Origin: Phycisphaerae bacterium
GTDB lineage: Bacteria; Planctomycetota; Phycisphaerae; Phycisphaerales; Phycisphaeraceae
Direction of reading: 5' to 3'
NCBI GenBank assembly: GCA_030425705.1
Contig: JAUHZU010000002.1
Coordinates: 434,001 to 498,000 of the forward strand
DNA: 64,000 nucleotides
This document shows positions 1-64,000 of the stretch, piece after piece (positions within the stretch are counted from its first letter, which is position 1; each line of letters starts with the position of its first letter). Position numbers and translations under genes: made by a program. The notes beneath the pieces are model-generated. The model was not told where the DNA came from, did not search any database, and saw only the letters and a list, made by a program, of their open reading frames with translations.

Positions 1-1256
1 TCGAGCTTGATCTCCGACAGCTCGCGCATCTCCGTGAACAGCGGGCGGGCGGGCCCACGGCTCATGACGGGGCGCGGCGCTCGCGACTGCTGCTCGCGCA
101 CCTCCGAGCACAGGTCCAGGTACTGCCCCGCGACCTGCTCCCACCGCATGTTCCGCATGTACTGGTAGGCGTTCTTGCGGATCGCGTGCCGGCGGACCTC
201 CTCGTCAAACAGCCCGTTGATCGCGGCCGACATCGCGTCCCGGTCCTTGAACGGCACGAGCACGCCTCTGTCGTCGGCGAGCATCTCCTGCGCGTACCAG
301 TACGGCGTGGACACCGTCGCCTTGCCCGTGCCCAGCGCGTACGCCAGCGTGCCCGAGGTGATCTGCGCCTCGTTCTCGTACGGCGTGACGTAGACGTCCG
401 CGCAGCCGAGGAACTCAACCAGCTCGTCCAGCTCGACGAAGCGGTTGAACCAGCGGATGTGCTTGTCAACGCCCAGTTCTTTCGCCCGGCGTTGCAGGCC
501 GTGGCGGTACTCCTCGCCGGCGTGCGCGATCACGCCCGGGTGCGTCGCGCCCAGGATCATGTACACCACGTCCGGGTGCTTCTCGACGACCGCGGGCAGC
601 GCGTCGATCATGTTCTCCAGCCCCTTGCTCGGCCCGAGCAGGCCGAACGTCAGGATCACCTTCTTCCCCTCGACGCCGAACTTGTCCTTGTAGAAGTTCG
701 GGTCGACGAAGGGCACGTCCGGGATGCCGTGGTGGATCAGCCGGACCTTGCTCTCCGGGACGCCGTACAGGCCCGTGAGGAAGTCGCGGGCGCGCTCGGC
801 CATGACGACGAGTTTGTCGCACCGCTCGAAGAGCCCTTCGGCGACGCGGCGGTAGTGCGGCTCGGGGTCGCGGAGCACGGTGTGCAGCGTCGCGACGACG
901 GGCATGCGCAGGCGGTCGATGAAGTCCAGGACGTGGGCACCCGCCTCGCCGCCGAAGATGCCGAACTCGTGCTGGAGCAGGACGACGTCGGTGTTCGCCG
1001 TGTTGAGGAAGTCCGCGGCGAGGCGGTACTCGGCGGGCCGCTGCTCGTTGATCTCGAACCACACCCGCGGGCCGTAGCGGTACCCCTCGGGCCGGTCGTT
1101 CATGGCGACGGCCTGGGTCTGCACGTCCGGCGCGGCCGCGCCCAGGGCCTCGGCCAGGTCCGCGGTAAACGTGGCGATCCCGCAGCGGCGCGGCAGGTAG
1201 CTGCCGATACACGACACCGATTGGAGCGACCCCCAGCGCTGACGACGTTGAGCCAT
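1..1256 (-). CDS. GT-B fold glycosyltransferase (GT4-like), 3' end outside window
   Basis: Probable retaining glycosyltransferase that moves a sugar from an activated donor, likely for a surface polysaccharide. The translation has [16 protein letters not shown] at residues 19-34 (acceptor-side N-domain), then [16 protein letters not shown] near residue 200 where the C-domain begins, and a donor-site segment [15 protein letters not shown] around residue 310. The ATG at 1256 is chosen because AAGGA lies about 9 nt upstream and homologues begin just before the SYLP motif. At least 418 codons are present and no stop is reached at the window edge. It is divergent from rfbA across 262 nt. Donor and acceptor are unknown. 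Confidence 0.85.
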
Positions 1257-1485
1257 GGCAAACATCCTTGTCCCGGCCGCGCGACCGCGTCCGATAAAGT
1301 CCCGCCGGTCGGCCCGCATGATAGGGCATCGCGTGGGTCATGTGCGATGCGCGACCTCCGATGCGCGACAAGCACCCGCGATCACCAGCGTTGGAGTTTC
1401 GGACATCGAACATCCCCGCCCCATCCCGCCGATGACCGTGGTGGGGCCCGCGCCCATCCAGCGAGCCACGCCCTTCGATCCCAGA

Positions 1486-1511
1486 CCCCAGACCCGAAAC
1501 CCCAGACCCGA
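1486..1511. repeat. 14-bp tandem direct repeat before rfbA
   Basis: CCCCAGACCCGA occurs at 1486-1497 and again at 1500-1511, with a third overlapping partial copy (CCCAGACCC) from 1480. The pair sits immediately upstream of the rfbA start codon, in place of an obvious Shine-Dalgarno sequence. Confidence 0.6.
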
Positions 1512-1518
1512 GCTTCAC

Positions 1519-2406
1519 ATGAAGGGCATCATCCTCGCCGGCGGCCACGGCACACGCCTCTACCCGCTCACCCAGGCGATCAGCAAGCAGCTCCTGCCGG
1601 TCTACAACAAGCCGATGATCTACTACCCGCTGTCGGTGCTCATGCTCGCTGGCATCCGCGAGGTCCTCATCATCTCCACGCCCCACGACCTGCCCCACTT
1701 CAAACGCCTGCTCAAGGACGGCAGCCAGTGGGGCATGGACTTCGCCTACGTCGAGCAGCCCGAGCCCAAGGGGCTCGCCCAGGCCTTCCTCCTCGACAAG
1801 CCCTTCATCAACCACCAGCCGACCTGCCTGATCCTCGGGGACAACATCTTCTACGGCAGCGGGCTCCGCCAGACCATCACCGAGGCGTCCCGGGTCACCG
1901 ACGGCGCGACCGTCTTCGGCTACCCGGTCAAAGACCCCGAGCGCTACGGCGTCGTCGAGTTCGACCCCGACGGTCGGGTCATCTCCCTCGAAGAAAAACC
2001 CAAAGAGCCCAAGAGCCACTTCGCCGTACCGGGGCTCTACTTCTATGACAAGGACGTGACGGCCATCGCCGAAGACCTCAAGCCCTCGGCCCGCGGGGAG
2101 CTGGAGATCACCGACCTCAACCGCGTCTACATGGACCGGGGCAAGCTGAACGTGAAGCTCTGGAGCCGGGGTACCGCCTGGCTCGACGCGGGAACGCACG
2201 AGTCGCTCTTGCAAGCCGGTACGTTTGTCGAGGCGATCGAGGAACGCCAGGGCATGATGATCTCCTGCCCCGAGGAGATCGCCTACAAGATGGGCTTCAT
2301 CGACGCGGCGAAGCTCGAACAGGCGGCCGAGTCGATGAAGAGCAACAGCTACGGGCAGTACCTGTTCCAGCTCCTGCACGAGAAGCGCAACGAGCCGTGG
2401 CTGTAG
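1519..2406 (+). CDS. rfbA: Glucose-1-phosphate thymidylyltransferase
   Basis: Makes dTDP-glucose from glucose 1-phosphate and dTTP, the first step of dTDP-rhamnose and other dTDP-deoxysugar pathways, in the cytoplasm. The protein is 295 aa, the usual size for RmlA/RfbA. It opens with the nucleotide-binding signature [13 protein letters not shown] (residues 6-18), followed by [17 protein letters not shown], and later has [13 protein letters not shown] and the sugar-site motif [13 protein letters not shown]. The start at 1519 places that signature at the usual distance from the N-terminus; longer in-frame starts would add a non-homologous leader. It is convergent with the DegT aminotransferase gene 18 nt downstream. 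rfbB, rfbC and rfbD are not in the window. Confidence 0.95.
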
Positions 2407-2424
2407 GCCCGCGGCCGAAGCCGG

Positions 2425-3579
2425 TCAGGCGTAGAACCGCTTGATCGTGTCGACGACGTGCGTGAGCTGTTCTTCGCGGAGCTCGGGGAAGATGGGCAGG
2501 GCGAGCACCTCCTGCGCCGCGGCCTCGGCCACGGGGAAGTCGCCGCGCTTGTGGCCCAGGTAGTCGAAGCACTTCTGTTCGTGCAGGCACAGCGGGTAGT
2601 ACACCGCCGACCCGACCCCCGCCGACCCGAGGTACCGCTGCAGCTCGTCCCGCTGCTCGGCGCGGATGACGTACTGGTTGTAGATCGAGCGGTTGCCCTC
2701 GGCGATCACCGGCGTGGTGACCTGCTTCACCTCGGCGAGCTGCGCATCGTAGAACGCGGCGTTGGACCGCCGGCCCTCGTGCCAGCTTTCCAGGTGCTTG
2801 AGCTTGACCGACAGGTACGCCGCCTGCAGCGTGTCGATGCGGAAGTTGCCGCCGACCTCGTCGTGGAAGTACCGCTCGTGCGCGCCGTGGTTGCGGAGCA
2901 TCTTCAGCCGCCGGGCGACCTCCTCGTCGTTGGTCGTGACCAGGCCCGCGTCGCCGGCGCCGCCCAGGTTCTTGGAGGGGAAGAAGCTGAAGCAGCCGCA
3001 GTGGCCCAGCGACCCGGCCAGCGCGTCGTGCTGCGCCGCGCCGATCGCCTGCGCCGCGTCCTCGACCACCTTCAGCTCGTGCTTCTCCGCCAGGTCCAGG
3101 ACGTCGTCCATGTCCGCCATCTGCCCGAACAGGTGCACGGGCATGATCGCGCGGGTCTTCTCGTTCACCACCGACTCGATCTGTGTCGTGTCGAGGTTGA
3201 ATGTCTCCGGGTCGATATCGACGAACACCGGCTTGAGCCCGCGGCGCTGGATCGACCCGCACGTCGCGAAGAAGGTGAACGGCGAGGTGACCACCTCGTC
3301 GCCGGGGTTCAGGTCCATCGCCATCAGCGCGAGGATCAGCGCGTCCGTCCCGCTGCTGCAGCCGACGGCGAACTGCGTCCCGCAGTAGGCGGCGGCCTCT
3401 TCCTCGAACTGCGTGACCGCGGGGCCGTTGACCATCACCTGGCTGTCGAGGATCTGCTCGAAGACGGCCAGGACCTCCTGCTTGAGCGGGGCGTACTGGG
3501 CACACAGGTCAAGCAGCGGGACGTCGAGCTGCGGCGGCGCGGGCTTGGTGTCGGTGGTCTTGGTGCTGGCGGCGTTCAC
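2425..3579 (-). CDS. DegT/DnrJ/EryC1/StrS family aminotransferase
   Basis: PLP-dependent aminotransferase that typically aminates a nucleotide-linked keto-sugar. The N-terminal part reads VPLLDLCAQYAPLKQEVL, the cofactor region includes EDAAQAIGA, and the Schiff-base lysine lies in FSFFPSKNLGGAGDAG. At 384 aa it has the family length. GTG at 3579 is preferred: AGGAG lies 7 nt upstream, while an in-frame ATG farther upstream adds an arginine-rich stretch. With rfbA next to it (convergent), a dTDP-amino-sugar product is plausible, but the substrate cannot be read from the sequence. Confidence 0.9.
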   Translation of the reverse strand: MNAASTKTTDTKPAPPQLDVPLLDLCAQYAPLKQEVLAVFEQILDSQVMVNGPAVTQFEEEAAAYCGTQFAVGCSSGTDALILALMAMDLNPGDEVVTSPFTFFATCGSIQRRGLKPVFVDIDPETFNLDTTQIESVVNEKTRAIMPVHLFGQMADMDDVLDLAEKHELKVVEDAAQAIGAAQHDALAGSLGHCGCFSFFPSKNLGGAGDAGLVTTNDEEVARRLKMLRNHGAHERYFHDEVGGNFRIDTLQAAYLSVKLKHLESWHEGRRSNAAFYDAQLAEVKQVTTPVIAEGNRSIYNQYVIRAEQRDELQRYLGSAGVGSAVYYPLCLHEQKCFDYLGHKRGDFPVAEAAAQEVLALPIFPELREEQLTHVVDTIKRFYA

Positions 3580-3698
3580 GGCGGCGCTCCTGCGGGGTCG
3601 GGGGTGCCGGTGGCCGCGGCGCATGCGGGTCCACCCAGCCGATCAACGGTATGCGGGGCGGTCGGCCGCGTCAACGCACCACGCCCCGGCCGTCCCTC

Positions 3699-3704
3699 TA
3701 CACT
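3699..3704 (+). promoter_or_regulatory. -10 element TACACT, 6 nt before ATG (leaderless start)
   Basis: TACACT ends 6 nt before the ATG at 3711, so transcription would begin at or next to the start codon. No Shine-Dalgarno sequence is present. The -35 region is weak. Confidence 0.6.
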
Positions 3705-3710
3705 GCCCGC

Positions 3711-4382
3711 ATGAAAGACTGTGACACAGTCGCCTACCACGACTGGTACCGGCCGGACGAGCCCCCGCAGGCCGCGGCCGACCGGTTCTACGACGTCATG
3801 CGCCGCCGCCGGTCGGTCCGCATGTTCGCCGACACCCCCGTGCCCCGCGCGCTGATCGCGTCGCTGGTGCGTTCGGCCGGCAGCGCGCCCAGCGGCGCGA
3901 ACAAGCAGCCCTGGCGGTTCGTCTGCGTCAGCGACCCGGGGCTCAAGCGCCGCATCCGCGAAGGGGCCGAGGAAGAAGAACGCGCCTTCTATGCCGGCCG
4001 GGCCAACGAGCAGTGGCTCAAGGACCTCGCGCCGCTCGGCACCGACGAGGACAAACGCTACCTCGAGGTCGCCCCCTGGCTGGTCGTCGTCTTCCGCCTC
4101 ACCCGGACCGACGACGGCGGGCAGGTCTACTACTCCAGCGAGTCCGTCGGCCTCGCGGCCGGCCACTTCCTCTGCGCCGCGCAGCACGCCGGGCTCGCCA
4201 CCCTTACCCACACCCCCAGCCCGATGAACTTCCTCAGCGATATCCTCGGCCGGCCCAAGCACGAGCGGCCCTACCTGCTCATCCCCGTGGGCTACCCCGC
4301 CGACGACTGCGTCGTCCCCCGTGAGGCGCTGCACCGCAAGCCGCTGGAGGACATCATGGTGGTCGAGGCCGGCGACGCCTAG
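3711..4382 (+). CDS. Nitroreductase-fold flavoprotein, iodotyrosine deiodinase-like
   Basis: FMN enzyme of the nitroreductase superfamily, 223 aa. The flavin-binding RRRRSVRMFADTPVP (near residues 31-45) and SAPSGANKQPW are clear. Beyond the general fold it matches the iodotyrosine deiodinase branch: an acidic EEEERAFY stretch (Glu90-x3-Tyr94), then Lys115 in DKRYLEVAPWLVVVF, then VYYSSESVGLAAG and LGRPKHERPYLLIPVGYP. The Glu/Tyr/Lys trio corresponds to the active-site lid that clamps the iodotyrosine zwitterion in the animal enzyme. Reductive dehalogenation of a halotyrosine is therefore the best guess, with a generic nitroreductase as the alternative. There is no signal peptide. Monocistronic, divergent from the aminotransferase gene. 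Confidence 0.85.
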   Translation: MKDCDTVAYHDWYRPDEPPQAAADRFYDVMRRRRSVRMFADTPVPRALIASLVRSAGSAPSGANKQPWRFVCVSDPGLKRRIREGAEEEERAFYAGRANEQWLKDLAPLGTDEDKRYLEVAPWLVVVFRLTRTDDGGQVYYSSESVGLAAGHFLCAAQHAGLATLTHTPSPMNFLSDILGRPKHERPYLLIPVGYPADDCVVPREALHRKPLEDIMVVEAGDA

Positions 4383-4426
4383 GCCCACACGCCGCGGGCC
4401 TCGTGCAACGGCAGCGCGATCCGGCT

Positions 4427-4432
4427 TACACT
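4427..4432 (+). promoter_or_regulatory. -10 element TACACT upstream of the protease gene
   Basis: TACACT lies 8 nt before an ATG at 4441 that opens only a 16-codon ORF, and 40 nt before the ATG at 4473 of the lipoprotein protease. It gives a leader of about 33 nt for the protease. Confidence 0.5.
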
Positions 4433-4472
4433 GCCCGCCGATGCCCGGTGTTTCTGGTTGTTCCCGAGCGAG

Positions 4473-5468
4473 ATGGTTATGCGACGCATGAGTTGGCCGG
4501 CCCTGCTTGTCCTGATGGTGTTTGGCGTGGGCTGTTCGGCAACGCCGTCGGTCGAGGACGGCACGCTGTACCGCACCCTGCGCGGCGCGTCGGCGGCGGT
4601 GCTGAAGGACGGGCGGATCGCGGGGTCGGGGTCGTTCATCGACGGGCAGGGCACGTTCCTCACCGCCGCGCACGTCGTGCACAACACCGAGGACCGGGTC
4701 GAGCTCCTGCTGCACGACGGCACGGAGCTGCCGTGCACCGTTGTGGCGCGGGACCTGGGCGCGGACATCGTGCTGCTGCAGCGCGTCGATGCCGACGGCC
4801 AACCCCTGCCGACGCCCGCGGGCTGGCTGAACCTCGCGGCCGAGCCGCCCCCCGCCGGGGCCTCGGTCTACGTCTACGGGGCCCCCGCCATGTACCGCGA
4901 CCTCATGCTGCCCGGCCGGATCGCCGCCGACACCCCCCGCTACAACCACCAGGGCGCCAACGACTGCTACCTCCACTCGGTCAACCTCGCCGGCCCCACC
5001 CCGCCAGGCATCTCCGGCGGGAACTGGGTCGATGCCCGCGGCCAAGTCGTCGGCGTGCAGTGCTCGCACATCGGCTCGGAGTCCGCGACCACGGGCATGG
5101 CCTTCATCGCCCCGCTCAACGACATCCGCCGGCTCGTCGCCGCACGCACCGACCAGCCCGCCACGACGATCGGGGCACAGGTCGTCACGCTCTGGTCCCA
5201 GTCCTTCGGCTACACCAAACGCTTCCCCGAGGGCACCGTCGGCGTCGCGCTGCACCGCATCAAGGACACCGGCCCGGTCGCCGACGCCGAGGTCCCCAAG
5301 GACGTCGTCATCACCCACGTCAACGGCACGCCGACCCCGGACATCAACGCGTTCATGGACGCTGTCCGCGCCCACGCCCCGGGCGACACGATCGAGCTGT
5401 CGACCATCGCGCCCGACTCGCACGAGCTGAAGGCGTACTCCGTCACGCTCGCGGAGCTGGTGTGGTAA
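4473..5468 (+). CDS. Trypsin-like serine protease with PDZ domain, lipoprotein
   Basis: HtrA-like secreted protease of about 331 aa. It starts with a lipoprotein signal (ALLVLMVFGVGC, lipobox cysteine near residue 19). The catalytic triad is visible: His in FLTAAHVVHN, Asp in GADIVLLQ and Ser in TPPGISGGNW. A C-terminal PDZ-like region includes KDVVITHVNGTPTPDINAFM. Expected to sit anchored in the periplasm or outer membrane for protein quality control or regulated cleavage. The ATG at 4473 is chosen because GAGCGAG precedes it closely; the ATGs at 4479 and 4488 are alternatives. Convergent with the glycosylase gene. Confidence 0.85.
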   Translation: MVMRRMSWPALLVLMVFGVGCSATPSVEDGTLYRTLRGASAAVLKDGRIAGSGSFIDGQGTFLTAAHVVHNTEDRVELLLHDGTELPCTVVARDLGADIVLLQRVDADGQPLPTPAGWLNLAAEPPPAGASVYVYGAPAMYRDLMLPGRIAADTPRYNHQGANDCYLHSVNLAGPTPPGISGGNWVDARGQVVGVQCSHIGSESATTGMAFIAPLNDIRRLVAARTDQPATTIGAQVVTLWSQSFGYTKRFPEGTVGVALHRIKDTGPVADAEVPKDVVITHVNGTPTPDINAFMDAVRAHAPGDTIELSTIAPDSHELKAYSVTLAELVW

Positions 5469-5478
5469 GCACCGCGGG

Positions 5479-6450
5479 TCAGGGGCTGTTGAGCGCCGCG
5501 GCGGTGAACTGCTTCGCGTCTTGCTCGTGGTCCCACGCGTGGCTCGGGCCGAAGCGCGCCTCGTAGCCCTGCCACAGCTCGAACCAGTAGGCGAGGAAGG
5601 CGTACGGCGCGTACCGGCCGTAGTGCTTCTCGATGCGCTGGTGGAGCTTGGTCGGGTCCTTGGGCCGGCGGACGCCGTGCGTCTTGCAGTAGTGGCGGTA
5701 GGTCTCGGTGTCGATCGCCAGTCGGTCGTAGTGGCCCAGGAGCATGAGGATGTTGGCCGCGGCGTAGGGGCCGATGCCGTGGAGCTTGAGCGCGGCGTCG
5801 TACACCTCGCCGCTGGTGCGGTCGGGGTGCTCGAACCAGGCGAGGTCGACGCTGCCGTCGAGGATGTTGCGGGCGAGCTGGACGATGCGGCCGGCGCGGT
5901 AGCCGACCCGGCAGACGCTTTTCAGGCGCTGCTCGCCGAAGTCCGCGACCTGCTCGGGCGTGGGGAACCCGCCGTGGCCGACGTGCTCGACGAGCTGGGC
6001 GTTCATGTTGACGGTGTTGGGCCAGGTGACGTTGCAGGAGGTGATGGTCTTGACGATGTCCTCGAAGAGGTTCTCGCCGCGGAACAGCCGGCCGAACCCG
6101 CGCCGCTTCGCCTGGGGGTGGAGCTTGTACCACCCGCGCAGGTCCGCGTCGATGCGCAGCATGCGGACGGCCTGCTGTTTGATCGTGTCGTGGTGCTGGC
6201 GCGCGAGCGTGCGGTCGCAGTGGATCGCGAGCGGGTAGCCACGCAGCGCGGCCCGCCCACGCCGGCCCGCCGTGCGGGGTTGCGTGAACCGGCAGCGCAC
6301 GATCCGGCCGTCGCCGTCGCGCAGCACGCGGTGGAGCTGCTGCTTGTCCTTGTCCCAGCGCGACGGCGCGAGCAGGAAGTGCCCGTACGAACACACCGCC
6401 GAGAACAGCTCGAAATCACGCGGAACGGGGAGGGTGAGTCGGGTGGGCAT
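5479..6450 (-). CDS. HhH-GPD DNA base-excision glycosylase
   Basis: DNA glycosylase of the helix-hairpin-helix-GPD superfamily, 323 aa, removing damaged bases in the cytoplasm. The hairpin LKLHGIGPYAAANIL is followed by the catalytic aspartate in RLAIDTETYRHY. The position that holds the Schiff-base lysine in OGG1/EndoIII-type bifunctional enzymes is tyrosine here (GIGPYAA), which predicts a monofunctional AlkA-type glycosylase. FRGENLFEDIVKTITSCN matches the start of the GPD domain. The N-terminal 100 residues form the extra domain seen in AlkA/OGG1 relatives. Its start lies 4 nt after the end of the upstream lipoprotein gene. Target lesion not determinable. Confidence 0.85.
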   Translation of the reverse strand: MPTRLTLPVPRDFELFSAVCSYGHFLLAPSRWDKDKQQLHRVLRDGDGRIVRCRFTQPRTAGRRGRAALRGYPLAIHCDRTLARQHHDTIKQQAVRMLRIDADLRGWYKLHPQAKRRGFGRLFRGENLFEDIVKTITSCNVTWPNTVNMNAQLVEHVGHGGFPTPEQVADFGEQRLKSVCRVGYRAGRIVQLARNILDGSVDLAWFEHPDRTSGEVYDAALKLHGIGPYAAANILMLLGHYDRLAIDTETYRHYCKTHGVRRPKDPTKLHQRIEKHYGRYAPYAFLAYWFELWQGYEARFGPSHAWDHEQDAKQFTAAALNSP

Positions 6451-6453
6451 AGG

Positions 6454-7026
6454 TCAGTCGACGCGGTTGAACAACACGCCTGGATCACGCTCGTCCGTGA
6501 TTCTGCTGTCACGCACTCGCAACGAAAACTCTCGGGCTTGACCGTTAGGGAGGAACTCAAACCCTTTCAACAACGGTGCGTTACCGTTGGGTGATCCGAA
6601 GTGTTCGACAAGCTCATCATCCGGAAGATCGTTGAGTCGCTCGGCTTCGGCAAGCTCTTCGGGTGTATCGTCGTCCGAGAAGCTGTCGGGCAGCAGTCGG
6701 ATCACGACCCAGTCTTTGCCGTAGTCGTAGACCCGGTAACTGCCTTCTGAAGGGAACGCGCCGAGGTGTGTGTAGGTTCCATCAGATCGGATGATCCACT
6801 GTGCCCCGCGGTTCGCATCTTCAAGTCGTTCGCGGAGGTCGGGGGTGTCGGGGTTTGCGGCAACCCGGTCATCGATCGCACGCTGCATGTCGACGGCGTC
6901 CGCTTCCCAAACACCAATGAAATCTGGCGGTTCCCCATTGGAACATCCGGCGACACTCATCGTGAGCAGGAGTAGCAACACAAGCGGTGGTAGACAGAAA
7001 CAGTTTGGGATTTTCATACGGAACAT
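6454..7026 (-). CDS. Lipoprotein of unknown function
   Basis: A 190-aa predicted lipoprotein not assigned to a known family. It has a strongly hydrophobic signal (LPPLVLLLLLTMSVAGC), followed by FIGVWEADAVDMQRAIDDR. The GVWE opening and a later GSYRVYDYGKDWVVIRLLP resemble small lipocalin-like or DUF-type secreted proteins that start with a 'GxW' strand. Base composition is visibly less GC-rich than the neighbours. ATG 7026 follows GAGGTG; ATG 7017 (MKIPN) is possible. It probably shares a transcript with the downstream glycosylase gene and is preceded by the amidotransferase gene 20 nt away. Confidence 0.7.
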   Translation of the reverse strand: MFRMKIPNCFCLPPLVLLLLLTMSVAGCSNGEPPDFIGVWEADAVDMQRAIDDRVAANPDTPDLRERLEDANRGAQWIIRSDGTYTHLGAFPSEGSYRVYDYGKDWVVIRLLPDSFSDDDTPEELAEAERLNDLPDDELVEHFGSPNGNAPLLKGFEFLPNGQAREFSLRVRDSRITDERDPGVLFNRVD

Positions 7027-7046
7027 GGCACCTCGTGTGGAGCACC

Positions 7047-7811
7047 CTACCCCCGCCGGAAGTTCGCGACCTCTTTGCCCGTGTCGGGCAGACGCTTGTC
7101 GAGGGGGAACAGGCGGTCGGCGATGAGCTTGCACTGGCGGTCGCCCAGATGGCGGTACAGGTCGTAGTGCTGCTCGACGCCCTGCCTGAGCGTGCCCGCG
7201 TCCGTGCCGGCGGCGTCGGCCCAGGCGGGGTTCTCGTCGATGACGCTCAGGCACTTGGGCTTGTCCCACTCGAAGTGGTACTGGTAGCCGTAGGTCGTGA
7301 GCCCGACGCGGAAGCACTGGGCCTTGCACCCGGCCGAAGACATCAGCGGTGCCGGCGTCCCGCCGGGGGGCGGCACGGTGACCTCGTGGGCGTGCGCGTG
7401 CATCTGCACACTGGTCCACGGGATGCCGGCCAGGAGCGGGTCGGTCGTGCCGAAGAACGACTGGGTGACCTCGGCCATGCCCAGCTCGGGGGTCTGCGAC
7501 GGGCCGACCTCACCGCCCAGCGCGACGGCCAGGAGCTGCGCGCCGAGGCAGACGCCGACGATCGGCAGCTTCGCGTCGTGGGCCTCCCGGATTAGTTCGA
7601 TCTCGCGGGCCATCCACGGGTGCCGGTCCTGCTCGTTCGTGTCCTGCGGCCCGCCCATAAGGACCAGCCCGTCGAGGTTGTCCAGGTCCGGCGGGAGGGC
7701 TTCGCCGCGGTGCGGGCGGACGACGCGCAGCTTGTGGCCGTGCGAGACGAGCGCTGCGGTGAGGCGGTTGGCGTAGTCGCGGTCGGCGTGTTCGGTGACG
7801 AGGATGGCCAT
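7047..7811 (-). CDS. Class I glutamine amidotransferase domain protein
   Basis: Free-standing class I glutamine amidotransferase-like protein, 254 aa, cytoplasmic. The nucleophile elbow GVCLGAQLLA (Cys near residue 90) and the His/Glu pair in YQYHFEWD are intact, so glutamine (or gamma-glutamyl) hydrolysis is expected. It resembles the GMP-synthase-like GATase family of stand-alone proteins, whose acceptor substrate is usually unknown. A TACAAT element lies on this strand at 7857-7862, about 45 nt before the start. Confidence 0.85.
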   Translation of the reverse strand: MAILVTEHADRDYANRLTAALVSHGHKLRVVRPHRGEALPPDLDNLDGLVLMGGPQDTNEQDRHPWMAREIELIREAHDAKLPIVGVCLGAQLLAVALGGEVGPSQTPELGMAEVTQSFFGTTDPLLAGIPWTSVQMHAHAHEVTVPPPGGTPAPLMSSAGCKAQCFRVGLTTYGYQYHFEWDKPKCLSVIDENPAWADAAGTDAGTLRQGVEQHYDLYRHLGDRQCKLIADRLFPLDKRLPDTGKEVANFRRG

Positions 7812-8016
7812 GGGGTCGGGTTTCGCGTCGGGGGTGCCGGGTTCGGGGGGATGTACGGATTGTAAGCCACCGCCGGGGTCCCGCCTGCCGGGCGGGTTGT
7901 TGGGTCAACTGGCCTGGTCAGTACCGGCTGGTGGAATCATGGCGCGGTTCGTTTGAGTCGGGCCGCCAGATTGCCGATGTAGCCGATAACCGCATCCGCA
8001 GCAGAGGAGCCGTTCG

Positions 8017-8382
8017 ATGGTTGAGAAGCATAACCAGGACCGTGGGCCGGACCGCCGGCAGAACGTCGTCGACACCCGCACCTCGGGGCTGGAGCGTCGG
8101 CGTGGGCCGGGGCGTCGGCTGAGCGACTTCGCCAAGCGTGCGGAGGAAGGCGAGATGACGCCCGAGCAGTTCCTGTTCATCCAGGCGGTGGACACGTTCA
8201 AGCGGGTGAACAACCGCCCGTTCCCGACGTGGACCGAGGTGCTGGAGGTGATCCGCAAGCTGGGCTACCGCAAGACGTGCGCGACGGAGCTGGAGCTGCC
8301 GCAGTGCGAGGACTGGACCGAGCCGGCCGACGCCGAGTCGTTCCCCCCGGAAGAGCCGGGCACGACCGCGGAAGCGGCGTAG
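8017..8382 (+). CDS. Conserved-type small protein of unknown function
   Basis: Hydrophilic 121-aa protein with no signal peptide or membrane segment. The N-terminus is very basic (RRRGPGRRLSDFAKR near residues 27-41). A central region with EMTPEQFLFIQAVDTFKR and PTWTEVLEVIRKLGYRK is predicted helical and could be a small nucleic-acid-binding or regulatory module; the C-terminal 30 residues are acidic and proline-rich. GAGGAG sits 7 nt before the ATG, and a strong hairpin terminator follows, supporting a real monocistronic gene. Function not recognised. Confidence 0.75.
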   Translation: MVEKHNQDRGPDRRQNVVDTRTSGLERRRGPGRRLSDFAKRAEEGEMTPEQFLFIQAVDTFKRVNNRPFPTWTEVLEVIRKLGYRKTCATELELPQCEDWTEPADAESFPPEEPGTTAEAA

Positions 8383-8426
8383 GCTTCTATCGCAGCGGTC
8401 ACAGAATCCACAGATCAACACCGATC

Positions 8427-8460
8427 AAGGCAGCGGCGCGATGCCGCTGCCTTGTTGTAT
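8427..8460 (+). terminator. Hairpin terminator
   Basis: Perfect 11-bp stem (8427-8437 with 8443-8453), 5-nt loop, then TTGTTGT. It follows the small basic protein gene. Confidence 0.7.
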
Positions 8461-8490
8461 TGGGCTTGGCGTTACACACGGATCGGGCGC

Positions 8491-8541
8491 GAAGCCCAGC
8501 CCCGATGGGGCTGGGACCTACAGATGCAATCTGTGGGCTTC
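8491..8541. repeat. Nested inverted repeats (three-way junction-like element)
   Basis: An outer stem GAAGCCCA/TGGGCTTC (8491-8498 with 8534-8541) encloses two small hairpins: GCCCC-GAT-GGGGC (8499-8511) and CAGAT-GCA-ATCTG (8521-8533). It lies in the 210-nt gap between the terminator and the Nudix promoter. It resembles REP/BIME-like intergenic elements or a small structured RNA; no second copy was noticed in this window. Confidence 0.55.
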
Positions 8542-8556
8542 GAGCGGATGACAAGA

Positions 8557-8586
8557 GTGACGAGAGCGCTGTAAATCCGCTACCTT
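8557..8586 (+). promoter_or_regulatory. Promoter GTGACG-18-TACCTT, leaderless for Nudix gene
   Basis: GTGACG at 8557-8562 and TACCTT at 8581-8586 are 18 nt apart. The -10 ends 6 nt before the ATG at 8593, predicting a leaderless mRNA. Confidence 0.55.
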
Positions 8587-8592
8587 TTCCCG

Positions 8593-9165
8593 ATGCCCGA
8601 GCCCGCGCCGTTCAATGTGCCCGTCGAGCCCGCCCCGCTGCCCTACCGCATCGCGGCGCTGTGCTTCCTGTTCGATGCGCAGGGGCGGACGCTGCTGCTG
8701 CACCGGGCCAAGCCGCCGAACCTGGACCTGTACTCGCCGATCGGCGGGAAGCTGGAGCAGGCCGTGGGCGAGAGCCCGACCCGGTGCGCCCAGCGGGAGA
8801 TCCAGGAGGAGGCCGGGCTGGACGTCGCGATCGAGGACCTGCACCTGACGGGGATCGTGTCGGAGCGGGCGTTCGAGGGCAAGGGGCACTGGCTGATGTT
8901 CCTGTACGAGGTGACCCGGCCGGTCGAGCTGCCGCCGGAGGCGATGGTGATGGACGAGGGCCGGCTGGAGTGGCACGACCCGTCGGCGATCGAGGGGTTG
9001 GCGATCCCCGACTCGGACCGGGAGGTGATCTGGCCGCTGTTCTGGAAGCACCGGGGCGGGTTCTTCGCGGCGCACCTGGACTGTTCGGTGAGCCCGTTCA
9101 CTTGGCGGGTGGAGCAGTCGCACCCCTCGGTCGTGGCACCTTCGCCGGGCGACGGGGGGCGGTGA
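8593..9165 (+). CDS. Nudix hydrolase
   Basis: A 190-aa Nudix pyrophosphohydrolase that cleaves a nucleoside-diphosphate-linked substrate. The Nudix box is visible as GGKLEQAVGESPTR followed by QREIQEEAGLD; the spacing between the first Gly and Glu is two residues longer than the canonical GX5E, while the metal-binding REXXEE part is intact. The C-terminal half (FWKHRGGFFAAHLDC) is shared with MutT-like members. The stop TGA overlaps the ATG of the following AraC-type gene (TGATG), so the two are translationally coupled. Substrate unknown. Confidence 0.85.
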   Translation: MPEPAPFNVPVEPAPLPYRIAALCFLFDAQGRTLLLHRAKPPNLDLYSPIGGKLEQAVGESPTRCAQREIQEEAGLDVAIEDLHLTGIVSERAFEGKGHWLMFLYEVTRPVELPPEAMVMDEGRLEWHDPSAIEGLAIPDSDREVIWPLFWKHRGGFFAAHLDCSVSPFTWRVEQSHPSVVAPSPGDGGR

Positions 9166-9962
9166 TGCCGCGGTCCGCCGAGATGCCGAGCCGGGGTTGG
9201 CCCGACGGGTCGGGCGGTGTGTCGGCGGCGCGTCGGGAAGCGGGTATCGCGCTGGGGGTCGAGCTCGGGCTGTGCACGGTTCTGGCGACGCCCGCCGGCC
9301 GGGTGGTGCAGGCGACGCCGGGCAGCGCGGCGCTCCTGGGGGTCGATGACGGATCGGTGCAGGACGTGGTGGACGACGTGCTCGCGGTCGCGGCGCAGCG
9401 TTGGCCGGGCGCGGCCGGCCAGGTTGCGCGGGACATGTTCCTGCCGACCGGCCCCGGGGGTGGGGACGGGGGCGTGGTGTGGGCCCGGCTGACGCGCTGG
9501 GCCTCGGCCGACTTGGCCCGGCCCGGCGCGGTGAGTATCGAGATCCGCCGGCCACGCGTGTTTACCCCGCCCGGCGTGGCGCTGGTGGATGACCCGCGGG
9601 TCGCCCGGGCGCTGGGCATCCTCGCCGATGAGTTCGCCGACCCCCCCGGGCTGCACGCCCTGGCGGAGCGCTGTGGGGTCAGCGCGTTCCACTTCCACCG
9701 CCGGTTCGTCGCGGCGGTCGGGCTCAGCCCCAAGCGCCTGACGCTGCGGATCCAGATGGTCCACGCCCGGCACCGGCTGCGGACGACCCGCGCCCCGATC
9801 GCCGAGGTCGCGGCCGGCTGCGGGTTCGTTCAGCAGGGGCACTTCAGCACGACATTCCGCCGCCTGGTCGGCCTCACCCCGCGCCAATACCGCCAGGGGA
9901 TGGACCCGCCGACCCCCGTCCGGCCCGATAAACACGGGCGGTCCGCCCCCGCGTCGGCGTAG
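9165..9962 (+). CDS. AraC-family transcriptional regulator
   Basis: DNA-binding regulator of 265 aa. The C-terminal 100 residues hold the two helix-turn-helix motifs of the AraC/XylS family: LHALAERCGVSAFHFHRRF, then IAEVAAGCGFVQQGHFSTTF, closing with RRLVGLTPRQYR. The N-terminal ~150 residues are not a classical cupin; LCTVLATPAGRVVQATPGSA suggests a small sensory or PAS-like fold, unproven. It starts one base before the Nudix stop codon ends, so both products are probably made together; the regulator may respond to the Nudix substrate or product. Confidence 0.85.
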   Translation: MPRSAEMPSRGWPDGSGGVSAARREAGIALGVELGLCTVLATPAGRVVQATPGSAALLGVDDGSVQDVVDDVLAVAAQRWPGAAGQVARDMFLPTGPGGGDGGVVWARLTRWASADLARPGAVSIEIRRPRVFTPPGVALVDDPRVARALGILADEFADPPGLHALAERCGVSAFHFHRRFVAAVGLSPKRLTLRIQMVHARHRLRTTRAPIAEVAAGCGFVQQGHFSTTFRRLVGLTPRQYRQGMDPPTPVRPDKHGRSAPASA

Positions 9963-9982
9963 CCCCAACCGCCTGTGGCGGG

Positions 9983-9988
9983 TACACT
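9983..9988 (+). promoter_or_regulatory. -10 element TACACT upstream of lipoprotein gene
   Basis: TACACT lies 83 nt before the ATG at 10072, giving a leader of about 75 nt. This gene, unlike leaderless neighbours, has a Shine-Dalgarno sequence (AAGGAAG). Confidence 0.45.
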
Positions 9989-10071
9989 TGATAGAGCCCG
10001 CTGACGGGCCGATGTATCTCCGGGGCATGCCGCCCCCTGCTGACCCCCTCCTGATGACACAAGGAAGCGCG

Positions 10072-10632
10072 ATGACCCGTCTGATGAGCACCCTCGCCCT
10101 CGCCCTGCTGTTCGTCGCCACGACCGGCTGCGCCAGCTACTCCGAAGACCGCGCGGTCTACCACTCGACCTACATGTCGCCCAAGACCGTCCACGTCACC
10201 GATGTGATCAGCGGCGAGGCCGTCTGGACCTACGACGTGCCCCCGGGCCACATCCTCATGGTCGAGTTCGATGTCGGCTCGGGCAACCTCGAGTCCATCC
10301 GCCAGGAACGCGGCTACCCCACCCGCATGGAGTGGGCCCTGTACCCCGAGAACGCCGGCCGGTCCCTGCTCCGCAAGAACCACTTCCGCGGCAGCTTCGT
10401 CGAAAATGGCGAGCAGCCCCTCCAGGGCCGGCCCGTCCGCCTGGGCTTCACGATCGGCCAGCCGATCGACCCGACGACCAGCGTCGCCCCCCGCCCCCGC
10501 ACGATCGAGGAGATCGAGCGCGATATCAACGAATCCGACGACCTGCCCGAGCCGGACGAGGTCGAAGAAGGGGCCGAGGACGCGGCCGACGCGGTGGAAG
10601 CCCCCGTTGAAGAAGAGATGGGCGAAGAGTAA
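10072..10632 (+). CDS. Lipoprotein of unknown function
   Basis: 186-aa lipoprotein: signal TRLMSTLALALLFVATTGC with the lipobox cysteine near residue 20. The mature part contains a beta-rich stretch (AVWTYDVPPGHILMVEFDVG) and the tail beyond residue 150 is highly acidic (runs of Glu and Asp), perhaps a calcium- or surface-binding tail. The ATG follows AAGGAAG by 5 nt, which decides the start over longer in-frame options. A strong hairpin terminator follows 30 nt after the stop. No family recognised. Confidence 0.75.
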   Translation: MTRLMSTLALALLFVATTGCASYSEDRAVYHSTYMSPKTVHVTDVISGEAVWTYDVPPGHILMVEFDVGSGNLESIRQERGYPTRMEWALYPENAGRSLLRKNHFRGSFVENGEQPLQGRPVRLGFTIGQPIDPTTSVAPRPRTIEEIERDINESDDLPEPDEVEEGAEDAADAVEAPVEEEMGEE

Positions 10633-10662
10633 GCCGGCCCTGCAAAACCCCGCTGTCCTACA

Positions 10663-10687
10663 AGCCCGCGCCCCTGCGCGGGTTTTT
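10663..10687 (+). terminator. Rho-independent terminator
   Basis: CCCGCG (10665-10670) pairs with CGCGGG (10677-10682), followed by TTTTT. Confidence 0.8.
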
Positions 10688-10717
10688 CTGTGTGAGGACC
10701 GTTGCGCTGGGTTGGGC

Positions 10718-11191
10718 CTAGTCGCCTTTCAGGCCGGCGTTCATGGCTTCGTAGACCTCGTACCCGCCGGGGACCATGCCGAGCTTGCGGTAGGTCTGCT
10801 GGGCGGGGGTGTTGTCTTTCTCGACGTACAGCCGGTAGCCGATGACGCCGCCGCTGGCCTCGCCCGCCTGCCGGATAGCGTCGTAGATCATGCCGAAGAC
10901 GCCTCGACGGCGGTGCTCGGGGTGGATGTAGACGCTCTGCAGCCACCACAGCACGCCGTTGCGCCAGTCGCTCCACTCGTAGGTCACCATCGCGCAGCCG
11001 ACTACGCCGTGCTCGGGGTGCTCGGCGACGAAGTACCGCCCGTGGCTGGGCTCATCGAACACCCGCTGGACGCCGGCGGTGAGCGTGGGCAGGTCCAGCG
11101 TCTTGGACTCGGTCTCCAGCGCCATCGCCGCGTTGTAGCGGGCGATCACGTCACGGTCGGCGGCCACGGCGGGGCGGGTGGTGTAGGGCAT
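10718..11191 (-). CDS. GNAT-family N-acetyltransferase
   Basis: 157-aa acetyl-CoA-dependent acetyltransferase. The fold signature is clear: RPAVAADRDVIARYNAAM at the start, LQSVYIHPEHRRRGVFGMIY as the acetyl-CoA binding motif A (R/Q-x-x-G-x-G/A form is RRRGVFG), and YRLYVEKDNTPAQQTYRKLGM as motif B. Substrate unknown (small molecule or protein amine). ATG 11191 is preceded on this strand by a pyrimidine-rich stretch with no Shine-Dalgarno. It is convergent with the lipoprotein gene whose terminator lies just beyond its 3' end. Confidence 0.85.
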   Translation of the reverse strand: MPYTTRPAVAADRDVIARYNAAMALETESKTLDLPTLTAGVQRVFDEPSHGRYFVAEHPEHGVVGCAMVTYEWSDWRNGVLWWLQSVYIHPEHRRRGVFGMIYDAIRQAGEASGGVIGYRLYVEKDNTPAQQTYRKLGMVPGGYEVYEAMNAGLKGD

Positions 11192-11366
11192 GTGTGGAGG
11201 GGTGAGGGATGAGTAGTGAGGGGAGAGGGGCTGGACGCTGGGGCGGTCCCCGGTGTCCGCGTCGCGATGCGACACCGGGGGCTGTCGTATGGATGCGCAC
11301 CGGCACGGCGAGCTCGGCCGACATTCACACCCAGCGGGGGCGACGAATGCGGGATTCGCAATCCGC

Positions 11367-11372
11367 TACACT
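11367..11372 (+). promoter_or_regulatory. -10 element TACACT, 6 nt before ATG (leaderless start)
   Basis: CGCTACACT then GCCGCC and the ATG at 11379; same geometry as at 3699 and 14097. Confidence 0.6.
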
Positions 11373-11378
11373 GCCGCC

Positions 11379-12056
11379 ATGAACAGGGGCATCTTAGCGT
11401 CGCTGCTCGCGTTGGCGTGGCTCGGGGTCGGAGCGATGGGCTGTGCCGCCGGGCCGGAGGGTGCGGCCTCGGCGGATACAGAACCGACCGACACCCACTC
11501 CTCGGCCGAGCCCGTGACCGGGAGCGACGCCGACGCGTCGCCCGTGGTCCGCTACCTGTCCGCCGACGATTACGACGACGTGTTCGACGCCGCCGTGCGC
11601 GAGCTGCGCGACGCGGGCTACCGCATCGCCCGCAACGACCGGCGGTTCGGTGTCATCACGACCTACCCCAAAGAGTCGCCGACGTTCTTGGAGCCGTGGG
11701 TCGGCGACAACACGGCCGACGGGCTGGCGCTGCGTTCGACGCTGAACCACCTCCGGCGGGTGGTGGAGGTGACGTTCGCCCCGGCCGACCTGACGCGCGT
11801 CCATGACGGGCCGGACTACGCCGTGACCGTCACCGTCGCGCTCCAACGGCTGCAGCAGCCCAACCGCTACCTCACGCACAGCGCCCGCGGCACGATCGCC
11901 GCGAGCTACCGCGACACGCCCGCCCACCTCGCGCAGCGCGGCATCCCCGCGGTTTATTGGGAGCCGGCCGGCGAAGACCCGCACCTCGCTTCGCTGCTCC
12001 TCCAGGCGATCGGCGAACGCGGCGCGGCCACACAGGCCCAGCGCGAGACCGACTAA
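11379..12056 (+). CDS. Lipoprotein of unknown function
   Basis: 225-aa lipoprotein with signal ILASLLALAWLGVGAMGC (cysteine near residue 22), then an Ala/Ser/Thr-rich linker and a folded part beginning YLSADDYDDVFDAAVRELRDAGYRIARNDRRFGVITT. That motif, followed later by VEVTFAPADLTR and VTVALQRLQQPN, is typical of small secreted planctomycete lipoproteins of unknown role that look like a Bam/Lpt-type alpha-beta adaptor fold; this is only a resemblance. Transcribed alone, with a leaderless-type promoter. Confidence 0.75.
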   Translation: MNRGILASLLALAWLGVGAMGCAAGPEGAASADTEPTDTHSSAEPVTGSDADASPVVRYLSADDYDDVFDAAVRELRDAGYRIARNDRRFGVITTYPKESPTFLEPWVGDNTADGLALRSTLNHLRRVVEVTFAPADLTRVHDGPDYAVTVTVALQRLQQPNRYLTHSARGTIAASYRDTPAHLAQRGIPAVYWEPAGEDPHLASLLLQAIGERGAATQAQRETD

Positions 12057-12138
12057 GCCCCCGCGCCAGTCTCTCGGACTCACGACCTCGATCCTCGCAC
12101 CTCTACCCTCACCCCACCCCTCACCCCTCAACCTCCCC

Positions 12139-14085
12139 ATGACCACCACCGCCGCCCCCGCGACCTTCCCGATCGACCTCGCCAGCTACCAGACCGTCGC
12201 GCTCGACCCCGCGGTGCCGACGCTCACCGACGCGCAGCGCGAGGCGCTTACGCACAACGTGCAGCTCTGCCGCGACGCGATCGTGTTCTTCACGGCCTAT
12301 GCCGGGGCACGCGGGCTGTCCGGGCACTCCGGCGGGCCGTTCGATACGGTGCCCGAGTTTGTGATCCTCCGCGGGTTCATCGAGCACAGCCGGCAGGGCG
12401 GCTCGCCCAAGGTCATGCCGATCATGTGGGACGAGGCCGGCCACCGCGTCGCGACGCAGTACCTCCAGGCCGTGCTCGAGGGCGAGCTGCCGACCGAGAA
12501 ACTGTTCCAGTACCGCGCGTTCGACGAGCACCTGCCCGGCCACCCCGAACGCGGGTACACGCCCGGCGTGAAGTTCTCCTCGGGCCGGCTCGGGCACATG
12601 TGGCCATACATCAACGGTGTGGCGATGGCGCACTCCGACGAGGTGGTGTTCATGCTCGGGTCCGACGGCAGCCAGCAGGAGGGCAACGACGCCGAGGCCG
12701 CCCGCCTCGCCGTCGCCCAGGGGCTCAACATCAAGCTGCTCATCGACGACAACAACGTCACGATTGCCGGCCACCCCGACGACTACCTGCCCGGCTACTC
12801 CGTCGCCAAGACCCTCGAAGGCCACGGCCTGGACGTGTCCATCGGCAACGGCGAAGACCTCGATGCGCTCTACAAGCGCATGTGCACCGCGCTGCAGGTC
12901 GATGGGCCCGTCGCGCTCATCAACAAGCGCCCCATGGCGCCCGGCGTGCCCGGTGTCGAGGGCTCGACCCACGGCCACGACGTCTTCAAGCCCGACGCCG
13001 CCATCGCCTACCTCCAGCAGCGCGGCCACGACCAGGCCATCGAGCTGATCCGCAACGCGCCCAAGGTCGACAGCCGGCCCAAGTATGTCGGGTCGTCCGA
13101 CGAGGTCGAGGCGAACCGCTCGCGGTTCGGCACCGTCATGGTCGAGGTGCTCGGCGCGATGGACCCCGAGGAACGCCGACGCACCGTCCGCGTGTTCGAC
13201 TGCGACCTGGAAGGGTCCACCGGCATCAACGCGATCCATGACGCGTTCCCCGACATCTTCGTCCGGGCCGGCATCATGGAACGCGGCAACTACTCCGCCG
13301 CCGCGGGCTTCGGCTTCGACGACGACAAGCAGGGCGTCTTCGCCACCTTCAGCGCGTTCCTGGAGATGTGCATCTCCGAGATCACGATGGCCCGGCTGAA
13401 CCAGTCCAACGTGCTGGCGCACTTCAGCCACGCCGGCATCGACGACATGGCCGACAACACCTGCCACTTCGGCATCAACAACCTCTTCGCCGACGGCGGG
13501 GTCAACAGCCACGACGGCACGCCCGACAACACCCGGCTCTACTTCCCCGGCGACCCGGCCCAGTTCCGCGCCTGTGTCAAGCGTGTCTTCCACGACAAGG
13601 GGCTCCGCTTTATCTTCTCCAACCGCTCCAAGACCCCCTACCTCCTCAAGGAAGACGGCAGCCGGTTCTACGGCGACGACCACACCTTCGAGCCGGGCAA
13701 GGACGACGTCATCCGCGACGCGGCCAGCGGCGGCTACGTCGTGTCGTTCGGGTCGACGTGCTACCGGGCGCTCGCCGCGGTCGACACGCTCCGGGGTGAG
13801 GGCGTGAAGGTCGGGCTGGTGAACAAGGCGACGCTGAACACCGAGGACGACGCGGTGATGCAGCGGCTCGCGGCCGCGCCGTTCGTGCTCGTCGCCGAGG
13901 AGTTCAATATCAAGACCGGCCTGGGCGCACGCTTCGGCAGCCAGCTCCTGCGCCGCGGGTTCGCCGGGCGGTACAACCACGTCGGCGTGCATCAGGAAGG
14001 CACCGGCGGGCTCTGGCGGCAGATGGGATCGCAGGGCCTCGACCCCGACGGCATCGCGCAGGCGGTCCGCGGGCTCCTCGCGTGA
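12139..14085 (+). CDS. tkt: Transketolase
   Basis: Thiamine-diphosphate enzyme that transfers two-carbon ketol units in the pentose phosphate pathway. 648 aa, the usual length. The N-terminal TPP domain has the metal-site motif GSDGSQQEGNDAEAARLA and LLIDDNNVTIAGHP; the pyrimidine-binding domain includes RAGIMERGNYSAAAGFG; the C-terminal domain has SFGSTCYRALAAVDTLRGEGVKVGLVN. The first 60 residues differ from E. coli TktA, as in other planctomycete and archaeal-like forms, so a related 2-ketose enzyme is possible. The ATG at 12139 follows a pyrimidine-rich tract (CCCCTC repeats) instead of a Shine-Dalgarno sequence. Confidence 0.85.
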   Translation: MTTTAAPATFPIDLASYQTVALDPAVPTLTDAQREALTHNVQLCRDAIVFFTAYAGARGLSGHSGGPFDTVPEFVILRGFIEHSRQGGSPKVMPIMWDEAGHRVATQYLQAVLEGELPTEKLFQYRAFDEHLPGHPERGYTPGVKFSSGRLGHMWPYINGVAMAHSDEVVFMLGSDGSQQEGNDAEAARLAVAQGLNIKLLIDDNNVTIAGHPDDYLPGYSVAKTLEGHGLDVSIGNGEDLDALYKRMCTALQVDGPVALINKRPMAPGVPGVEGSTHGHDVFKPDAAIAYLQQRGHDQAIELIRNAPKVDSRPKYVGSSDEVEANRSRFGTVMVEVLGAMDPEERRRTVRVFDCDLEGSTGINAIHDAFPDIFVRAGIMERGNYSAAAGFGFDDDKQGVFATFSAFLEMCISEITMARLNQSNVLAHFSHAGIDDMADNTCHFGINNLFADGGVNSHDGTPDNTRLYFPGDPAQFRACVKRVFHDKGLRFIFSNRSKTPYLLKEDGSRFYGDDHTFEPGKDDVIRDAASGGYVVSFGSTCYRALAAVDTLRGEGVKVGLVNKATLNTEDDAVMQRLAAAPFVLVAEEFNIKTGLGARFGSQLLRRGFAGRYNHVGVHQEGTGGLWRQMGSQGLDPDGIAQAVRGLLA

Positions 14086-14096
14086 GCCGCACCGGC

Positions 14097-14102
14097 TACA
14101 CT
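14097..14102 (+). promoter_or_regulatory. -10 element TACACT, 6 nt before ATG (leaderless start)
   Basis: GGCTACACT, then GCCGGT and the ATG at 14109, only 12 nt downstream of the tkt stop codon. It suggests mqnD can be transcribed independently of tkt. Confidence 0.6.
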
Positions 14103-14108
14103 GCCGGT

Positions 14109-15044
14109 ATGACCACCACCCCCACCTCTGCCGGCACGACGACGCTCCGCATCGGGCACAGCCCCGACCCCGACGACGCGTTCATGTGGTACCCGCTCGC
14201 CAACTTTGTCGGGCCCGACGGCCACCGCTACACGCCGAAGATCGACACGCGTGGCTACGAGTTTGTCCACGTGCTCGAAGACATCCAGTCGCTCAACGTC
14301 CGCAGCGCGAAGGCGGAGCTGGAGATCACCGCGATCTCCATCCACCAGTACCCCTACGTCGCCAAGGACTACGCGCTCACGAGCTGCGGCTCGTCGATGG
14401 GCGACGGCTACGGCCCCATGATCGTCGCGCCCCAGGCCATGAACATCGCGGACCTCAAAGGCAAACGCATCGCGATCCCCGGCGAGCGCACGACGGCCTG
14501 GCTCGCGTTCCAGCTCCTGCTCCAAGAACACGGGCTGACGAAAGACGACATCACCTACGACAACGTGATGTTCGACGACATCATCCCCAAGGTCGTCGCC
14601 GGGCAGTACGACGCCGGGCTCATCATCCACGAGGGGCAGATCACCTACCAGAACCAGGGGCTCAAGTTGGTGGTCGAGCTGGGCCAGTGGTGGACCGAGT
14701 CGCGCGGGTTGCCGCTCCCGCTGGGTGGCAACTGCATCCGGCGGGACGTGGGCGGCGGCGACCCGACCGCGATCGCCGAGGTCTGCCGCATCCTGCTGGA
14801 CTCGATCGAGTACGCGCTCAACCACCGCGAGGAGGCGGTGCGGTTCGCGCTCAACTGGGCGCGGGACATGGGCAGCGACCTGGCCGACGAGTTTGTCGGG
14901 ATGTACGTCAACGACTGGACGCTGGACTACGGCCAGCGCGGCCGCGACGCGGTGAACCGGCTGCTGACCGAGGGCGCGGCGGCGGGGCTGGTGCCCGCAC
15001 TCCCCACGGACGACGCCCGTGTCGATTTCGTCGACCCGGCGTAA
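14109..15044 (+). CDS. mqnD: 1,4-dihydroxy-6-naphthoate synthase
   Basis: Acts in the futalosine pathway of menaquinone biosynthesis, converting cyclic dehypoxanthine futalosine to 1,4-dihydroxy-6-naphthoate. 311 aa with a periplasmic-binding-protein-like fold. The hallmark IGHSPDPDDAFMWYPLA is at the N-terminus, followed by EFVHVLEDIQSLNVRSAK and EITAISIHQYPYVAKDYAL, and LPLPLGGNCIRRD near residue 200. There is no signal peptide, consistent with an enzyme and not a transporter subunit. The presence of mqnD implies that the organism makes menaquinone by the futalosine route; mqnA, B and C are not in the window. Confidence 0.9.
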   Translation: MTTTPTSAGTTTLRIGHSPDPDDAFMWYPLANFVGPDGHRYTPKIDTRGYEFVHVLEDIQSLNVRSAKAELEITAISIHQYPYVAKDYALTSCGSSMGDGYGPMIVAPQAMNIADLKGKRIAIPGERTTAWLAFQLLLQEHGLTKDDITYDNVMFDDIIPKVVAGQYDAGLIIHEGQITYQNQGLKLVVELGQWWTESRGLPLPLGGNCIRRDVGGGDPTAIAEVCRILLDSIEYALNHREEAVRFALNWARDMGSDLADEFVGMYVNDWTLDYGQRGRDAVNRLLTEGAAAGLVPALPTDDARVDFVDPA

Positions 15045-15061
15045 GGCAAGCGGTCCCCCGG

Positions 15062-15370
15062 ATGCAAACCATGACGTGGTGGCTGCTGTTCCTCGCCGGG
15101 TCGATGCTGGCGATGAGTATGGCTGCGCTGGGGCTGTACGCCTGGGACAAACGGCGGGCGGCCCGCGGCGGCTGGCGCGTGCCCGAACGCCGGCTGCACA
15201 CGGCCGCGCTGCTCGGCGGCTGGCCGGGCGCGCTCCTCGGGCAGCGGTGGCTCCGGCACAAGACGGTGAAGCGCCGGTTCCGCGTCGTGTTCTGGCTGAC
15301 CGTGCTGCTGCACACCGCCCTGGCGCTCGCCGGGACGTACATCGCCTGGCGCGTCACGACGCCCGGTTGA
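15062..15370 (+). CDS. DUF1294 small membrane protein
   Basis: 102-aa inner-membrane protein with two or three hydrophobic segments (LLFLAGSMLAMSMAALGLYAW near the start and VVFWLTVLLHTALALAGTYIAW at the end). Between them lies the DUF1294 signature DKRRAARGGWRVPERRLH followed by GGWPGALLGQRWLRHKTVK. Function unknown; in some bacteria the domain is fused to cold-shock domains. Starts 17 nt after mqnD, probably co-transcribed. Convergent with an enoyl-CoA hydratase gene. Confidence 0.85.
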   Translation: MQTMTWWLLFLAGSMLAMSMAALGLYAWDKRRAARGGWRVPERRLHTAALLGGWPGALLGQRWLRHKTVKRRFRVVFWLTVLLHTALALAGTYIAWRVTTPG

Positions 15371-15391
15371 AGTCGTACTAGCCCGAGTCCG

Positions 15392-16240
15392 CTACTTCTT
15401 CTTGCGTTTATCAAAAAACGCGCCGATCAGGGCCCGGCCCTCGTCGGTGTTGCGCAGGGCAACGAGGTGCCGGCGTTCCGCGTCGAGCCCGGCCTGCGGG
15501 CCGTCGAGCAGGCCGAGCTTGAGCGTGTCGAGCATCGCCCCGGCGGCGCGCTGCTTCATGGAGTCGAACTCGGTGAGTCGGCCGCGCTGCGCTTCGAGGA
15601 GCGCGGCGCTGTCGCCGAGGTCGGCGGGCGGCTTGGGCTTGATCCGCGCGGCCGCGTCATCCATGGCGTCTTCTTTCACGACGGCGTCGACCAGCCCGAC
15701 CGCAAGCGCTTCGTCCGGGGTGATCGCGCGGCCCTCGAAGAGCAGCGGCAGCGCCTGGCCTACGCCGGTGCAGCGCGGCAGGCGCACCGTCCCGCCCCAG
15801 CCCGGCAGGATGCCGAGGTTGATCTCCGGCAGGCCGATCACCGCGCGGTCCCCCGCCGCCGCGACGCGCGCATCGCACGCCAGCGCCACCTCGAGCCCGC
15901 CCCCCAGCGCCGCCCCGCCGATCAGCGCGACCGTCGTCATCGGCAGCGCCGCGACGCGGTCCAGCAGGTCCTGGCCCTGCTTCAGCACCGCGTCCAGCTC
16001 GGCGTCCGACGCGTCGCGGATGACCTTCAGGTCCGCCCCGGCGATGAACGTGCCCGGCTTGCCGGAGACGAACCGCACCTGCGTCGGTGTCTCGGGCAGC
16101 GCCTCGATCGCGTCCAGGGCGCGCGACACCGCGTCGAACACCGCCTGCCGCAGCACGTTCACGGGCCGGCCCGGCTCATCGAAAACGACCGAGACGGACC
16201 CGTCGTCGTTCCGCCGGTGGTACACAAGATCAGGGCTCAT
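15392..16240 (-). CDS. Enoyl-CoA hydratase/isomerase family protein
   Basis: 282-aa crotonase-fold enzyme acting on acyl-CoA. The oxyanion-hole and CoA-binding regions are visible: GTFIAGADLKVIRDAS and LIGGAALGGGLEVALACDARVAA, then INLGILPGWGGTVRLPR, which resembles the hydratase half of FadB/FadJ. The two catalytic glutamate positions appear present (GLEVAL; PEINLGI). The ATG at 16240 follows GGAGG by 6 nt; an upstream ATG at 16270 would lack this. The last residues are a lysine-rich tail. Divergent from the carboxyltransferase gene, so it may belong to the same catabolic region. Confidence 0.85.
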   Translation of the reverse strand: MSPDLVYHRRNDDGSVSVVFDEPGRPVNVLRQAVFDAVSRALDAIEALPETPTQVRFVSGKPGTFIAGADLKVIRDASDAELDAVLKQGQDLLDRVAALPMTTVALIGGAALGGGLEVALACDARVAAAGDRAVIGLPEINLGILPGWGGTVRLPRCTGVGQALPLLFEGRAITPDEALAVGLVDAVVKEDAMDDAAARIKPKPPADLGDSAALLEAQRGRLTEFDSMKQRAAGAMLDTLKLGLLDGPQAGLDAERRHLVALRNTDEGRALIGAFFDKRKKK

Positions 16241-16291
16241 CGCGGCCTCCAGATTCCGGGCAGGAAACACACCCCGTTACGGGATTTCCGC

Positions 16292-16361
16292 TATCGTAAT
16301 GCAATCCCCCCGTCGGGCGTGCGGGGGGATGCCCACCCCCGGGCCGAGGCCCGGCACGCCC
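16292..16361 (+). ncRNA. Structured 5' leader (possible pseudoknot) of carboxyltransferase mRNA
   Basis: A TATCGT -10 element at 16292-16297 would start the transcript near 16304. The first 60 nt then fold as ATCCCCCC/GGGGGGAT (16304-16311 with 16323-16330), whose loop GGGCGTGC (16315-16322) is exactly complementary to GCACGCCC (16354-16361), enclosing a third hairpin CCGGGCC-GA-GGCCCGG (16339-16354). The first two helices can coexist as an H-type pseudoknot. I do not recognise it as a known riboswitch. Confidence 0.45.
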
Positions 16362-16374
16362 CAGAAAACCAGTC

Positions 16375-18060
16375 ATGGCCAAGCCCACCACGACGCCGGA
16401 AAACGACCTGCAGACACTCACCGTCGAAGTGCTTGCGCAGGAATCGGTGCTGCGCGAGGGCGGTGGCAAGGCGGGACGCGAGCGGCAGGAGCGCCTCGGC
16501 CGGCTCGTCGCGCGGGACCGCATCGCCGCGCTCCTGGACAAGGGCTCGCCCTGGCAGGAGATCGGGCTCTGGGCCGGCTACGAGATGTACGAGCAGTGGG
16601 GCCAGGTCCCCGCCGCGGGAGTGATCACGGGCATCGGCCTCGTCTCGGGCCGCCGCTGCATGATCGTGGCGAACGACGCGACGGTGAAGGCCGGGGCGTT
16701 CTTCCCGCAGACGGTGAAGAAGGTGCTCCGCGCGCAGCGGATCGCGTACCTCAACGGGTTGCCGCTGCTGTACCTCGTGGACTCGTCGGGCGTGTTCCTC
16801 CCGCTGCAGGACGAGATCTTCCCGGACGACGACGACTTTGGCGCGATCTTCCGCAACAACGCGGTGTTCAGCGCGGCGGGCCTGCCGCAGATCGCGGCGA
16901 TCATGGGCGCGTGCATCGCCGGGGGTGCTTACCTGCCGATGCTGTGTGACAAGATCCTGATGACCGAGGGCAGCTCGCTCTACCTCGCCGGGCCTGCGCT
17001 CGTGAAGGCGGCGATCGGCCAGGACCTCAGCGAGGAAGAGCTCGGCGGCGCGACCATGCACGCGACCATCTCCGGCTCGATCGACTTCCACGAGAAGGAC
17101 GACCCGGCCTGCATCAAACGCCTGCGCTCGCTGGTCAAGCGCCTGCCCGCCGACCCGCCGCCCACGACGGTCGAGCCCGACCCGCCGGCCCGCAAGACGG
17201 CGAAGAAGAAGGCCGCCGTTACCACCCCGGCCCGCGCCAAGACCCCCAAGCCCGCGAAAGACCCCAAGACGCTCTACGACCTGCTGGACGTCAAGGGGCA
17301 CAAGCTCTACGACGTCCGCGACCTGATGGCCTGCGTCGTGGACGCGGGCTCGGTCGACGAGTACCGCGCGGACTTCGGCCAGACGATCGTCTGCGCCTAC
17401 GCCCAGATCGCCGGCCGACCGGTCGGCATCGTCGCCAACCAGCGGCTGCAGGTGAAGCCCGCGAAGGGCGCGATCCAGATGGGCGGGGTGATCTACGCGG
17501 ACTCGGCGGACAAGGCCGCGCGGTTCATCATGGACTGCGGGCAGACGAAGCTGCCGCTGGTCTTCCTGCAGGACGTGCGCGGGTTCATGGTCGGGCGCGA
17601 CGCCGAGCAGTCGGGCATCATCCGCAGCGGCGCGAAGCTGGTGAGCGCGGTGAGCAACACCGAGTCGCCGAAGATCACGGTCATCACCAGCGGCTCGTAC
17701 GGCGCGGGCAACTACGCGATGTGCGGCAAGGGCTTCGACCCGCGGCTGATCTTTGCCTGGCCCAACGCGCAGTACGCGGTGATGGGCGGGGCGCAGGCCG
17801 CGAAGGTGCTCACGCAGATCGAGGCGCGGACCGCGCAGCGCCGCGGCAAGGAGTTCGACCCCGCCGCGCTCAACGAGCTGCGCGAGAAGATCGAGCAGGC
17901 CTACGAACACAAGACCGACATCCGCTACGGCGCGGCCCGCGGCTGGGTAGACGCGATCATCGCCCCGCACACCACCCGTGACGTGCTGATCCAGGCCCTG
18001 GACACCGTGACCCGCCCCGCCCCATCGGGCGGCTTCCGCGCGGGGGTGCTGCAGACGTAG
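16375..18060 (+). CDS. Biotin-dependent acyl-CoA carboxylase, carboxyltransferase subunit
   Basis: Beta subunit of a propionyl-, acetyl- or methylcrotonyl-type acyl-CoA carboxylase: moves CO2 from biotin onto acyl-CoA. 561 aa. The N-domain carries GRLVARDRIAALLDKGSPWQEIG and LYLVDSSGVFLPLQDEIFPD with GASIAGGAYLP-like GACIAGGAYLP; the C-domain has QDVRGFMVGRDAEQSGIIRSGAK and GSYGAGNYAMCGKGFDPRL. These favour the methylcrotonyl/geranyl-CoA branch. Oddly, a Pro/Lys/Ala-rich linker of about 35 residues (around 260-300) is inserted between the two domains. The biotin carboxylase partner is not in the window. Followed by a hydratase and an acyl-CoA dehydrogenase, as in leucine/isovalerate catabolism. 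Confidence 0.9.
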   Translation: MAKPTTTPENDLQTLTVEVLAQESVLREGGGKAGRERQERLGRLVARDRIAALLDKGSPWQEIGLWAGYEMYEQWGQVPAAGVITGIGLVSGRRCMIVANDATVKAGAFFPQTVKKVLRAQRIAYLNGLPLLYLVDSSGVFLPLQDEIFPDDDDFGAIFRNNAVFSAAGLPQIAAIMGACIAGGAYLPMLCDKILMTEGSSLYLAGPALVKAAIGQDLSEEELGGATMHATISGSIDFHEKDDPACIKRLRSLVKRLPADPPPTTVEPDPPARKTAKKKAAVTTPARAKTPKPAKDPKTLYDLLDVKGHKLYDVRDLMACVVDAGSVDEYRADFGQTIVCAYAQIAGRPVGIVANQRLQVKPAKGAIQMGGVIYADSADKAARFIMDCGQTKLPLVFLQDVRGFMVGRDAEQSGIIRSGAKLVSAVSNTESPKITVITSGSYGAGNYAMCGKGFDPRLIFAWPNAQYAVMGGAQAAKVLTQIEARTAQRRGKEFDPAALNELREKIEQAYEHKTDIRYGAARGWVDAIIAPHTTRDVLIQALDTVTRPAPSGGFRAGVLQT

Positions 18061-18195
18061 AGGGCGTGGACCCGTGGCCAAGCGGTCCTCGGTTGTGAGA
18101 TCAAACGGATCAACACACCTAGCATGAACCCCGGCGATGTTTGACACCCGCACGCTTGACCCCTCGGCCACTTCCCCCGCCCCGGAGACCCTGTC

Positions 18196-18969
18196 GTGAG
18201 CGAAGCGCTCGTGCTCGAATCCAGCCCCCGGCCCGGCGTCGTCGAGCTGACGCTCAACCGCCCGGACAAGCGGAATGCGCTGAGCGTGCCGCTGCTTGAG
18301 GAGCTGGTGGCGCACGTGCGTTCGGCCGAGAGCGATGAGGCGAACCGGGTGCTGGTCCTCCGCGGGGCGGGCAAGGTGTTCTGTGCCGGGCTGGACCTGG
18401 CGGAGGCGACGGACCCGGAGCAGGCGCACCGCTCGGCCCACGCGGTCGCGGAGGCGCTCAAGGCGGTCGCACGCTGCCGGCTGGTGACCGTTGCACGGGT
18501 GCACGGCGCGGCGATCGCGGGCGGCGCCGGGCTCATGGCCGCCTGCGACCTGATCGTCGCCGACGCGGCCGCGAAGATCGGCTACCCGGAGGTGCACCGT
18601 GGGCTCGTGGCCGGGCTCATCATGCACTTCGTGGTCCGGCAGGCGCCGCTGCGGGCGGTCTCGGAGCTGATGCTCACCGGCACGCTGATCGACGCGAAGC
18701 GGGCGGCGGCGCTCGGGCTGGTGAACCGCGCGGTCTCGGGCGACGAGCTCGACGCGGAGATGACCGTGCTGCTCACCGACCTGCTCAAGGCCGCGCCCGG
18801 CGCGCAGCAGCGGACGAAGCGCGTCATCGACCGCACCGCGCCCGGCGACCTGGAGGCCGACCTCGACCAGGCCCTGGCCGACCACATGCAGGCCCGGCAG
18901 TCCCCCGAAGCGGCGGAGGGCCTCGCCGCGTTCCTCGAAAAGCGAGAGCCGAGCTGGCGTCTGCACTGA
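18196..18969 (+). CDS. Enoyl-CoA hydratase (methylglutaconyl-CoA hydratase-like)
   Basis: 257-aa crotonase-family hydratase. The substrate-binding signature LTLNRPDKRNALSVPLL is at residues 18-34, the CoA/oxyanion motif GKVFCAGLDLAEA and HGAAIAGGAGLMAACDLIVA follow, then FGYPEV-like IGYPEVHRGLVAG. The GTG start at 18196 has GGAGA about 8 nt upstream. It lies between the carboxyltransferase and the acyl-CoA dehydrogenase in the same orientation; together they match the middle steps of leucine degradation (isovaleryl-CoA to methylglutaconyl-CoA to HMG-CoA), which is the basis for the suggested specificity. Confidence 0.85.
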   Translation: MSEALVLESSPRPGVVELTLNRPDKRNALSVPLLEELVAHVRSAESDEANRVLVLRGAGKVFCAGLDLAEATDPEQAHRSAHAVAEALKAVARCRLVTVARVHGAAIAGGAGLMAACDLIVADAAAKIGYPEVHRGLVAGLIMHFVVRQAPLRAVSELMLTGTLIDAKRAAALGLVNRAVSGDELDAEMTVLLTDLLKAAPGAQQRTKRVIDRTAPGDLEADLDQALADHMQARQSPEAAEGLAAFLEKREPSWRLH

Positions 18970-19012
18970 CCGCTCGGACCCCGGCATCGAACGACCCGAA
19001 GAAGGAAACCCC

Positions 19013-20860
19013 ATGACCACCACCGAGACCCAGACCCCCGAGACCGACGCCACCCAGCCGCCCGCCGAGCAGAAGGCCTCGACCACCGCCGAGGAGAAGG
19101 CCGCCGACCGCGAGCAGCAGAAGAAGGAGGCGGAAGAACTGCTCAGCGAGGGCCCGGAAAAACTTGGGCTCGCGAAGGGCCTGTTCTTCGGCACGCTCGT
19201 GCACGACTGGGTGTTCCCGTACCCGAAGCTGCCCGAAGACCAGCAGGCCGATGCCGACAAGTCCGTGGCCGAGCTGCGCGACTTCGTCGAGAACGAGCTG
19301 GACCCGGACGCGATCGACCGCAACGCCGACATCCCGAAGGAGACGATCAAGCGGCTGGCGGAGCTGGGCGTGCTCGGGCAGACCGCGCCCAAAGAGCTCG
19401 GCGGGCAGGCGTTCAACCAGCGGCAGTACTGCCAGATCCTCGAGGTGCTCGGCGGGGCGTGTTCGTCCACGGCCGTGTTCGTCAACGCCCACCACTCGAT
19501 CGGCATCCGCGGGCTGCTGCTGTTCGGCACCAAGGAGCAGAACAAGAAGTGGATCCCCCCGCTGATGACCGGCGACGCGCTCGCCGCTTTCGCGCTCACC
19601 GAGCCCTGCGCCGGGTCCGACGCCGGCGGCGTGCAGACCCAGGCCGTGCCCTCCGAGGACGGCAGCTACTACACGCTCACCGGCGAGAAGCACTACATCA
19701 CCAACGGCGGGATCGCGCAGGTCCTCATGGTCATGGCCCGCACGCCCGTGCCCGGCAAGGACGAGACCAAGATCACCGCCTTCCTCGTCACGCCCGACAT
19801 GGAGGGCTTCGAGGTCGTCGACGCCCGCATGGAGAAGATGGGCATCCGCGGCACCGCCACCGGGCACTTCAAGCTCAACGGCGTCAAGGTGCCCAAGGAA
19901 AACATCCTGGGCCCGTACAACAAGGGGCTCCGCGTCGCGCTCACCGTGCTCGACTTCGGGCGGACCACCTTCGGCGCGTCGTGCACCGGCGCGGCCAAGA
20001 CCTGTATCAAGCTCGCCACCGAGCACGCCAACAAACGCGTGCAGTTCAAGCAGACGCTCGGCGAGTTCGAGCTGGTGCAGGAAAAGATCGCCTACATGAC
20101 GGCCCACGCCTACGCGATGGAGGCGATGACCTACGTCACCGCCGGGCTCATCGACCGCGGGCTCGAGGACTACATGCTCGAGACCGCGATGCTCAAGGTC
20201 TACTCGACCGAGCTGCTCTGGAACATGATCCACGACACGTTCCAGATCTACGGCGGCGCGGCCTACTTCTGCGACCGGCCGATCGAACGCATGTTCCGCG
20301 ACGCCCGCATCAACCAGATCGGCGAGGGGGCGAACGACGTGCTCCGCGCGTTTATCGCGCTGGTCGGGATGCGCGGCCCGGGCGAGGAGATGCTCGAGAT
20401 CCTGGCCGGTCTGAAGAAGAACGTCGTGTCCGGCGTCGGCAAGGGCATCGCGTTCACCGGCGGCCGGCTCAAGGGCTTCGTCGCCCCGCCGGAGGTGCCC
20501 GTGAAACACGGCGCGCTGGCGCGCGACGCGAGCAAGCTCTCGCGCCTCATCGCAAAGTTCGACCGCAAGACCAAGCACATGATGGTGAAGCACGGCGAGG
20601 ACATCCTCGACCGCCAGCTCGTCCTCGGCCGGATCGCCGACCTGAGCATGGAGCTGCTCGCCCAGGCGTGCGTGCTCAGCCGGCTGGACAGCGAGATGGC
20701 GGGCAGCGGCGCGGGCTCGGTCGCGAAGTTCAACCCGGCGGCGCGGTACTTCCTCGATGCGTCGTGCCGGCGGTGTGCCGGGTACTTCGCCGCGCTGACA
20801 GACAACGACGACGACACCTGCCTCGCCGCGGCGCGGGACGCGCTGGGCCACGGCAAGTAG
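19013..20860 (+). CDS. Acyl-CoA dehydrogenase (VLCAD/ACAD9-like)
   Basis: FAD enzyme introducing the 2,3 double bond in acyl-CoA. 615 aa, longer than the 380-residue core because of a charged, Glu/Lys/Ala-rich N-terminal extension of ~50 residues and a C-terminal extension of ~170 residues, the latter as in VLCAD/ACAD9. Flavin and substrate motifs: AFALTEPCAGSDAGG, YYTLTGEKHYITNGG, and DTFQIYGGAAYFCDRPIER followed by QIGEGANDVLRAFIAL, with the glutamate of GEGAND at the catalytic-base position of the long-chain branch. AAGGAA precedes the ATG. Last gene of the carboxyltransferase operon; despite the leucine-type neighbours the sequence points to longer acyl chains. Confidence 0.9.
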   Translation: MTTTETQTPETDATQPPAEQKASTTAEEKAADREQQKKEAEELLSEGPEKLGLAKGLFFGTLVHDWVFPYPKLPEDQQADADKSVAELRDFVENELDPDAIDRNADIPKETIKRLAELGVLGQTAPKELGGQAFNQRQYCQILEVLGGACSSTAVFVNAHHSIGIRGLLLFGTKEQNKKWIPPLMTGDALAAFALTEPCAGSDAGGVQTQAVPSEDGSYYTLTGEKHYITNGGIAQVLMVMARTPVPGKDETKITAFLVTPDMEGFEVVDARMEKMGIRGTATGHFKLNGVKVPKENILGPYNKGLRVALTVLDFGRTTFGASCTGAAKTCIKLATEHANKRVQFKQTLGEFELVQEKIAYMTAHAYAMEAMTYVTAGLIDRGLEDYMLETAMLKVYSTELLWNMIHDTFQIYGGAAYFCDRPIERMFRDARINQIGEGANDVLRAFIALVGMRGPGEEMLEILAGLKKNVVSGVGKGIAFTGGRLKGFVAPPEVPVKHGALARDASKLSRLIAKFDRKTKHMMVKHGEDILDRQLVLGRIADLSMELLAQACVLSRLDSEMAGSGAGSVAKFNPAARYFLDASCRRCAGYFAALTDNDDDTCLAAARDALGHGK

Positions 20861-20887
20861 ACCGCCGGCCGGGGCCGGCCGGGTCTA
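20858..20887. terminator. Possible bidirectional terminator
   Basis: Imperfect GC-rich hairpin (AGACC-CCGGCC with GGCCGG-GGTCT) between two convergent genes, overlapping the stop codon of the SDR gene. No clear T-run. Confidence 0.4.
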
Positions 20888-21658
20888 CCGTGCGCTCATC
20901 CGCAGCGCGCCGTCCAGGCGGATCGTCTCGCCGTTGAGCATCGGGTTGTCCACGATATGCAGGACCAGCGACGCAAACTCGGTCGGGTCGCCCAGCCGCG
21001 GCGGGAAGGGGACGAGCTTCGCGAGCCCCTCGCGGACCTCGTCGGAGAAGCCGGCCATCATCGCCGTGTCAAAGATGCCCGGCGCGATCGTCATGACGCG
21101 CACCCCGTGCCGCGCCAGCTCGCGCGCCGCGGGCAGCGTCAGGCCAATCACACCCGCCTTGCTCGCGGCGTAGGCGCACTGGCCGATCTGCCCGTCCTGC
21201 GCGGCGATCGACGCGGTGTTGACCAGCACGCCCCGCTGGCCGTTTGCGTCGGGGGCGTTGTCGACCATCGCCGCGGCGCAGAGGCGGAGCATGTTGAACA
21301 GCCCGACGAGGTTGATGCCCACGGCCTTGCCGAACACGCCCAGGTCGTGCGGCCCCTCCCGCCCGACAACCTTCATCGACGGCGCGACCCCCGCGCAGCC
21401 GACCAGCCCGCGCAGCCCCGCGTCGCCCGCGAGTTCCACGGCCGCGTCCACGGCGTGCTGGCACTGCGACGCGTCGGTCACGTCCACCTGGACAAAACGG
21501 GCCGCGCCCTCCAACGATCCCGCGAGCGACTCGCCCGCCTCGGCGTTCAGGTCGGCGATGACCACCCGCGCGCCGCGCCCGGCCAGGGCGCGCACGCACG
21601 CCTCGCCCAGCCCCGACGCGCCGCCGGTGACGATGTAGCTGCCGGTCAGTTCCTGCAT
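20885..21658 (-). CDS. Short-chain dehydrogenase (3-hydroxyacyl-CoA dehydrogenase type 2-like)
   Basis: 257-aa NAD-dependent SDR. The cofactor site is [16 protein letters not shown] with an acidic residue at the end of the second strand (VVIADLNAE), favouring NAD. The catalytic Tyr/Lys pair is in YAASKAG, with the Ser in [16 protein letters not shown]. The sequence, including [25 protein letters not shown], resembles HSD17B10/2-methyl-3-hydroxybutyryl-CoA dehydrogenase, which acts in isoleucine degradation and fits the neighbouring acyl-CoA genes. ATG 21658 is chosen because AGAGGGAAG precedes it; an in-frame upstream start is less likely. Convergent with the acyl-CoA dehydrogenase gene. Confidence 0.85.
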
Positions 21659-21752
21659 GGCTTCCCTCTGTGATGGGTGTGTCACGCCGCCGGCCGACGG
21701 ACGGTCGGCCCCACACCCCGGACCGCGACAGACTGTAACACGAGCCGACCCG

Positions 21753-22658
21753 ATGACTCAACGCGACGCCCCGACCGCCGAAGGACCCCCCGGCCAACGC
21801 CTGCGCGACGCGGTCGCGCGTGAGCGGCCGTTGCAGGTGCCCGGCGTGATCAACGCCTACTGCGCCCTGCTCGCCGAGCGTGCGGGGTTCGGCGCGCTCT
21901 ACCTGTCGGGCGCGGGGGTCGCCAACGCGTCATTCGGCTGGCCGGACCTGGGGTACACGACGCTCGAGGACGTGGCCGAGGACGCCCGGCGGGTCACGCA
22001 GGCGACCGCGCTGCCCCTGCTCGTGGACGCCGATACGGGCTTCGATGACCCTGGCGCGGCGGCCAACGCGTTGATCGATGCGGGCGTCGCGGGCATGCAC
22101 CTTGAAGACCAGGTCGAGCAGAAGCGCTGCGGCCACCGCCCGGGCAAGCAGCTCGTGCCGGCCGAGGCGATGTGTGAACGCGTCCGTGCGGCGGTGCGGG
22201 CCCGCAAAGACCCCGCGTTCGTCGTGATGGCCCGGACCGATGCGCACGCGGTCGAGGGGCTCGACGCGGCGATCGACCGCGCGGTGTCGTACGTCGGGGC
22301 CGGGGCCGACATGATCTTCGCCGAGGCGTTGGCGACGCTGGACGAGTTCCGCCGGTTCGTCGACACGGTCCGGGTGCCGGTGCTGGCGAACATCACCGAG
22401 TTCGGCAAGACGCCGGGGTTCACGGTCGATGAGCTGCGCGGCGCGGGCGTCGGGCTCGCGCTGTACCCGCTGTCGGCCTTCCGTGCGATGAGCTTCGCCG
22501 CCACGCAGACCTACGCCGCCCTGCGCCGCGACGGCACGCAGCGCGCGGTGCTCGACCAGATGCAGACCCGCGACCAGCTCTACGACGTCCTGCGGTACCA
22601 CGACCACGAGCAACGCCTCGACCAGCAACTCAAACACGAAGGAGCGACCGATGGCTGA
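21753..22658 (+). CDS. prpB: Methylisocitrate lyase (PEP mutase/isocitrate lyase family)
   Basis: Splits 2-methylisocitrate into pyruvate and succinate at the end of the methylcitrate cycle for propionyl-CoA. 301 aa. The signature [13 protein letters not shown] carries the catalytic cysteine, and the metal-binding segment [19 protein letters not shown] plus MHLEDQ and [20 protein letters not shown] are typical of the family; [17 protein letters not shown] matches the methylisocitrate branch. Its 3' end overlaps the methylcitrate synthase start by 8 nt, so the two are coupled. A 2-methylcitrate dehydratase (PrpD or AcnD) is not in the window. Confidence 0.9.
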
Positions 22659-23781
22659 ACCGACCTACTCGCGCGGGATGGCGGGCGTGATCGCCGGCGA
22701 GACCGCGATCGCCACCGTGGGCCAGGAAGGCCACGGCCTGACCTACCGCGGCTACTCGATCTTCGACCTCGCCGAGCACGCGACGTTCGAGGAGGTCGCC
22801 TGGCTGCTGCTGCACGGCGAGCTGCCGACCGCCGACGAGCTGGCCGGCTTCAAGGCCCGGCTCCTCGCGGGGCGGGCGCTGCCGAAGGCGCTGCGGCACG
22901 TGCTCGAACAGCTCCCGAGCACGTCGCACCCGATGGACGTCCTGCGCACCGGCGTGTCGGCGCTGGGCTGCCTGGAGCCCGAGCCCGAGCCGGCGACGCC
23001 CGACGCGCAGCAGCGCATCGCCGAGCGGCTCATCGCGGCGCTGCCGTCGGTGCTGATGTACTGGTACCAGTTCGCGCACCACGGCCGGCAGATCGACACC
23101 GCCGTCGAGGACGGCTCGGTCGCCGGGCACTTCCTGCACCTGCTCTACGGCCACATGCCCGACGCGACGCAGCAGCGCGCGGTCGATGTCTCGCTGATCC
23201 TCTACGCCGAGCACGAGTTCAATGCGTCGACCTTCACCGCGCGGATCACGACCTCGACGCTCTCGGACGTCTACTCGACCATCACCGGCGCGATCGGCAC
23301 GCTCCGCGGCCCGCTGCACGGCGGGGCGAACGAGGCGGCGATGGCGCTCATCGAGCCGCTGCAGAACGCCGACGACGCCGAGCGCTACATCATGGAAGCC
23401 CTCGCCCGCAAGGACAAGATCATGGGCTTCGGCCACCGGGTGTACCGCGTCAGCGACCCGCGGTCGGACGTGATCAAGGGCTGGGCCAAGACCCTCGCCG
23501 ACGCGACGGGCGACACCCGCCTGTACCCGGTGAGCGAGCGGATCGAGGCGGTGATGCGCCGCGAGAAAGACCTGTTCCCGAACCTGGATTTCTACAGCGC
23601 CAGCGCGTACCACTTCCTGGGCATCCCGACGCCGCTTTTCACGCCGATCTTCGTGCTCTCGCGGGTGTCCGGCTGGCTGGCGCACGTGTTCGAGCAGCGC
23701 GGCGACAACCGGTTGATCCGCCCGAGCGCGGTCTACACCGGGCCGGACGAACGCGCTTGGGTGCCGATCGACCAGCGCTAG
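22651..23781 (+). CDS. prpC: 2-methylcitrate synthase / citrate synthase family
   Basis: Condenses propionyl-CoA (or acetyl-CoA) with oxaloacetate. 376 aa, the short type II-like dimeric form. Family motifs: [16 protein letters not shown] at the start, [14 protein letters not shown], then [19 protein letters not shown] with the catalytic His, [16 protein letters not shown] with the second His, and the catalytic Asp region [34 protein letters not shown] precedes the ATG inside prpB. Overlap with a methylisocitrate lyase gene supports methylcitrate synthase over the TCA citrate synthase. Its stop codon directly abuts that of the convergent tsaB gene. Confidence 0.9.
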
Positions 23782-24465
23782 TCAGGCCTTGCCCTGCTGC
23801 TCCCAGAGCGTCACCGCCTCCGGCTCGCGGATGTACAGCGGCAGCAGCTTATCCGCCTCCACCCGCCCACCGGCTTGCGCAAGGTCAAAGCCGAGTCGCC
23901 AGGTCACGGCCGGGTCCGGCGCGGTCGCGTCCGGGTCGAGCCAGGTGACGCCGTCCGCCCCGTCCAGCCCCGGGTCGACCTCGGCCACGACCGCCAGCGG
24001 CCGCGGTGCTTTCGCCAAGAGATCGTCGAGGGCCCGCAATTCGGGCCCGAGCAGCGGTTCGCCGTGGCGGTAGCACGCGCAGTAGGACGTGCCGCGTTTG
24101 ATGTTGAGCAGCACGGCGACGTGTTCCGCCGCGTCCAGGTGCTGGTGCGCGAGGACATCGAGCGTCGGCACGCCGACGAGCTTGAGCTCGGGCCGGGCGA
24201 GCGCGAGCATCTGCGCGGTGGCGATCGCCATACGCAGCCCCGTGAACGACCCCGGCCCGAGCGAGACGTAGGCCTCGGCGATGTCGCCGGGGCCGTAGCC
24301 ATGATCGCGCAGCAGCGCGTCGAGGGTGGGCACCAGCTCGAGGTTGCGTCGGCGGGACCGGGGGATCGGGCGCGACGCGATAAAGGTTTCGCCGACGCCG
24401 ACCGCGACGTGGCCGACCCGGCCGGCGGTTTCGAGGGCGATCGAGATCGGGGCGTCCGCGGGCAT
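23782..24465 (-). CDS. tsaB: tRNA threonylcarbamoyladenosine biosynthesis protein TsaB
   Basis: Partner of TsaD in the synthesis of N6-threonylcarbamoyladenosine at position 37 of ANN-decoding tRNAs. 227 aa, the usual length, with the ASKHA-fold features ISIALETAGRVGHVAVG at the start (DTS-like phosphate loop, here ETA), VSLGPGSFTGLRMAIATAQMLAL, the family hallmark, and VGVPTLDVLAHQHL. It is expected to be a non-catalytic paralogue of TsaD. ATG at 24465 with a TACAAT element ending 7 nt upstream on this strand, so probably leaderless. Confidence 0.9.
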   Translation of the reverse strand: MPADAPISIALETAGRVGHVAVGVGETFIASRPIPRSRRRNLELVPTLDALLRDHGYGPGDIAEAYVSLGPGSFTGLRMAIATAQMLALARPELKLVGVPTLDVLAHQHLDAAEHVAVLLNIKRGTSYCACYRHGEPLLGPELRALDDLLAKAPRPLAVVAEVDPGLDGADGVTWLDPDATAPDPAVTWRLGFDLAQAGGRVEADKLLPLYIREPEAVTLWEQQGKA

Positions 24466-24472
24466 GGCGGGG

Positions 24473-24478
24473 ATTGTA
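24473..24478 (-). promoter_or_regulatory. -10 element TACAAT, 7 nt before tsaB ATG
   Basis: Reading the minus strand: CGCTACAAT, then CCCCGCC, then ATG. It lies in the 26-nt gap after the upstream glycosyltransferase gene on the same strand. Confidence 0.6.
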
Positions 24479-24491
24479 GCGGCGTGCCGCG

Positions 24492-25487
24492 CTAGCCCCC
24501 GAGCAGGCCGTGCAGCAGCTCGACGTACCGTCGGCCGACGGCTTCGACGCTGTAGTGCGCCGCGGCGCGTTCCCGGCCGGTCGCCCCCATCGACGCGGCG
24601 CCTGCCGGGTCGGCACACAGCGACGCGATCGCCTCCGCCCAGCCGCCGGCCTGGTCCGCGTGCAGGCCCGTCCGCCCGTGCTCGACGATCTGGCCGTTCG
24701 CGCCGACCGGGTCGCACACCGCCGGCAGGCCCGCGGCCATGTACTGGATCAGCTTGAACCCGCACTTGCCCCGGGTCCACGGGTCGTCGCTCAGCGGCGC
24801 GAGCCCGAGCCCGCACTCGCGCAGCAGCCGGGCCTCGTCCGCCGACGACCAGGGCGTCGCCTCGATCGGCAGGGTGCCCGACCGCAGCGTGAAGTCGGCG
24901 ATGATGCGCAGCGACAGGCCCGGCACGCGCGCGGCGGCGTGTTCCAGCTCGGGCAGCAGCGCTTCGAGGTACGGCCGGGTGCTGCTGCTGCCGATCCACA
25001 CGAGCTTGCGCGGGTCGAGCGTCGCGGGATCGGCGGGGGTATAGGGCGACAGGTCCAGCGCGGTGGGCAGGATGTGGACGCTGCGGCAGTAAGGCGCCGC
25101 GGCGTCGGCGAGGGTGGCGTTGCCGGCGAACACGGCGTCGCATCGTTTGGCCATCGCGGCGAAGGCGCGGAGGCGTGCGGGGGATGGGCCGTCGGGCGCG
25201 GTGTAGATGGCGTCGTCCAGGTCGAGCACGAGCCGACGCGCCGCGCGGCGCAGCAGCACCCGGGCCGGCGCGGTGAGGGTGCGGCGGAGCACGATGGTCA
25301 CGGCCGACCGCCGGACCGCCTTGCCGACCTCGACGGCCATGCCCAGACCGCCGCGGAGCCCCAGGTGGACGGGGTCGAACCCCGCGTCGCGCAGCACGGG
25401 GAACAGGGCTAACGCCCGGTAACGCGTGGAGGCGGCGGCCTGTCCTTTCGAGAGGAACAGGATGCGTGGGGGGGCGGGCTCGGGCAT
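24492..25487 (-). CDS. Glycosyltransferase, GT4-like
   Basis: 331-aa GT-B fold glycosyltransferase. The N-domain opens with ILFLSKGQAAASTRYRALALFPVL, the inter-domain region has VLDLDDAIYTAP, and the C-domain begins LDPRKLVWIGSSSTRPYLEALLPEL; the donor site is GKCGFKLIQYMAAGLPAVCDPVGANGQIV with the E-equivalent replaced by Gly/Lys context (KLIQYMAAGLP). Usually such proteins act in surface glycan or glycolipid assembly. ATG at 25487 is preferred over TTG at 25496; a TACCCT element ends 8 nt upstream. Followed by tsaB with an independent promoter. Confidence 0.8.
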   Translation of the reverse strand: MPEPAPPRILFLSKGQAAASTRYRALALFPVLRDAGFDPVHLGLRGGLGMAVEVGKAVRRSAVTIVLRRTLTAPARVLLRRAARRLVLDLDDAIYTAPDGPSPARLRAFAAMAKRCDAVFAGNATLADAAAPYCRSVHILPTALDLSPYTPADPATLDPRKLVWIGSSSTRPYLEALLPELEHAAARVPGLSLRIIADFTLRSGTLPIEATPWSSADEARLLRECGLGLAPLSDDPWTRGKCGFKLIQYMAAGLPAVCDPVGANGQIVEHGRTGLHADQAGGWAEAIASLCADPAGAASMGATGRERAAAHYSVEAVGRRYVELLHGLLGG

Positions 25488-25495
25488 GGCCGGCA

Positions 25496-25501
25496 AGGGT
25501 A
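25496..25501 (-). promoter_or_regulatory. -10 element TACCCT, 8 nt before ATG
   Basis: On the minus strand GCGTACCCT is followed by 8 nt and the ATG at 25487; leaderless or nearly so. Confidence 0.45.
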
Positions 25502-25554
25502 CGCCCGACCCCGCCCGCGCACCAGTGCGCGGCCGAAGCCCCGTCCCGACCTGC

Positions 25555-25560
25555 TACACT
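25555..25560 (+). promoter_or_regulatory. -10 element TACACT upstream of skp-like gene
   Basis: GCTACACT lies 74 nt before the ATG at 25635. This gene has a Shine-Dalgarno (GGGAAGGAAA), giving a normal leader of ~65 nt. It probably drives the Skp-LpxD-LpxC/FabZ block. Confidence 0.5.
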
Positions 25561-25634
25561 ATCACGCCCGCCGGGGCCCGCTGTCGGGCAACGCCGGGCC
25601 ACCCCAATCCCCCCACCGGGAAGGAAACCGACGC

Positions 25635-26258
25635 ATGATCGCTCCGAAAAACCGCCGTTACATCGTGATGCTTGTGGCCGCCCTGCTGGTCGGGACGTGG
25701 GCCGCATCGTTCGGGATCGGCCGGCTGCAGGCCCAGGCCGCGGGCCCCGCCGACAAGACCGCCGTCGCCGTCCTCAACCTCCAGGACGTGCTGGGCCAGT
25801 TGAATGAGAACAACGCGTTCCAGGCCGACATCACCGCGAAGAACGGGCAGATCCAGGCCGAGCTGACCCGCCGGCAGAACGCCGTGCAGCAGATGCAGAA
25901 CGACCTGGAGCTGCTGGATGCCGATTCCGATGCCTACAAGCAGAAGGAAGACCAGATCTTCGACGCCCTGATCGAGCTGCGGACCTGGCAGTCGATCCAG
26001 GAGCAGCGCAACATCCTGGAGCAGCGGACGCACCTGGCGAACCTGTACCGCAAGATCGTGCAGGCCGGTGCCGCCATCGCCGAGCAGCGCGGGTTCGACC
26101 TCGTCCTGCTGGACACGCAGGTGCCCGACCTGGACCGGCTGAACCCCGAGCAGCTGCTCAACGCGATCGCCACCCGCAAGGTGCTCTACCACACCGACGA
26201 GGTGGAGATCACCCGCGGCGTCATTGAGCGGATGAACACCGAGTGGAACAACCGCTGA
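25635..26258 (+). CDS. OmpH/Skp-like periplasmic chaperone
   Basis: 207-aa secreted protein of the OmpH/Skp family, a holdase for unfolded outer-membrane proteins. An N-terminal signal/anchor (YIVMLVAALLVGTWAASFGIG) precedes KTAVAVLNLQDVLGQLNEN, the usual family opening strand, then a long charged helical section (about residues 60-150, rich in Gln and Glu) forming the coiled-coil tentacles, and a final strand GFDLVLLDTQV. Position immediately upstream of lpxD matches the classical bamA-skp-lpxD-fabZ order. GGGAAGGAAA precedes the ATG. Followed by a hairpin at 26291. Confidence 0.85.
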   Translation: MIAPKNRRYIVMLVAALLVGTWAASFGIGRLQAQAAGPADKTAVAVLNLQDVLGQLNENNAFQADITAKNGQIQAELTRRQNAVQQMQNDLELLDADSDAYKQKEDQIFDALIELRTWQSIQEQRNILEQRTHLANLYRKIVQAGAAIAEQRGFDLVLLDTQVPDLDRLNPEQLLNAIATRKVLYHTDEVEITRGVIERMNTEWNNR

Positions 26259-26290
26259 CCCCCGGCCCCGCCCGAACCCCGTCTCCTCCG

Positions 26291-26320
26291 CCCCTGCCGA
26301 AAGGCGGGGGCTGAGTTTTG
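26291..26320 (+). terminator. Hairpin with GAAA loop between skp-like gene and lpxD
   Basis: CCCCTGCC (26291-26298) pairs with GGCGGGGG (26303-26310), one G-U pair, GAAA tetraloop, then a weak T-run (GAGTTTT). It may terminate or attenuate transcription into lpxD. Confidence 0.55.
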
Positions 26321-26395
26321 GGGGCGCTAGTTAGCCCGGCTCCTGCCCGCCCCGCCGCCCCGCCTTGTCCCCGATCTACTGCCTGCGAGTCCCCC

Positions 26396-27451
26396 TTGTC
26401 CCACACCACCCAATCCATCGCCGAACTGGTCGGCGGCGAGCTGGCCGGCCCGGGGGGGCTTGCGATCGACGGCGTCGCGGAGATCAGCCGGGCCCGGCCG
26501 GGCACCGTCACGTTCATCGGCAGCGAGAAGTACGCCGGCAAGTGGCCCGCGTCCCACGCCACCGCCGCGCTGGTCTCCCGCGGGGTCGAGGTCCCGCCCA
26601 TCGACGGCCGGGCCGTCATCACCGTCGACAACGCCGACCTCGCGATGGCCACCCTGCTGGCGCTATTCGCCCCGCCCGTGCCCCGGCCCGCGGCGGGGGT
26701 GCACCCCTCGGCCACGGTCGACCCCTCGGCCGAGCTCGGCCCGGGCGTGTGCATCGGCGCGAACTGTGTCGTAGAAGCCGGCGTCAAGCTCGGCGAGGGC
26801 ACGATCCTCCACGCCGGGGTCACGCTGTACAACGAGGTCGCGGTCGGCGCGGGATGCGAGCTGTGGGCCGGCGTCGTGGTCCGCGAGCGCTGCACGATCG
26901 GCGACCGCTGCATCCTCCACCCCAACGCGGTGATCGGGGCCTGCGGCTTCGGCTACCGCCCGGACCTCTCCGGACCGACGCCCCGCCTGGTGAAGATCCC
27001 GCAGATCGGCACGGTGGAGATCGGCAACGATGTCGAGATCGGGGCCGGCACGACCATCGACCGCGCGAAGTTCGACGCGACAGTCGTCGGCGACGGGTGC
27101 AAGCTCGATAACCAGGTCCAGATCGGGCACAACGTGGTCATCGGCCGGATGGTCATCATCGCCGGGTGCACCGGCATCGCCGGGTCGTCGACGATCGGCG
27201 ACGGCACGATGATCGGCGGGCTCACCTGTGTCAGTGACCACATCCACGTCGGCCGCGGCGTGCAGCTCGCCGGCGGGTCGGCGTGCATCAACGACATCCC
27301 CGACGGCGAGACCTGGGGCGGTGTGCCCGCCCGGCCGCTCAAGGAAGCGTTCCGCGAGCAGGCCGCCCTCCGCAAGCTCCCCGACCTGATGCGCGAGATC
27401 AAACGCACCCAGCGCCAAGCCGATAAGAAAGACAAGGAAGCGACCCGCTAG
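26396..27451 (+). CDS. lpxD: UDP-3-O-acylglucosamine N-acyltransferase
   Basis: Third step of lipid A synthesis: adds the second hydroxyacyl chain to UDP-3-O-acyl-glucosamine, using acyl-ACP. 351 aa. The N-domain starts with TQSIAELVGGELAGPGGLAIDGVAEI, then a left-handed parallel beta-helix with many hexapeptide repeats (residues ~100-300), including the catalytic-His region DNQVQIGHNVVIGR, plus ACGFGYR and IPQIGTVEIGNDVEIGAGTTIDRA, the LpxD signatures. No ATG fits the expected start; TTG at 26396 gives the normal N-terminus, but other non-ATG codons are possible. Followed 12 nt later by lpxC-fabZ. Confidence 0.9.
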   Translation: MSHTTQSIAELVGGELAGPGGLAIDGVAEISRARPGTVTFIGSEKYAGKWPASHATAALVSRGVEVPPIDGRAVITVDNADLAMATLLALFAPPVPRPAAGVHPSATVDPSAELGPGVCIGANCVVEAGVKLGEGTILHAGVTLYNEVAVGAGCELWAGVVVRERCTIGDRCILHPNAVIGACGFGYRPDLSGPTPRLVKIPQIGTVEIGNDVEIGAGTTIDRAKFDATVVGDGCKLDNQVQIGHNVVIGRMVIIAGCTGIAGSSTIGDGTMIGGLTCVSDHIHVGRGVQLAGGSACINDIPDGETWGGVPARPLKEAFREQAALRKLPDLMREIKRTQRQADKKDKEATR

Positions 27452-27462
27452 ACCCGACCCCG

Positions 27463-28773
27463 ATGCAGCCCCAGCAGACCATCTCGACCCCCGTGCGGCT
27501 GTCCGGCCCCGGGCTGTTCAATGGGCAGGTCGCCAACGTCACCTTCAAGCCCGCCCCCGCGAACCACGGCATCGTCTTCGTCCGCACGGACCTGGGCAAC
27601 ACGCCCGTGCCCGCGCTCGTCTCGCGCGTCGTCAAGCGCCCCCGCCGCTCGGCCATCAAGCAGGGCGACGCCAGCATCGACACCGTCGAGCACCTGCTCT
27701 CCGCCGCCGCCGCGCACCGCATCGACAACCTCATCGTCGAGATCGACGGGCCCGAGGTGCCGATCCTCGACGGATCCGCCGAGCCGTTTTATGAGAAGCT
27801 CATCGAGGCGGGCAAGGCCGACAACGACGCCCCGCGCAAGACGCTGGTCGTCACCGATCCGGTGATCGTCCGGCAGGGCGACGCCGTCGTCGCCGCGACG
27901 CCCAGCGACGAGCCGGAGATGCAGCTGCTCTACGAGCTGGACTACGGCGACGGGCCGATCGGCCGGCAGCTCGTGAGCTTCGACTTCAACACCGACGACT
28001 ACGCGACCCGCATCGCGCCGTCGCGCACCTTCTCCACCCAGCAGGAGGCGGAGCAGGCCCAAGCCGCGGGCATGTTCACCCACCTGACGCTGGACGACGC
28101 GCTGGTCATCGGGCCCGACGGCAAGCCGCTGGGCAACAACACCTTCCGCTTCGACGACGAGCCGGTCCGCCACAAGATGCTCGACCTCATCGGCGACCTG
28201 TACCTGCTGGGCGCGCCGATCCAGGGGCGCATCGTCGCCTACAAGTCCGGGCACGCGCTCAATCAGATGCTGGTCCGCAAGCTCATCCAGCAGTACCGCA
28301 GGCAGACGCTCAACGACCTGGGCCGGCGGTCGGAGGTCATCGACATCCGCGCGCTGTTCCGCATGATGCCCCACCGCTACCCGATGCTGCTGGTGGACCG
28401 CGTTATCGAGATGGACGGGGACCGGCGGGCGGTCGGGGTGAAGAACGTCACCATCAACGAGCCGTTCTTCCAGGGCCACTACCCCAACACGCCGATCATG
28501 CCCGGCGTGCTCGTGGTCGAGGCGATGGCGCAGCTCTCGGGCGTGCTGATCGGCCAATCGCTGGACCAGGTGGGCAAGCTGCCGGTGCTGCTGTCGCTGG
28601 ACCGGGTGAAGCTGCGCAAGCCGGTGACGCCCGGCGACCAGCTCTTCCTCGAAGCCGAGGCCGTGAAGGTCCGCAGTCGGATCGCGCACATGCGCTGCCG
28701 GGCGTACGTCGGCGAGGAACTCGCCGCCGAGGCCGAGGTCAAGTTCATGATGGTCGACGACGACCAGGAGTAG
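27463..28773 (+). CDS. lpxC/fabZ: Bifunctional LpxC deacetylase / FabZ dehydratase
   Basis: Fusion of UDP-3-O-acyl-GlcNAc deacetylase (committed lipid A step) and 3-hydroxyacyl-ACP dehydratase. 436 aa. Residues 1-290 are LpxC: TISTPVRLSGPGLFNGQ, the zinc ligand His in SIDTVEHLLSAAAAH, LDGSAEPF, and HKMLDLIGDLYLLGAPIQG (second His and Asp ligands) followed by KSGHALN. Residues ~300-436 are FabZ: MMPHRYPMLLVDRVIEMDG, GHYPNTPIMPGVLVVEAMAQ, with the catalytic His/Glu pair. The fusion is known in Bacteroidetes, Chlamydiae and planctomycetes and couples deacylation to membrane fatty-acid supply. Confidence 0.95.
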   Translation: MQPQQTISTPVRLSGPGLFNGQVANVTFKPAPANHGIVFVRTDLGNTPVPALVSRVVKRPRRSAIKQGDASIDTVEHLLSAAAAHRIDNLIVEIDGPEVPILDGSAEPFYEKLIEAGKADNDAPRKTLVVTDPVIVRQGDAVVAATPSDEPEMQLLYELDYGDGPIGRQLVSFDFNTDDYATRIAPSRTFSTQQEAEQAQAAGMFTHLTLDDALVIGPDGKPLGNNTFRFDDEPVRHKMLDLIGDLYLLGAPIQGRIVAYKSGHALNQMLVRKLIQQYRRQTLNDLGRRSEVIDIRALFRMMPHRYPMLLVDRVIEMDGDRRAVGVKNVTINEPFFQGHYPNTPIMPGVLVVEAMAQLSGVLIGQSLDQVGKLPVLLSLDRVKLRKPVTPGDQLFLEAEAVKVRSRIAHMRCRAYVGEELAAEAEVKFMMVDDDQE

Positions 28774-28792
28774 CGACCCCCGGAGCCGGCCG

Positions 28793-29452
28793 ATGACCCG
28801 CAAGACCCCGACCCTCAGCGATAGCGTGTACGACTACCTCGTCGCTCACGGCACGCCGCCCGACGACATCCAGCGTGGCCTGATCGATGCGACCACCCCG
28901 CTGGGCGACGACGCGCAGATGCAGATCGCCCCGGACCAGGGCGCATTCATGACCGTGCTGGCCCGGCTGATCGGCGCGACCCACGCGATCGAGATCGGCA
29001 CGTTCACCGGGTACTCGGCGCTGTGCACGGCGCGGGGGCTGCCCGACGACGGCCGGCTGGTCTGCTGCGATGTGAGCGCCGAGTGGCCGAGCATCGGCCG
29101 GCCGTTCTGGGAGCGGGCGGGCGTCGCGCACAAGATCGACCTGCGGGTCGGCCCGGCGCTACAGACGCTGGCGGCGCTGCCACAGGAGCGCGTGTTCGAT
29201 ATGGCGTTCATCGACGCGGACAAAGAGAACAACGCCAACTACGTCGAGGCGTTGGTGAAGCTCATCCGTCCCGGCGGGGTGATCCTCGTCGACAACGTCC
29301 TGGCCGGGGGCCGCGCCGCGGACCCGGACGACGGATCGGAGCGTGCGGTGATCGCGCGGGCGTTCAACGCCGGTGTCGCCGCCGACGAGCGGTTCGACTG
29401 CGTGATGCTGCCGATCGCCGACGGCCTGACGCTGCTGCGGCTGCGCGGCTGA
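28793..29452 (+). CDS. O-methyltransferase, caffeoyl-CoA type
   Basis: 219-aa SAM-dependent methyltransferase of the class I fold, metal-dependent catechol/caffeoyl-CoA OMT group. AIEIGTFTGYSALCTARGLP is motif I (SAM binding), LVCCDVSAEW motif II, MAFIDADKENNANYVEALVKL with the metal-binding DADK, and PGGVILVDNVLAGGR. GGAG precedes the ATG. It starts 20 nt after lpxC/fabZ in the same direction, so it may be the last gene of that operon, but its substrate is not evident. A strong hairpin terminator follows. Confidence 0.9.
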   Translation: MTRKTPTLSDSVYDYLVAHGTPPDDIQRGLIDATTPLGDDAQMQIAPDQGAFMTVLARLIGATHAIEIGTFTGYSALCTARGLPDDGRLVCCDVSAEWPSIGRPFWERAGVAHKIDLRVGPALQTLAALPQERVFDMAFIDADKENNANYVEALVKLIRPGGVILVDNVLAGGRAADPDDGSERAVIARAFNAGVAADERFDCVMLPIADGLTLLRLRG

Positions 29453-29480
29453 GCCGGTGATCAAAATCCTCCCGCTCAAA

Positions 29481-29515
29481 GCAAAACCCCGGCCGGTGGG
29501 ACCGGCCGGGGCTTG
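29481..29515. terminator. Bidirectional rho-independent terminator
   Basis: Perfect 11-bp inverted repeat (29487-29497 with 29501-29511), loop GGG, preceded by AAAA and followed by CTTGTT, so it works best for the minus-strand LamG gene and also for the O-methyltransferase gene. Confidence 0.8.
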
Positions 29516-29540
29516 TTGGGTTGTGGTGGGTCGGGTCCGG

Positions 29541-30320
29541 TTAGCGGTCGCGACGCCGGCGGGCGATCAACAGGCCGCCCAGGCCCAGCAGCGCCAGCGA
29601 GCCGGGCTCGGGGACGACGCCGAGGTAGACCGCCGGGTTGAAGATCGCGCCCTGGTTCCAGTCGCCGCCGCCGCCGGCCCAGCGGTTGATCCCGATGGAC
29701 CGGTCTAGCGAGTCGCCGAAGCTGGACTTCGTGCCCGCGGCCGAGCCGACGAGCACATCATCGACGTAAAGGTACATGGTGCCGGCCAGGTCGCCGTTGC
29801 CATCTACGCTGTTGCCTTCGCTGTCGAAGACCGCGACCGCGTGGTACCAGGTGTTGGCCTGGATATCGAAGGTCACGGTGAAGGCGCTATCCGACAGCGC
29901 GAAACGCAGCTGCGAGTTCACGGTCGACAGGTGCTCGGTCCCGGCGTAGTCGATCAGCTTGCGGACGTCGGTAAAGTTGCCGTCCCAGTTGAACCAGACG
30001 TCCATGGTGAAGCCGCCGGCTGCGGCGACCAGGCTGTTGTCGAGCAGGTCGATCGCGGTGGTCGCGCCGTGCCCGCCGTTGCTGCCGGTCAGCGACATCA
30101 GTGACGAATCAAACCCGGCCGGGCGGTCATCGACCAGGGCACCGGTCAGGTCCATGGTGGCGTCGTTGCCGGCCCCGCTCAGGTCGGTCACGGTGGTGCT
30201 CGACCCGTCGTAGGACGAGGGGAACGAGTACTCAAAAACGGGTGTCACCGCGGCCTGCACCGGCGCACCAGCAAGGCACGCGGCGGAAAGCGACAGGACA
30301 GCAAACGATAGTTTCGGCAT
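29541..30320 (-). CDS. LamG-like PEP-CTERM surface protein
   Basis: 259-aa secreted protein: signal peptide (FAVLSLSAACLAGAPVQA), then a LamG/concanavalin-type jelly-roll region (MDVWFNWDG, NTWYHAVAVFDSEGN, GTMYLYVDDVLVG, the classical order in LamG domains), and a C-terminal PEP-CTERM sorting tail VPEPGSLALLGLGGLL followed by RRRRDR. Such tails are recognised by exosortase, which anchors or releases the protein with extracellular polysaccharide. The LamG domain may bind glycans. Upstream on this strand lies an AT-rich stretch (30415-30450), the likely promoter. Substrate unknown. Confidence 0.85.
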   Translation of the reverse strand: MPKLSFAVLSLSAACLAGAPVQAAVTPVFEYSFPSSYDGSSTTVTDLSGAGNDATMDLTGALVDDRPAGFDSSLMSLTGSNGGHGATTAIDLLDNSLVAAAGGFTMDVWFNWDGNFTDVRKLIDYAGTEHLSTVNSQLRFALSDSAFTVTFDIQANTWYHAVAVFDSEGNSVDGNGDLAGTMYLYVDDVLVGSAAGTKSSFGDSLDRSIGINRWAGGGGDWNQGAIFNPAVYLGVVPEPGSLALLGLGGLLIARRRRDR

Positions 30321-30463
30321 CTGGGTGGCTCCTTCACGAGATGGGTTACTAGGCCGATTCCACCCAGACTAGTGCAGGTAGTATGACCGATGCCGTACGG
30401 TCTCGCAAGACCGTGTGTAGTTTTTTTACAGGAAAATCGTGTGAATCTAGGCGCTTTAGACAA

Positions 30464-30487
30464 CCGGCCCCGGTGACCCGGGGCCGG
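30464..30487 (-). terminator. Hairpin 3' of the cyclophilin gene
   Basis: 10-bp perfect stem CCGGCCCCGG/CCGGGGCCGG with TGAC loop; on the minus strand it is followed by TTGTCT. Lies after the cyclophilin gene (ends 30557). Confidence 0.55.
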
Positions 30488-30556
30488 CTGAAGCGATCGC
30501 TGGCGTGCATCACCTTGACGCGTGTGTCCTGATGCAGGGATGGGGCAAAGAGGCGG

Positions 30557-30991
30557 TTAGTCTTCTTCGATGACGACCTGGTTCATCACGTCGTCTTTCT
30601 CGATCTGGTTGACGACGTCCATGCCCTCGACGACCTGGCCGAAGACCGCGTGCTTGCCGTCGAGCCAGTCGGTGACGACGTGGGTGATGAAGAACTGGCT
30701 GCCGTTGGTGTTGGGCCCGGAGTTGGCCATGGAGAGGATGCCGGGCTTGTCGTGGCGTTTCTGGAGCGCGGCTTTCTCGTCCTTGAACTTGTAGCCGGGC
30801 CCGCCCGTGCCGTTGCCGTCGGGGCAGCCGCCCTGGATCATGAACTCGTCGATGACGCGGTGGAAGGTGAGCCCGTCGTAGAACCCTTCCTTGGCGAGCT
30901 TGATGAAGTTGCCGGTGGTCTCGGGGCAGTCGTCGGTGAAGAGCTCGAGCTTGATCTCGCCCTTGTCGGTGTGGAGGGTGGCGGTGGTCAT
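30557..30991 (-). CDS. ppiB: Cyclophilin-type peptidyl-prolyl isomerase
   Basis: 144-aa cytoplasmic PpiB-type cyclophilin that speeds proline isomerisation during folding. Conserved active-site blocks: [40 protein letters not shown] with the catalytic Arg/Phe region, [19 protein letters not shown], and [13 protein letters not shown]. No signal peptide. Its sister gene, a lipoprotein cyclophilin, lies directly upstream on the same strand, separated by a terminator hairpin and a palindromic element (31010-31032). Confidence 0.9.
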
Positions 30992-31009
30992 CGGTCTTTC
31001 CGGTGGAGA

Positions 31010-31032
31010 GTGAACCGTTCACGGTGAACGGT
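31010..31032. repeat. Overlapping palindromes (operator-like) upstream of ppiB
   Basis: GTGAAC-C-GTTCAC (31010-31022) overlaps ACCGTTCAC-G-GTGAACGGT (31014-31032), 19-41 nt before the ppiB ATG on the minus strand. Looks like a repressor or activator site in the leader. Confidence 0.5.
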
Positions 31033-31042
31033 GAGGGGACAA

Positions 31043-31073
31043 AGAAGCCCACGTTCGACGAACGTGGGCTTCT
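31043..31073 (-). terminator. Strong terminator after lipoprotein cyclophilin gene
   Basis: 15-bp perfect arms (31043-31057 with 31059-31073, AGAAGCCCACGTTCG type), followed on the minus strand by TTTGT. A TATACT lies just before it on that strand, at 31088-31093. Confidence 0.75.
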
Positions 31074-31096
31074 GGTTGAAGCAGAGAGTATAGCGG

Positions 31097-31840
31097 TTAT
31101 TCGCCTTCGTCTTCGACGACCGTTGCGGCGATGATGTGGTCCAGGTCGGGGAAGTTGGCGTCGAGGTACTCGTTGCCGCCGGCGTGGATGCGTCCCTGGT
31201 TGGGGCGTTCGCGGTACTTGGATTCGATGGCGTCGACCACGTCCATGCCGTCGCCGACGACCTCGCCGAAGGCGGCGAAGCCCATGCCATCGAGCCGGCT
31301 GTTGTCGCCGTAGTTGATGAAGAGCTGGGTGGTGCGGGAGTTGGGCCCGGAGGTGGCGAAGGTGACGCGGGCGCGGGTGTTGGACTGGGTGACGGGGTCG
31401 TCCTGGATGTTGGCGGCGTCGGAGGCGCGCCAGGCGGCGTTGACGTCCGGCTCGCCGTGCATGCCCCACTGGACGACGAAGCCGGGCACGACGCGGAAGA
31501 AGCGGTTGCCGTCGTAGTAGCCGTTGACGACGAGGTTGTAGAACCGGTCGGCCCCGCGGGGTGCCCAGGCGCGGACGACGTGGACGGTGAAGTCCCCGGC
31601 CGTGGTATGGAAGAGGACGTCGAAATCGTCGGGCGCGGTCTGGTTCATCTCCTCGTGGCTGGGGTCGCCGAGGATCTCGTGCTCGGGGGCGAGCTCGATG
31701 TTGGCCGGGGCCCCGTCGCCGGTGGGCGTGGGCAGGCGGTCGGCGTCGGCGTTGGCGGGCGAAGCGCCGGAGGAGGCCTGGCCGCAGGCGATGAGCCCGC
31801 AGGCGAGGATCAGGAACAGCAGGTTCGTCATGGTTTTCAT
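31097..31840 (-). CDS. Cyclophilin-type PPIase lipoprotein
   Basis: 247-aa lipoprotein with signal TNLLFLILACGLIAC (lipobox cysteine near residue 19) and an Ala/Pro/Asp-rich linker. The C-terminal ~170 residues are a cyclophilin domain: VLFHTTAGDFTVHVVRAWAPRGADRFYNLV, GNRFFRVVPGFVVQWG, VTFATSGPNSRTTQLFINYGDNSRLDGMGFAAFG. Some active-site positions are altered (the [13 protein letters not shown] block reads FFRVVPGFVVQWG), so periplasmic or outer-membrane folding activity is likely but the degree of catalysis is uncertain. AGGGAG precedes the ATG at 31840. Confidence 0.85.
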   Translation of the reverse strand: MKTMTNLLFLILACGLIACGQASSGASPANADADRLPTPTGDGAPANIELAPEHEILGDPSHEEMNQTAPDDFDVLFHTTAGDFTVHVVRAWAPRGADRFYNLVVNGYYDGNRFFRVVPGFVVQWGMHGEPDVNAAWRASDAANIQDDPVTQSNTRARVTFATSGPNSRTTQLFINYGDNSRLDGMGFAAFGEVVGDGMDVVDAIESKYRERPNQGRIHAGGNEYLDANFPDLDHIIAATVVEDEGE

Positions 31841-31938
31841 CGGGGGCTCCCTGGGGTGGCTGGGTCGGGCATGATACCGCCCGGGCTTGACACGAGGGGT
31901 ATGCTAGGGGGCCCGGCGAGCGAGAAAGCGAGAAAACC

Positions 31939-33123
31939 ATGTCCCGATCACGATGGCGGTGGACCCTGACCCTGGCGGCAGTGGCCCTGCCCGCGCCGGT
32001 CGCGCAGGCGCAGGGGCCGGCGTACACGGACCTGGTCGTCTTCGGCGACTCGCTGTCGGACGTGGGGAACACGGCCAACAGCTTCTTCATCAGCCTGGTC
32101 GCGCCCCAGGCCCGCCCGCCGTACTTCGACGGCCGGTTCTCGAACGGGCCGGTCTGGGCCGAGCAGCTCGGTGACACGCTCGGGCTGGATGGCTCGACCC
32201 GCAGCGGCGAAGGCGGCCACAACTACGCCTGGGGCGGTGCACTCTCCGGCGACGGCACGAACTTCCTGGGCGCGATCGACAACCTCGGCAACCAGGTCGA
32301 CGGCTACCTCGGCGATGACGCGCCCGACGGCACAGAGCTGTTCCTGCTGTGGGGCGGCGGCAACGACTTCATCGAGATCGGCGGCTCGCTGGGCTCGCTG
32401 TTCTCCGGCGGCGGCTCGCCCCAGGGTGTCGCCAACAACATCGCCGGCCACATCGAGCAGCTCGCGCTGGCCGGCGGCGAGCACTTCCTCGTCCTCAACA
32501 TGCCCGACCTGGGCGCGATCCCCCGCTACGCCGGCACGACCGACCAGGCCGCGCTCACCGCGACCAGCCAGCAGTTCAACGCCCTGCTCTCGGCCGAGGT
32601 CGACACGCTCAACACGCAGTACAGCATCGACGTGGACCTGCTCGATATCGAGGCGCTGTTCCAGCAGATGCTCGCCGACCCGTCGCGCTACGGCTTCACG
32701 AACACGACCGACGCGGCCTACAACGAAGGCACCGGCGCGGTCGCCCCCAACGCCGCGACCTACGCGTTCTGGGACGAGATCCACCCCACCGCCCTTGCCC
32801 ACCAGTGGATCGCCACCGCCGCGTGGGTCGAGCTGCAGGTCGAGGGCGACTTCACCGGCGACGGCTTGGTGGACATAGACGACCTGGACCTGCTGCTCGC
32901 CCACTGGGGCCAGACGGTCACGCCCTTCGACCTGGCGCACGGCGACTGGACGGGCGACGGGCAGGTCGACCAGCAGGACCTGGACCGCGTACTCGCCAAC
33001 TGGGGGGCCGGCGAGCCGTCGGCGGTGAACATCCCCGAGCCCGGTGGGCTGGTGCTCATCGGGTCGCTGTGGCTGCTCGTGATCCGCCGACGCGTGAACC
33101 CGGCTCGCCGGCTGTGCGTCTAG
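31939..33123 (+). CDS. Secreted GDSL/SGNH esterase with dockerin-like repeats and PEP-CTERM tail
   Basis: 394-aa exported hydrolase. After the signal peptide the SGNH blocks are in order: VVFGDSLSDVGNT (block I, Ser), LLWGGGNDFIE (block III, Gly/Asn) and FWDEIHPTALAHQ (block V, Asp/His). The C-terminal region has two dockerin-like Ca-binding repeats (GDFTGDGLVDIDDLDLLLAHW and GDWTGDGQVDQQDLDRVLANW), then IPEPGGLVLIGSLWLLVIRRR, a PEP-CTERM-type tail. An esterase or lipase acting on extracellular polymer acyl groups is likely. Placed near the other PEP-CTERM genes; Shine-Dalgarno weak. Confidence 0.85.
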   Translation: MSRSRWRWTLTLAAVALPAPVAQAQGPAYTDLVVFGDSLSDVGNTANSFFISLVAPQARPPYFDGRFSNGPVWAEQLGDTLGLDGSTRSGEGGHNYAWGGALSGDGTNFLGAIDNLGNQVDGYLGDDAPDGTELFLLWGGGNDFIEIGGSLGSLFSGGGSPQGVANNIAGHIEQLALAGGEHFLVLNMPDLGAIPRYAGTTDQAALTATSQQFNALLSAEVDTLNTQYSIDVDLLDIEALFQQMLADPSRYGFTNTTDAAYNEGTGAVAPNAATYAFWDEIHPTALAHQWIATAAWVELQVEGDFTGDGLVDIDDLDLLLAHWGQTVTPFDLAHGDWTGDGQVDQQDLDRVLANWGAGEPSAVNIPEPGGLVLIGSLWLLVIRRRVNPARRLCV

Positions 33124-33180
33124 GGTTGTAGACGCGAAACTGGGTTTCTTGATTCTTTGCCCTTCACGAAAGGTTTACCG

Positions 33181-33741
33181 ATGGCTCGCGACCGCATGAT
33201 CCCGCTGGCTGTGCTGCTGCTCCTGTTTGGCCTGGCGTGGGCCCCGGCGTCGGTGCCGGCGGCGCAGGACGAGCCCGACGCGGAGGACCCGATGGCGGTG
33301 CTTCACGCTTACACCGGTGTGTGGGAATGCGAGGCCGAGTGGGCCTGGGGCGGCACGATCAAGGCGCGCAACGAATACGAACGGGTGTTCGACGGCCGAC
33401 ACATGCGGGCGCGGACCTACGTCTCGGACAACGGCGGCCCCGAGTACCTCCGCTACGAGACGCTGTATTCCCACGACGCGCGTGCCCAGGCCTACTGCTA
33501 CACGACGATCGCCTACGACGGCTCGGTGGAGACGGGCACGCTCGAACTCCGCGACGACGGGTTCCACATCGAGACGCGGTACGAGAACCCCGACGGCGGG
33601 GGTACGACCGGGTTCCGCCAATACATCTCGCTGGTCGATGGCGACACCTACCGCTGGCGGGTCTCGATGCAGCGGCCCGATGGCGAATGGATGGTCGTGA
33701 TGGACGACCAGTGGGACCGTCGGGCGGATGATGCAGGCTAA
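33181..33741 (+). CDS. Secreted protein of unknown function (DUF1579-like)
   Basis: 186-aa exported protein: signal MIPLAVLLLLFGLAWAPASVPAA at the N-terminus, then LHAYTGVWECEAEWAWGGTIKARNEYERVFDGRHMRARTYV. The order 'GxWxxxxxW' followed by an all-beta pattern (YLRYETLYSHDARAQAYCYTTIAYDG) resembles DUF1579/lipocalin-like small-molecule-binding barrels; this is a structural resemblance only. ATG 33181 with GAAAGG 8 nt upstream is preferred to a non-ATG start farther upstream. Downstream of the GDSL gene by 57 nt, perhaps on the same transcript. Confidence 0.65.
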   Translation: MARDRMIPLAVLLLLFGLAWAPASVPAAQDEPDAEDPMAVLHAYTGVWECEAEWAWGGTIKARNEYERVFDGRHMRARTYVSDNGGPEYLRYETLYSHDARAQAYCYTTIAYDGSVETGTLELRDDGFHIETRYENPDGGGTTGFRQYISLVDGDTYRWRVSMQRPDGEWMVVMDDQWDRRADDAG

Positions 33742-33912
33742 AAAACCCAGGTGCCTGAAGGGCTGGGCAAGCAGGCCGGTGTCGTATCCAAGCCACTTCT
33801 CAGCGCTAAATCTACGCACAAACCCCTAGTTTCGGGGCGGCGGTTGTGGTACGCTTGTACGCCCGGCGGGCGTTGTGTGTTGCCCCGGTTTGTTCGTTTT
33901 TTGCAGGAGAGG

Positions 33913-35709
33913 ATGACCCAGATGGTGCGGAATGGTTACATCGGGCGGTTCGCCGCTGGCGCGTTGGCTTTGTCGTTGTGTGCCGGCGGTTCGTCGGCGT
34001 GGGCGCAGGACCTGTCGCTCGAACTTGTCGACAACGGCTACAGCAGTTCGGTCTTCGCGACGTTCGCCCCGGGCGACTCCGACCACCTCTACATCGTGGA
34101 GCAGACCGGCCGGATTATGGTGCTGGACCTGAGCAACCCAACCGCCGCGCCGACGCAGTTCCTCAATGTGAGCACGGCGACCACCGGCTTCACTTCCGGC
34201 GGCGAGCAGGGCCTGCTTGGGCTCGCGTTCCACCCCGATTACGAAACCAACGGATTGTTCTACACCTACAGCACCCGCACCAGCAACGCTACATTCATCG
34301 ACGAATTTCAACGCCAGGGCGGCGCGGGCTCGCTCGTCGCCAACCCAACCTCCGGGGACACCATCCTCACCTTCAGCCAGCCGCAAACCAACCACAACGG
34401 CGGGTGGATGGGCTTCGGCCACGACGGCTACCTCTACATCGCCAGCGGTGATGGCGGGGGCAGCGACGACAACGACTTCGGTCATACGGCTGGGGCCGGC
34501 AACAGCCAGGACATCACGAACAACCTCCTGGGCGCGATGCTCCGCATCGATGTCAACGGCGACGACTTTACGTCCGACCCCAACCGCGACTACGCCATCC
34601 CCAACGACAACCCCTTCGTCGGCGTCACCGGCGACGACGAGATCTGGGCCTACGGCCTCCGCAACCCCTGGCGGAACAGCTTCGACCGCGACACCGGCGA
34701 CCTCTACATCGCCGACGTCGGACAGAACGTCCGCGAAGAAATCAACTTCCAACACGCCGACTCCGTCGGCGGCGAGAACTACGGCTGGCGCCTCCGCGAG
34801 GGCTCCATCGCCACGCCCAGCGGCGGCGTCGGCGGGCCCGCCCCGGCCGGGGCCGTCGACCCCATCCACGAATACTTCCACAACTCCTCCGGCGGGTTCT
34901 CCATCACCGGCGGCTACGTCTACCGCGGGCCCATCACCCAGGCACGCGGCGAGTACTACTTCGCCGACTTCGTTACCAACAACATCTGGACCCTCGAGGT
35001 CGACCGCGAGACCGGGGACCTGGTCCCCGGTAGCGTGACGAACGTCCGCAACGATCTGGCCGACGGCACCAACGGCGTCAACAGCGTCAGCGGCATCGCC
35101 TCCTTTGCCGAAGACTCCGTCGGCAACCTCTACATCATCACCCTCAGCGGGTCGATCTACCGCATCACCACCGACCGCGTGCTCGGCGACATGAACATGT
35201 CCTACGATGCCACCTTTCCCAGCACCGGCACCGACGGCGACGACATCGCCCTCTTCGGCGACGCCATCAACATGTCCGAGTCCGCCTTCAACAGCGCGAA
35301 CCCCGGTGCGGACTACCTCGCCGGCGACACCAACCAGGACGGCAGCGTCAACGACGAAGACGCCCTGCTCATGCTCGAGTTCCTCCGCGGCAGCCACGTC
35401 TCCGACGACACGATCTCCCGCTTCTTCGACGCCGTCATCCCCGGCGACCTCACCGAGGACGGGTTTGTCGGCATCGACGACCTGGACCTCATCCTCGCCA
35501 ACTGGGAGCAGGCCGGCATCGCCGCCGGCGACCACACGCGCGGCGACGCGAACAACGACGGCCTGGTCAACGCCGACGACCTCGCCCTCGTCCAGGCTAA
35601 CTGGGGCTACCTCCTGCCCGGCTTCACCCCCGGCGCCGTCCCCGAGCCCGCCACCCTCACGATGCTCGGGCTGATGGGCCTGCTCACCACCCGCCGCCGC
35701 CGGCGGTGA
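33913..35709 (+). CDS. PQQ-type glucose/sorbosone dehydrogenase with dockerin repeats and PEP-CTERM tail
   Basis: 598-aa secreted protein. The N-terminal ~400 residues form the six-bladed propeller of the GSDH/sorbosone dehydrogenase family: VFATFAPGDSDHLYIVEQTGRIMVLD, GGEQGLLGLAFHPDYETNGLFYTYST, QTNHNGGWMGFGHDGYLYIASGDGG, RNPWRNSFDRDTGDLYIADVGQ, all typical. Then two dockerin-like pairs (DTNQDGSVNDEDALLML; GDLTEDGFVGIDDLDLILANW and GDANNDGLVNADDLALVQANW) and the tail VPEPATLTMLGLMGLL-RRRRR. Whether PQQ is bound cannot be read. AGGAG precedes the ATG at 33913. Terminator follows. Confidence 0.85.
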   Translation: MTQMVRNGYIGRFAAGALALSLCAGGSSAWAQDLSLELVDNGYSSSVFATFAPGDSDHLYIVEQTGRIMVLDLSNPTAAPTQFLNVSTATTGFTSGGEQGLLGLAFHPDYETNGLFYTYSTRTSNATFIDEFQRQGGAGSLVANPTSGDTILTFSQPQTNHNGGWMGFGHDGYLYIASGDGGGSDDNDFGHTAGAGNSQDITNNLLGAMLRIDVNGDDFTSDPNRDYAIPNDNPFVGVTGDDEIWAYGLRNPWRNSFDRDTGDLYIADVGQNVREEINFQHADSVGGENYGWRLREGSIATPSGGVGGPAPAGAVDPIHEYFHNSSGGFSITGGYVYRGPITQARGEYYFADFVTNNIWTLEVDRETGDLVPGSVTNVRNDLADGTNGVNSVSGIASFAEDSVGNLYIITLSGSIYRITTDRVLGDMNMSYDATFPSTGTDGDDIALFGDAINMSESAFNSANPGADYLAGDTNQDGSVNDEDALLMLEFLRGSHVSDDTISRFFDAVIPGDLTEDGFVGIDDLDLILANWEQAGIAAGDHTRGDANNDGLVNADDLALVQANWGYLLPGFTPGAVPEPATLTMLGLMGLLTTRRRRR

Positions 35710-35737
35710 CCCCCGAAACACACCTGTGTCCACCCAC

Positions 35738-35769
35738 AGCCCCGCGCATCAACGCGCGGGGCTGTTTTT
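35738..35769 (+). terminator. Rho-independent terminator
   Basis: 10-bp perfect stem AGCCCCGCGC/GCGCGGGGCT, loop ATCAAC, followed by GTTTTT. Between convergent genes. Confidence 0.85.
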
Positions 35770-35783
35770 CATTAGATCAGCGA

Positions 35784-37226
35784 TTACTGATCGCGCGTTT
35801 CCCTTGCGGCGATAGCGGCTTGAAGAAGGGCGGTGATCAGTTCGGCCTTCGCGCCGCGTTCTTGCCGGGCAACATCGAGGGGTGTCCAGCCGTCCATGTC
35901 TTCGAGTTCCGGGTCTGCCCCATAGGCCAACAGCAATGCCACCGCACCGACGTAGTCTTCCGCGATTGCCGTGTGAAGGTAGTACATGGGGATGTCTCCC
36001 GCCTGGTTCTCGCCGCCCTCGAACGTTGCGTTGGGGTTGGCTCCGGCTTCGAGGAGGAGTTTCATGATGTCTAACGAGCCAAACGGTGGACGGGAACTGG
36101 TCAGTGCATGACTCAGCGGTGTGTTCGCGTAGTCGTCTAACCCATCGATATTAAGGCCTTCGATCTTCAGCAGTTCGTGCATCGCTTGATGGAAGTCCGG
36201 GTCAGATGCCGCGACATGCAGGATCGAGCCGTAGCGAGGGTGGATCGATACCGGGCGTACGCCGTGTTCGATCAGTCGTCGGACCATCCGGCGGTCGGAG
36301 AGGATCTGCTTGAAAAGCCAGAAATCATCTACATCCTCCGGATCGCCGAGGGTCGCGCCTGCTTTTTCTAGTGCGTCTAGAGCGCCATCGAACGGCCTAT
36401 CCGCTGCGGCGATGTATGCGAGTTGTAGCGGCGTTACAACACAATCCCGGCGGGGTCTATCTATCGTCTGCGTGACGCCGTTGCGGTGCACCCTGTAGTT
36501 CACATCGGCGCCCGCATCAATGAGATCGATAGTCATCTTCTGGTCGCCTTCTGTGATCGCTACGACCAGGGGTGGCTGGCCAAACTCGCTGCGACCGTTC
36601 ACGTCGGCACCGGCCCGGATCAGGGCCCTCACGACCGCCCGGTCTCCCCGGCGAGCCGCCAGCCAGAGCGGCGAGCCCTCAGGGGCGTCGATGTAGAACT
36701 GGGTCTCGGTGTTCACGTCGGCACCCCGGCGGATCAGGTACAACGCCAGTTCGGTGTCGTAGCGACGGATCGCGTTATAGAGCGCGGTCGCGCCGTGGCT
36801 GTCGGCGGCATCGATGTCGGCACCTGCATCCAGCAGCGCCGAACACACCGGGAGCAGGTCCTTGCGTTCGGCCACTGTGTCCCAGTTGCTGGTACAAGCC
36901 AACAGCGGCGTCCACGCGCGCGAACCCATCGGGGCGTATCCCCCGTCGATATGACGTGTATCGAACCAAGCGTCTGCCCGCTCCCCGGCTACCGCGTTGG
37001 GGTCCGCTCCCATCGAGAGGAGACGCTCGACTTCGGCCAGGTCCGCCGCATGCGCGGCGAGGATCAGCCGGCCGTCCAACTCGAACTGCGCCTCGGCCGA
37101 TCGGGCGGGCAGAGCGTTCTCTTCGGCCGGCGGTTCTTCGACCCGTGTTGGGCTGGGCGGATGGGTCTGACAGCCATGGATAAACATCGCCGCGGTAAAA
37201 AACGCGAGTGCCTTGGCGGTCTGCAT
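35784..37226 (-). CDS. Ankyrin-repeat lipoprotein
   Basis: 480-aa lipoprotein (signal AKALAFFTAAMFIHGC) built from about eight ankyrin repeats: ALLDAGADIDAADSHGATALYNAIR, LIRRGADVNTETQ, LIRAGADVNGRSEFGQPPLV, LLEAGANPNATFEGG and LLAYGADPELEDMDGWTPLDVA are typical. Ankyrin repeats mediate protein-protein binding. The base composition is clearly lower in GC than the neighbours, with more A/T-ended codons, which hints at recent transfer. GGGAGA precedes the ATG. It lies directly downstream (24 nt) of the PPK2 gene on the same strand. Confidence 0.85.
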   Translation of the reverse strand: MQTAKALAFFTAAMFIHGCQTHPPSPTRVEEPPAEENALPARSAEAQFELDGRLILAAHAADLAEVERLLSMGADPNAVAGERADAWFDTRHIDGGYAPMGSRAWTPLLACTSNWDTVAERKDLLPVCSALLDAGADIDAADSHGATALYNAIRRYDTELALYLIRRGADVNTETQFYIDAPEGSPLWLAARRGDRAVVRALIRAGADVNGRSEFGQPPLVVAITEGDQKMTIDLIDAGADVNYRVHRNGVTQTIDRPRRDCVVTPLQLAYIAAADRPFDGALDALEKAGATLGDPEDVDDFWLFKQILSDRRMVRRLIEHGVRPVSIHPRYGSILHVAASDPDFHQAMHELLKIEGLNIDGLDDYANTPLSHALTSSRPPFGSLDIMKLLLEAGANPNATFEGGENQAGDIPMYYLHTAIAEDYVGAVALLLAYGADPELEDMDGWTPLDVARQERGAKAELITALLQAAIAARETRDQ

Positions 37227-37250
37227 GATGTCTCCCGAACGGAGGTTTCC

Positions 37251-38159
37251 CTACTCAATCACGATCGACTTGGGGTCGAAGTCGGCCTTCGGTGGCTTAG
37301 GGTCCATCTTCTCCAGCAGGTCCACCAGCACCTTCGTCACCAGCAGGTTGCGGTACCAGCGCCGCTCGGCGGGGATGATGTACCAGGGCGCGTCTTTCTT
37401 CGACGTCTCGCTGAATACCTCGGCGTAACGCTCCTGATACTTGCCCCAGCGGGCGCGCTCCTCCAGGTCTGCGGGGTTGAACTTCCAGTGCTTGTCCGGC
37501 CGGTCGAGCCGACGCTGCAGCCGCTTCTTCTGGTAGTCCTTGCTGATGTGCAGGAAGAACTTGACGACCTGTGTCCCCTCGGTGTGCAGCAGGCGCTCGA
37601 AGTGGTTGATGTGTTCGACACGGTGCTCCCACACGTCCTCGGGGCAGAGCTTCTTGACGGCGACGGTCACGGCGTCTTCGTAGTGGCTGCGGTTGAACAC
37701 GCCGATGTAGCCCTTCTTGGGCACGTTGGCGTGGACCCGCCAGAGGAAGTCGTGGCCGAGCTCTTCGCTGTTGGGGGCCTTGAAGCTCTTGACCTTGCAC
37801 CCGGCGGGGTCGACGGGGCCGAAGACGGCCTTGGTGGTCGAGTCCTTGCCGCCGGCGTCCATCGCCTGGAAGACGACGAGCAGGGCGCGCTTGGACTCGG
37901 CGTAGAGGTTCTCCTGCAGCGCGACCAGCCGGTGGCGGAGCAGGTGGAACTCGTCCTTGCCGACGATCTTCTCGAGCCCGCCGTCGTCGCGGGTCGCGTA
38001 GTCGCTGAGCTGGATCGCCTTGCCCGACGGGACGCGGTAGGACGCGGTGTCCAGGTCGATCTTGGGCGGGCGGTTGACGTGTTTCCTGGGGGCCGCGGCG
38101 GCCGGCGGGGGCGGGGCGGGCGTGGCCGGGGCGGCGTCTGCGGGGGCGGGGTCTTGCAT
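37251..38159 (-). CDS. ppk2: Polyphosphate kinase 2 family protein
   Basis: 302-aa kinase transferring phosphate between polyphosphate and nucleotides (class III PPK2 group, AMP/ADP-phosphorylating, by size and sequence). The Walker A-like motif FQAMDAGGKDSTTKAVFG and the Walker B-like VFNRSHYEDAVTVAV are intact, with the lid region HISKDYQKKRLQRRLDRPDKHWKF. The first ~35 residues are a Pro/Ala-rich extension. A TACAAT element ends 6 nt before the ATG at 38159, so leaderless. Confidence 0.9.
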   Translation of the reverse strand: MQDPAPADAAPATPAPPPPAAAAPRKHVNRPPKIDLDTASYRVPSGKAIQLSDYATRDDGGLEKIVGKDEFHLLRHRLVALQENLYAESKRALLVVFQAMDAGGKDSTTKAVFGPVDPAGCKVKSFKAPNSEELGHDFLWRVHANVPKKGYIGVFNRSHYEDAVTVAVKKLCPEDVWEHRVEHINHFERLLHTEGTQVVKFFLHISKDYQKKRLQRRLDRPDKHWKFNPADLEERARWGKYQERYAEVFSETSKKDAPWYIIPAERRWYRNLLVTKVLVDLLEKMDPKPPKADFDPKSIVIE

Positions 38160-38165
38160 CGCCGG

Positions 38166-38171
38166 ATTGTA
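38166..38171 (-). promoter_or_regulatory. -10 element TACAAT, 6 nt before ppk2 ATG
   Basis: On the minus strand: TACAAT, CCGGCG, ATG. The -35 region is not recognisable. Confidence 0.6.
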
Positions 38172-38257
38172 CGCGAGCGCGGGCCCGCGCCACATCCCGG
38201 CCGACGATTTCCGCTACGATCCGGGGCTGTTTTCCGCCACCGCCGCCGATCCCCCTG

Positions 38258-39415
38258 ATGCGCAAGGTCTGCATTGTTGTCGGTTCCCGGGCCAACTACG
38301 CGAGCATCCGCTCGGCGATGCGCCGCGTCCAGGACCACCCCGATCTGGAACTGGTCACCGTCGTCGGGGCCTCGGCGCTGCTGCCCCGCTTCGGCGCGGT
38401 GGTCGACCGTATCCGGGCCGACGGCTTTAGCATCGATCACACTTACTACATGATCGTCGAGGGCGAAAACCCCGCGACGATGGCCAAGTCCACCGGCCTC
38501 GGGCTCATGGAGCTGGCCAACATCTTCGACAACATCCGGCCCGACGTCGTCGTCACCGTCGGCGACCGGTTCGAGACGATGTCCACCGCGGTCGCCGCGA
38601 GCTATATGAACATCCCCCTGGCCCACACCATGGGCGGGGAGGTCACCGGCACGATCGACGAGTCGATCCGCCACGCCATCACCAAGCTCGCCCACCTGCA
38701 CTTCCCCGCCAACGACGACGCCGCCCAACGCATCATCAAGCTCGGCGAGGACCCGGCCACGGTGTTCAACGTCGGCTGCCCCCGCATCGACGAGGTCCAG
38801 CGTATCCTCGACGAGGAACCCTTCGACGACATCAACCGGGTCTTCGAGACGTTCGGCGGCGTGGGCAACCGACTCGACCTCGACCAGCCGTTCCTGCTGG
38901 TTTCCCAGCACCCGGTGACGACCGAGTACGGCGACGGCCGGCGGCAGATCGGCGCGACGCTGGAGGCGCTCGAGCGGCTCGCGATGCCGACTATCATGCT
39001 CTGGCCCAACATCGACGCGGGCAGCGACGACATCGCCAAGGGCATCCGCCAGTTCCGCGAGACGAAGGCCCCGGGCTTCCTGCACCTGTTCATCAACCTG
39101 CCGATGCACGCCTACGTCCACCTGATGGACCGCTGCGCGGTGCTGATCGGCAACAGCTCCAGCGCGATCCGCGAGGGCGCGTACATCGGCACGCCCGCGG
39201 TCAACCTCGGCAGTCGACAGATGAAGCGGCAGCGCGGGCACAACGTCGTCGACACTGCGCACGACGCCGGTGCGATCGTCTCGGCTGTGAAACAACAGCT
39301 CGACCACGGCCGATACACCCGCGACACGCTCTACGGCGACGGCACCGCGGGCCAACAGATCGCCGAGGTGCTGGCGACGGCGGACGTCGATGTTCAGAAA
39401 ACGATCACGTACTGA
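38258..39415 (+). CDS. neuC: UDP-N-acetylglucosamine 2-epimerase (hydrolysing), NeuC-like
   Basis: 385-aa enzyme of the NeuC/WecB family; converts UDP-GlcNAc (or a dideoxy analogue) to ManNAc plus UDP, the entry to sialic-acid-like sugars. The start MRKVCIVVGSRANYASIRSAM, VVVTVGDRFETMSTAVAAS, AHTMGGEVTGTIDESIRHAITKLAHLHF and GNSSSAIREGAYIGTPAVNLGSRQ are family motifs. A TACGAT -10 lies at 38214-38219. Its TGA overlaps the ATG of neuA by one base. First gene of the polysaccharide locus; may equally make an N-acyl-bacillosamine-type precursor (LegG-like). Confidence 0.85.
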   Translation: MRKVCIVVGSRANYASIRSAMRRVQDHPDLELVTVVGASALLPRFGAVVDRIRADGFSIDHTYYMIVEGENPATMAKSTGLGLMELANIFDNIRPDVVVTVGDRFETMSTAVAASYMNIPLAHTMGGEVTGTIDESIRHAITKLAHLHFPANDDAAQRIIKLGEDPATVFNVGCPRIDEVQRILDEEPFDDINRVFETFGGVGNRLDLDQPFLLVSQHPVTTEYGDGRRQIGATLEALERLAMPTIMLWPNIDAGSDDIAKGIRQFRETKAPGFLHLFINLPMHAYVHLMDRCAVLIGNSSSAIREGAYIGTPAVNLGSRQMKRQRGHNVVDTAHDAGAIVSAVKQQLDHGRYTRDTLYGDGTAGQQIAEVLATADVDVQKTITY

Positions 39416-40137
39416 TGCAGATCCTCGGCGTCATCCCGGCCCGTGGGGGGTCCAAGGGCATCCCCGGCAAGAACCTCGCCCCGCTCGCGGGCCGGCCGCT
39501 GATCGACTACACGATCGAGGCGGCTCGCGCGGCGTCGTCGCTGTCGCGCATCGTCGTCTCGACCGACGACCCGGCCATCGCCGCGCACGCGCAGTCCCAC
39601 GATCGCATCGAGGTGCCCGCACTGCGGCCCGCACACCTCGCGCAGGACGACACGCCGGTCCTGCCGGTGCTGCTGGACCTGCTGGAAACCCTTGAACAAC
39701 AGGGCGATCCGGTGCCTGACGCGGTGTGCCTGTTGCAGCCGACCTCGCCGCTGCGTATCGCTTCCGATATCGATGCCGCGGCCGCGCTGCTGCAATCCTC
39801 CGACGCGGAGGCGGTCGTGTCGATCGAGGCGGTCCCGCATCAGTACAACCCGGTATCGGTCATGCGGTTGAGCCCGGACGGTGTTCTCGCCCCCTACCTG
39901 CCCGGCGAAGGCGACAAGGCGAACCGTCGGCAGGACAAGCCGGCTGTTGTCGCGCGCAACGGCCCGGCCGTGCTCGTCACCCGCGTCGCCACGCTGCGGG
40001 CCGGCTCGCTCTATGGCAGGCGTTGTGTCGGGTACGCGATGCCGCGGGAGCGGTCGGTGGACATCGACGAGCCGATGAACCTGGTGGTCGCCGCCGCCCT
40101 GCTCGCCGAGCGCACCGGTGGGGAGACGCCGCGATGA
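39415..40137 (+). CDS. neuA: CMP-nonulosonate (acylneuraminate) cytidylyltransferase
   Basis: Activates a sialic-acid-like nonulosonate with CTP. 240 aa. Signature ILGVIPARGGSKGIPGKNLAPLAGRPLIDYTIEAA is the nucleotide-binding N-terminus of NeuA/PseF/LegF/KdsB-type enzymes; later DAVCLLQPTSPLRIASDID and VVSIEAVPHQYNPV. Coupled to neuC (one-base overlap) and to the next gene (ATGA overlap). No nonulosonate synthase (NeuB/LegI/PseI) was found in the window, so the sugar type is open. Confidence 0.85.
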   Translation: MQILGVIPARGGSKGIPGKNLAPLAGRPLIDYTIEAARAASSLSRIVVSTDDPAIAAHAQSHDRIEVPALRPAHLAQDDTPVLPVLLDLLETLEQQGDPVPDAVCLLQPTSPLRIASDIDAAAALLQSSDAEAVVSIEAVPHQYNPVSVMRLSPDGVLAPYLPGEGDKANRRQDKPAVVARNGPAVLVTRVATLRAGSLYGRRCVGYAMPRERSVDIDEPMNLVVAAALLAERTGGETPR

Positions 40138-41801
40138 AGCCGACACTCAGGCAAACCGTAAGACGCCTGGCCGGGGCGTTGGGGGTGAAGCGTCCGCTGA
40201 CGGCGGAGCAGCGCGAGCAGTGGGACGATGTGCGTGCGTTTGCCACGCGCGTCGGACCGGTGCTCGGCGCGACGCCGCGCTCGAATCATGACCGGGGTGT
40301 CGCCATCATCGTGGCGCTGCACACCCACCTGCCGACGGCGAAGACCGAGGGGCTGCTCTGCAAGGCGCTGCAGGCGCGGGGGCTACGCATCAAGCTGCTG
40401 ATGCCGCCGGGCGACTGCCCCGCCCGCGCCGCCTATGCCGCGCTCGGGCTGACCGATGTGATCGACTGGGAGTCGATACAAGACGAGGCCCGCCGGCCGG
40501 CCCATGCCGAGACGGTCGACGCCTTCCTCGCCAAGCAGCCCGCGTTCGATGCCATGCTGGGCTACACCTACCGGGACTCGGTACTCGGTGAGCACGCGCT
40601 GTCCTGGGTCGTCCGTCGGCAGCACGCCGGCGACATCGACCTGGACCGTCCCGAGACACGCCGGCTCTTCCGCGATGCGCTCGTCGATGGCATGCTCGCG
40701 ACCGACGCCGCGCACCGGCTCTACGACGAGGCCGCCCCGTCGTTGGTCCTGTTCTGCGAACGCGGGTACACGCCCTTCGGCGACCTGTTCGACGTGGCCC
40801 TCGCGCGCGGGCTCAACGTCGTGCAGTGGCTGGGCTCACACATCGACCACGCGCTGCACTTCAAGCGCTACACCTACGACACCCGCACCGCCCACCCAAT
40901 CTCGCTGCACCCCGCGACGTGGGACGCGGTGCGTCGAATGGACCTACCCAACGACGAAGCGTTCCTCGACGATTACCGCGCGAAGTACGCCACCGGCGAC
41001 TACAACCGCCGGCACAACCTGCAGGCGGGCAAGCCGATCCTCGGGCGCGAGGCGTTGATGGATAAACTCGGCCTCGACCCGGCGAAGAAGACGGCGGTGA
41101 TCTTCTCACACATCCTCTGGGACGCGACGTTTTTCTACGGCAAGGGGCTCTTCCCCGACTACGCGCAGTGGCTGGTCGAGACCGTCCGCGCCGCGTGTGG
41201 CAACGACCGCGTCAACTGGCTGGTCAAGCTGCACCCGGTCAACGTCTGGCGGCTCGGCCTGGACGGGTACACCGGCGAGCTGGCGGAGCATGCGCTGCTG
41301 CGCGAGCACCTCGGCGCGTTGCCCAGCCATATCAAACTCGTCGAGCCGGACGCGGCGTTCAACACGGCGTCGCTCTGGGGCGTGGTCGATTACGCGCTGA
41401 CCGTGCGCGGGACCGTCGGCATGGAGTTGCCCATGTTCGGCGCGACGGTGCTCACGGCCGGGACCGGGCGGTACGCGGGGCTGGGCTTCACCGTCGACAG
41501 CGACACGCGCGAGCAGTACCTCGCCCGCGTCGCGTCGGTCCAGGACCTGCCGAGGATGACGGACGAGCAGGTCGCGCTCGCCCGCCGGCATGCGCAGGCC
41601 GTGCTTGGGCTCCGCCCGCTGGCGTTCACCTCGTTCACCCTCGCGTACCCGCACGGCGACGTACCGACGCACCTGCACCCGGCCGTCACGGTCCACGCGG
41701 ACGACGTCGAGGCCTTTGTGAACGCGCCGGACCTGCAGCGTTTTTCGGCATGGGCGGCCGACCGAGACACGCCGGACCTGCTGGGCGGGTTGGACGCATG
41801 A
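40134..41801 (+). CDS. Surface carbohydrate/capsule biosynthesis-like protein
   Basis: 555-aa cytoplasmic protein in the polysaccharide locus. Features resemble capsule-synthesis/CDP-glycerol glycerophosphotransferase-like GT-B proteins: VAIIVALHTHLPTAKTEGLLCKAL in the N-domain, and in the C-domain KKTAVIFSHILWDATFFYGKGLF, VNWLVKLHPVNVWR (the 'KLHP' block), then VDYALTVRGTVGMELPMFGATVLTAG. The last pattern is typical for LipA/KpsS-like proteins. It may transfer the CMP-nonulosonate made by the two upstream genes; this is an inference from position. Joined to both neighbours by ATGA overlaps. Confidence 0.7.
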   Translation: MKPTLRQTVRRLAGALGVKRPLTAEQREQWDDVRAFATRVGPVLGATPRSNHDRGVAIIVALHTHLPTAKTEGLLCKALQARGLRIKLLMPPGDCPARAAYAALGLTDVIDWESIQDEARRPAHAETVDAFLAKQPAFDAMLGYTYRDSVLGEHALSWVVRRQHAGDIDLDRPETRRLFRDALVDGMLATDAAHRLYDEAAPSLVLFCERGYTPFGDLFDVALARGLNVVQWLGSHIDHALHFKRYTYDTRTAHPISLHPATWDAVRRMDLPNDEAFLDDYRAKYATGDYNRRHNLQAGKPILGREALMDKLGLDPAKKTAVIFSHILWDATFFYGKGLFPDYAQWLVETVRAACGNDRVNWLVKLHPVNVWRLGLDGYTGELAEHALLREHLGALPSHIKLVEPDAAFNTASLWGVVDYALTVRGTVGMELPMFGATVLTAGTGRYAGLGFTVDSDTREQYLARVASVQDLPRMTDEQVALARRHAQAVLGLRPLAFTSFTLAYPHGDVPTHLHPAVTVHADDVEAFVNAPDLQRFSAWAADRDTPDLLGGLDA

Positions 41802-43126
41802 CCGACGCCGACCGCCCGCTGCGCGTGGTACACATCGGTACGGCCGACCGGGTCGGCGGCGCGGCGCGGGCGCAGTGGCGGATGCACGAGGCCCTACTCG
41901 CTCACGGCGTCGACTCACGCATCCTTTGTGGCTACAAGTCGGTCGGGGGGGATGATCAACGTGTCGCGCAGGTGCCCGCGATGCGTTCGCTGCCGGCGAA
42001 GGCGGTGCGTAAGCTTGCGCACCAGCTGGAGCGGCTGTCCGGACGCGAATACCACCTGCTCCCGTGGGGCCGGGCGTTCCTCGGTCACCCCTGGTTGCGA
42101 CGTGCGGACGTGATCCACCTGCACAACCTGCACGGTGGGTACTTCCCGATCGGGCTGCTGCCCAAGCTTGCGCGGGTCGTGCCTATGGTGTGGTCCGCGC
42201 ACGATCTCTGGCCGACAACGGCGCACTGCTACTTCCCGCAGATGGCCGACTGCCGGTGCTGGACGGGAGAGTCGGCGTGTATCGATCCGCAGCAGGACGA
42301 CTGGTACCCGCTGACGCGCGACACCTCGCGGTGGATTTGGGAACAGAAGCGTCGGCGGGTGGCCGAGGCCCGGCCGACCTTCATCGCACAGTCATCGTTT
42401 ACCGAGCGGTGGCTGCGGGACGCGCCCATCACACGCGGCTGCAACGTCGAGCGCATCCCCTATGCGCTGGATGTCGAGACTTTTCGGCCGATCGAGAAGC
42501 GGCAGGCCCGAGCATCCTTGGGCATTGAGGAGGGGTCGCCGGTCGTGATGTTCTCGGCGGTGTCGCTGTCGCACGCGCGCAAGGGTGGGCCAGAGGTGCT
42601 CGACGCCGTGCGCCGTGTCGCGGGGCGTCTGCGTGATGGCCTCACGCTGATGACGGTCGGGGCCGACGCGGGCGGACTCGGGTCGCTTGAGCTTACAGGC
42701 GGGGTCGGGCACGTTGCGCTCGGGCAGATCGATGATGACGCCAAGCTCGCCCAGGCCTACAGCGCGGCGGATGTGTTCATCGGCGGCTCGAAGGTGGAGA
42801 CGTTCGGCCAGGTGTTTTCGGAGGCGGCGGCCTGTGGGACACCGGGGGTCGCGTACGACACATCCGGCGTCGCCGACGCGGTCCGCCACGGCGAGACGGG
42901 CCTGCTCGCGCCGCTGGGCGACGTGCCCGCGCTGTCGGAGGCGCTGCACGAGCTGTTGACCCATGCCGCGAAGCGGAAGGCCTTCACGCACGCGGGACGC
43001 GCGGTGTGTGAGGCGGCGTATGCCTACCCGGTGGTGGCCCGACGGCTGGTGGGGTTATACGAAACACGCGCCCAAGACTTCGCTTCGCCAAGTGGTGGTT
43101 TAGTGGGGAGGCGTGCGGATGGGTGA
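41798..43126 (+). CDS. Glycosyltransferase, GT4 (WcaC-like)
   Basis: 442-aa GT-B glycosyltransferase. N-domain: RVVHIGTADRVGGAARAQWRMHEAL and DVIHLHNLHGGYFPIGLLPKL, then VWSAHDLWPTTAHC and a cysteine-rich loop (DCRCWTGESACIDPQ) seen in WcaC/colanic-acid-type enzymes. Donor site: YSAADVFIGGSKVETFGQVFSEAAACGTPGVAYD with the EX7E motif. Translationally coupled to its neighbours at both ends. Sugar unknown. Confidence 0.85.
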   Translation: MTDADRPLRVVHIGTADRVGGAARAQWRMHEALLAHGVDSRILCGYKSVGGDDQRVAQVPAMRSLPAKAVRKLAHQLERLSGREYHLLPWGRAFLGHPWLRRADVIHLHNLHGGYFPIGLLPKLARVVPMVWSAHDLWPTTAHCYFPQMADCRCWTGESACIDPQQDDWYPLTRDTSRWIWEQKRRRVAEARPTFIAQSSFTERWLRDAPITRGCNVERIPYALDVETFRPIEKRQARASLGIEEGSPVVMFSAVSLSHARKGGPEVLDAVRRVAGRLRDGLTLMTVGADAGGLGSLELTGGVGHVALGQIDDDAKLAQAYSAADVFIGGSKVETFGQVFSEAAACGTPGVAYDTSGVADAVRHGETGLLAPLGDVPALSEALHELLTHAAKRKAFTHAGRAVCEAAYAYPVVARRLVGLYETRAQDFASPSGGLVGRRADG

Positions 43127-44522
43127 GCTGATGCCGAGCGAGGGTCCGGGAACCGCGGGTAGTGATTCCACGGACGGCTACCCGCGGGTGTTGTTTGTCA
43201 CACCGTGCGCGTTCAACGGCGTGACCGGCGGGGGCGTGACGTTCAGCAACCTGTTCCGTGGCTGGCCGAAGGACCGGTTGGCGTGTGTGACCAGCGACAC
43301 AGTGCCGGTGGGCTGGGAGGTCTGCGAGCGATACTTCCAACTCGGCGCGGCCGAGCGCCGGCGGGTCGGGTTCGGGGGGCTGCTCGCGCCGGTGCGTATG
43401 GCTGGAGGAGCGCTAGAAAAGCCAGCCATCGACGACGTTCCGGAATCAGCGGGTAGCGACAATACGGTCCATCCCACGGGCACCGCGCGCCGCTTGGCCG
43501 ACCGCTGCCTGGGCACGGCCGGGCTGCTGGAAACCGGCGTGCTGTCGGACCGCCTGCGTGCGTGGGTCGAGGCGTTCCGGCCCGAGGTGGTCTACACGAT
43601 CCTGGGCGACACGGTGATGATCGACCTGGTCGAGCGGCTGGCGGAGGCGTTCGCGCTGCCGGTCGTGCTGCACTGCATGGACGACGGCGTGACGGAGCCG
43701 ACACGGACGGGCTGGTACGGCGGCCGGTTCAACGCGCGGTACCGAGCGGGGTTCCGCCGGCTGGTGGACCTTGCGGCGGACCGGCTGGCGATCTGCGACG
43801 CGATGGCGGAGTGCTACGCCCAGCGGTACGGCCGGCCGTTCGCGAGCTTCCACAACGCGGCGGAGGTCGAGCGGCTGTTCGCGTACCACCGCCCGGCCGA
43901 CGCGCCGCGCAACGACCCGCCGCGCGTCCTGTACGCCGGTTCGATCTACCCCATCGCGCAGGACCGGTCCCTGCTGGACTGCTGCGCCGCGGTCGAGCGG
44001 CTCAACCAGGCGGGCACGCCGGTCGAGTTGCACGTCCACGCGTCCCGTGCGTTGTTCGGCAGGTATGCCGAGTCCGTTGAAGCGCACGCGGGCTGCCGGT
44101 TCTTCGATGCGCTGGACGACGACCCGGCGTTCTTCGAGGCGATCACGTCGGCGGATGTGCTGCTGCTGCCGGCGAACTTCGACGCGGACTCGGTGCGGTA
44201 CATCGGCCTGTCCATGCCGACGAAGGTGCCCGCCTACCTCGCGAGCGGGACGCCGACGCTGGTCTACGGCCCGCGGTCGGTGGCTCAGGTCCGCGCCGCG
44301 GCGGAGCACGGCTGGGGGATGATCGTGGACGAGCAGGCCATACCGGACACGTCGCAGACCCCGCTGCTCGACGATGCACTGCGCGTGCTGCTCGCAGACG
44401 GCGCGCTGCGCCAACGCCTGGCGGATGATGCCGCGGTGATCGCCCGGGAGCACCACGACGCGCCGACCGTCCGCCGGAGGTTTCGGGCTACACTACGCCG
44501 CGCCGCCGAAACCCCCGGCTAA
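43119..44522 (+). CDS. Glycosyltransferase-like protein, GT-B fold
   Basis: 467-aa protein of GT-B type, in the middle of the locus. N-domain: VLFVTPCAFNGVTGGGVTFSNLFRGWPKD; C-domain: PPRVLYAGSIYPIAQDRSLLDCCAAVERLN and ADVLLLPANFDADSVRYIGLSMPTKVPAYLASGTPTLVYGP, a donor-site pattern with Ser/Thr rather than the usual Glu pair, so it is a divergent family member. ATG 43119 has GGAGG 7 nt upstream and overlaps the preceding gene by 8 nt; a GTG six bases earlier is possible. Confidence 0.8.
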   Translation: MGELMPSEGPGTAGSDSTDGYPRVLFVTPCAFNGVTGGGVTFSNLFRGWPKDRLACVTSDTVPVGWEVCERYFQLGAAERRRVGFGGLLAPVRMAGGALEKPAIDDVPESAGSDNTVHPTGTARRLADRCLGTAGLLETGVLSDRLRAWVEAFRPEVVYTILGDTVMIDLVERLAEAFALPVVLHCMDDGVTEPTRTGWYGGRFNARYRAGFRRLVDLAADRLAICDAMAECYAQRYGRPFASFHNAAEVERLFAYHRPADAPRNDPPRVLYAGSIYPIAQDRSLLDCCAAVERLNQAGTPVELHVHASRALFGRYAESVEAHAGCRFFDALDDDPAFFEAITSADVLLLPANFDADSVRYIGLSMPTKVPAYLASGTPTLVYGPRSVAQVRAAAEHGWGMIVDEQAIPDTSQTPLLDDALRVLLADGALRQRLADDAAVIAREHHDAPTVRRRFRATLRRAAETPG

Positions 44523-44526
44523 CCGC

Positions 44527-45336
44527 ATGACGCAGCCACTCCCCCCCGAGAATATCTACGGCCACACGAAGAAGCTGCGCTACCTGCTGGACCGTCTGGC
44601 GCGCTTGCAGGGCAAGCTCGGCCGAGCGCCGCGCGTGCTCGACTTCGGCTGCGGCAACGGCGAGGCGGTGTCGCAGTACCTCATCGATCAGGGCGTCGAT
44701 TACACGGGGGTGGACTTCCACGGGCCGTCGCTGGAACACGCGGCCGCGCGGTTCGCCGGAGCGCGGGCGCGCTTCCTCTCGTCGGCGCCGGACGACGGGC
44801 CATACGATGCGCTGGTGTATTCGGATGTGCTCGAGCACCTGGACGACCCGGCGGGTGTGCTTCGCGGCCACCGCCCCCTGATCGCGGAGGACGGCTGGCT
44901 GATCGGGTCGGTGCCCAACGGGTACGGGCCGTTCGAGATGGAGAAGCGCCTCGGCCGGTACACCGGGGCTGGGTGGGTGTTGACGAAGGCGCACGCTAAG
45001 CTGCGGCGCGTGAAGCACAAGCTCCGCGGGACCGACGCGGACGCGGCGGCGAACGACGCCCTGCCGTACAACGCGGCGTGCGGGCACGTGCAGTTCTACA
45101 CGCGCCGATCGATCACACAGACGCTGCGCGCCGGCGGTTTTGCGGTCACGGATTTCAGGAAGGGCTGCTTCATGGGCTCGTCCGCGTCGGTGTTTGTGCT
45201 CCGCGGCCGGCCGGTGATGCGCGCGAACAACGCGCTGGGCGAGGCGCTGCCGGGCTGGGCGGTGTCGACGTGGTACTTCTCGGCCGAGCCGGTGGCCACC
45301 GCCTCGCCTGATGGATCGGAGCGTGGCCCGGGATGA
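44527..45336 (+). CDS. SAM-dependent methyltransferase (class I)
   Basis: 269-aa methyltransferase. Motif I is VLDFGCGNGEAVSQYL, followed by YTGVDFHGPSLEHAAARF and the motif-II/III region YDALVYSDVLEHLDDPAGVLRGHRPLI, then WLIGSVPNGYGPFEMEK. Likely O-methylates a sugar or lipid-linked glycan made by the surrounding glycosyltransferases. Its end overlaps the start of the next methyltransferase by 4 nt. A TACACT element at 44489-44494 inside the preceding gene could serve as an internal promoter. Confidence 0.85.
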   Translation: MTQPLPPENIYGHTKKLRYLLDRLARLQGKLGRAPRVLDFGCGNGEAVSQYLIDQGVDYTGVDFHGPSLEHAAARFAGARARFLSSAPDDGPYDALVYSDVLEHLDDPAGVLRGHRPLIAEDGWLIGSVPNGYGPFEMEKRLGRYTGAGWVLTKAHAKLRRVKHKLRGTDADAAANDALPYNAACGHVQFYTRRSITQTLRAGGFAVTDFRKGCFMGSSASVFVLRGRPVMRANNALGEALPGWAVSTWYFSAEPVATASPDGSERGPG

Positions 45337-46178
45337 ACCAGCCGGCCGACCTCAAACGTGCGACGGAGGCGACGTGGGACGCGAACCCCGCGGGCTGGTC
45401 GCACGCGCCGGGCGAGGCGGTCGGCAGCCGGGCGTTCTTCGAGCGGGCGTACCGCGCACGTCGTGAGGTGGAGATCCCGTTCCTGGACGAGCTGCTGCCC
45501 TGGGAGTCGTTCCGCGGGCGGCGGGTGCTGGAGGTCGGCTGCGGCGCGGGCTTTGATGCGTTCACGCTCTGTGAACACGGCGCGGACTACACGGGCATCG
45601 ACTACGCCCCGAGCAACCCCGCCCGTGCACGGGCGCACCTGGCGCATGTGGGGCACCGCCCGCCGGTGATGCGTGCCGACGGCGAACGGCTGCCGCTACG
45701 CGAAGGCACGTTCGAGGTCGTGTTCTCCAACGGCGTGCTGCACCACACACCCGACCTGCCCGCCGCGTTCCGCGAGGCGTACCGCGTCCTGGCCGGGGGC
45801 GGGTCGTTCTGGGTCGTGCTGTACCACAAGCACTCGGCCTACCACTGGCTGTCGATCTTCCTCTTCGAGTGGGTCCTCAAAGGTGGGTTCCTGAAACGCT
45901 CATTCGCGCACCAGCGCTCGCGGATCGAGGTGACGGGCGCGGACGAAGACGTCCTGGTCGATGTGTACTCGCGGGGCGAGTTGCGTCGTCTGCTGCGCTC
46001 GGCGGGGTTCGAGCTGCGCGGGATGTGGGTCCGCAAGCTGCCGGGCCGCGACCTGCCGGGGTACCGCCTACTGAAACACGCCTACCGCTTTACGCCGCGC
46101 CGATTGGCGCGGTGGTGCGAATGCCGGTTTGGCTGGTACCTCACGGCCCACGCGGTGAAGGTGAAGCACGATGGGTAG
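45333..46178 (+). CDS. SAM-dependent methyltransferase (class I)
   Basis: 281-aa methyltransferase with motif I VLEVGCGAGFDAFTL, YTGIDYAPSNPARARAHL, and FEVVFSNGVLHHTPDLPAAFREAYRVLAGGGSFWVVLYHKHS, the HHTPD stretch being typical of UbiE/Coq5-like and sugar methyltransferases. The C-terminal part (LSIFLFEWVLKG; YRFTPRRLARW) has a hydrophobic patch that may contact the membrane. Second of two tandem methyltransferases in the locus, coupled by overlaps with the genes on both sides. Confidence 0.85.
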   Translation: MNQPADLKRATEATWDANPAGWSHAPGEAVGSRAFFERAYRARREVEIPFLDELLPWESFRGRRVLEVGCGAGFDAFTLCEHGADYTGIDYAPSNPARARAHLAHVGHRPPVMRADGERLPLREGTFEVVFSNGVLHHTPDLPAAFREAYRVLAGGGSFWVVLYHKHSAYHWLSIFLFEWVLKGGFLKRSFAHQRSRIEVTGADEDVLVDVYSRGELRRLLRSAGFELRGMWVRKLPGRDLPGYRLLKHAYRFTPRRLARWCECRFGWYLTAHAVKVKHDG

Positions 46179-47799
46179 CGGCAGCGCCGAAGACGCGCGG
46201 CCCGGGCTGGTCCTGCTGCGCGGGACACGCCGGCCTCTCGCGCCCGACGCCGGCGGCGAGGTGCTGACATGGCATGCGTTCCAGCAGCGTGTTACCGAGC
46301 AGGGCAGGCGGTCGCAGCTCCGGCGGTACCGCGGGACCGAGCTGCGCGTGCGATACCTGGGCTGCGTGCACCGGCCGTTGGAGACGGCGATCCTCCTGCG
46401 CGGCGTCACCCGCGGGCGATGCGTGATCACGGACGACGACGGCCGATCGCTCCGCGTCACGACCGCCCACCTGCTGCGTACCGCGCTCCGTGCGCTCCGC
46501 GACCGGCTGGGCGCTGGGCGGCTGTTGCGTGACACCCATTCGATGCTGGACGCGATCGAGGCCCGGCTTCAGAAACGCGGCGCGGTGCGGTTTGAACCGA
46601 GCCGTCGGCTGGTCTACCTGCGGACCGACCTGACATTCGGTCTGACAGCGGGGGGCAGCGTCGGCCACGTCGCAGGCGTGCTCAACGCGTTTGATGCGTT
46701 CACCGCCCCGCCGCTCTGGCTGACGACCGACACCCTGCCCACCACCCGCCCGGATATCGAGACCGAACGCCTCTTGCCGGGCGATCGCCACTGGGGCGAT
46801 GTCGAGCGCGTCGCGCTCGCCGCCAACGGCGCATACGCCGGTCAGATCGATCGGGCCGTACGGCGTGCCGATGCGGGCATGGTGTACCAGCGGTACGCGC
46901 TGAACAACGTGGCGGGCCTGCGGGTCGCGGCCGAGCACGGGTTGCCGCTGGTGATCGAGTTCAACGGCTCGGAGCCGTGGATCGCCCGGCACTGGGCCGG
47001 TGGGCCCCTGCGGTACGAGCCGATCGCCGAGCGCATCGAGGCGATGAACCTCCGCCACGCGGACCTGGTCGTCGTGGTCAGCGAGCCGATGCGCGACACG
47101 GCCGTCCAGCTCGGGGCCCGTGCCGACCGGGTGTTGGTCAACCCCAACGGTGTCGATGCCGACCGCTACCGGCCCGACCTGGACGGCACGCCGGTGCGCG
47201 AGCGCCTGGGGCTCCAAGACAAAACGGTGGTCGGGTTCATCGGCACGTTCGACCGTTGGCACGGTGCGCCGGTGCTTGTTGAAGCCGTGGCCCGCCTATT
47301 GGCGGACCGCCCGGCGCTGCGCGACACGCTCGCGTGCCTGATGATCGGCGACGGGCCGGAGCTTGCGCAGGTGCAGCGCCGGGTGGACGAGCTGCAACTG
47401 CGGGGCGTGGTGCACCTGACCGGGCGGGTTGCGCAGGAGGCGGGGCCTGGGCACCTCGCGGCGTGTGATGTCCTCGCGTCGCCGCACGTGCCCAACGCCG
47501 ACGGCTCGGCGTTCTTCGGGTCGCCAACGAAGCTGTTCGAGTATCTGGCGATGGGGCGTCCGATCGTCGCGTCCCGGCTGGGCCAGCTCGGCGAGGTGCT
47601 GGCGGACGGGCAAACGGCACTGCTCGTCGAGCCCGGTGACCCGGTGGCGCTGGCGCAGGCGCTGTGCCGGCTGATCGACGACGCGCCGCTGCGGGCCCGG
47701 CTGGGCGCGGCGGGCCGGGCCCAGGCCGAGCGCGAGCACACCTGGCACCGGCACACGCAGCGCATCGTGGATAGACTCGCGGCGGTGGTGGACGGCTGA
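46171..47799 (+). CDS. Glycosyltransferase, GT4, with N-terminal extension
   Basis: 542-aa glycosyltransferase. The GT-B part begins near residue 150: LVYLRTDLTFGLTAGGSVGHVAGVLNAF, DLVVVVSEPMRDTAVQLGARADRVLVNPNGVDADRYRP, TVVGFIGTFDRWHGAPVLVEAV and the donor motif FGSPTKLFEYLAMGRPIVASRLGQLGEVL (E-x7-E). The first ~145 residues are an extra basic domain of unknown role. It overlaps the preceding methyltransferase gene by 8 nt. Followed 3 nt later by the heparinase-like gene. Confidence 0.85.
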   Translation: MGSGSAEDARPGLVLLRGTRRPLAPDAGGEVLTWHAFQQRVTEQGRRSQLRRYRGTELRVRYLGCVHRPLETAILLRGVTRGRCVITDDDGRSLRVTTAHLLRTALRALRDRLGAGRLLRDTHSMLDAIEARLQKRGAVRFEPSRRLVYLRTDLTFGLTAGGSVGHVAGVLNAFDAFTAPPLWLTTDTLPTTRPDIETERLLPGDRHWGDVERVALAANGAYAGQIDRAVRRADAGMVYQRYALNNVAGLRVAAEHGLPLVIEFNGSEPWIARHWAGGPLRYEPIAERIEAMNLRHADLVVVVSEPMRDTAVQLGARADRVLVNPNGVDADRYRPDLDGTPVRERLGLQDKTVVGFIGTFDRWHGAPVLVEAVARLLADRPALRDTLACLMIGDGPELAQVQRRVDELQLRGVVHLTGRVAQEAGPGHLAACDVLASPHVPNADGSAFFGSPTKLFEYLAMGRPIVASRLGQLGEVLADGQTALLVEPGDPVALAQALCRLIDDAPLRARLGAAGRAQAEREHTWHRHTQRIVDRLAAVVDG

Positions 47800-47802
47800 G
47801 CG

Positions 47803-49971
47803 ATGCGAGACCCCCTGCGACAACTCAAGCGTGCCGTAACCATGCCGCCGGGCGAGCTGGTGTCGAAGCTCGTGTCAAAGGCGAGGCAGCGCGGCGCCGA
47901 CCGCGAGGCGCGATTGGACGACCTGTCACGCCCGACCTACCGCGTTGGACCGGGACAAAACGATGCGCCGCCCGCCGGGCTGGCTCGGCTAATCGGCCCG
48001 ATCGATCCCGCGTGGGTCGAGCCGCATCGGGCGGGGATCGAGGCGTTGGCCGAGCGCGTGCTGGGCCATGAGTTCGACCTGCTCGGCTCGGGCTGGACGC
48101 CCGTTGTCAACACGCACGGCCTGCAGGTCACCGAAGCCAACCGGTCGGAAGCAGAACGCATCGCCGGGCTGCTGCCCGCCGGCTACGCGCCGATCGATTG
48201 GCACATGGACTTCAAGTCCGGCCACCGCTGGGACCCGCGCGTGTGGTACCGCGACCAGCCACAGGTCGTCGGCCAAGGCATCGACGTCAAGGTGCCGTGG
48301 GAGCTGTCACGGATGCAGCACCTGCCGCTGCTGGCCTGGCGGTACGCGCTGGCCGGCGCGGGCGAGGATGCGCAGCGCTGGCGTGACGCGTTCCGGGCCC
48401 AGGTCATCGACTTTATCGCGCACAACCCGCCACGGTTCGGCGTCAACTGGAACTGCGCGATGGATGTCGGCATCCGCGTCGCGGGCTGGCTGCTGAGCTT
48501 CGACCTGTTCCGCGCCGTCGGGGCCGGGTTCGACGACGCGTTTTTGCGCGTGTTTGAACGAAGCGTCCGCGAGCACGCCGACCACCTTGCGGCCAACCTG
48601 GAGTGGGACGAGCGCATCCGTGGCAACCACTACCTCGCCGACGTCGCGGGGCTGCTGCTCGCGTCGGCCTACCTGCCGGCGGACGCGACGACCGACCGCT
48701 GCCTCCATTACTCGGCACGCGAGCTGATCGCCGAGACGCTGCGCCAGTTCCACCCCGACGGGTCGAACTTCGAGGCTTCGACGAGCTACCACCGCCTGTC
48801 TGCCGAGACGGTGGTCTACGCGCTCGCGGTGCTGCAGGGCGTCACCCCAGCAAGGCGCGACGCGCTTGAAGGCGACCGGTGGCACCCGTTCCGCCCCGGC
48901 AAACCTTCGCCGGTGTTAGCGCTGCGTGCCACCAGCGACGGCCACACCACCGTGGTCCCCGCCGACGTGGTCGACCGTGTCGCGCGCATGGCCCGTTTCA
49001 CCGAGGACCTCCTCGACCGCCACGGCCGGGACCCGCAGATCGGGGACAACGACAACGGCCGGTTCTTCAAGCTCATGCCGGCCACGATGCCCGATGGCAG
49101 GCATGGACTCCGGGAAGACCCACGCAACCACAGGCACCTGATCAACGCGGTCGACGGGTTCTTCAGGGAACCCAAAGCGGCCAGCCAAGCCCCAGCCCTG
49201 TTTGCGCTGGAATCCATAGTCGTCCACGCGCTGCTCGGCGGTGTTACGTTCCCCCGCCCCGACCTCCCGCCCTTCACCGACCACGTCGCCTACCCCGGCA
49301 TGGGGGTGTATGCCTACCGGCACGGCCGACTCACCACGATCGTCCGCTGCGGCGAAGTTGGGCAGCACGGCCACGGCGGGCACACGCACGACGACCAGCT
49401 CTCGTTCGTGCTCTACGCCGACGGTGAGCCGGTCTTCATCGACCCCGGGACAGGGTGTTACACGGCAGACGTCGGCCTGCGTAACAAGATGCGGCACTAC
49501 GCCCAGCACAACACGGTGACGATTGACGACTCGATCCGGCGGTATGCCGAGTTGGAGCAGGATGGTCTGTTCCGGATGCGTGACCGTGCGGAGGCGACGC
49601 TGCTCGCGTGTTCGACCGCGGGGCTGGTGGGCCGGCACCGGCTCTTCGGGAAACCGATCCGGCGTGAGTTCCGCTGCTGGGCGGATGAACTCGAGGTGGT
49701 GGACCAGCCCCAGTCGCTCGTGGGTCGGCGTGCGGTGCTGCATCTTGCGCCGGGGGTAACCGTGGTTCCAGATGGTGAGGCGATGCTTCTTCGTGCGGGT
49801 GATGTTTCGCTCCGCCTGTCACTCACGCACAATATGCCGATCGAGGTGGAGCGGGGGGCATATAGCCATGGCTACGGGGAGACGTTGGTCGAGGTCCCGC
49901 GGCTGACCTACCGGCTGTCCGATGCCACCGAGTGTGTATGCAGGATCACGATCAAGGAGCCCGACGCATGA
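47803..49971 (+). CDS. Heparinase II/III-like polysaccharide lyase family protein
   Basis: 722-aa protein of the heparinase II/III type. The N-terminal alpha/alpha barrel includes IDWHMDFKSGHRWDPRVWYRD, WELSRMQHLPLLAWRYALAG, NWNCAMDVGIRVAGWLLSFDLF, EWDERIRGNHYLADVAGLLLAS and FHPDGSNFEASTSYHRLSAETV (catalytic Tyr/Asn region). The C-terminal beta-sandwich has GGHTHDDQLSFVLYADGEPVFIDPGTGCY, the heparinase II/III hallmark. No signal peptide is obvious, so a cytoplasmic protein. Homologues are common in glycan export loci, where they may trim or edit nascent uronate-containing polymer. Coupled to the next gene by ATGA. Confidence 0.85.
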   Translation: MRDPLRQLKRAVTMPPGELVSKLVSKARQRGADREARLDDLSRPTYRVGPGQNDAPPAGLARLIGPIDPAWVEPHRAGIEALAERVLGHEFDLLGSGWTPVVNTHGLQVTEANRSEAERIAGLLPAGYAPIDWHMDFKSGHRWDPRVWYRDQPQVVGQGIDVKVPWELSRMQHLPLLAWRYALAGAGEDAQRWRDAFRAQVIDFIAHNPPRFGVNWNCAMDVGIRVAGWLLSFDLFRAVGAGFDDAFLRVFERSVREHADHLAANLEWDERIRGNHYLADVAGLLLASAYLPADATTDRCLHYSARELIAETLRQFHPDGSNFEASTSYHRLSAETVVYALAVLQGVTPARRDALEGDRWHPFRPGKPSPVLALRATSDGHTTVVPADVVDRVARMARFTEDLLDRHGRDPQIGDNDNGRFFKLMPATMPDGRHGLREDPRNHRHLINAVDGFFREPKAASQAPALFALESIVVHALLGGVTFPRPDLPPFTDHVAYPGMGVYAYRHGRLTTIVRCGEVGQHGHGGHTHDDQLSFVLYADGEPVFIDPGTGCYTADVGLRNKMRHYAQHNTVTIDDSIRRYAELEQDGLFRMRDRAEATLLACSTAGLVGRHRLFGKPIRREFRCWADELEVVDQPQSLVGRRAVLHLAPGVTVVPDGEAMLLRAGDVSLRLSLTHNMPIEVERGAYSHGYGETLVEVPRLTYRLSDATECVCRITIKEPDA

Positions 49972-51146
49972 CGATGCGCTGCCTCTGGGCCGCGAACGCG
50001 TACTGGGACACGCCGCTGCGGGTCGGCGCGAACCACTACGCGCGGCGGCTGGCGGAGCGGGGGTGGGACGTGGCGTTTGTGTCCGAGCCGGTCTCGCCGC
50101 TGCACCTGCTGCGCCGGGCCGGGCGGGGCGAGGCGCGCGACCGGCTGCGGGACTGGCGGCGCGGCGGCGGCCGCGACCTGGGGGGGAACCTGTTCCACTA
50201 CTCGCCGATGACACTCTTGCCACACGCGAACCTGCCGGGCTTCCGGGGGCGCTGCACGCTCGACCGCTGGCATCGGTTCACGCTGCCCGGCGTTGTAGGC
50301 AAGCTGCGGCACGCGGGCTTCGACGCCGTCGACCTGCTCGTCATCGACGCGGTCCGGCAGGGGTTCTGGCTCGACGCGGTCCAGCACGGCACGTCCGTCC
50401 TGCGCGTCACCGACCGGCTGGACGCGTTCCCCGCGGCGACCCCCGCCATGACCGCACGCGAGCGCGATCTCGTCGCACAGGTGGACCATGTCGTCTACAC
50501 CGCCGCGACGCTGGAACCGCATGTGCATGCCGCGCAGCCGCGGTCGGCGGTGTATGTGCCTAACGGCGCAGATATCGGGCATTTCCTCCGCGACGGTCGT
50601 ACAACGCCGCCCGCACGTCCCACGGAGTACGCCGGGCTCGACACGCCGGTCGCGGTGTATGTCGGGGCGATCGCGTCGTGGTTCGATGTTGGACTGCTCG
50701 CATCTGTCGCGACGCAGTGCCCGGGCGTGACGTTTGTGGTCATCGGGCCGGTGGATACGGACGTGTCGGCGATGCGGGCGCTGGCGAACGTGCGTCTGCT
50801 CGGCCGCCGGCCGTACGACACGCTGCCGGGCTACCTGCACCAAGCGGATGTGGGGCTGATCCCGTTCCGGCGGAGTGCGCTGGTGGATGGCGTGAGCCCG
50901 ATCAAGCTGTACGAGTACCTGGCGAGCGGCCTGCCGGTCGTGGCGACGCGATGGGCGGAACTGGAGAAGGTCCGCCCGCCCGCGGCGCTGTGCGACGACG
51001 CGACGCAGTTCACCGCCGCGTTGCGCAAGATGCTGGCCGACCCCGATACCTCCGGCGATCGGCCGACACGCCTCGCCTTCGCCCGCGCGGCGGACTGGGA
51101 CGCCCGCCTGGACCTGCTGCTGGACGCGGTCGGTGTACGGTCCTGA
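49968..51146 (+). CDS. Glycosyltransferase, GT4-like
   Basis: 392-aa glycosyltransferase. N-domain: CLWAANAYWDTPLRVGANHYARRLAERGWDVAFV; link: VVYTAATLEPHVHAAQPRSAVYVPNGADIGHF; C-domain: TPVAVYVGAIASWFDVGLLASVATQCPGVTFVVIGPVD, and LIPFRRSALVDGVSPIKLYEYLASGLPVVATRW with the donor-binding Lys/Glu (KLYEYLASG). AAGGAG lies 8-9 nt before the ATG, which overlaps the lyase stop codon (ATGA). Last gene of the plus-strand run before a convergent glycosyltransferase. Confidence 0.85.
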   Translation: MTMRCLWAANAYWDTPLRVGANHYARRLAERGWDVAFVSEPVSPLHLLRRAGRGEARDRLRDWRRGGGRDLGGNLFHYSPMTLLPHANLPGFRGRCTLDRWHRFTLPGVVGKLRHAGFDAVDLLVIDAVRQGFWLDAVQHGTSVLRVTDRLDAFPAATPAMTARERDLVAQVDHVVYTAATLEPHVHAAQPRSAVYVPNGADIGHFLRDGRTTPPARPTEYAGLDTPVAVYVGAIASWFDVGLLASVATQCPGVTFVVIGPVDTDVSAMRALANVRLLGRRPYDTLPGYLHQADVGLIPFRRSALVDGVSPIKLYEYLASGLPVVATRWAELEKVRPPAALCDDATQFTAALRKMLADPDTSGDRPTRLAFARAADWDARLDLLLDAVGVRS

Positions 51147-51149
51147 ACG

Positions 51150-52157
51150 CTAAGCAAGCCCCAGCCCCAAGCGGACCTTGCCCGCGACGGCATCCCACGT
51201 GAACCGTCCGGCACGGTCGATCCCCTTCGCGCTGAGGTCGCTGCGCAACGCTTCATCTTCGGTGATGCGCTGTAGCGCATCCGCCCAGGCAGCGGAGTCC
51301 GCCGGGTCGGCGTAGAGCGCTGCGTCGCCGGCGACCTCGGGCAGCGACGCGGCGTCGCTGCAGACGACCGGCGTGCCGCAAGCCATCGCCTCGAGCACCG
51401 GCAGGCCGAACCCCTCGTACCACGACGGGCACGCCAACGCGAGCGCGCCGCGATACCAGCCGGCCAGCTCAGCGTCCGTGAGCTTCTCGATGAAGCGGAC
51501 ACGGTCGGCGATGCCCGCCTCGCTCAGGCGGGCGAGCAGCGCGTCGTCCGGCCGGCCGGTGACGACCAGGCCGACCTCCGGGTCGAGCTTGGCTTGGGCG
51601 AATGCGTCGGTGAGGGTGCCGAGGTTTTTGTGCGGCTTGTGGTTGCCGACGTAGAGGAGGTACCGGCCGTGGCGGTGGTGGGCGTGGTCGCTGTGGTGCG
51701 CGGTGTCGCCGTGGGGTGTGAAGGCGTCGGACACACCGTTGCCGACGACGCGGACTTTCTGTGCCTCCAACCCGAAGCGCTCGACGATGCGCGCTTTCGA
51801 GAACTCGGACACGGTGAAGACCGTCACCGCGCGCTGCGCCGCGGGGCCGACGATGTGGCGGTAGTACCACCGCTTGAAGGCGCTGGATTCCTCGGGGACC
51901 TCCAGGTGGATCAGGTCGTGGAGGGTGAGGGCGATCGGCGTGTCGCAGGGGCGCGGCGCGTTGAACCCCGGGGTGAAGTAGAGGTCTGGCTTTTCGCGCT
52001 TCAGTACGCGGCGCAGCAGCCAGGGGTCCAGCGGGTGCAGCGGCGGCCGGTCGGTCGGCACGGCGGCGGTCTCCCCGAGCCGGGCGATCACCTCGCGCGC
52101 GAGCCGGCCGATGCCGTGGTCCCCGATCCAGCGTTGGTCGGCCATGATGCGGGGCAT
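51150..52157 (-). CDS. Glycosyltransferase, GT4 (mannosyltransferase-like)
   Basis: 335-aa GT4 enzyme. Motifs: GDHGIGRLAREVIARLGE at the start, PIALTLHDLIHLEVPE, VFTVSEFSKARIVERFGLEAQKVRVVGNGVSDAF, YLLYVGNHKPHKNLGTL, and the donor site ALACPSWYEGFGLPVLEAMACGTPVVCSDAASLPEVAGDAAL, the full E-x7-E signature. Head-to-head with the next glycosyltransferase across an 87-nt region containing inverted and direct repeats. ATG at 52157; MPRIMAD could also start at the internal ATG. Confidence 0.85.
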   Translation of the reverse strand: MPRIMADQRWIGDHGIGRLAREVIARLGETAAVPTDRPPLHPLDPWLLRRVLKREKPDLYFTPGFNAPRPCDTPIALTLHDLIHLEVPEESSAFKRWYYRHIVGPAAQRAVTVFTVSEFSKARIVERFGLEAQKVRVVGNGVSDAFTPHGDTAHHSDHAHHRHGRYLLYVGNHKPHKNLGTLTDAFAQAKLDPEVGLVVTGRPDDALLARLSEAGIADRVRFIEKLTDAELAGWYRGALALACPSWYEGFGLPVLEAMACGTPVVCSDAASLPEVAGDAALYADPADSAAWADALQRITEDEALRSDLSAKGIDRAGRFTWDAVAGKVRLGLGLA

Positions 52158-52166
52158 GGGGCTGTC

Positions 52167-52223
52167 CGATCTCCGAGCAACGGCCGGTCCGATCCACATC
52201 CTACCTCGGAGATCGAGCAACGG
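52167..52223. repeat. Inverted plus direct repeats between divergent glycosyltransferase genes
   Basis: An 11-bp perfect inverted repeat (CGATCTCCGAG at 52167-52177, CTCGGAGATCG at 52205-52215) overlaps a 10-bp direct repeat CGAGCAACGG (52174-52183 and 52214-52223), 40 bp apart. The location between two divergent start codons suggests a shared operator. Confidence 0.6.
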
Positions 52224-52232
52224 ACATCCGTT

Positions 52233-52238
52233 TACAAT
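52233..52238 (+). promoter_or_regulatory. -10 element TACAAT, 6 nt before ATG (leaderless start)
   Basis: TTACAAT, then CCGTGG and the ATG at 52245. It directly follows the repeat pair. Confidence 0.6.
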
Positions 52239-52244
52239 CCGTGG

Positions 52245-53360
52245 ATGCGTGTCGCGCTCGTCCATGAATGGCTGCAGGCCTTTGCCGGCTCGGAGAAGGT
52301 GCTCGCGGCGGTCGCGGAGCTCTACCCCGATGCGCCGATCCACGCCCTGGTGCATGAATCGTCCGGGTTCCGGGGCACGCCGATCGAGGGCCGTGACATC
52401 CGCACCACGGCGCTGCAGAACATCCCCGGCGGTCGGCGGTTCCGCCCGCTGTTCCTCCCGTGGATGCCCTGCCTCATCGAGACGCTGGACGTGCGCGGGG
52501 CCGAGGTGGTCTTTTCCTCCAGCCACTGCGTCGCTAAGGGCGTGCTCACCCGGGCCGACCAATTGCACATCAGCTACGTCCACACACCGATGCGCTACGC
52601 ATGGGACCTGACGCACGAGTATGTCGCGTCGCTGGCCGGCATCAAGGCGGTCGCCCGCCCGTTCGTGCGGATGCAGCTGCACAAGCTCCGCCAGTGGGAT
52701 GCGCTCAGCGCGATGCGCGTCGACCACTACCTCGCCAACTCGAAAACCGTCGCGCAGCGCATCGCCAAGACCTACCGCCGCGAGGCGACGGTGATCTACC
52801 CGCCGGTGGATGTCGAGCGCTTTGACGCGACCCAATCACGTGAGGGCTTCTACCTCGTCGTATCGCGGATGGTGCCGTACAAGCGGGTGGAGCTGGCGGT
52901 GGAGGCGTTCGCGCAGTCGGGGCTGGAGCTGGTGGTGATCGGCGACGGGCCGGGCATGGCACGCTGCCGGGCGCTGGCGGCGGGACGGGCGAACATCAAG
53001 CTGCTGGGCGCGGCCGACGACGCGGTGGTGGTGGACCACATGGCCCGTTGCCGGGCGCTGGTCTTCGCGGCGGACGAGGACTTCGGGATCACGCCGGTCG
53101 AGGCGATGGCTGCCGGGGCCCCGGTCGTCGCGCTGGGCCGGGGCGGCACGGGCGAGACGGTGGTGGACGGGCGGACGGGCGTGCATTTCGATGAACAAAC
53201 GGTCGCCTCGCTGTCGGAGGCGGTTAGAGTAGTAGAGCGGGAGCACGGCGGGTTCGACCCCGCGGCCATCCGTCGACACGCCGAGGGCTTCTCCCGCCAG
53301 CGGTTCCAGGACGAGATCAGCCAGTACGTCGAGCAGGCATGGGAACGGTTCCACCAGTGA
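52245..53360 (+). CDS. Glycosyltransferase, GT4 (WbaZ-like)
   Basis: 371-aa GT4 enzyme similar to WbaZ/WcaJ-neighbour mannosyl- or rhamnosyltransferases: VALVHEWLQAFAGSEKVLAAVAELYPDAPIHALV, ISYVHTPMRYAWDLTHEY, NSKTVAQRIAKTYRREATVIYPPVDVERF, YLVVSRMVPYKRVELAVEAF, and the donor site ALVFAADEDFGITPVEAMAAGAPVVALGRGGTGETV. The motif 'HTPMRYAWD' is typical of this subgroup. Followed by the initiating sugar-phosphate transferase with a 22-nt overlap, so they are co-expressed. Confidence 0.9.
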   Translation: MRVALVHEWLQAFAGSEKVLAAVAELYPDAPIHALVHESSGFRGTPIEGRDIRTTALQNIPGGRRFRPLFLPWMPCLIETLDVRGAEVVFSSSHCVAKGVLTRADQLHISYVHTPMRYAWDLTHEYVASLAGIKAVARPFVRMQLHKLRQWDALSAMRVDHYLANSKTVAQRIAKTYRREATVIYPPVDVERFDATQSREGFYLVVSRMVPYKRVELAVEAFAQSGLELVVIGDGPGMARCRALAAGRANIKLLGAADDAVVVDHMARCRALVFAADEDFGITPVEAMAAGAPVVALGRGGTGETVVDGRTGVHFDEQTVASLSEAVRVVEREHGGFDPAAIRRHAEGFSRQRFQDEISQYVEQAWERFHQ

Positions 53361-54961
53361 CGCAGCCAGGCGAGCGGACCCCGGCGATGGGCGGAGGCGA
53401 CACGGGCGGGCCCGGCGTCGGCGCGGCGATGCGGACGAACCACGCCGCCGTCCAGGCCTTCCTTAACCGCGACCAGAACCCACGCGAACAAACCGCCGAC
53501 CGCGCCGCGGAGCACCCTGCGTCGACGGGCCGCCACGACGTGCCGATCCTGATCCAGGGCAAGCCCAACCGGGTGAAGGCGCTGCTGCTCCTTGCCGACG
53601 CGCTGGCGGTGTCGTCGGCGTATGTCACGGCGGTCTACGGCTACTGGCTGGCGGGCGGGCAGTACCACCCGGCGTTCTACCTCCGCGTCGGCTGGCCGTT
53701 CCTACTGATCCTTGTGCTCGGCTGCGCGTTCAACAAGCTCTACGCCTCGGTCATGCTCCCCCCCGCCGACGAGCTCCGCCGGCAATTCACCGTCGCCACG
53801 CTTGGCTACCTCATGGCCGCGGCGGCGACGTTCCTCTCCGCGCAGTCCACCACCTTCTCCCGCGGGGTGCTGCTGCTCGCCTGGGCGTTTACGCTCGTCG
53901 CCCTGCCCTCGTTCCGCGGGGTCGTGCGATACCTCTTTATGCGCAGGCCCTGGTGGGGCCGGCCCGTCGTCATCCTCGGCGGCGGCGCGGCGGCGCAGGG
54001 CGTTATCCAGCGGCTGCTCCGCCAGCCGGCGCTCGGGCTCCGGCCCGTCGCGGTGCTCGACGACGCGCGCGAGCCGGGCAGCACCGTGGCCGGCATCCCC
54101 GTCGCCGGCGGGTACGAAGACGCGGCCGACCTCTCCGAGCACCTGCACATCCGCTTCGCCATCCTCGCCCAGGCCGACCTCGACCCGTCGCGTGCCGAGC
54201 GGCTCATGTTCGACCTCAGCCAGGCGTTCGACCGGCTGATGGTTGTCCCGCAGATCGCCGGGTTCTCCAGCTTGTGGGTCTCGGCCGTGGACATGAACGG
54301 CGTGCTCGGGCTGCAGGTCCGCCACCGCCTGCTGAACCCCGGCCGGCGGGCGCTGAAGCGCGCCCTCGACCTGCTGCTCATCACCCTCGCCGCCCCGCTG
54401 CTGCTGCCGCTGTTCGCCGGCATCGCCCTGGCGATCAAGCTCGACCCGACCGGCGGCAAGGGCCCGGTCACCTACCGCCAGCAGCGCCTCGGCCGGGGCG
54501 GGCGGCACTTCACCATCGTCAAGTTCCGCTCGATGGTCCCCGACGCCGACGCGAAGCTTGCCGAGTATCTCGACGCCCACCCCGAGCTGCGCGACCAGTG
54601 GGAAAAGGACCACAAGCTCAAGGACGACCCCCGCATCACCCGCGTCGGCCGGTTCCTGCGCAAGACCAGCCTCGACGAGTTCGCGCAGCTCCTCAACGTC
54701 GTCACCGGCGACATGTCCCTGGTCGGCCCGCGCCCGATCGTCGACGAGGAGGTCGCGAAGTACGGTCGGGTCTTCGAGCTGTATAAGCAGGTGAGCCCGG
54801 GCATCACCGGCATCTGGCAGACCTCCGGCCGGAACGATGTCAGCTACGACGAGCGCGTCCGCATGGACACCTACTACGTCCGCAACTGGTCGGTCTGGCT
54901 GGACATCTCGCTCTTGACCAAGACGATCATGACGGTGCTGGTGCGCCGCGGGGCGTACTAA
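53339..54961 (+). CDS. Undecaprenyl-phosphate sugar phosphotransferase (WbaP/polyprenyl glycosylphosphotransferase)
   Basis: Initiating enzyme of a Wzy-dependent type polysaccharide: loads a sugar 1-phosphate on undecaprenyl phosphate at the inner membrane. 540 aa: N-terminal cytoplasmic tail, four to five membrane helices (about residues 80-200), a Rossmann-like CoA-binding-type domain (RPVVILGGGAAAQGVIQRLL) and the C-terminal catalytic domain (RALKRALDLLLITLAAPLLLPLF, FTIVKFRSMVPDADAKL, TRVGRFLRKTSLDEFAQLLNVVTGDMSLVGPRPIV). Start uncertain: ATG 53339 or GTG 53357, the latter giving the GTGA overlap seen elsewhere in this locus. Confidence 0.9.
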   Translation: MGTVPPVTQPGERTPAMGGGDTGGPGVGAAMRTNHAAVQAFLNRDQNPREQTADRAAEHPASTGRHDVPILIQGKPNRVKALLLLADALAVSSAYVTAVYGYWLAGGQYHPAFYLRVGWPFLLILVLGCAFNKLYASVMLPPADELRRQFTVATLGYLMAAAATFLSAQSTTFSRGVLLLAWAFTLVALPSFRGVVRYLFMRRPWWGRPVVILGGGAAAQGVIQRLLRQPALGLRPVAVLDDAREPGSTVAGIPVAGGYEDAADLSEHLHIRFAILAQADLDPSRAERLMFDLSQAFDRLMVVPQIAGFSSLWVSAVDMNGVLGLQVRHRLLNPGRRALKRALDLLLITLAAPLLLPLFAGIALAIKLDPTGGKGPVTYRQQRLGRGGRHFTIVKFRSMVPDADAKLAEYLDAHPELRDQWEKDHKLKDDPRITRVGRFLRKTSLDEFAQLLNVVTGDMSLVGPRPIVDEEVAKYGRVFELYKQVSPGITGIWQTSGRNDVSYDERVRMDTYYVRNWSVWLDISLLTKTIMTVLVRRGAY

Positions 54962-55006
54962 CGCCGTTGTCAACACTGTTGTTGTTCGCAATCCGGAGGC
55001 CCGGTC

Positions 55007-55422
55007 ATGAAACGATCACAGTTTGCATGCCTCATGCTGCTCGACCTGGCCTTGCAATCGGGTGCGGTACAAAACCACCTCAAAGGAACCGGACCCAAGG
55101 GATCGCATCGCCAAGCGGCAAGTACCTGCTTTACGCCCCCATTGAGCCACAGACGACAGACCCTAGATATGACGGCTACACCGCATGGACGGTAACGATT
55201 ACCGATGTCAACGGACAGGTCCTGTATCGGGATGAAGACTCGAAGATGCTCGGGCACTTCTCGATCTACTGGGGGTGGGACGACCAGGACCGTGCCTGGG
55301 TTTACAACTCCGACGATGGTCGTATCTGGCGGTGGGAGCAGACGGGCGAAGGATGGCAAAAAATAGAGTCGCGGCGGAACGATGGGACTCCGGATTGGGT
55401 GCTCCCCGATTATGCGCGGTGA
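55007..55422 (+). pseudogene. Frameshifted small lipoprotein gene
   Basis: The ATG at 55007 has GGAGG 7 nt upstream and begins MKRSQFACLMLLDLAL, a normal lipoprotein signal, but continues in a nonsense frame. The other frame reads LAIGCGTKPPQRNRTQGIASPSGKYLLYAPIE onward to the stop at 55422 and includes a beta-rich domain (WTVTITDVNGQVLYRDED; FSIYWGWDDQDRAWVYNSDDGRIWRWEQT). Inserting one G after 55054 joins both frames at a good lipobox (LALAIGC). So either a broken gene or a sequencing error. The intact protein would be about 138 aa. Function unknown. Confidence 0.7.
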
Positions 55423-55984
55423 TCTCATGCCAGATACACCTCGCTAGGTTAGATAAGAACGATTGTTGGCCGTTTGCTCCAACCCCCGTCAGTATTCTGG
55501 TTTGTTTGACTGGGCCGGGAATACAAACCGATCCCCGGCGATTAGTGCGGGCGGACGGCCCTTTGCCGTGATCCTGATGCAGACCTCCCCCGCTCAATCC
55601 GCCCGCGCGTGCCCGCGCCCCCGCTGTGACCAGCGGGACGTGCTGCACGCGCACCTCAACGGCATGGGGCTCACGCTGTTCTAGCGACACCCACGCCCGA
55701 TCCAGCCGCAGGCCCGCCCGGCCGCTGCGCACACCCCCTGGGGTGATGCGTCGGCGCTGTGCGGCCTGAGCGCTCGACGGGGACACCCTTATCAACACAA
55801 CCGCCTGCGCCCGGCAGCCGAACGGCCGCGGCGATCGCGTGATCGCCCAAGCCGCGGCAGGCGGTGCGTCTCTCTTGACCCGGGGCGGCGGCTGTCACCC
55901 GCCGCCCCCGGCCCCCCGGCCGCGCGGTCGCCGCACGGCCATATTCACCCTCTTTTTCAACCCCACCGACAAGGAATCTCAGCG
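55423..55984. other. Intergenic region without convincing gene
   Basis: 562 nt. A 35-codon ORF (55577-55684) lacks a ribosome-binding site or promoter. Two hairpins are visible: GGCGATC/GATCGCC near 55826 flanked by CCGCGG copies, and a 10-bp stem GGGGCGGCGG/CCGCCGCCCC at 55882-55908 without a T-run. The second lies 77 nt before the YHS gene and may belong to its leader. Confidence 0.5.
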
Positions 55985-56884
55985 ATGTCTCTTTTCTCAA
56001 TCAAGCACCTGACCGTCGCCACCTGCCTGCTCATCGGCTCCGCGCCCGGCGGGCTCGCGTTCGCGGAAGAACCCGCGGCCCCCGCGGCCTGCAATGTCGA
56101 TGCCCACGGCGTGGCGCTGGGCGGGTACGACCCGGTCGCCTACTTCCCCGAGGCCGGCAACACCCCGCGCGTCGGCCGGCCGGAGCTGGCCATCCCCTAC
56201 CGCGGCGCGACCTACTACTTCGCGGACCAGGACAACTTCGACCGGTTCCTCCGCAACCCCGACAAGTACGTGCCCGCCCACCACGGGTACTGCGCCTTCG
56301 GCACGTCGATCGGCGAGACGTTCGACATAGACCCCGAAGCGTTCCTGGTCGAGGACGGCCGGCTGTACGTCTTCCTCCGCAACGACGAGGTGGACGCCCG
56401 CTCGCTGTGGATCGAATCCGACGGCGAGGCGCGCGCAAAGGCCCAGGCCATGACCGGCGGATCGGACGACACGCCGGACGACGACCGCACGACCCACCGC
56501 GCGGCCACCGGCGGCACGCTGGGCGCGGCGGGGTACGACCTGGTCGCCTACTTCCCCGAGGGCGGCAGCACGCCCCGCCCGGGCCTGGCCCGCTACGCGG
56601 TGGTGTACCGGGGCATCACCTACCGGTTCGCCTCCGACGAGCACCGCCGGCTCTTCGAGCAGGACCCGCTGCGCTACCTGCCGCGCTTCGGCGGCTGGTG
56701 CGCCTTCGGCATCTCCGTCGATGCCGAGCTCGCGATCGACCCCACGTCGTTCGTCGTGATGGACGACCGGCTCTACCTGTTCTTCCAGAACGAGGACACC
56801 GACGCCCGCGCACTGTTCCTGGAAGACCCCGCATCCGCGTGCGCGGTCGCCGAGGACAAGTGGCACGCCCAGCACGGCGAGTAA
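55985..56884 (+). CDS. Secreted protein with two tandem YHS domains
   Basis: 299-aa exported protein. After a signal peptide (LTVATCLLIGSAPGGLAFA) there are two copies of a YHS-like domain: LGGYDPVAYFPEAG...YYFADQDNFDRFLRNPDKYVPAHHGYCAFGTS (about residues 47-140) and LGAAGYDLVAYFPEGG...YRFASDEHRRLFEQDPLRYLPRFGGWCAFGIS (about 178-270). Each ends in 'DP..F.V.D.RLY.F.(R/Q)N'. YHS domains are small metal-associated modules found in copper and heavy-metal proteins; each copy here keeps a single Cys (YCAFG, WCAFG). Paired copies within one protein are unusual. Followed by a small membrane protein gene. Confidence 0.85.
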   Translation: MSLFSIKHLTVATCLLIGSAPGGLAFAEEPAAPAACNVDAHGVALGGYDPVAYFPEAGNTPRVGRPELAIPYRGATYYFADQDNFDRFLRNPDKYVPAHHGYCAFGTSIGETFDIDPEAFLVEDGRLYVFLRNDEVDARSLWIESDGEARAKAQAMTGGSDDTPDDDRTTHRAATGGTLGAAGYDLVAYFPEGGSTPRPGLARYAVVYRGITYRFASDEHRRLFEQDPLRYLPRFGGWCAFGISVDAELAIDPTSFVVMDDRLYLFFQNEDTDARALFLEDPASACAVAEDKWHAQHGE

Positions 56885-56970
56885 CCCCCGACTCCTTCTC
56901 CCGCGCCCGGCGGCGGGTGCCGCCGGACGCATTCCCTTTTCTCTCCAACCTTCCTGCATGGAGCACCCCC

Positions 56971-57351
56971 ATGGACCCCCGATTCGTGACCAAAAAGATC
57001 CACGCGTTCCTTGACTACCCCGTTGCCCTGGTCCTGCTGGCCGCGCCGTTTCTCCTGGGGCTCGGCGCGTCGCACCCGCTGGCGCTCTGGCTGAGCGTCG
57101 TCATCGGCGTAGCAGCGCTGGCGCTGACGCTCCTGACCGACCACATGCTGGGCGTCGTCCGTGTCCTGCCGTACGCCGTACACCTCGCGGTGGACGCCGC
57201 GGTCGGCGTGGTGTTTGTGTCGGCCCCGCTGCTGCTGGGCTTCGAGGGCCTGGACCTGGTGTACTACCTCGCCAACGGCGCGGCGGTGCTCACGGTCGTC
57301 TCCTTGCACAAGCCCGAGGCCGCGGCGCACGGCCGGGCCCTCGCGGCTTGA
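56971..57351 (+). CDS. Small membrane protein (SPW-repeat-like)
   Basis: 126-aa inner-membrane protein with four hydrophobic helices (VALVLLAAPFLLGLG; LALWLSVVIGVAALALTLLTD; LAVDAAVGVVFVSAPLLLGF; LVYYLANGAAVLTVVSL). The repeated 'APxLLGF/LG' after a helix resembles SPW-repeat proteins of unknown function. GGAG precedes the ATG. Directly downstream of the double-YHS gene (86 nt) and ended by a strong terminator, so a two-gene operon. Confidence 0.75.
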   Translation: MDPRFVTKKIHAFLDYPVALVLLAAPFLLGLGASHPLALWLSVVIGVAALALTLLTDHMLGVVRVLPYAVHLAVDAAVGVVFVSAPLLLGFEGLDLVYYLANGAAVLTVVSLHKPEAAAHGRALAA

Positions 57352-57367
57352 CCGCCCCGCTGTTTTG

Positions 57368-57400
57368 CACACGGCGGCTCAGCGGCCGCCGTGTGTTTTC
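57368..57400 (+). terminator. Rho-independent terminator
   Basis: 11-bp perfect stem CACACGGCGGC/GCCGCCGTGTG, 6-nt loop, followed by TTTT. It ends the YHS/membrane-protein operon and isolates the riboswitch transcription unit. Confidence 0.9.
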
Positions 57401-57484
57401 AGGCGCAGAGGCCTGGGGTGGCCGTACGGTCGGGCAGGCACCGCGCATCAAAACATCCGACCATCCGGATAAACGGATTGAATG

Positions 57485-57513
57485 TTGACGCCGCTTCCTG
57501 CACCCGCTACCCT
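57485..57513 (+). promoter_or_regulatory. Sigma-70-type promoter TTGACG-17-TACCCT for the riboswitch operon
   Basis: TTGACG at 57485-57490 and TACCCT at 57508-57513 with a 17-nt spacer; the start of transcription would be near 57520, just before the riboswitch. Confidence 0.75.
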
Positions 57514-57528
57514 GCGCGCTCACACCCC

Positions 57529-57745
57529 CAGGTGCCCGCGCCTCGGCCTTGCCCGCCGAGCTGCGGGTGAAAAGGGAAGTGGGGTGAGCCGACGGGCCGT
57601 GGATGGCTGGCCTGTTCGGTGACTCCCCCGCGGTCGCGCCGCCGTAAACGGGCCTGCGCCGTGTCGAAGATGCCGCTGGGCCGCCTGCAACGGGCGGCTT
57701 GGGAAGGCCGACACGGACCGCCCGGAGCCGGAAGACCTGCCTGTG
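57529..57745 (+). ncRNA. Cobalamin (B12) riboswitch
   Basis: All landmark elements appear in order: TGAAAAGGGAA (57568-57578), GGTGACTCC (57618-57626), the CGCGGTCGCGCCGCCGTAA stretch that matches GCGG-CCCGCCACTGTAA, GCCGCTG for GCCACTG (57672-57678), GGGAAGGCC (57701), and the B12 box AGCCGGAAGACCTGCC (57726-57741), which matches the consensus at nearly all positions. Binding of a cobalamin would control the downstream PEP-CTERM gene. Between the box and the start codon, GGCCCC/GGGGCC (57810-57828) abuts the Shine-Dalgarno GGGAG (57829-57833), suggesting translational control by sequestration. Confidence 0.9.
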
Positions 57746-57840
57746 GCCCCGGTGTTCGGGGCGTGGGGTGACCGTGCCCGTGCCGCGACGGCCGGGCGTG
57801 TTCCCAGCGGGCCCCCGCGATTGGGGCCGGGAGTATTTTC

Positions 57841-58512
57841 ATGTTGTTTTCGGATGGTCTGGGTCGTGGCGCCGCGCGCGCCGGGGTGTTTGCGTGGGTG
57901 CTGGGTGCGTCGGCGGCGCTGCCGTGCACGGCGGAGGTCGTGTCCTTCGCGGGGTACGACATCGAGGTCGATGCGTCGGTCGGCAGCGGCGCGAACACCA
58001 CGGTGCTTGTCGTGGACTGGGACACCTTCGGCGGGCCGTACGCCTCGCCGTCCCACGCTTTCCTCTACCGGTGGGATGGCGACGCGACGGTGCTCGACCT
58101 GCTCACCGCGTTCCAGGACGACGGCGTGTTCAGCTTTACCGCCGGCTTCGGTGGCGGGTTTCTCTTCAACCTCACCTACACCGATGCCGACGGCGACACC
58201 CACACCAACCCCGTCGATGGCAACTGGGAACTCGCCTCGGGCACCCACCCGCTGGGCGTCTGGGAGGGGTTCGACCTGACCAACCCCGACTGGGCGTTCA
58301 GCGTGCTGGGCATCGATGAAGAGCCGCTCGCGGACGGGCAGTTCGAGGGCATCAACGCGGTGTTCTTCGACCCGGACAACAACTTCGAGCGTGTGGGATC
58401 GCCGCTGAGTGTGCCGATTGTGCCCGAGCCGGGGACCGCGGCGCTGATTGCGTGTGGTGTGCTGCTGTTTGGCCGCCGCGTCAAACGCGGCGGGGGCTTG
58501 CACGCGTTATGA
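57841..58512 (+). CDS. PEP-CTERM secreted protein under B12 riboswitch
   Basis: 223-aa exported protein: signal (VFAWVLGASAALPCTAEVV), then a compact domain FAGYDIEVDASVGSGANTTVLVVDWDTFG ... SHAFLYRWDGDATVLDLLTAFQ and EGFDLTNPDWAFSVLG, and the exosortase tail IVPEPGTAALIACGVLLFGRR. The domain pattern (VGxGxNxxxLVVDW...YRWDG..T..D.L) recurs in secreted proteins of planctomycetes and related phyla; I believe such proteins are often found next to cobalamin riboswitches, but I cannot verify it here. GGGAG lies 7 nt before the ATG. A cobalamin-binding or cobalamin-uptake role is an inference from the riboswitch. Confidence 0.8.
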   Translation: MLFSDGLGRGAARAGVFAWVLGASAALPCTAEVVSFAGYDIEVDASVGSGANTTVLVVDWDTFGGPYASPSHAFLYRWDGDATVLDLLTAFQDDGVFSFTAGFGGGFLFNLTYTDADGDTHTNPVDGNWELASGTHPLGVWEGFDLTNPDWAFSVLGIDEEPLADGQFEGINAVFFDPDNNFERVGSPLSVPIVPEPGTAALIACGVLLFGRRVKRGGGLHAL

Positions 58513-58556
58513 AGTCCACCGATGCCATTGGGGGACCGCCGCGTATGACGCGGCGG
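58473..58556 (+). repeat. Twin identical-stem hairpins in and after the PEP-CTERM gene
   Basis: CCGCCGCG-N5-CGCGGCGG occurs at 58473-58493 (inside the 3' end of the coding region) and at 58536-58556 (intercistronic), with different 5-nt loops. May modulate expression of the downstream pseudopilin gene or protect the mRNA. Confidence 0.5.
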
Positions 58557-58592
58557 CTATTCCCGTTCGTTCACGACGACGGGTTCTAGACG

Positions 58593-59378
58593 ATGACACG
58601 TCATGCACAACAAACGGCACACGGGTTCTCGCTGATCGAGGTGCTCGTGGTGGTGTCGGTGGTCGCGCTGCTGGTGGCGGTGCTGCTGCCGGCCCTGGGC
58701 GCTTCGCGTCGGGCGGCGCGGGCGTCGGTGTGCCTGAGCCACCAGCGGCAGTGCGGCACGGCGCTCTTGAACTACGCGTCCGAGCACGACGGCCGGCTGA
58801 TGCCGTTCGGCGTGTCGGAGGACGGAGGCGTGCGGTGGTGGTTTGGTTACGAGACGGGCGGCCCGGGCACGGGCGCGGGGCGGCCGCTGGACCCGACGCG
58901 TGGCCCGCTGGCGGCGTACCTGGGCGAGGACATCGCCGAGGCGTTGGCGTGCCCGGCGTTCCCGCGGCAGGACCCGGGGTTTGTTGCGAAGTTCGAGCGG
59001 TCCTCGGCGCATTATGGTTACAACGGCGGGCTCGTCTGGCCGTTCCCGCTGGGACGGCCGGCCGAGACGCTACAGGCCGTGGACCAGCCCGCGCGGGTCT
59101 TCGCCTTCGCCGACGCGGTGCACCAGGACTTCGACCCCGCCCGGTTCTACGAGCCGCACGCGGTGTCGTACCGCCGGCCCGGGCGCGTCACGGGGGCCGG
59201 GCACTTCCGACACGCCGGCCGGGCTAACCTCGTGTACCTCGACGGCCACGCCGCGCCGCTCGCGCCGCCGGCAGGCGAGACGGTCTGGCTGGAGATCGCC
59301 GGGTCGCCGGTGGTGAATGTCGATTCGGACGACGGCCCGGGGACGCGCTACGGGTTTGCGACGTGGACGCGGGATTAG
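58593..59378 (+). CDS. Type II/IV pseudopilin-like protein (H-X9-DG type)
   Basis: 261-aa prepilin-like protein. The class III signal [26 protein letters not shown] has the cleavage G|FSLIE with Glu at +5 and the hydrophobic helix of pilins. The C-terminal [17 protein letters not shown] is the H-X9-DG motif of planctomycete pseudopilins (DUF1559-like). The globular part has CPAFPRQDP and an HYGYNGG segment. Second gene of the B12-riboswitch unit, 80 nt after the PEP-CTERM gene. Such pseudopilins may build a short pseudopilus for uptake or secretion across the outer membrane. Confidence 0.85.
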
Positions 59379-59494
59379 GTTTGGTGTTCGGAGTTGGGGC
59401 GCGGTGTGCAGTGCGCGGTTTGGGAATACAACAGGGCCGTGCACGGTTGCTTCATGCACCCCAACCCCCCATCCACAGCTTCCCCCTACCCCGC

Positions 59495-59500
59495 TACAAT
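59495..59500 (+). promoter_or_regulatory. -10 element TACAAT, 9 nt before trxB ATG
   Basis: CGCTACAAT followed by 9 nt and the ATG at 59510; leader of a few bases at most. It separates trxB from the riboswitch unit. Confidence 0.5.
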
Positions 59501-59509
59501 CCCCCGACC

Positions 59510-60535
59510 ATGACAATCACCGATCTGCCTACCGAGAAAGTCGTCATCATTGGTTCCGGCCCCGCGGGGTGGACGGCGGCGATCTACGCCGCACGCGCCT
59601 CGCTCAACCCGCTGGTGTTTGCCGGCCGGTCCGCCGGGTCGCTGCTCGCCGGCGGGCAGCTCATGCTCACGACCGAGGTCGAGAACTACCCCGGCTTCCC
59701 CGAGGGCGTGACCGGCCCGGAGATGATGCAGAAGTTCTTCGAGCAGGCCGCGCGCTTCGACACCCGCGTCGTCACCGACGAGGGGCCGAAGGCCGGCAAG
59801 GACATCAGCGGCAAGCTGTTCTCGATCTTCCAGGACGTCGCGTCGGTGGACCTGTCCAAGCGGCCGTTCCACGTGAAGGGCGACGGCGGGTACGAGGTCC
59901 TGGCCGAGTCGGTCATCATCGCGACGGGGGCGAAGGCGAACTGGCTGGAGCTGGAGAACGAGCAGCGGCTGGCGAAGTCCGGCGGCGGGGTGAGCGCGTG
60001 TGCGGTGTGCGACGGCGCGCTGCCGATGTTCCGCGACGCGGAGCTGGGCGTCGTCGGTGCCGGCGATAGCGCGGTCGAGGAGGCGACGTATCTCACCAAG
60101 TTCGCGAGCAAGGTGCACATGTTCGTCCGGCGGGACGCGATGCGGGCGAGCAAGATCATGGCCGAGCGGGCCCTGAACCACCCCAAGATCCAGATGCACT
60201 GGCACACCGAGGTCACCGACGTGCTGGGCGACGACAAGATCACCGGCGTGAAGCTGATCAACAACCAGACCCAGGAGGAGCGCGAGCTGCCGCTGGGCGG
60301 GCTCTTCCTCGCGATCGGGCACACGCCCATCACCGGGTTCCTCGACGGCCAGCTCGACCTGGACGACGCGGGCTACCTCAAGCTCAAGGACCCGTACCGC
60401 TCGACGACCAACATCGAGGGCGTGTTCGCGGCCGGAGACGTGTCCGACCACGTGTACCGCCAGGCGGTCACCGCCGCGGGCATGGGTTGCAAGGCGGCGA
60501 TCGACGCGGAACGCTGGCTGGCCGAGCAGGAGTAA
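59510..60535 (+). CDS. trxB: Thioredoxin reductase
   Basis: NADPH:thioredoxin oxidoreductase, 341 aa, a dimeric FAD protein. FAD site: [20 protein letters not shown]; redox dithiol in [11 protein letters not shown] (CAVC); NADPH site: [27 protein letters not shown]; second FAD motif [27 protein letters not shown]. Complete catalytic motifs and the usual order. It keeps thioredoxin reduced in the cytoplasm. A small insert ([23 protein letters not shown]) in the FAD domain is longer than in E. coli TrxB. Confidence 0.95.
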
Positions 60536-60626
60536 ACCCGCTCGGCCGCCGGGCCTCATAGGACGAACGTCGAGCCGGTCCACGGCGTACCATGGGGCGG
60601 AACCCTCTTCCTCATGTGAGCCCGTG

Positions 60627-61517
60627 ATGCGTTTTCCTCAGCGTTGGCTGCCGGTGTTTGCGGTGTCTGTCAGTACCCTCGCCCTTGGCTCGCACCTGGC
60701 CAACGCGGACAACGAGGACTACGTCGACGACCAGGCGATCGTGGCGTCGGTCGAGCGCGAGGCGACCCGGCACATCGACGCGGGCGAGACGACGCCGAAC
60801 GAAACACTGCTGCGCCAACTCCGTCGGCGGACGGTCGCGCTGGACGCCCCGCCCGAGGGCACGCTGACCGAGGACGCGGAAGAACTCTACGGCCGCGCGG
60901 CCGACGGCGTGCTGGTCGTGGCCGGGCTCTACCTCTGCGGCCACTGCGACCGGAACCACGCGAACTGCGCGACGGGCTTCGTCGTCAGCGCGGACGGGTT
61001 GGCAGTAACCAACCACCACGTCGTCGCCAACCGGGACAACCTGACGATGGTCGCGCGGACGCGTGACGGCCGGGTCGTGCCGATCGTCGAGGTGTTGGCG
61101 AGCAACGAGCGGGACGACGTCGCGCTGGTGCGTCTGTCGCCGGAGCACGGGCCGTACACCCCGCTGCCCATCGCGCGCGACGCGGCAGAGGGCGAGCGGG
61201 TCCACGCGATCACGCACCCCGACGGGCGGTTCTACTGCTACACGTCGGGCGAGGTGTCGCGTTTCTACCTGGAGCCCCGGCGCAACGGTGCGGGTGTCCG
61301 GCGGATGCAGATCACCGCCGACTACGCCAAGGGCTCGTCCGGCGGGCCGATCCTCAACGACCGCGGGCAGGTCGTCGGCATGGTGACGACGACCACCAGC
61401 GTGTACTACAACACCGAGAACGGCCGGCAGGAAAACCTGCAGATGGTGTTCCACAACTGCGTGCCGTACGAGAGCATCCTCGACCTGTTCGCGGGCGCGG
61501 ACGCCGAGGCGGAGTAA
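60627..61517 (+). CDS. Secreted trypsin-like serine protease
   Basis: 296-aa exported S1-type protease with an N-terminal signal (LPVFAVSVSTLALGSHLANA). The triad: His in AVTNHHVVANRDN, Asp in ERDDVALVRLSP, Ser in DYAKGSSGGPILNDRG. A small cluster of three Cys and two His (LYLCGHCDRNHANCATGFVVS) just before the first strand is unusual and could bind a metal or form disulfides. No PDZ domain. ATG 60627 is preferred to GTG 60624. TACCAT at 60587-60592 may be its -10. Convergent with the large lipoprotein gene. Confidence 0.85.
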   Translation: MRFPQRWLPVFAVSVSTLALGSHLANADNEDYVDDQAIVASVEREATRHIDAGETTPNETLLRQLRRRTVALDAPPEGTLTEDAEELYGRAADGVLVVAGLYLCGHCDRNHANCATGFVVSADGLAVTNHHVVANRDNLTMVARTRDGRVVPIVEVLASNERDDVALVRLSPEHGPYTPLPIARDAAEGERVHAITHPDGRFYCYTSGEVSRFYLEPRRNGAGVRRMQITADYAKGSSGGPILNDRGQVVGMVTTTTSVYYNTENGRQENLQMVFHNCVPYESILDLFAGADAEAE

Positions 61518-61528
61518 CGGCGTCGCCC

Positions 61529-63778
61529 TCAGGGCGTGTAGCGCGTGACCGCGCCGGTTGCGTGGTCCATGCACTCGGCGGTGCGCGGCGGGACCGTGCC
61601 GGCCGCGTGTTCAAACGGGGCGTCGCTAAAGTTGACGGTGAGGGTGAAGCGGTTGCCGAGCGTGGTCTGCTGCACGAGCCGTGCATCATCGAGCCACCGG
61701 AACCCGGTCAGCGGCAGCAGCGCGCCGTCGCGGTGGATGGGCGCGAAGAAGGCCATCCGTTGCGTGAGCGCTGCGCCGTGCAGCCCCCACTGCTCGCGGT
61801 TGAGGTGGACCAGCGGCGGGACGTTGTAGAGTTGCTCGGTCAGCGCGACGGTCTGGGCCTGGTCGATGAACTTCAGCGAGTGGTAGCCCCAGTGGTGCGT
61901 GGTGACGACGCAGTCGTGGAGCACGGCCTGGTACAACGGCAGGCGGTAGCGCGGGTCGAAGTGGACCTTCGCGTAGCCCGGCGCGAGCGGGACCTGCTGG
62001 ACGAACACGGCCGGGCCGTTGGGAGGCCACCACCCGCCGAGGTAGTAGTCGCTGTCGCGTTCGGTGAGCCGGGGGTCGCCCCAGCCGACGACGGGCGTGG
62101 TCATGCCGTGGGCGTAGTGGATCGCGTTGGCGGCGTAGGCGCTGCCGCCCTCGGAGCCGACGACGAGCCCGTGCGCCTCGCTCATCCATTGCATACGCGA
62201 CAACCGTTCGTGCATGTCGTCGTGCTTGGAGCACATGCGGTCGGGCGTGTAGTCGTCAAAGAGCTGGCCGAACGCGTCGCAGTCGACAAACCACGCGGTG
62301 TGCGGCGCGCGTTCGAGCAGGCCGGTCACACGCCGCTCGACGTACGGCCGGGCCGCGGTGGAGGACAGGTGCCGGCCACGCTGCTTGAACCCGGCGGCGT
62401 AGCTGCCGTCTTCCCGCCGGACGCCGCCGAGCTCCCACAGCGCCTGGTCGAACTGCGCGGTCTCCCACGTCCGGTCCTCGGGCATGTCGGGCGGGTGGAT
62501 CGAGTGGTACGAGTCGTACGGCCCGAAGAGGTAGCCGGCTGCGTCCGCGTAGGCGCTCACGTGCGGCTTGCTTGCCGAGGGCGAGAGGTCGCTGGCGAGG
62601 AGCAGGGCCCGCTCGATGCCTGCGTCCCGCAGCGTGTCGATCATGGCGGTGCTGATGCCGTCGCCCCAGGTGTTCGGCGGGCGGAGGTGGTCGCTGAGCA
62701 CGTCGTAGACCGCGTCGCGGGTCATGCCGTTGTTATCTGCGTCGGCCATCACGCGCGACAGCGCCGCCGCCAGTTCGCGTTTCAGGTACATCGACGCCCA
62801 CTCTTCCGCGACAAGCTGCCGCACGGCGTGGTGCCCCGCCTCATCGAGAAGGGACCACAGACGGCCCGCGTCTGATTCGCCGGGGTCGGCGTCTGCGGCG
62901 GCGGCGAGCAGCGCGGCGATCGGCTTGGCCTGCCGCAGGTCGTGGGCGCTGATGAGCCCATCGTCCCAGACATAGGCGTGCAGCGCGCCGCGAAGGCGGT
63001 TGACCGCCGGGTTGTCCGCGATCTTCTCGGCCAGGGTGCGCAGCAGGCCGTGCTCGGACAGGTACGCCCGGTACGCCAGGGCCGGCGCGATCGGGCTTTC
63101 GCCGGTGAACACGAAGCGCACGCGGTAGCGTGTGTCGTCCATGACCGGGTTGAAGCTGTGGGTGATGCTAAGCCCGATCGGCGTGCCCGTGCCGTCGCCG
63201 GTGTAGCGCAGCGTGTTGTTGACCGGGTCCGTCAATAGCCATGCCTGCGTTTTGCCGTCGCCGCCGCGCCGCCCGAGGAACGGGACCGACAGCCCCTCGA
63301 GTGTGTTCGTCGGCGACTGGCCGGCGAGGTGCCCGGCCCAGTCCGCGTCGTCGTCAGGGATCAGGTGGCCCTCGTGGATCGGCAGGAGCCACTCGACCGG
63401 TGCCGGGTCGGCAACCCGGTCACGCCCGAGCACGGGGAAGACAACGTCGCAACACTCTTCGCTCGTGAACGTCAGCGTCAGCCCGGCATCGATCACTTCC
63501 GCGATCACCCGGACCTCCCCGAGCGTCCACGCCAGGGCGGTGTCGCTCAACGCGATGTCGGTCGGGCCCGGCAGTCCCTGCTGCGCCTTAGAGACCACGG
63601 CCGAACGGCCCTCGCGCGCTTCGGTGCAGACCACGCGGAGCGTCGCCGGGTCGATCTCGGCGGCGAAACCCCCGCCGGTAAGGGTGTAGACCGGGGCCTC
63701 CTGCGCCGGTCCCGCCGAGCAGCCGAGCGACAGCCAGACCACCAATACGTAAACCAATGACCCGACCCATCTGTGCAT
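61529..63778 (-). CDS. Large lipoprotein, possible glycoside hydrolase
   Basis: 749-aa lipoprotein (signal GSLVYVLVVWLSLGCSA). Not assigned to a family. It starts with a beta-sandwich-like region and a central alpha/beta part with repeated D/W/Y-rich motifs: ALHAYVWDDGLISAHDLRQ, NTWGDGISTAMIDTLRDAGIERALL, YLFGPYDSYHSIHPPDMPED, APHTAWFVDCDAFGQLFDDYTP, GLVVGSEGGSAYAANAIHYAHGM, and a C-terminal beta domain. The order of WDD.., GPYDSYHS, FVDCDAFG and VVGSEGGSA resembles TIM-barrel glycosidases (GH101-type and DUF5696-like proteins), with FVDCDAFG and GSEGG as candidate acid residues. AAGGA precedes the ATG. Substrate unknown. Confidence 0.7.
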   Translation of the reverse strand: MHRWVGSLVYVLVVWLSLGCSAGPAQEAPVYTLTGGGFAAEIDPATLRVVCTEAREGRSAVVSKAQQGLPGPTDIALSDTALAWTLGEVRVIAEVIDAGLTLTFTSEECCDVVFPVLGRDRVADPAPVEWLLPIHEGHLIPDDDADWAGHLAGQSPTNTLEGLSVPFLGRRGGDGKTQAWLLTDPVNNTLRYTGDGTGTPIGLSITHSFNPVMDDTRYRVRFVFTGESPIAPALAYRAYLSEHGLLRTLAEKIADNPAVNRLRGALHAYVWDDGLISAHDLRQAKPIAALLAAAADADPGESDAGRLWSLLDEAGHHAVRQLVAEEWASMYLKRELAAALSRVMADADNNGMTRDAVYDVLSDHLRPPNTWGDGISTAMIDTLRDAGIERALLLASDLSPSASKPHVSAYADAAGYLFGPYDSYHSIHPPDMPEDRTWETAQFDQALWELGGVRREDGSYAAGFKQRGRHLSSTAARPYVERRVTGLLERAPHTAWFVDCDAFGQLFDDYTPDRMCSKHDDMHERLSRMQWMSEAHGLVVGSEGGSAYAANAIHYAHGMTTPVVGWGDPRLTERDSDYYLGGWWPPNGPAVFVQQVPLAPGYAKVHFDPRYRLPLYQAVLHDCVVTTHHWGYHSLKFIDQAQTVALTEQLYNVPPLVHLNREQWGLHGAALTQRMAFFAPIHRDGALLPLTGFRWLDDARLVQQTTLGNRFTLTVNFSDAPFEHAAGTVPPRTAECMDHATGAVTRYTP

Positions 63779-63839
63779 GCCATCCTTCTCCGCGTTTCGA
63801 CTGGTTTCACAGCATACGGTAGCCGGCCGGCTGCGGGTG

Positions 63840-63867
63840 TTGTGAGCGGTCGGCGTGCTTGTAGAAT
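63840..63867 (+). promoter_or_regulatory. Promoter TTGTGA-16-TAGAAT for the last gene
   Basis: TTGTGA at 63840-63845, spacer 16, TAGAAT at 63862-63867, ending 7 nt before the ATG at 63875 (leaderless or very short leader; AGGGGA also overlaps as a Shine-Dalgarno). Confidence 0.5.
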
Positions 63868-63874
63868 CAGGGGA

Positions 63875-64000
63875 ATGCCCGGACACGACGACAGCCCGCG
63901 ATCCGTCAAGCTGCTCATCGGCGTGCTGTTCGGCTGGGTGTTCTCCGCCGCGTTTGTGGTGGGGCCGTGGGTCGCGGTCGTCGTGCTGCTGCCCGATGTC
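63875..64000 (+). CDS. Membrane protein, N-terminal fragment
   Basis: Partial gene leaving the window. The first 42 residues contain a hydrophobic helix (LLIGVLFGWVFSAAFVVGPWVAVVVLLPDV), so an inner-membrane protein is likely. Divergent from the large lipoprotein gene. Function not recognisable. Confidence 0.6.
   Translation, partial: MPGHDDSPRSVKLLIGVLFGWVFSAAFVVGPWVAVVVLLPDV

Follow-up and report, generated by a model that had tools for sequence, protein, structure and literature searches.

Does the gene at positions 3711..4382 (plus strand) of the window, the 64,000-nucleotide stretch of planctomycete DNA analysed here, encode an iodotyrosine deiodinase (IYD), or does its product belong with the ordinary nitroreductases? 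The open reading frame list, the Protein Data Bank (PDB) ranking and the PF00881 match delineate an IYD-type flavoprotein of 223 residues plus a stop codon. An alternative in-frame ATG upstream, at 3651, would give a protein of 243 residues, but the alignments of relatives such as L007, L008 and L009 begin at residue 1 of the 3711 start. The gene is divergent from a DegT/DnrJ/EryC1-type aminotransferase gene (2425-3624, minus strand), from which it is separated by an intergenic gap of 86 bp (3625..3710) that is presumed to be the promoter region. Downstream lies a trypsin-like/PDZ (HtrA-type) gene (4458..5468, plus strand), assigned with Pfam, its PDZ match being below the cut-off. The GC content at the three codon positions of the IYD gene (0.72, 0.48 and 0.94) gives it the codon pattern of a real gene. 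Comparison with its nearest relative, which comes from the same genus and is 80% identical at the amino acid level (dN 0.135, dS 0.72, NG86), indicates that the gene is under purifying selection. The source contig (C16) is part of a 4.1-Mb genome that carries two more PF00881 proteins; judged from their best PDB matches (2fre; 3bem and 1nox), these two resemble ordinary flavin reductases and nitroreductases most.

The window protein scores 76.8 bits with PF00881, which assigns it to the nitroreductase fold as a predicted flavoprotein. Its best match in the PDB is the IYD of Haliscomenobacter hydrossis, with an E value (3.1e-61) that excludes chance as the origin of the resemblance, followed by mouse and human IYDs (9.6e-47 to 1.1e-45). 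The top five distinct PDB sequences are all IYDs. Further down come the Thermotoga IYD (6.8e-25) and the first other nitroreductase (2.2e-15). The H. hydrossis enzyme (PDB ids 5ko7, 5ko8 and 5krd) is about 48% identical to the window protein, is similar in length and has the same lid residues and THTPSPMNFL motif, although it belongs to another branch of the IYD group. The mammalian IYDs (mouse, 3gb5 and 3gfd; human, 4ttb and 4ttc) carry an N-terminal membrane anchor and are about 40% identical to the window protein. The mouse enzyme keeps the lid E/Y/W/K residues, but the mammalian proteins have TTTPLNCG where the window protein has THTPSPMN. The Thermotoga IYD (6pz0), which we take to be that of Thermotoga neapolitana, shares the fold and the E/Y/K triad, but its identity is 31% and its lid is shorter in the alignment.

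The initial annotation had recognised an IYD by a lid combination of Glu90, Tyr94 and Lys115 and by two flanking motifs, YLEVAPWLVVVF and GRPKHERPYLLIPVGYP. Both motifs are found in the window protein, the three residues are present at exactly those numbers in its 223-residue form, and HMMER alignments pair them with the E, Y and K of H. hydrossis, mouse and human IYD. According to a 71-row alignment and the structure model, the active-site lid comprises residues 86-120 (3966..4070, plus strand, as are all residues below) and is absent or dissimilar in nitroreductase and BluB rows. The triad is found in all 45 IYD-type rows of this alignment (the window, H. hydrossis, mouse and Thermotoga proteins included), in none of the 14 nitroreductase rows and in none of the five BluB rows.

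Eight residues are invariant in a 33-row alignment of the window protein and the products of 32 of the 80 listed loci (L010 was omitted for its stop codon). These are the basic residues R33, R34 and R37 (3807..3821), which are expected to hold the FMN phosphate; Glu90 (3978..3980), a lid residue that presumably serves to hold the substrate by its amino-acid end; Tyr94 (3990..3992) and Lys115 (4053..4055); Trp102 (4014..4016), a lid residue common to the H. hydrossis, mouse and Thermotoga IYDs; and Thr168 (4212..4214), which the PDB alignment places at an IYD threonine position that we take to be the one near flavin N5. In a wider tally of 108 rows, in which some genomes are counted twice and the window three times and from which the paralogue L002/L005 is left out, E90, W102, K115 and T168 are present in 108 rows each and Y94 in 107, with one Phe. 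The position two before the lid Lys is Trp in the H. hydrossis, mouse and Thermotoga IYDs, whereas in the window protein it is Glu113, and in its relatives mostly E, P, D, A or S. Some relatives contain an odd-looking in-frame TGA; in L010, the one that was checked, it proved to be the normal stop codon, located one codon short of the end of the matched stretch.

In a maximum-likelihood tree of 71 proteins, the window protein falls into a 44-row group with the H. hydrossis and mouse IYDs (support 100/99). This group is nested in a 53-row group (100/98) that includes the Thermotoga IYD and, beside it, L123, a protein labelled nitroreductase. The long branches in this part of the tree were flagged as unsafe by the tree program. 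As the lid itself could drive the grouping, the tree was repeated without the lid columns on 59 rows, the 12 removed being L123, eight planctomycete rows and three E. coli proteins whose branches are very long. The group of the window, H. hydrossis and mouse proteins persists (99/96), and the IYD rows remain separate from those of nitroreductases and BluB (100/94), as they were in the full tree. The window protein is thus placed inside the IYD clade and not outside it.

The AlphaFold2 model of the window protein (a monomer computed from 33 sequences without templates) has a pLDDT of 89.1 and a pTM of 0.87. Its top Foldseek match is MIT-bound H. hydrossis IYD (5ko8_B), with a TM of 0.86 normalised by query length and 48% identity across 220 aligned columns. 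IYD chains fill ranks 1-25, and a Geobacter nitroreductase comes next (7.9e-12). The first 15 are halotyrosine-bound forms, which rank above the FMN-only and 2-iodophenol forms; it is halotyrosine-bound IYD that the model matches best. AlphaFold2 was trained on such entries, and the Foldseek agreement is therefore support rather than independent proof. The PDB ranking, the trees with and without the lid, and the structure agree with the earlier view that the protein is an IYD homologue and not merely a nitroreductase. By sequence and predicted structure, it is a genuine member of the IYD family, and it is a sound new addition to an established family, not the first of a new kind.

A second IYD-like group is formed by seven proteins of the planctomycete family f29 (L113-L119). 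One of them, L114, matches the Thermotoga IYD best in the PDB (6pz0, 4.9e-27). At the triad positions all seven have D/H/K, i.e. Asp and His replace the lid Glu and Tyr, and the Lys and Trp102 are kept. Their join with the Thermotoga IYD is weak in both trees and is lost in the lid-free one (4% of bootstrap trees). None of the 15 f29 genomes that have a match in the phylum sample has one of the window type.

A scan of genome contigs confirmed at least 299 relatives of the IYD gene. The 80 loci listed are 60-75% identical; 72 of these listed matches bear planctomycete names, six are named only 'bacterium', one is from Proteobacteria and one from Actinomycetota. In a sample of 392 genomes of the phylum, 169 match at 1e-10 and 123 have a window-type gene (120 with matches better than 1e-50, plus three with fragments of 60% identity), which makes the gene ordinary in Planctomycetota. 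It is present in 138 of the 251 genomes of the order sample, in eight of 51 genomes of the window's family and in four of five genomes of its genus, the fifth being 70% complete. Outside the phylum, nine of 72,556 plasmid records have it (two each from Persicobacter, Deinococcus and Streptomyces; one each from Paraburkholderia, Nonomuraea and Aureibacter), and two phage records match distantly, with 25-26% identity. We found no literature that joins iodotyrosine deiodinase with planctomycetes, or with Thermotoga neapolitana, in a search that most subscription papers lay outside.

No conserved partner was found among the three genes on each side of the IYD gene at 83 loci (80 named contigs, the window, L141 and L142), where genes were called with the IYD gene forced in. 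The commonest neighbour family, a secreted-looking protein, occurs at nine of the 83 loci and a kinase-like neighbour at seven, both judged by eye; as some contigs end near the IYD gene, these counts are lower bounds. An HtrA-type (trypsin/PDZ) gene lies directly downstream on the same strand at four of the 83 (the window, L141, L009 and L085). The first three of these belong to one genus, and the HtrA-type neighbour is a lineage feature. The initial annotation had pictured a marine host that meets halotyrosines of algae or sponges. This was not borne out: no conserved neighbour points to organohalogen metabolism, and the records of relatives include groundwater (L063) and soil (plasmid records).

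On the two Deinococcus plasmids (L134:4899-7341 and L140:4890-6740), a pyridine-nucleotide FAD oxidoreductase gene follows the IYD gene within about 100 bases. The two oxidoreductases, apparently of different subfamilies by Pfam, are candidate electron donors. The IYD copy of Deinococcus taeanensis (L140:4890-5549) has no counterpart of the region of the window protein that contains APSGANKQPW; the gene may have decayed, or the assembly may be wrong here.

The host probably degrades tyrosine, as suggested by a block of genes for aromatic amino acid breakdown, seen at L162 (on another contig of the host, C21:96000-109000) and L163. Contig C21 encodes 4-hydroxyphenylpyruvate dioxygenase (HPPD) above cut-off, an HgmA_N-domain protein, an FAA hydrolase, a tryptophan dioxygenase and a 3-oxoacid CoA-transferase subunit; the block also holds a class-V aminotransferase-like gene (possibly kynureninase) and one of the HMG-CoA lyase type. 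A relative in the genus (G019) has a similar block, as judged by eye, plus a phenylalanine hydroxylase gene. With these genes, the host could make use of any tyrosine that an IYD sets free. Two other members of the genus (G016 and G017) have the IYD gene and no HPPD match.

HPPD (TIGR01263) is present in 193 of the 251 genomes of the order sample, 122 of 138 with IYD versus 71 of 113 without. When the window's family is removed (38 genomes, assuming that all its genomes at least 85% complete were in the order sample), the counts become 120 of 131 versus 71 of 82 (Fisher p 0.26). Within that family, HPPD occurs in two of 51 genomes, both of the window's genus and both with IYD (p 0.02), a co-occurrence that may reflect a single event. 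Across the phylum sample, HPPD is found in 17 of 18 IYD genomes of the window's order versus five of 13 without IYD (p 0.0012), and outside the order, IYD is found in six of 17 HPPD genomes versus 105 of 361 genomes overall (p 0.59). The statistical link follows kinship, and we do not accept it as evidence that IYD and tyrosine catabolism form a joint pathway.

The host genome has four PF04820-type genes, two on contig C14 and two adjacent on C16 (L166:260-3679, C16:10059-13478), although PF04820 also matches five of 14 control genomes, including E. coli. The first of the adjacent genes (frame 260-2101 of L166) contains a WIWFIP motif, an instance of WxWxIP, which we take to be a halogenase mark; two PF04820-type genes that were checked lack WxWxIP. 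Its best PDB matches are flavin-dependent halogenases (8zop at 1.9e-48, then PltA and CmlS). This halogenase-like gene shares its contig with the IYD gene, which is ~426 kb away. As a lead only, the cell might thus make halogenated phenols itself.

The window protein is predicted to be a soluble FMN-dependent reductive dehalogenase of the IYD family, a reading to which we assign a probability of roughly 0.8; most likely, it is a reductive halotyrosine dehalogenase. In known IYDs, the lid closes on the amino-acid end of the substrate, and a threonine near flavin N5 supports one-electron steps. By analogy, a homodimer of the window protein would bind FMN, and a 3-halotyrosine (iodo, bromo or chloro) would stack on the flavin. 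The amino and carboxyl groups of this putative substrate would draw the lid (E90, Y94 and K115) shut. The flavin, reduced by a presumed electron donor and tuned by T168 for one-electron steps, would then remove the halide to yield L-tyrosine, which could enter the homogentisate pathway encoded elsewhere in the genome.

The IYD fold and lid could also serve another physiological substrate, such as a halophenol, a halotyramine or a different phenol that has an amino-acid end; turnover of iodotyrosine would then be an in vitro activity only. The wide spread of the gene, in 123 of 392 planctomycete genomes and on plasmids of Streptomyces, Nonomuraea, Paraburkholderia and Deinococcus, calls for a substrate commoner than iodotyrosine, and the Trp before the lid Lys is not retained. 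On the other hand, all 33 rows keep the residues that presumably read the amino-acid end, an argument in favour of an amino acid that bears a halophenol, and we consider a substrate of another kind rather unlikely.

It is far less probable that the protein only resembles IYD and works as an ordinary flavin reductase or NAD(P)H nitroreductase. Membership of the broad PF00881 family would allow it, and five of the nine IYD-like plasmid hits (H2, H4, H6, H7 and H9) are annotated as 'nitroreductase family protein', the other four being unannotated. Against it stand the trees, the lid, and the PDB and fold rankings; nor does any NCBIfam model reach its cut-off with the window protein, those of the NfsA and NfsB type scoring 21.3 bits versus 223 and 18.8 versus 227, in agreement with the tree. 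The best NCBIfam match is BluB (TIGR02476, 55.8 bits), which would make the protein a dimethylbenzimidazole synthase. This score is far under the 150-bit cut-off, whereas five proteins of the phylum above the cut-off score 217-270 bits and form a separate starred group in the tree. Score and tree already contradict a BluB-type enzyme, and its chance is negligible.

As a single gene, the IYD-type gene of the window is ordinary. IYD recycles iodide in the human thyroid; to our knowledge, the role of bacterial IYDs is unclear. PDB titles show that bacterial IYDs have solved structures with bound substrate. A tentative and on balance unlikely extension of the halotyrosine dehalogenase reading is that planctomycetes possess a widespread halotyrosine salvage enzyme, of which the Asp/His group is a variant with another substrate. 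Such an enzyme would dehalogenate the bromo-, chloro- or iodotyrosines that arise through hypohalous acids or halogenases. If so, tyrosine would be returned, in this host to the homogentisate pathway, and the phylum would act as a general halotyrosine sink. The common occurrence of the family and its strictly conserved lid in the sampled Planctomycetota make them a tractable group in which to ask which substrate keeps IYD.
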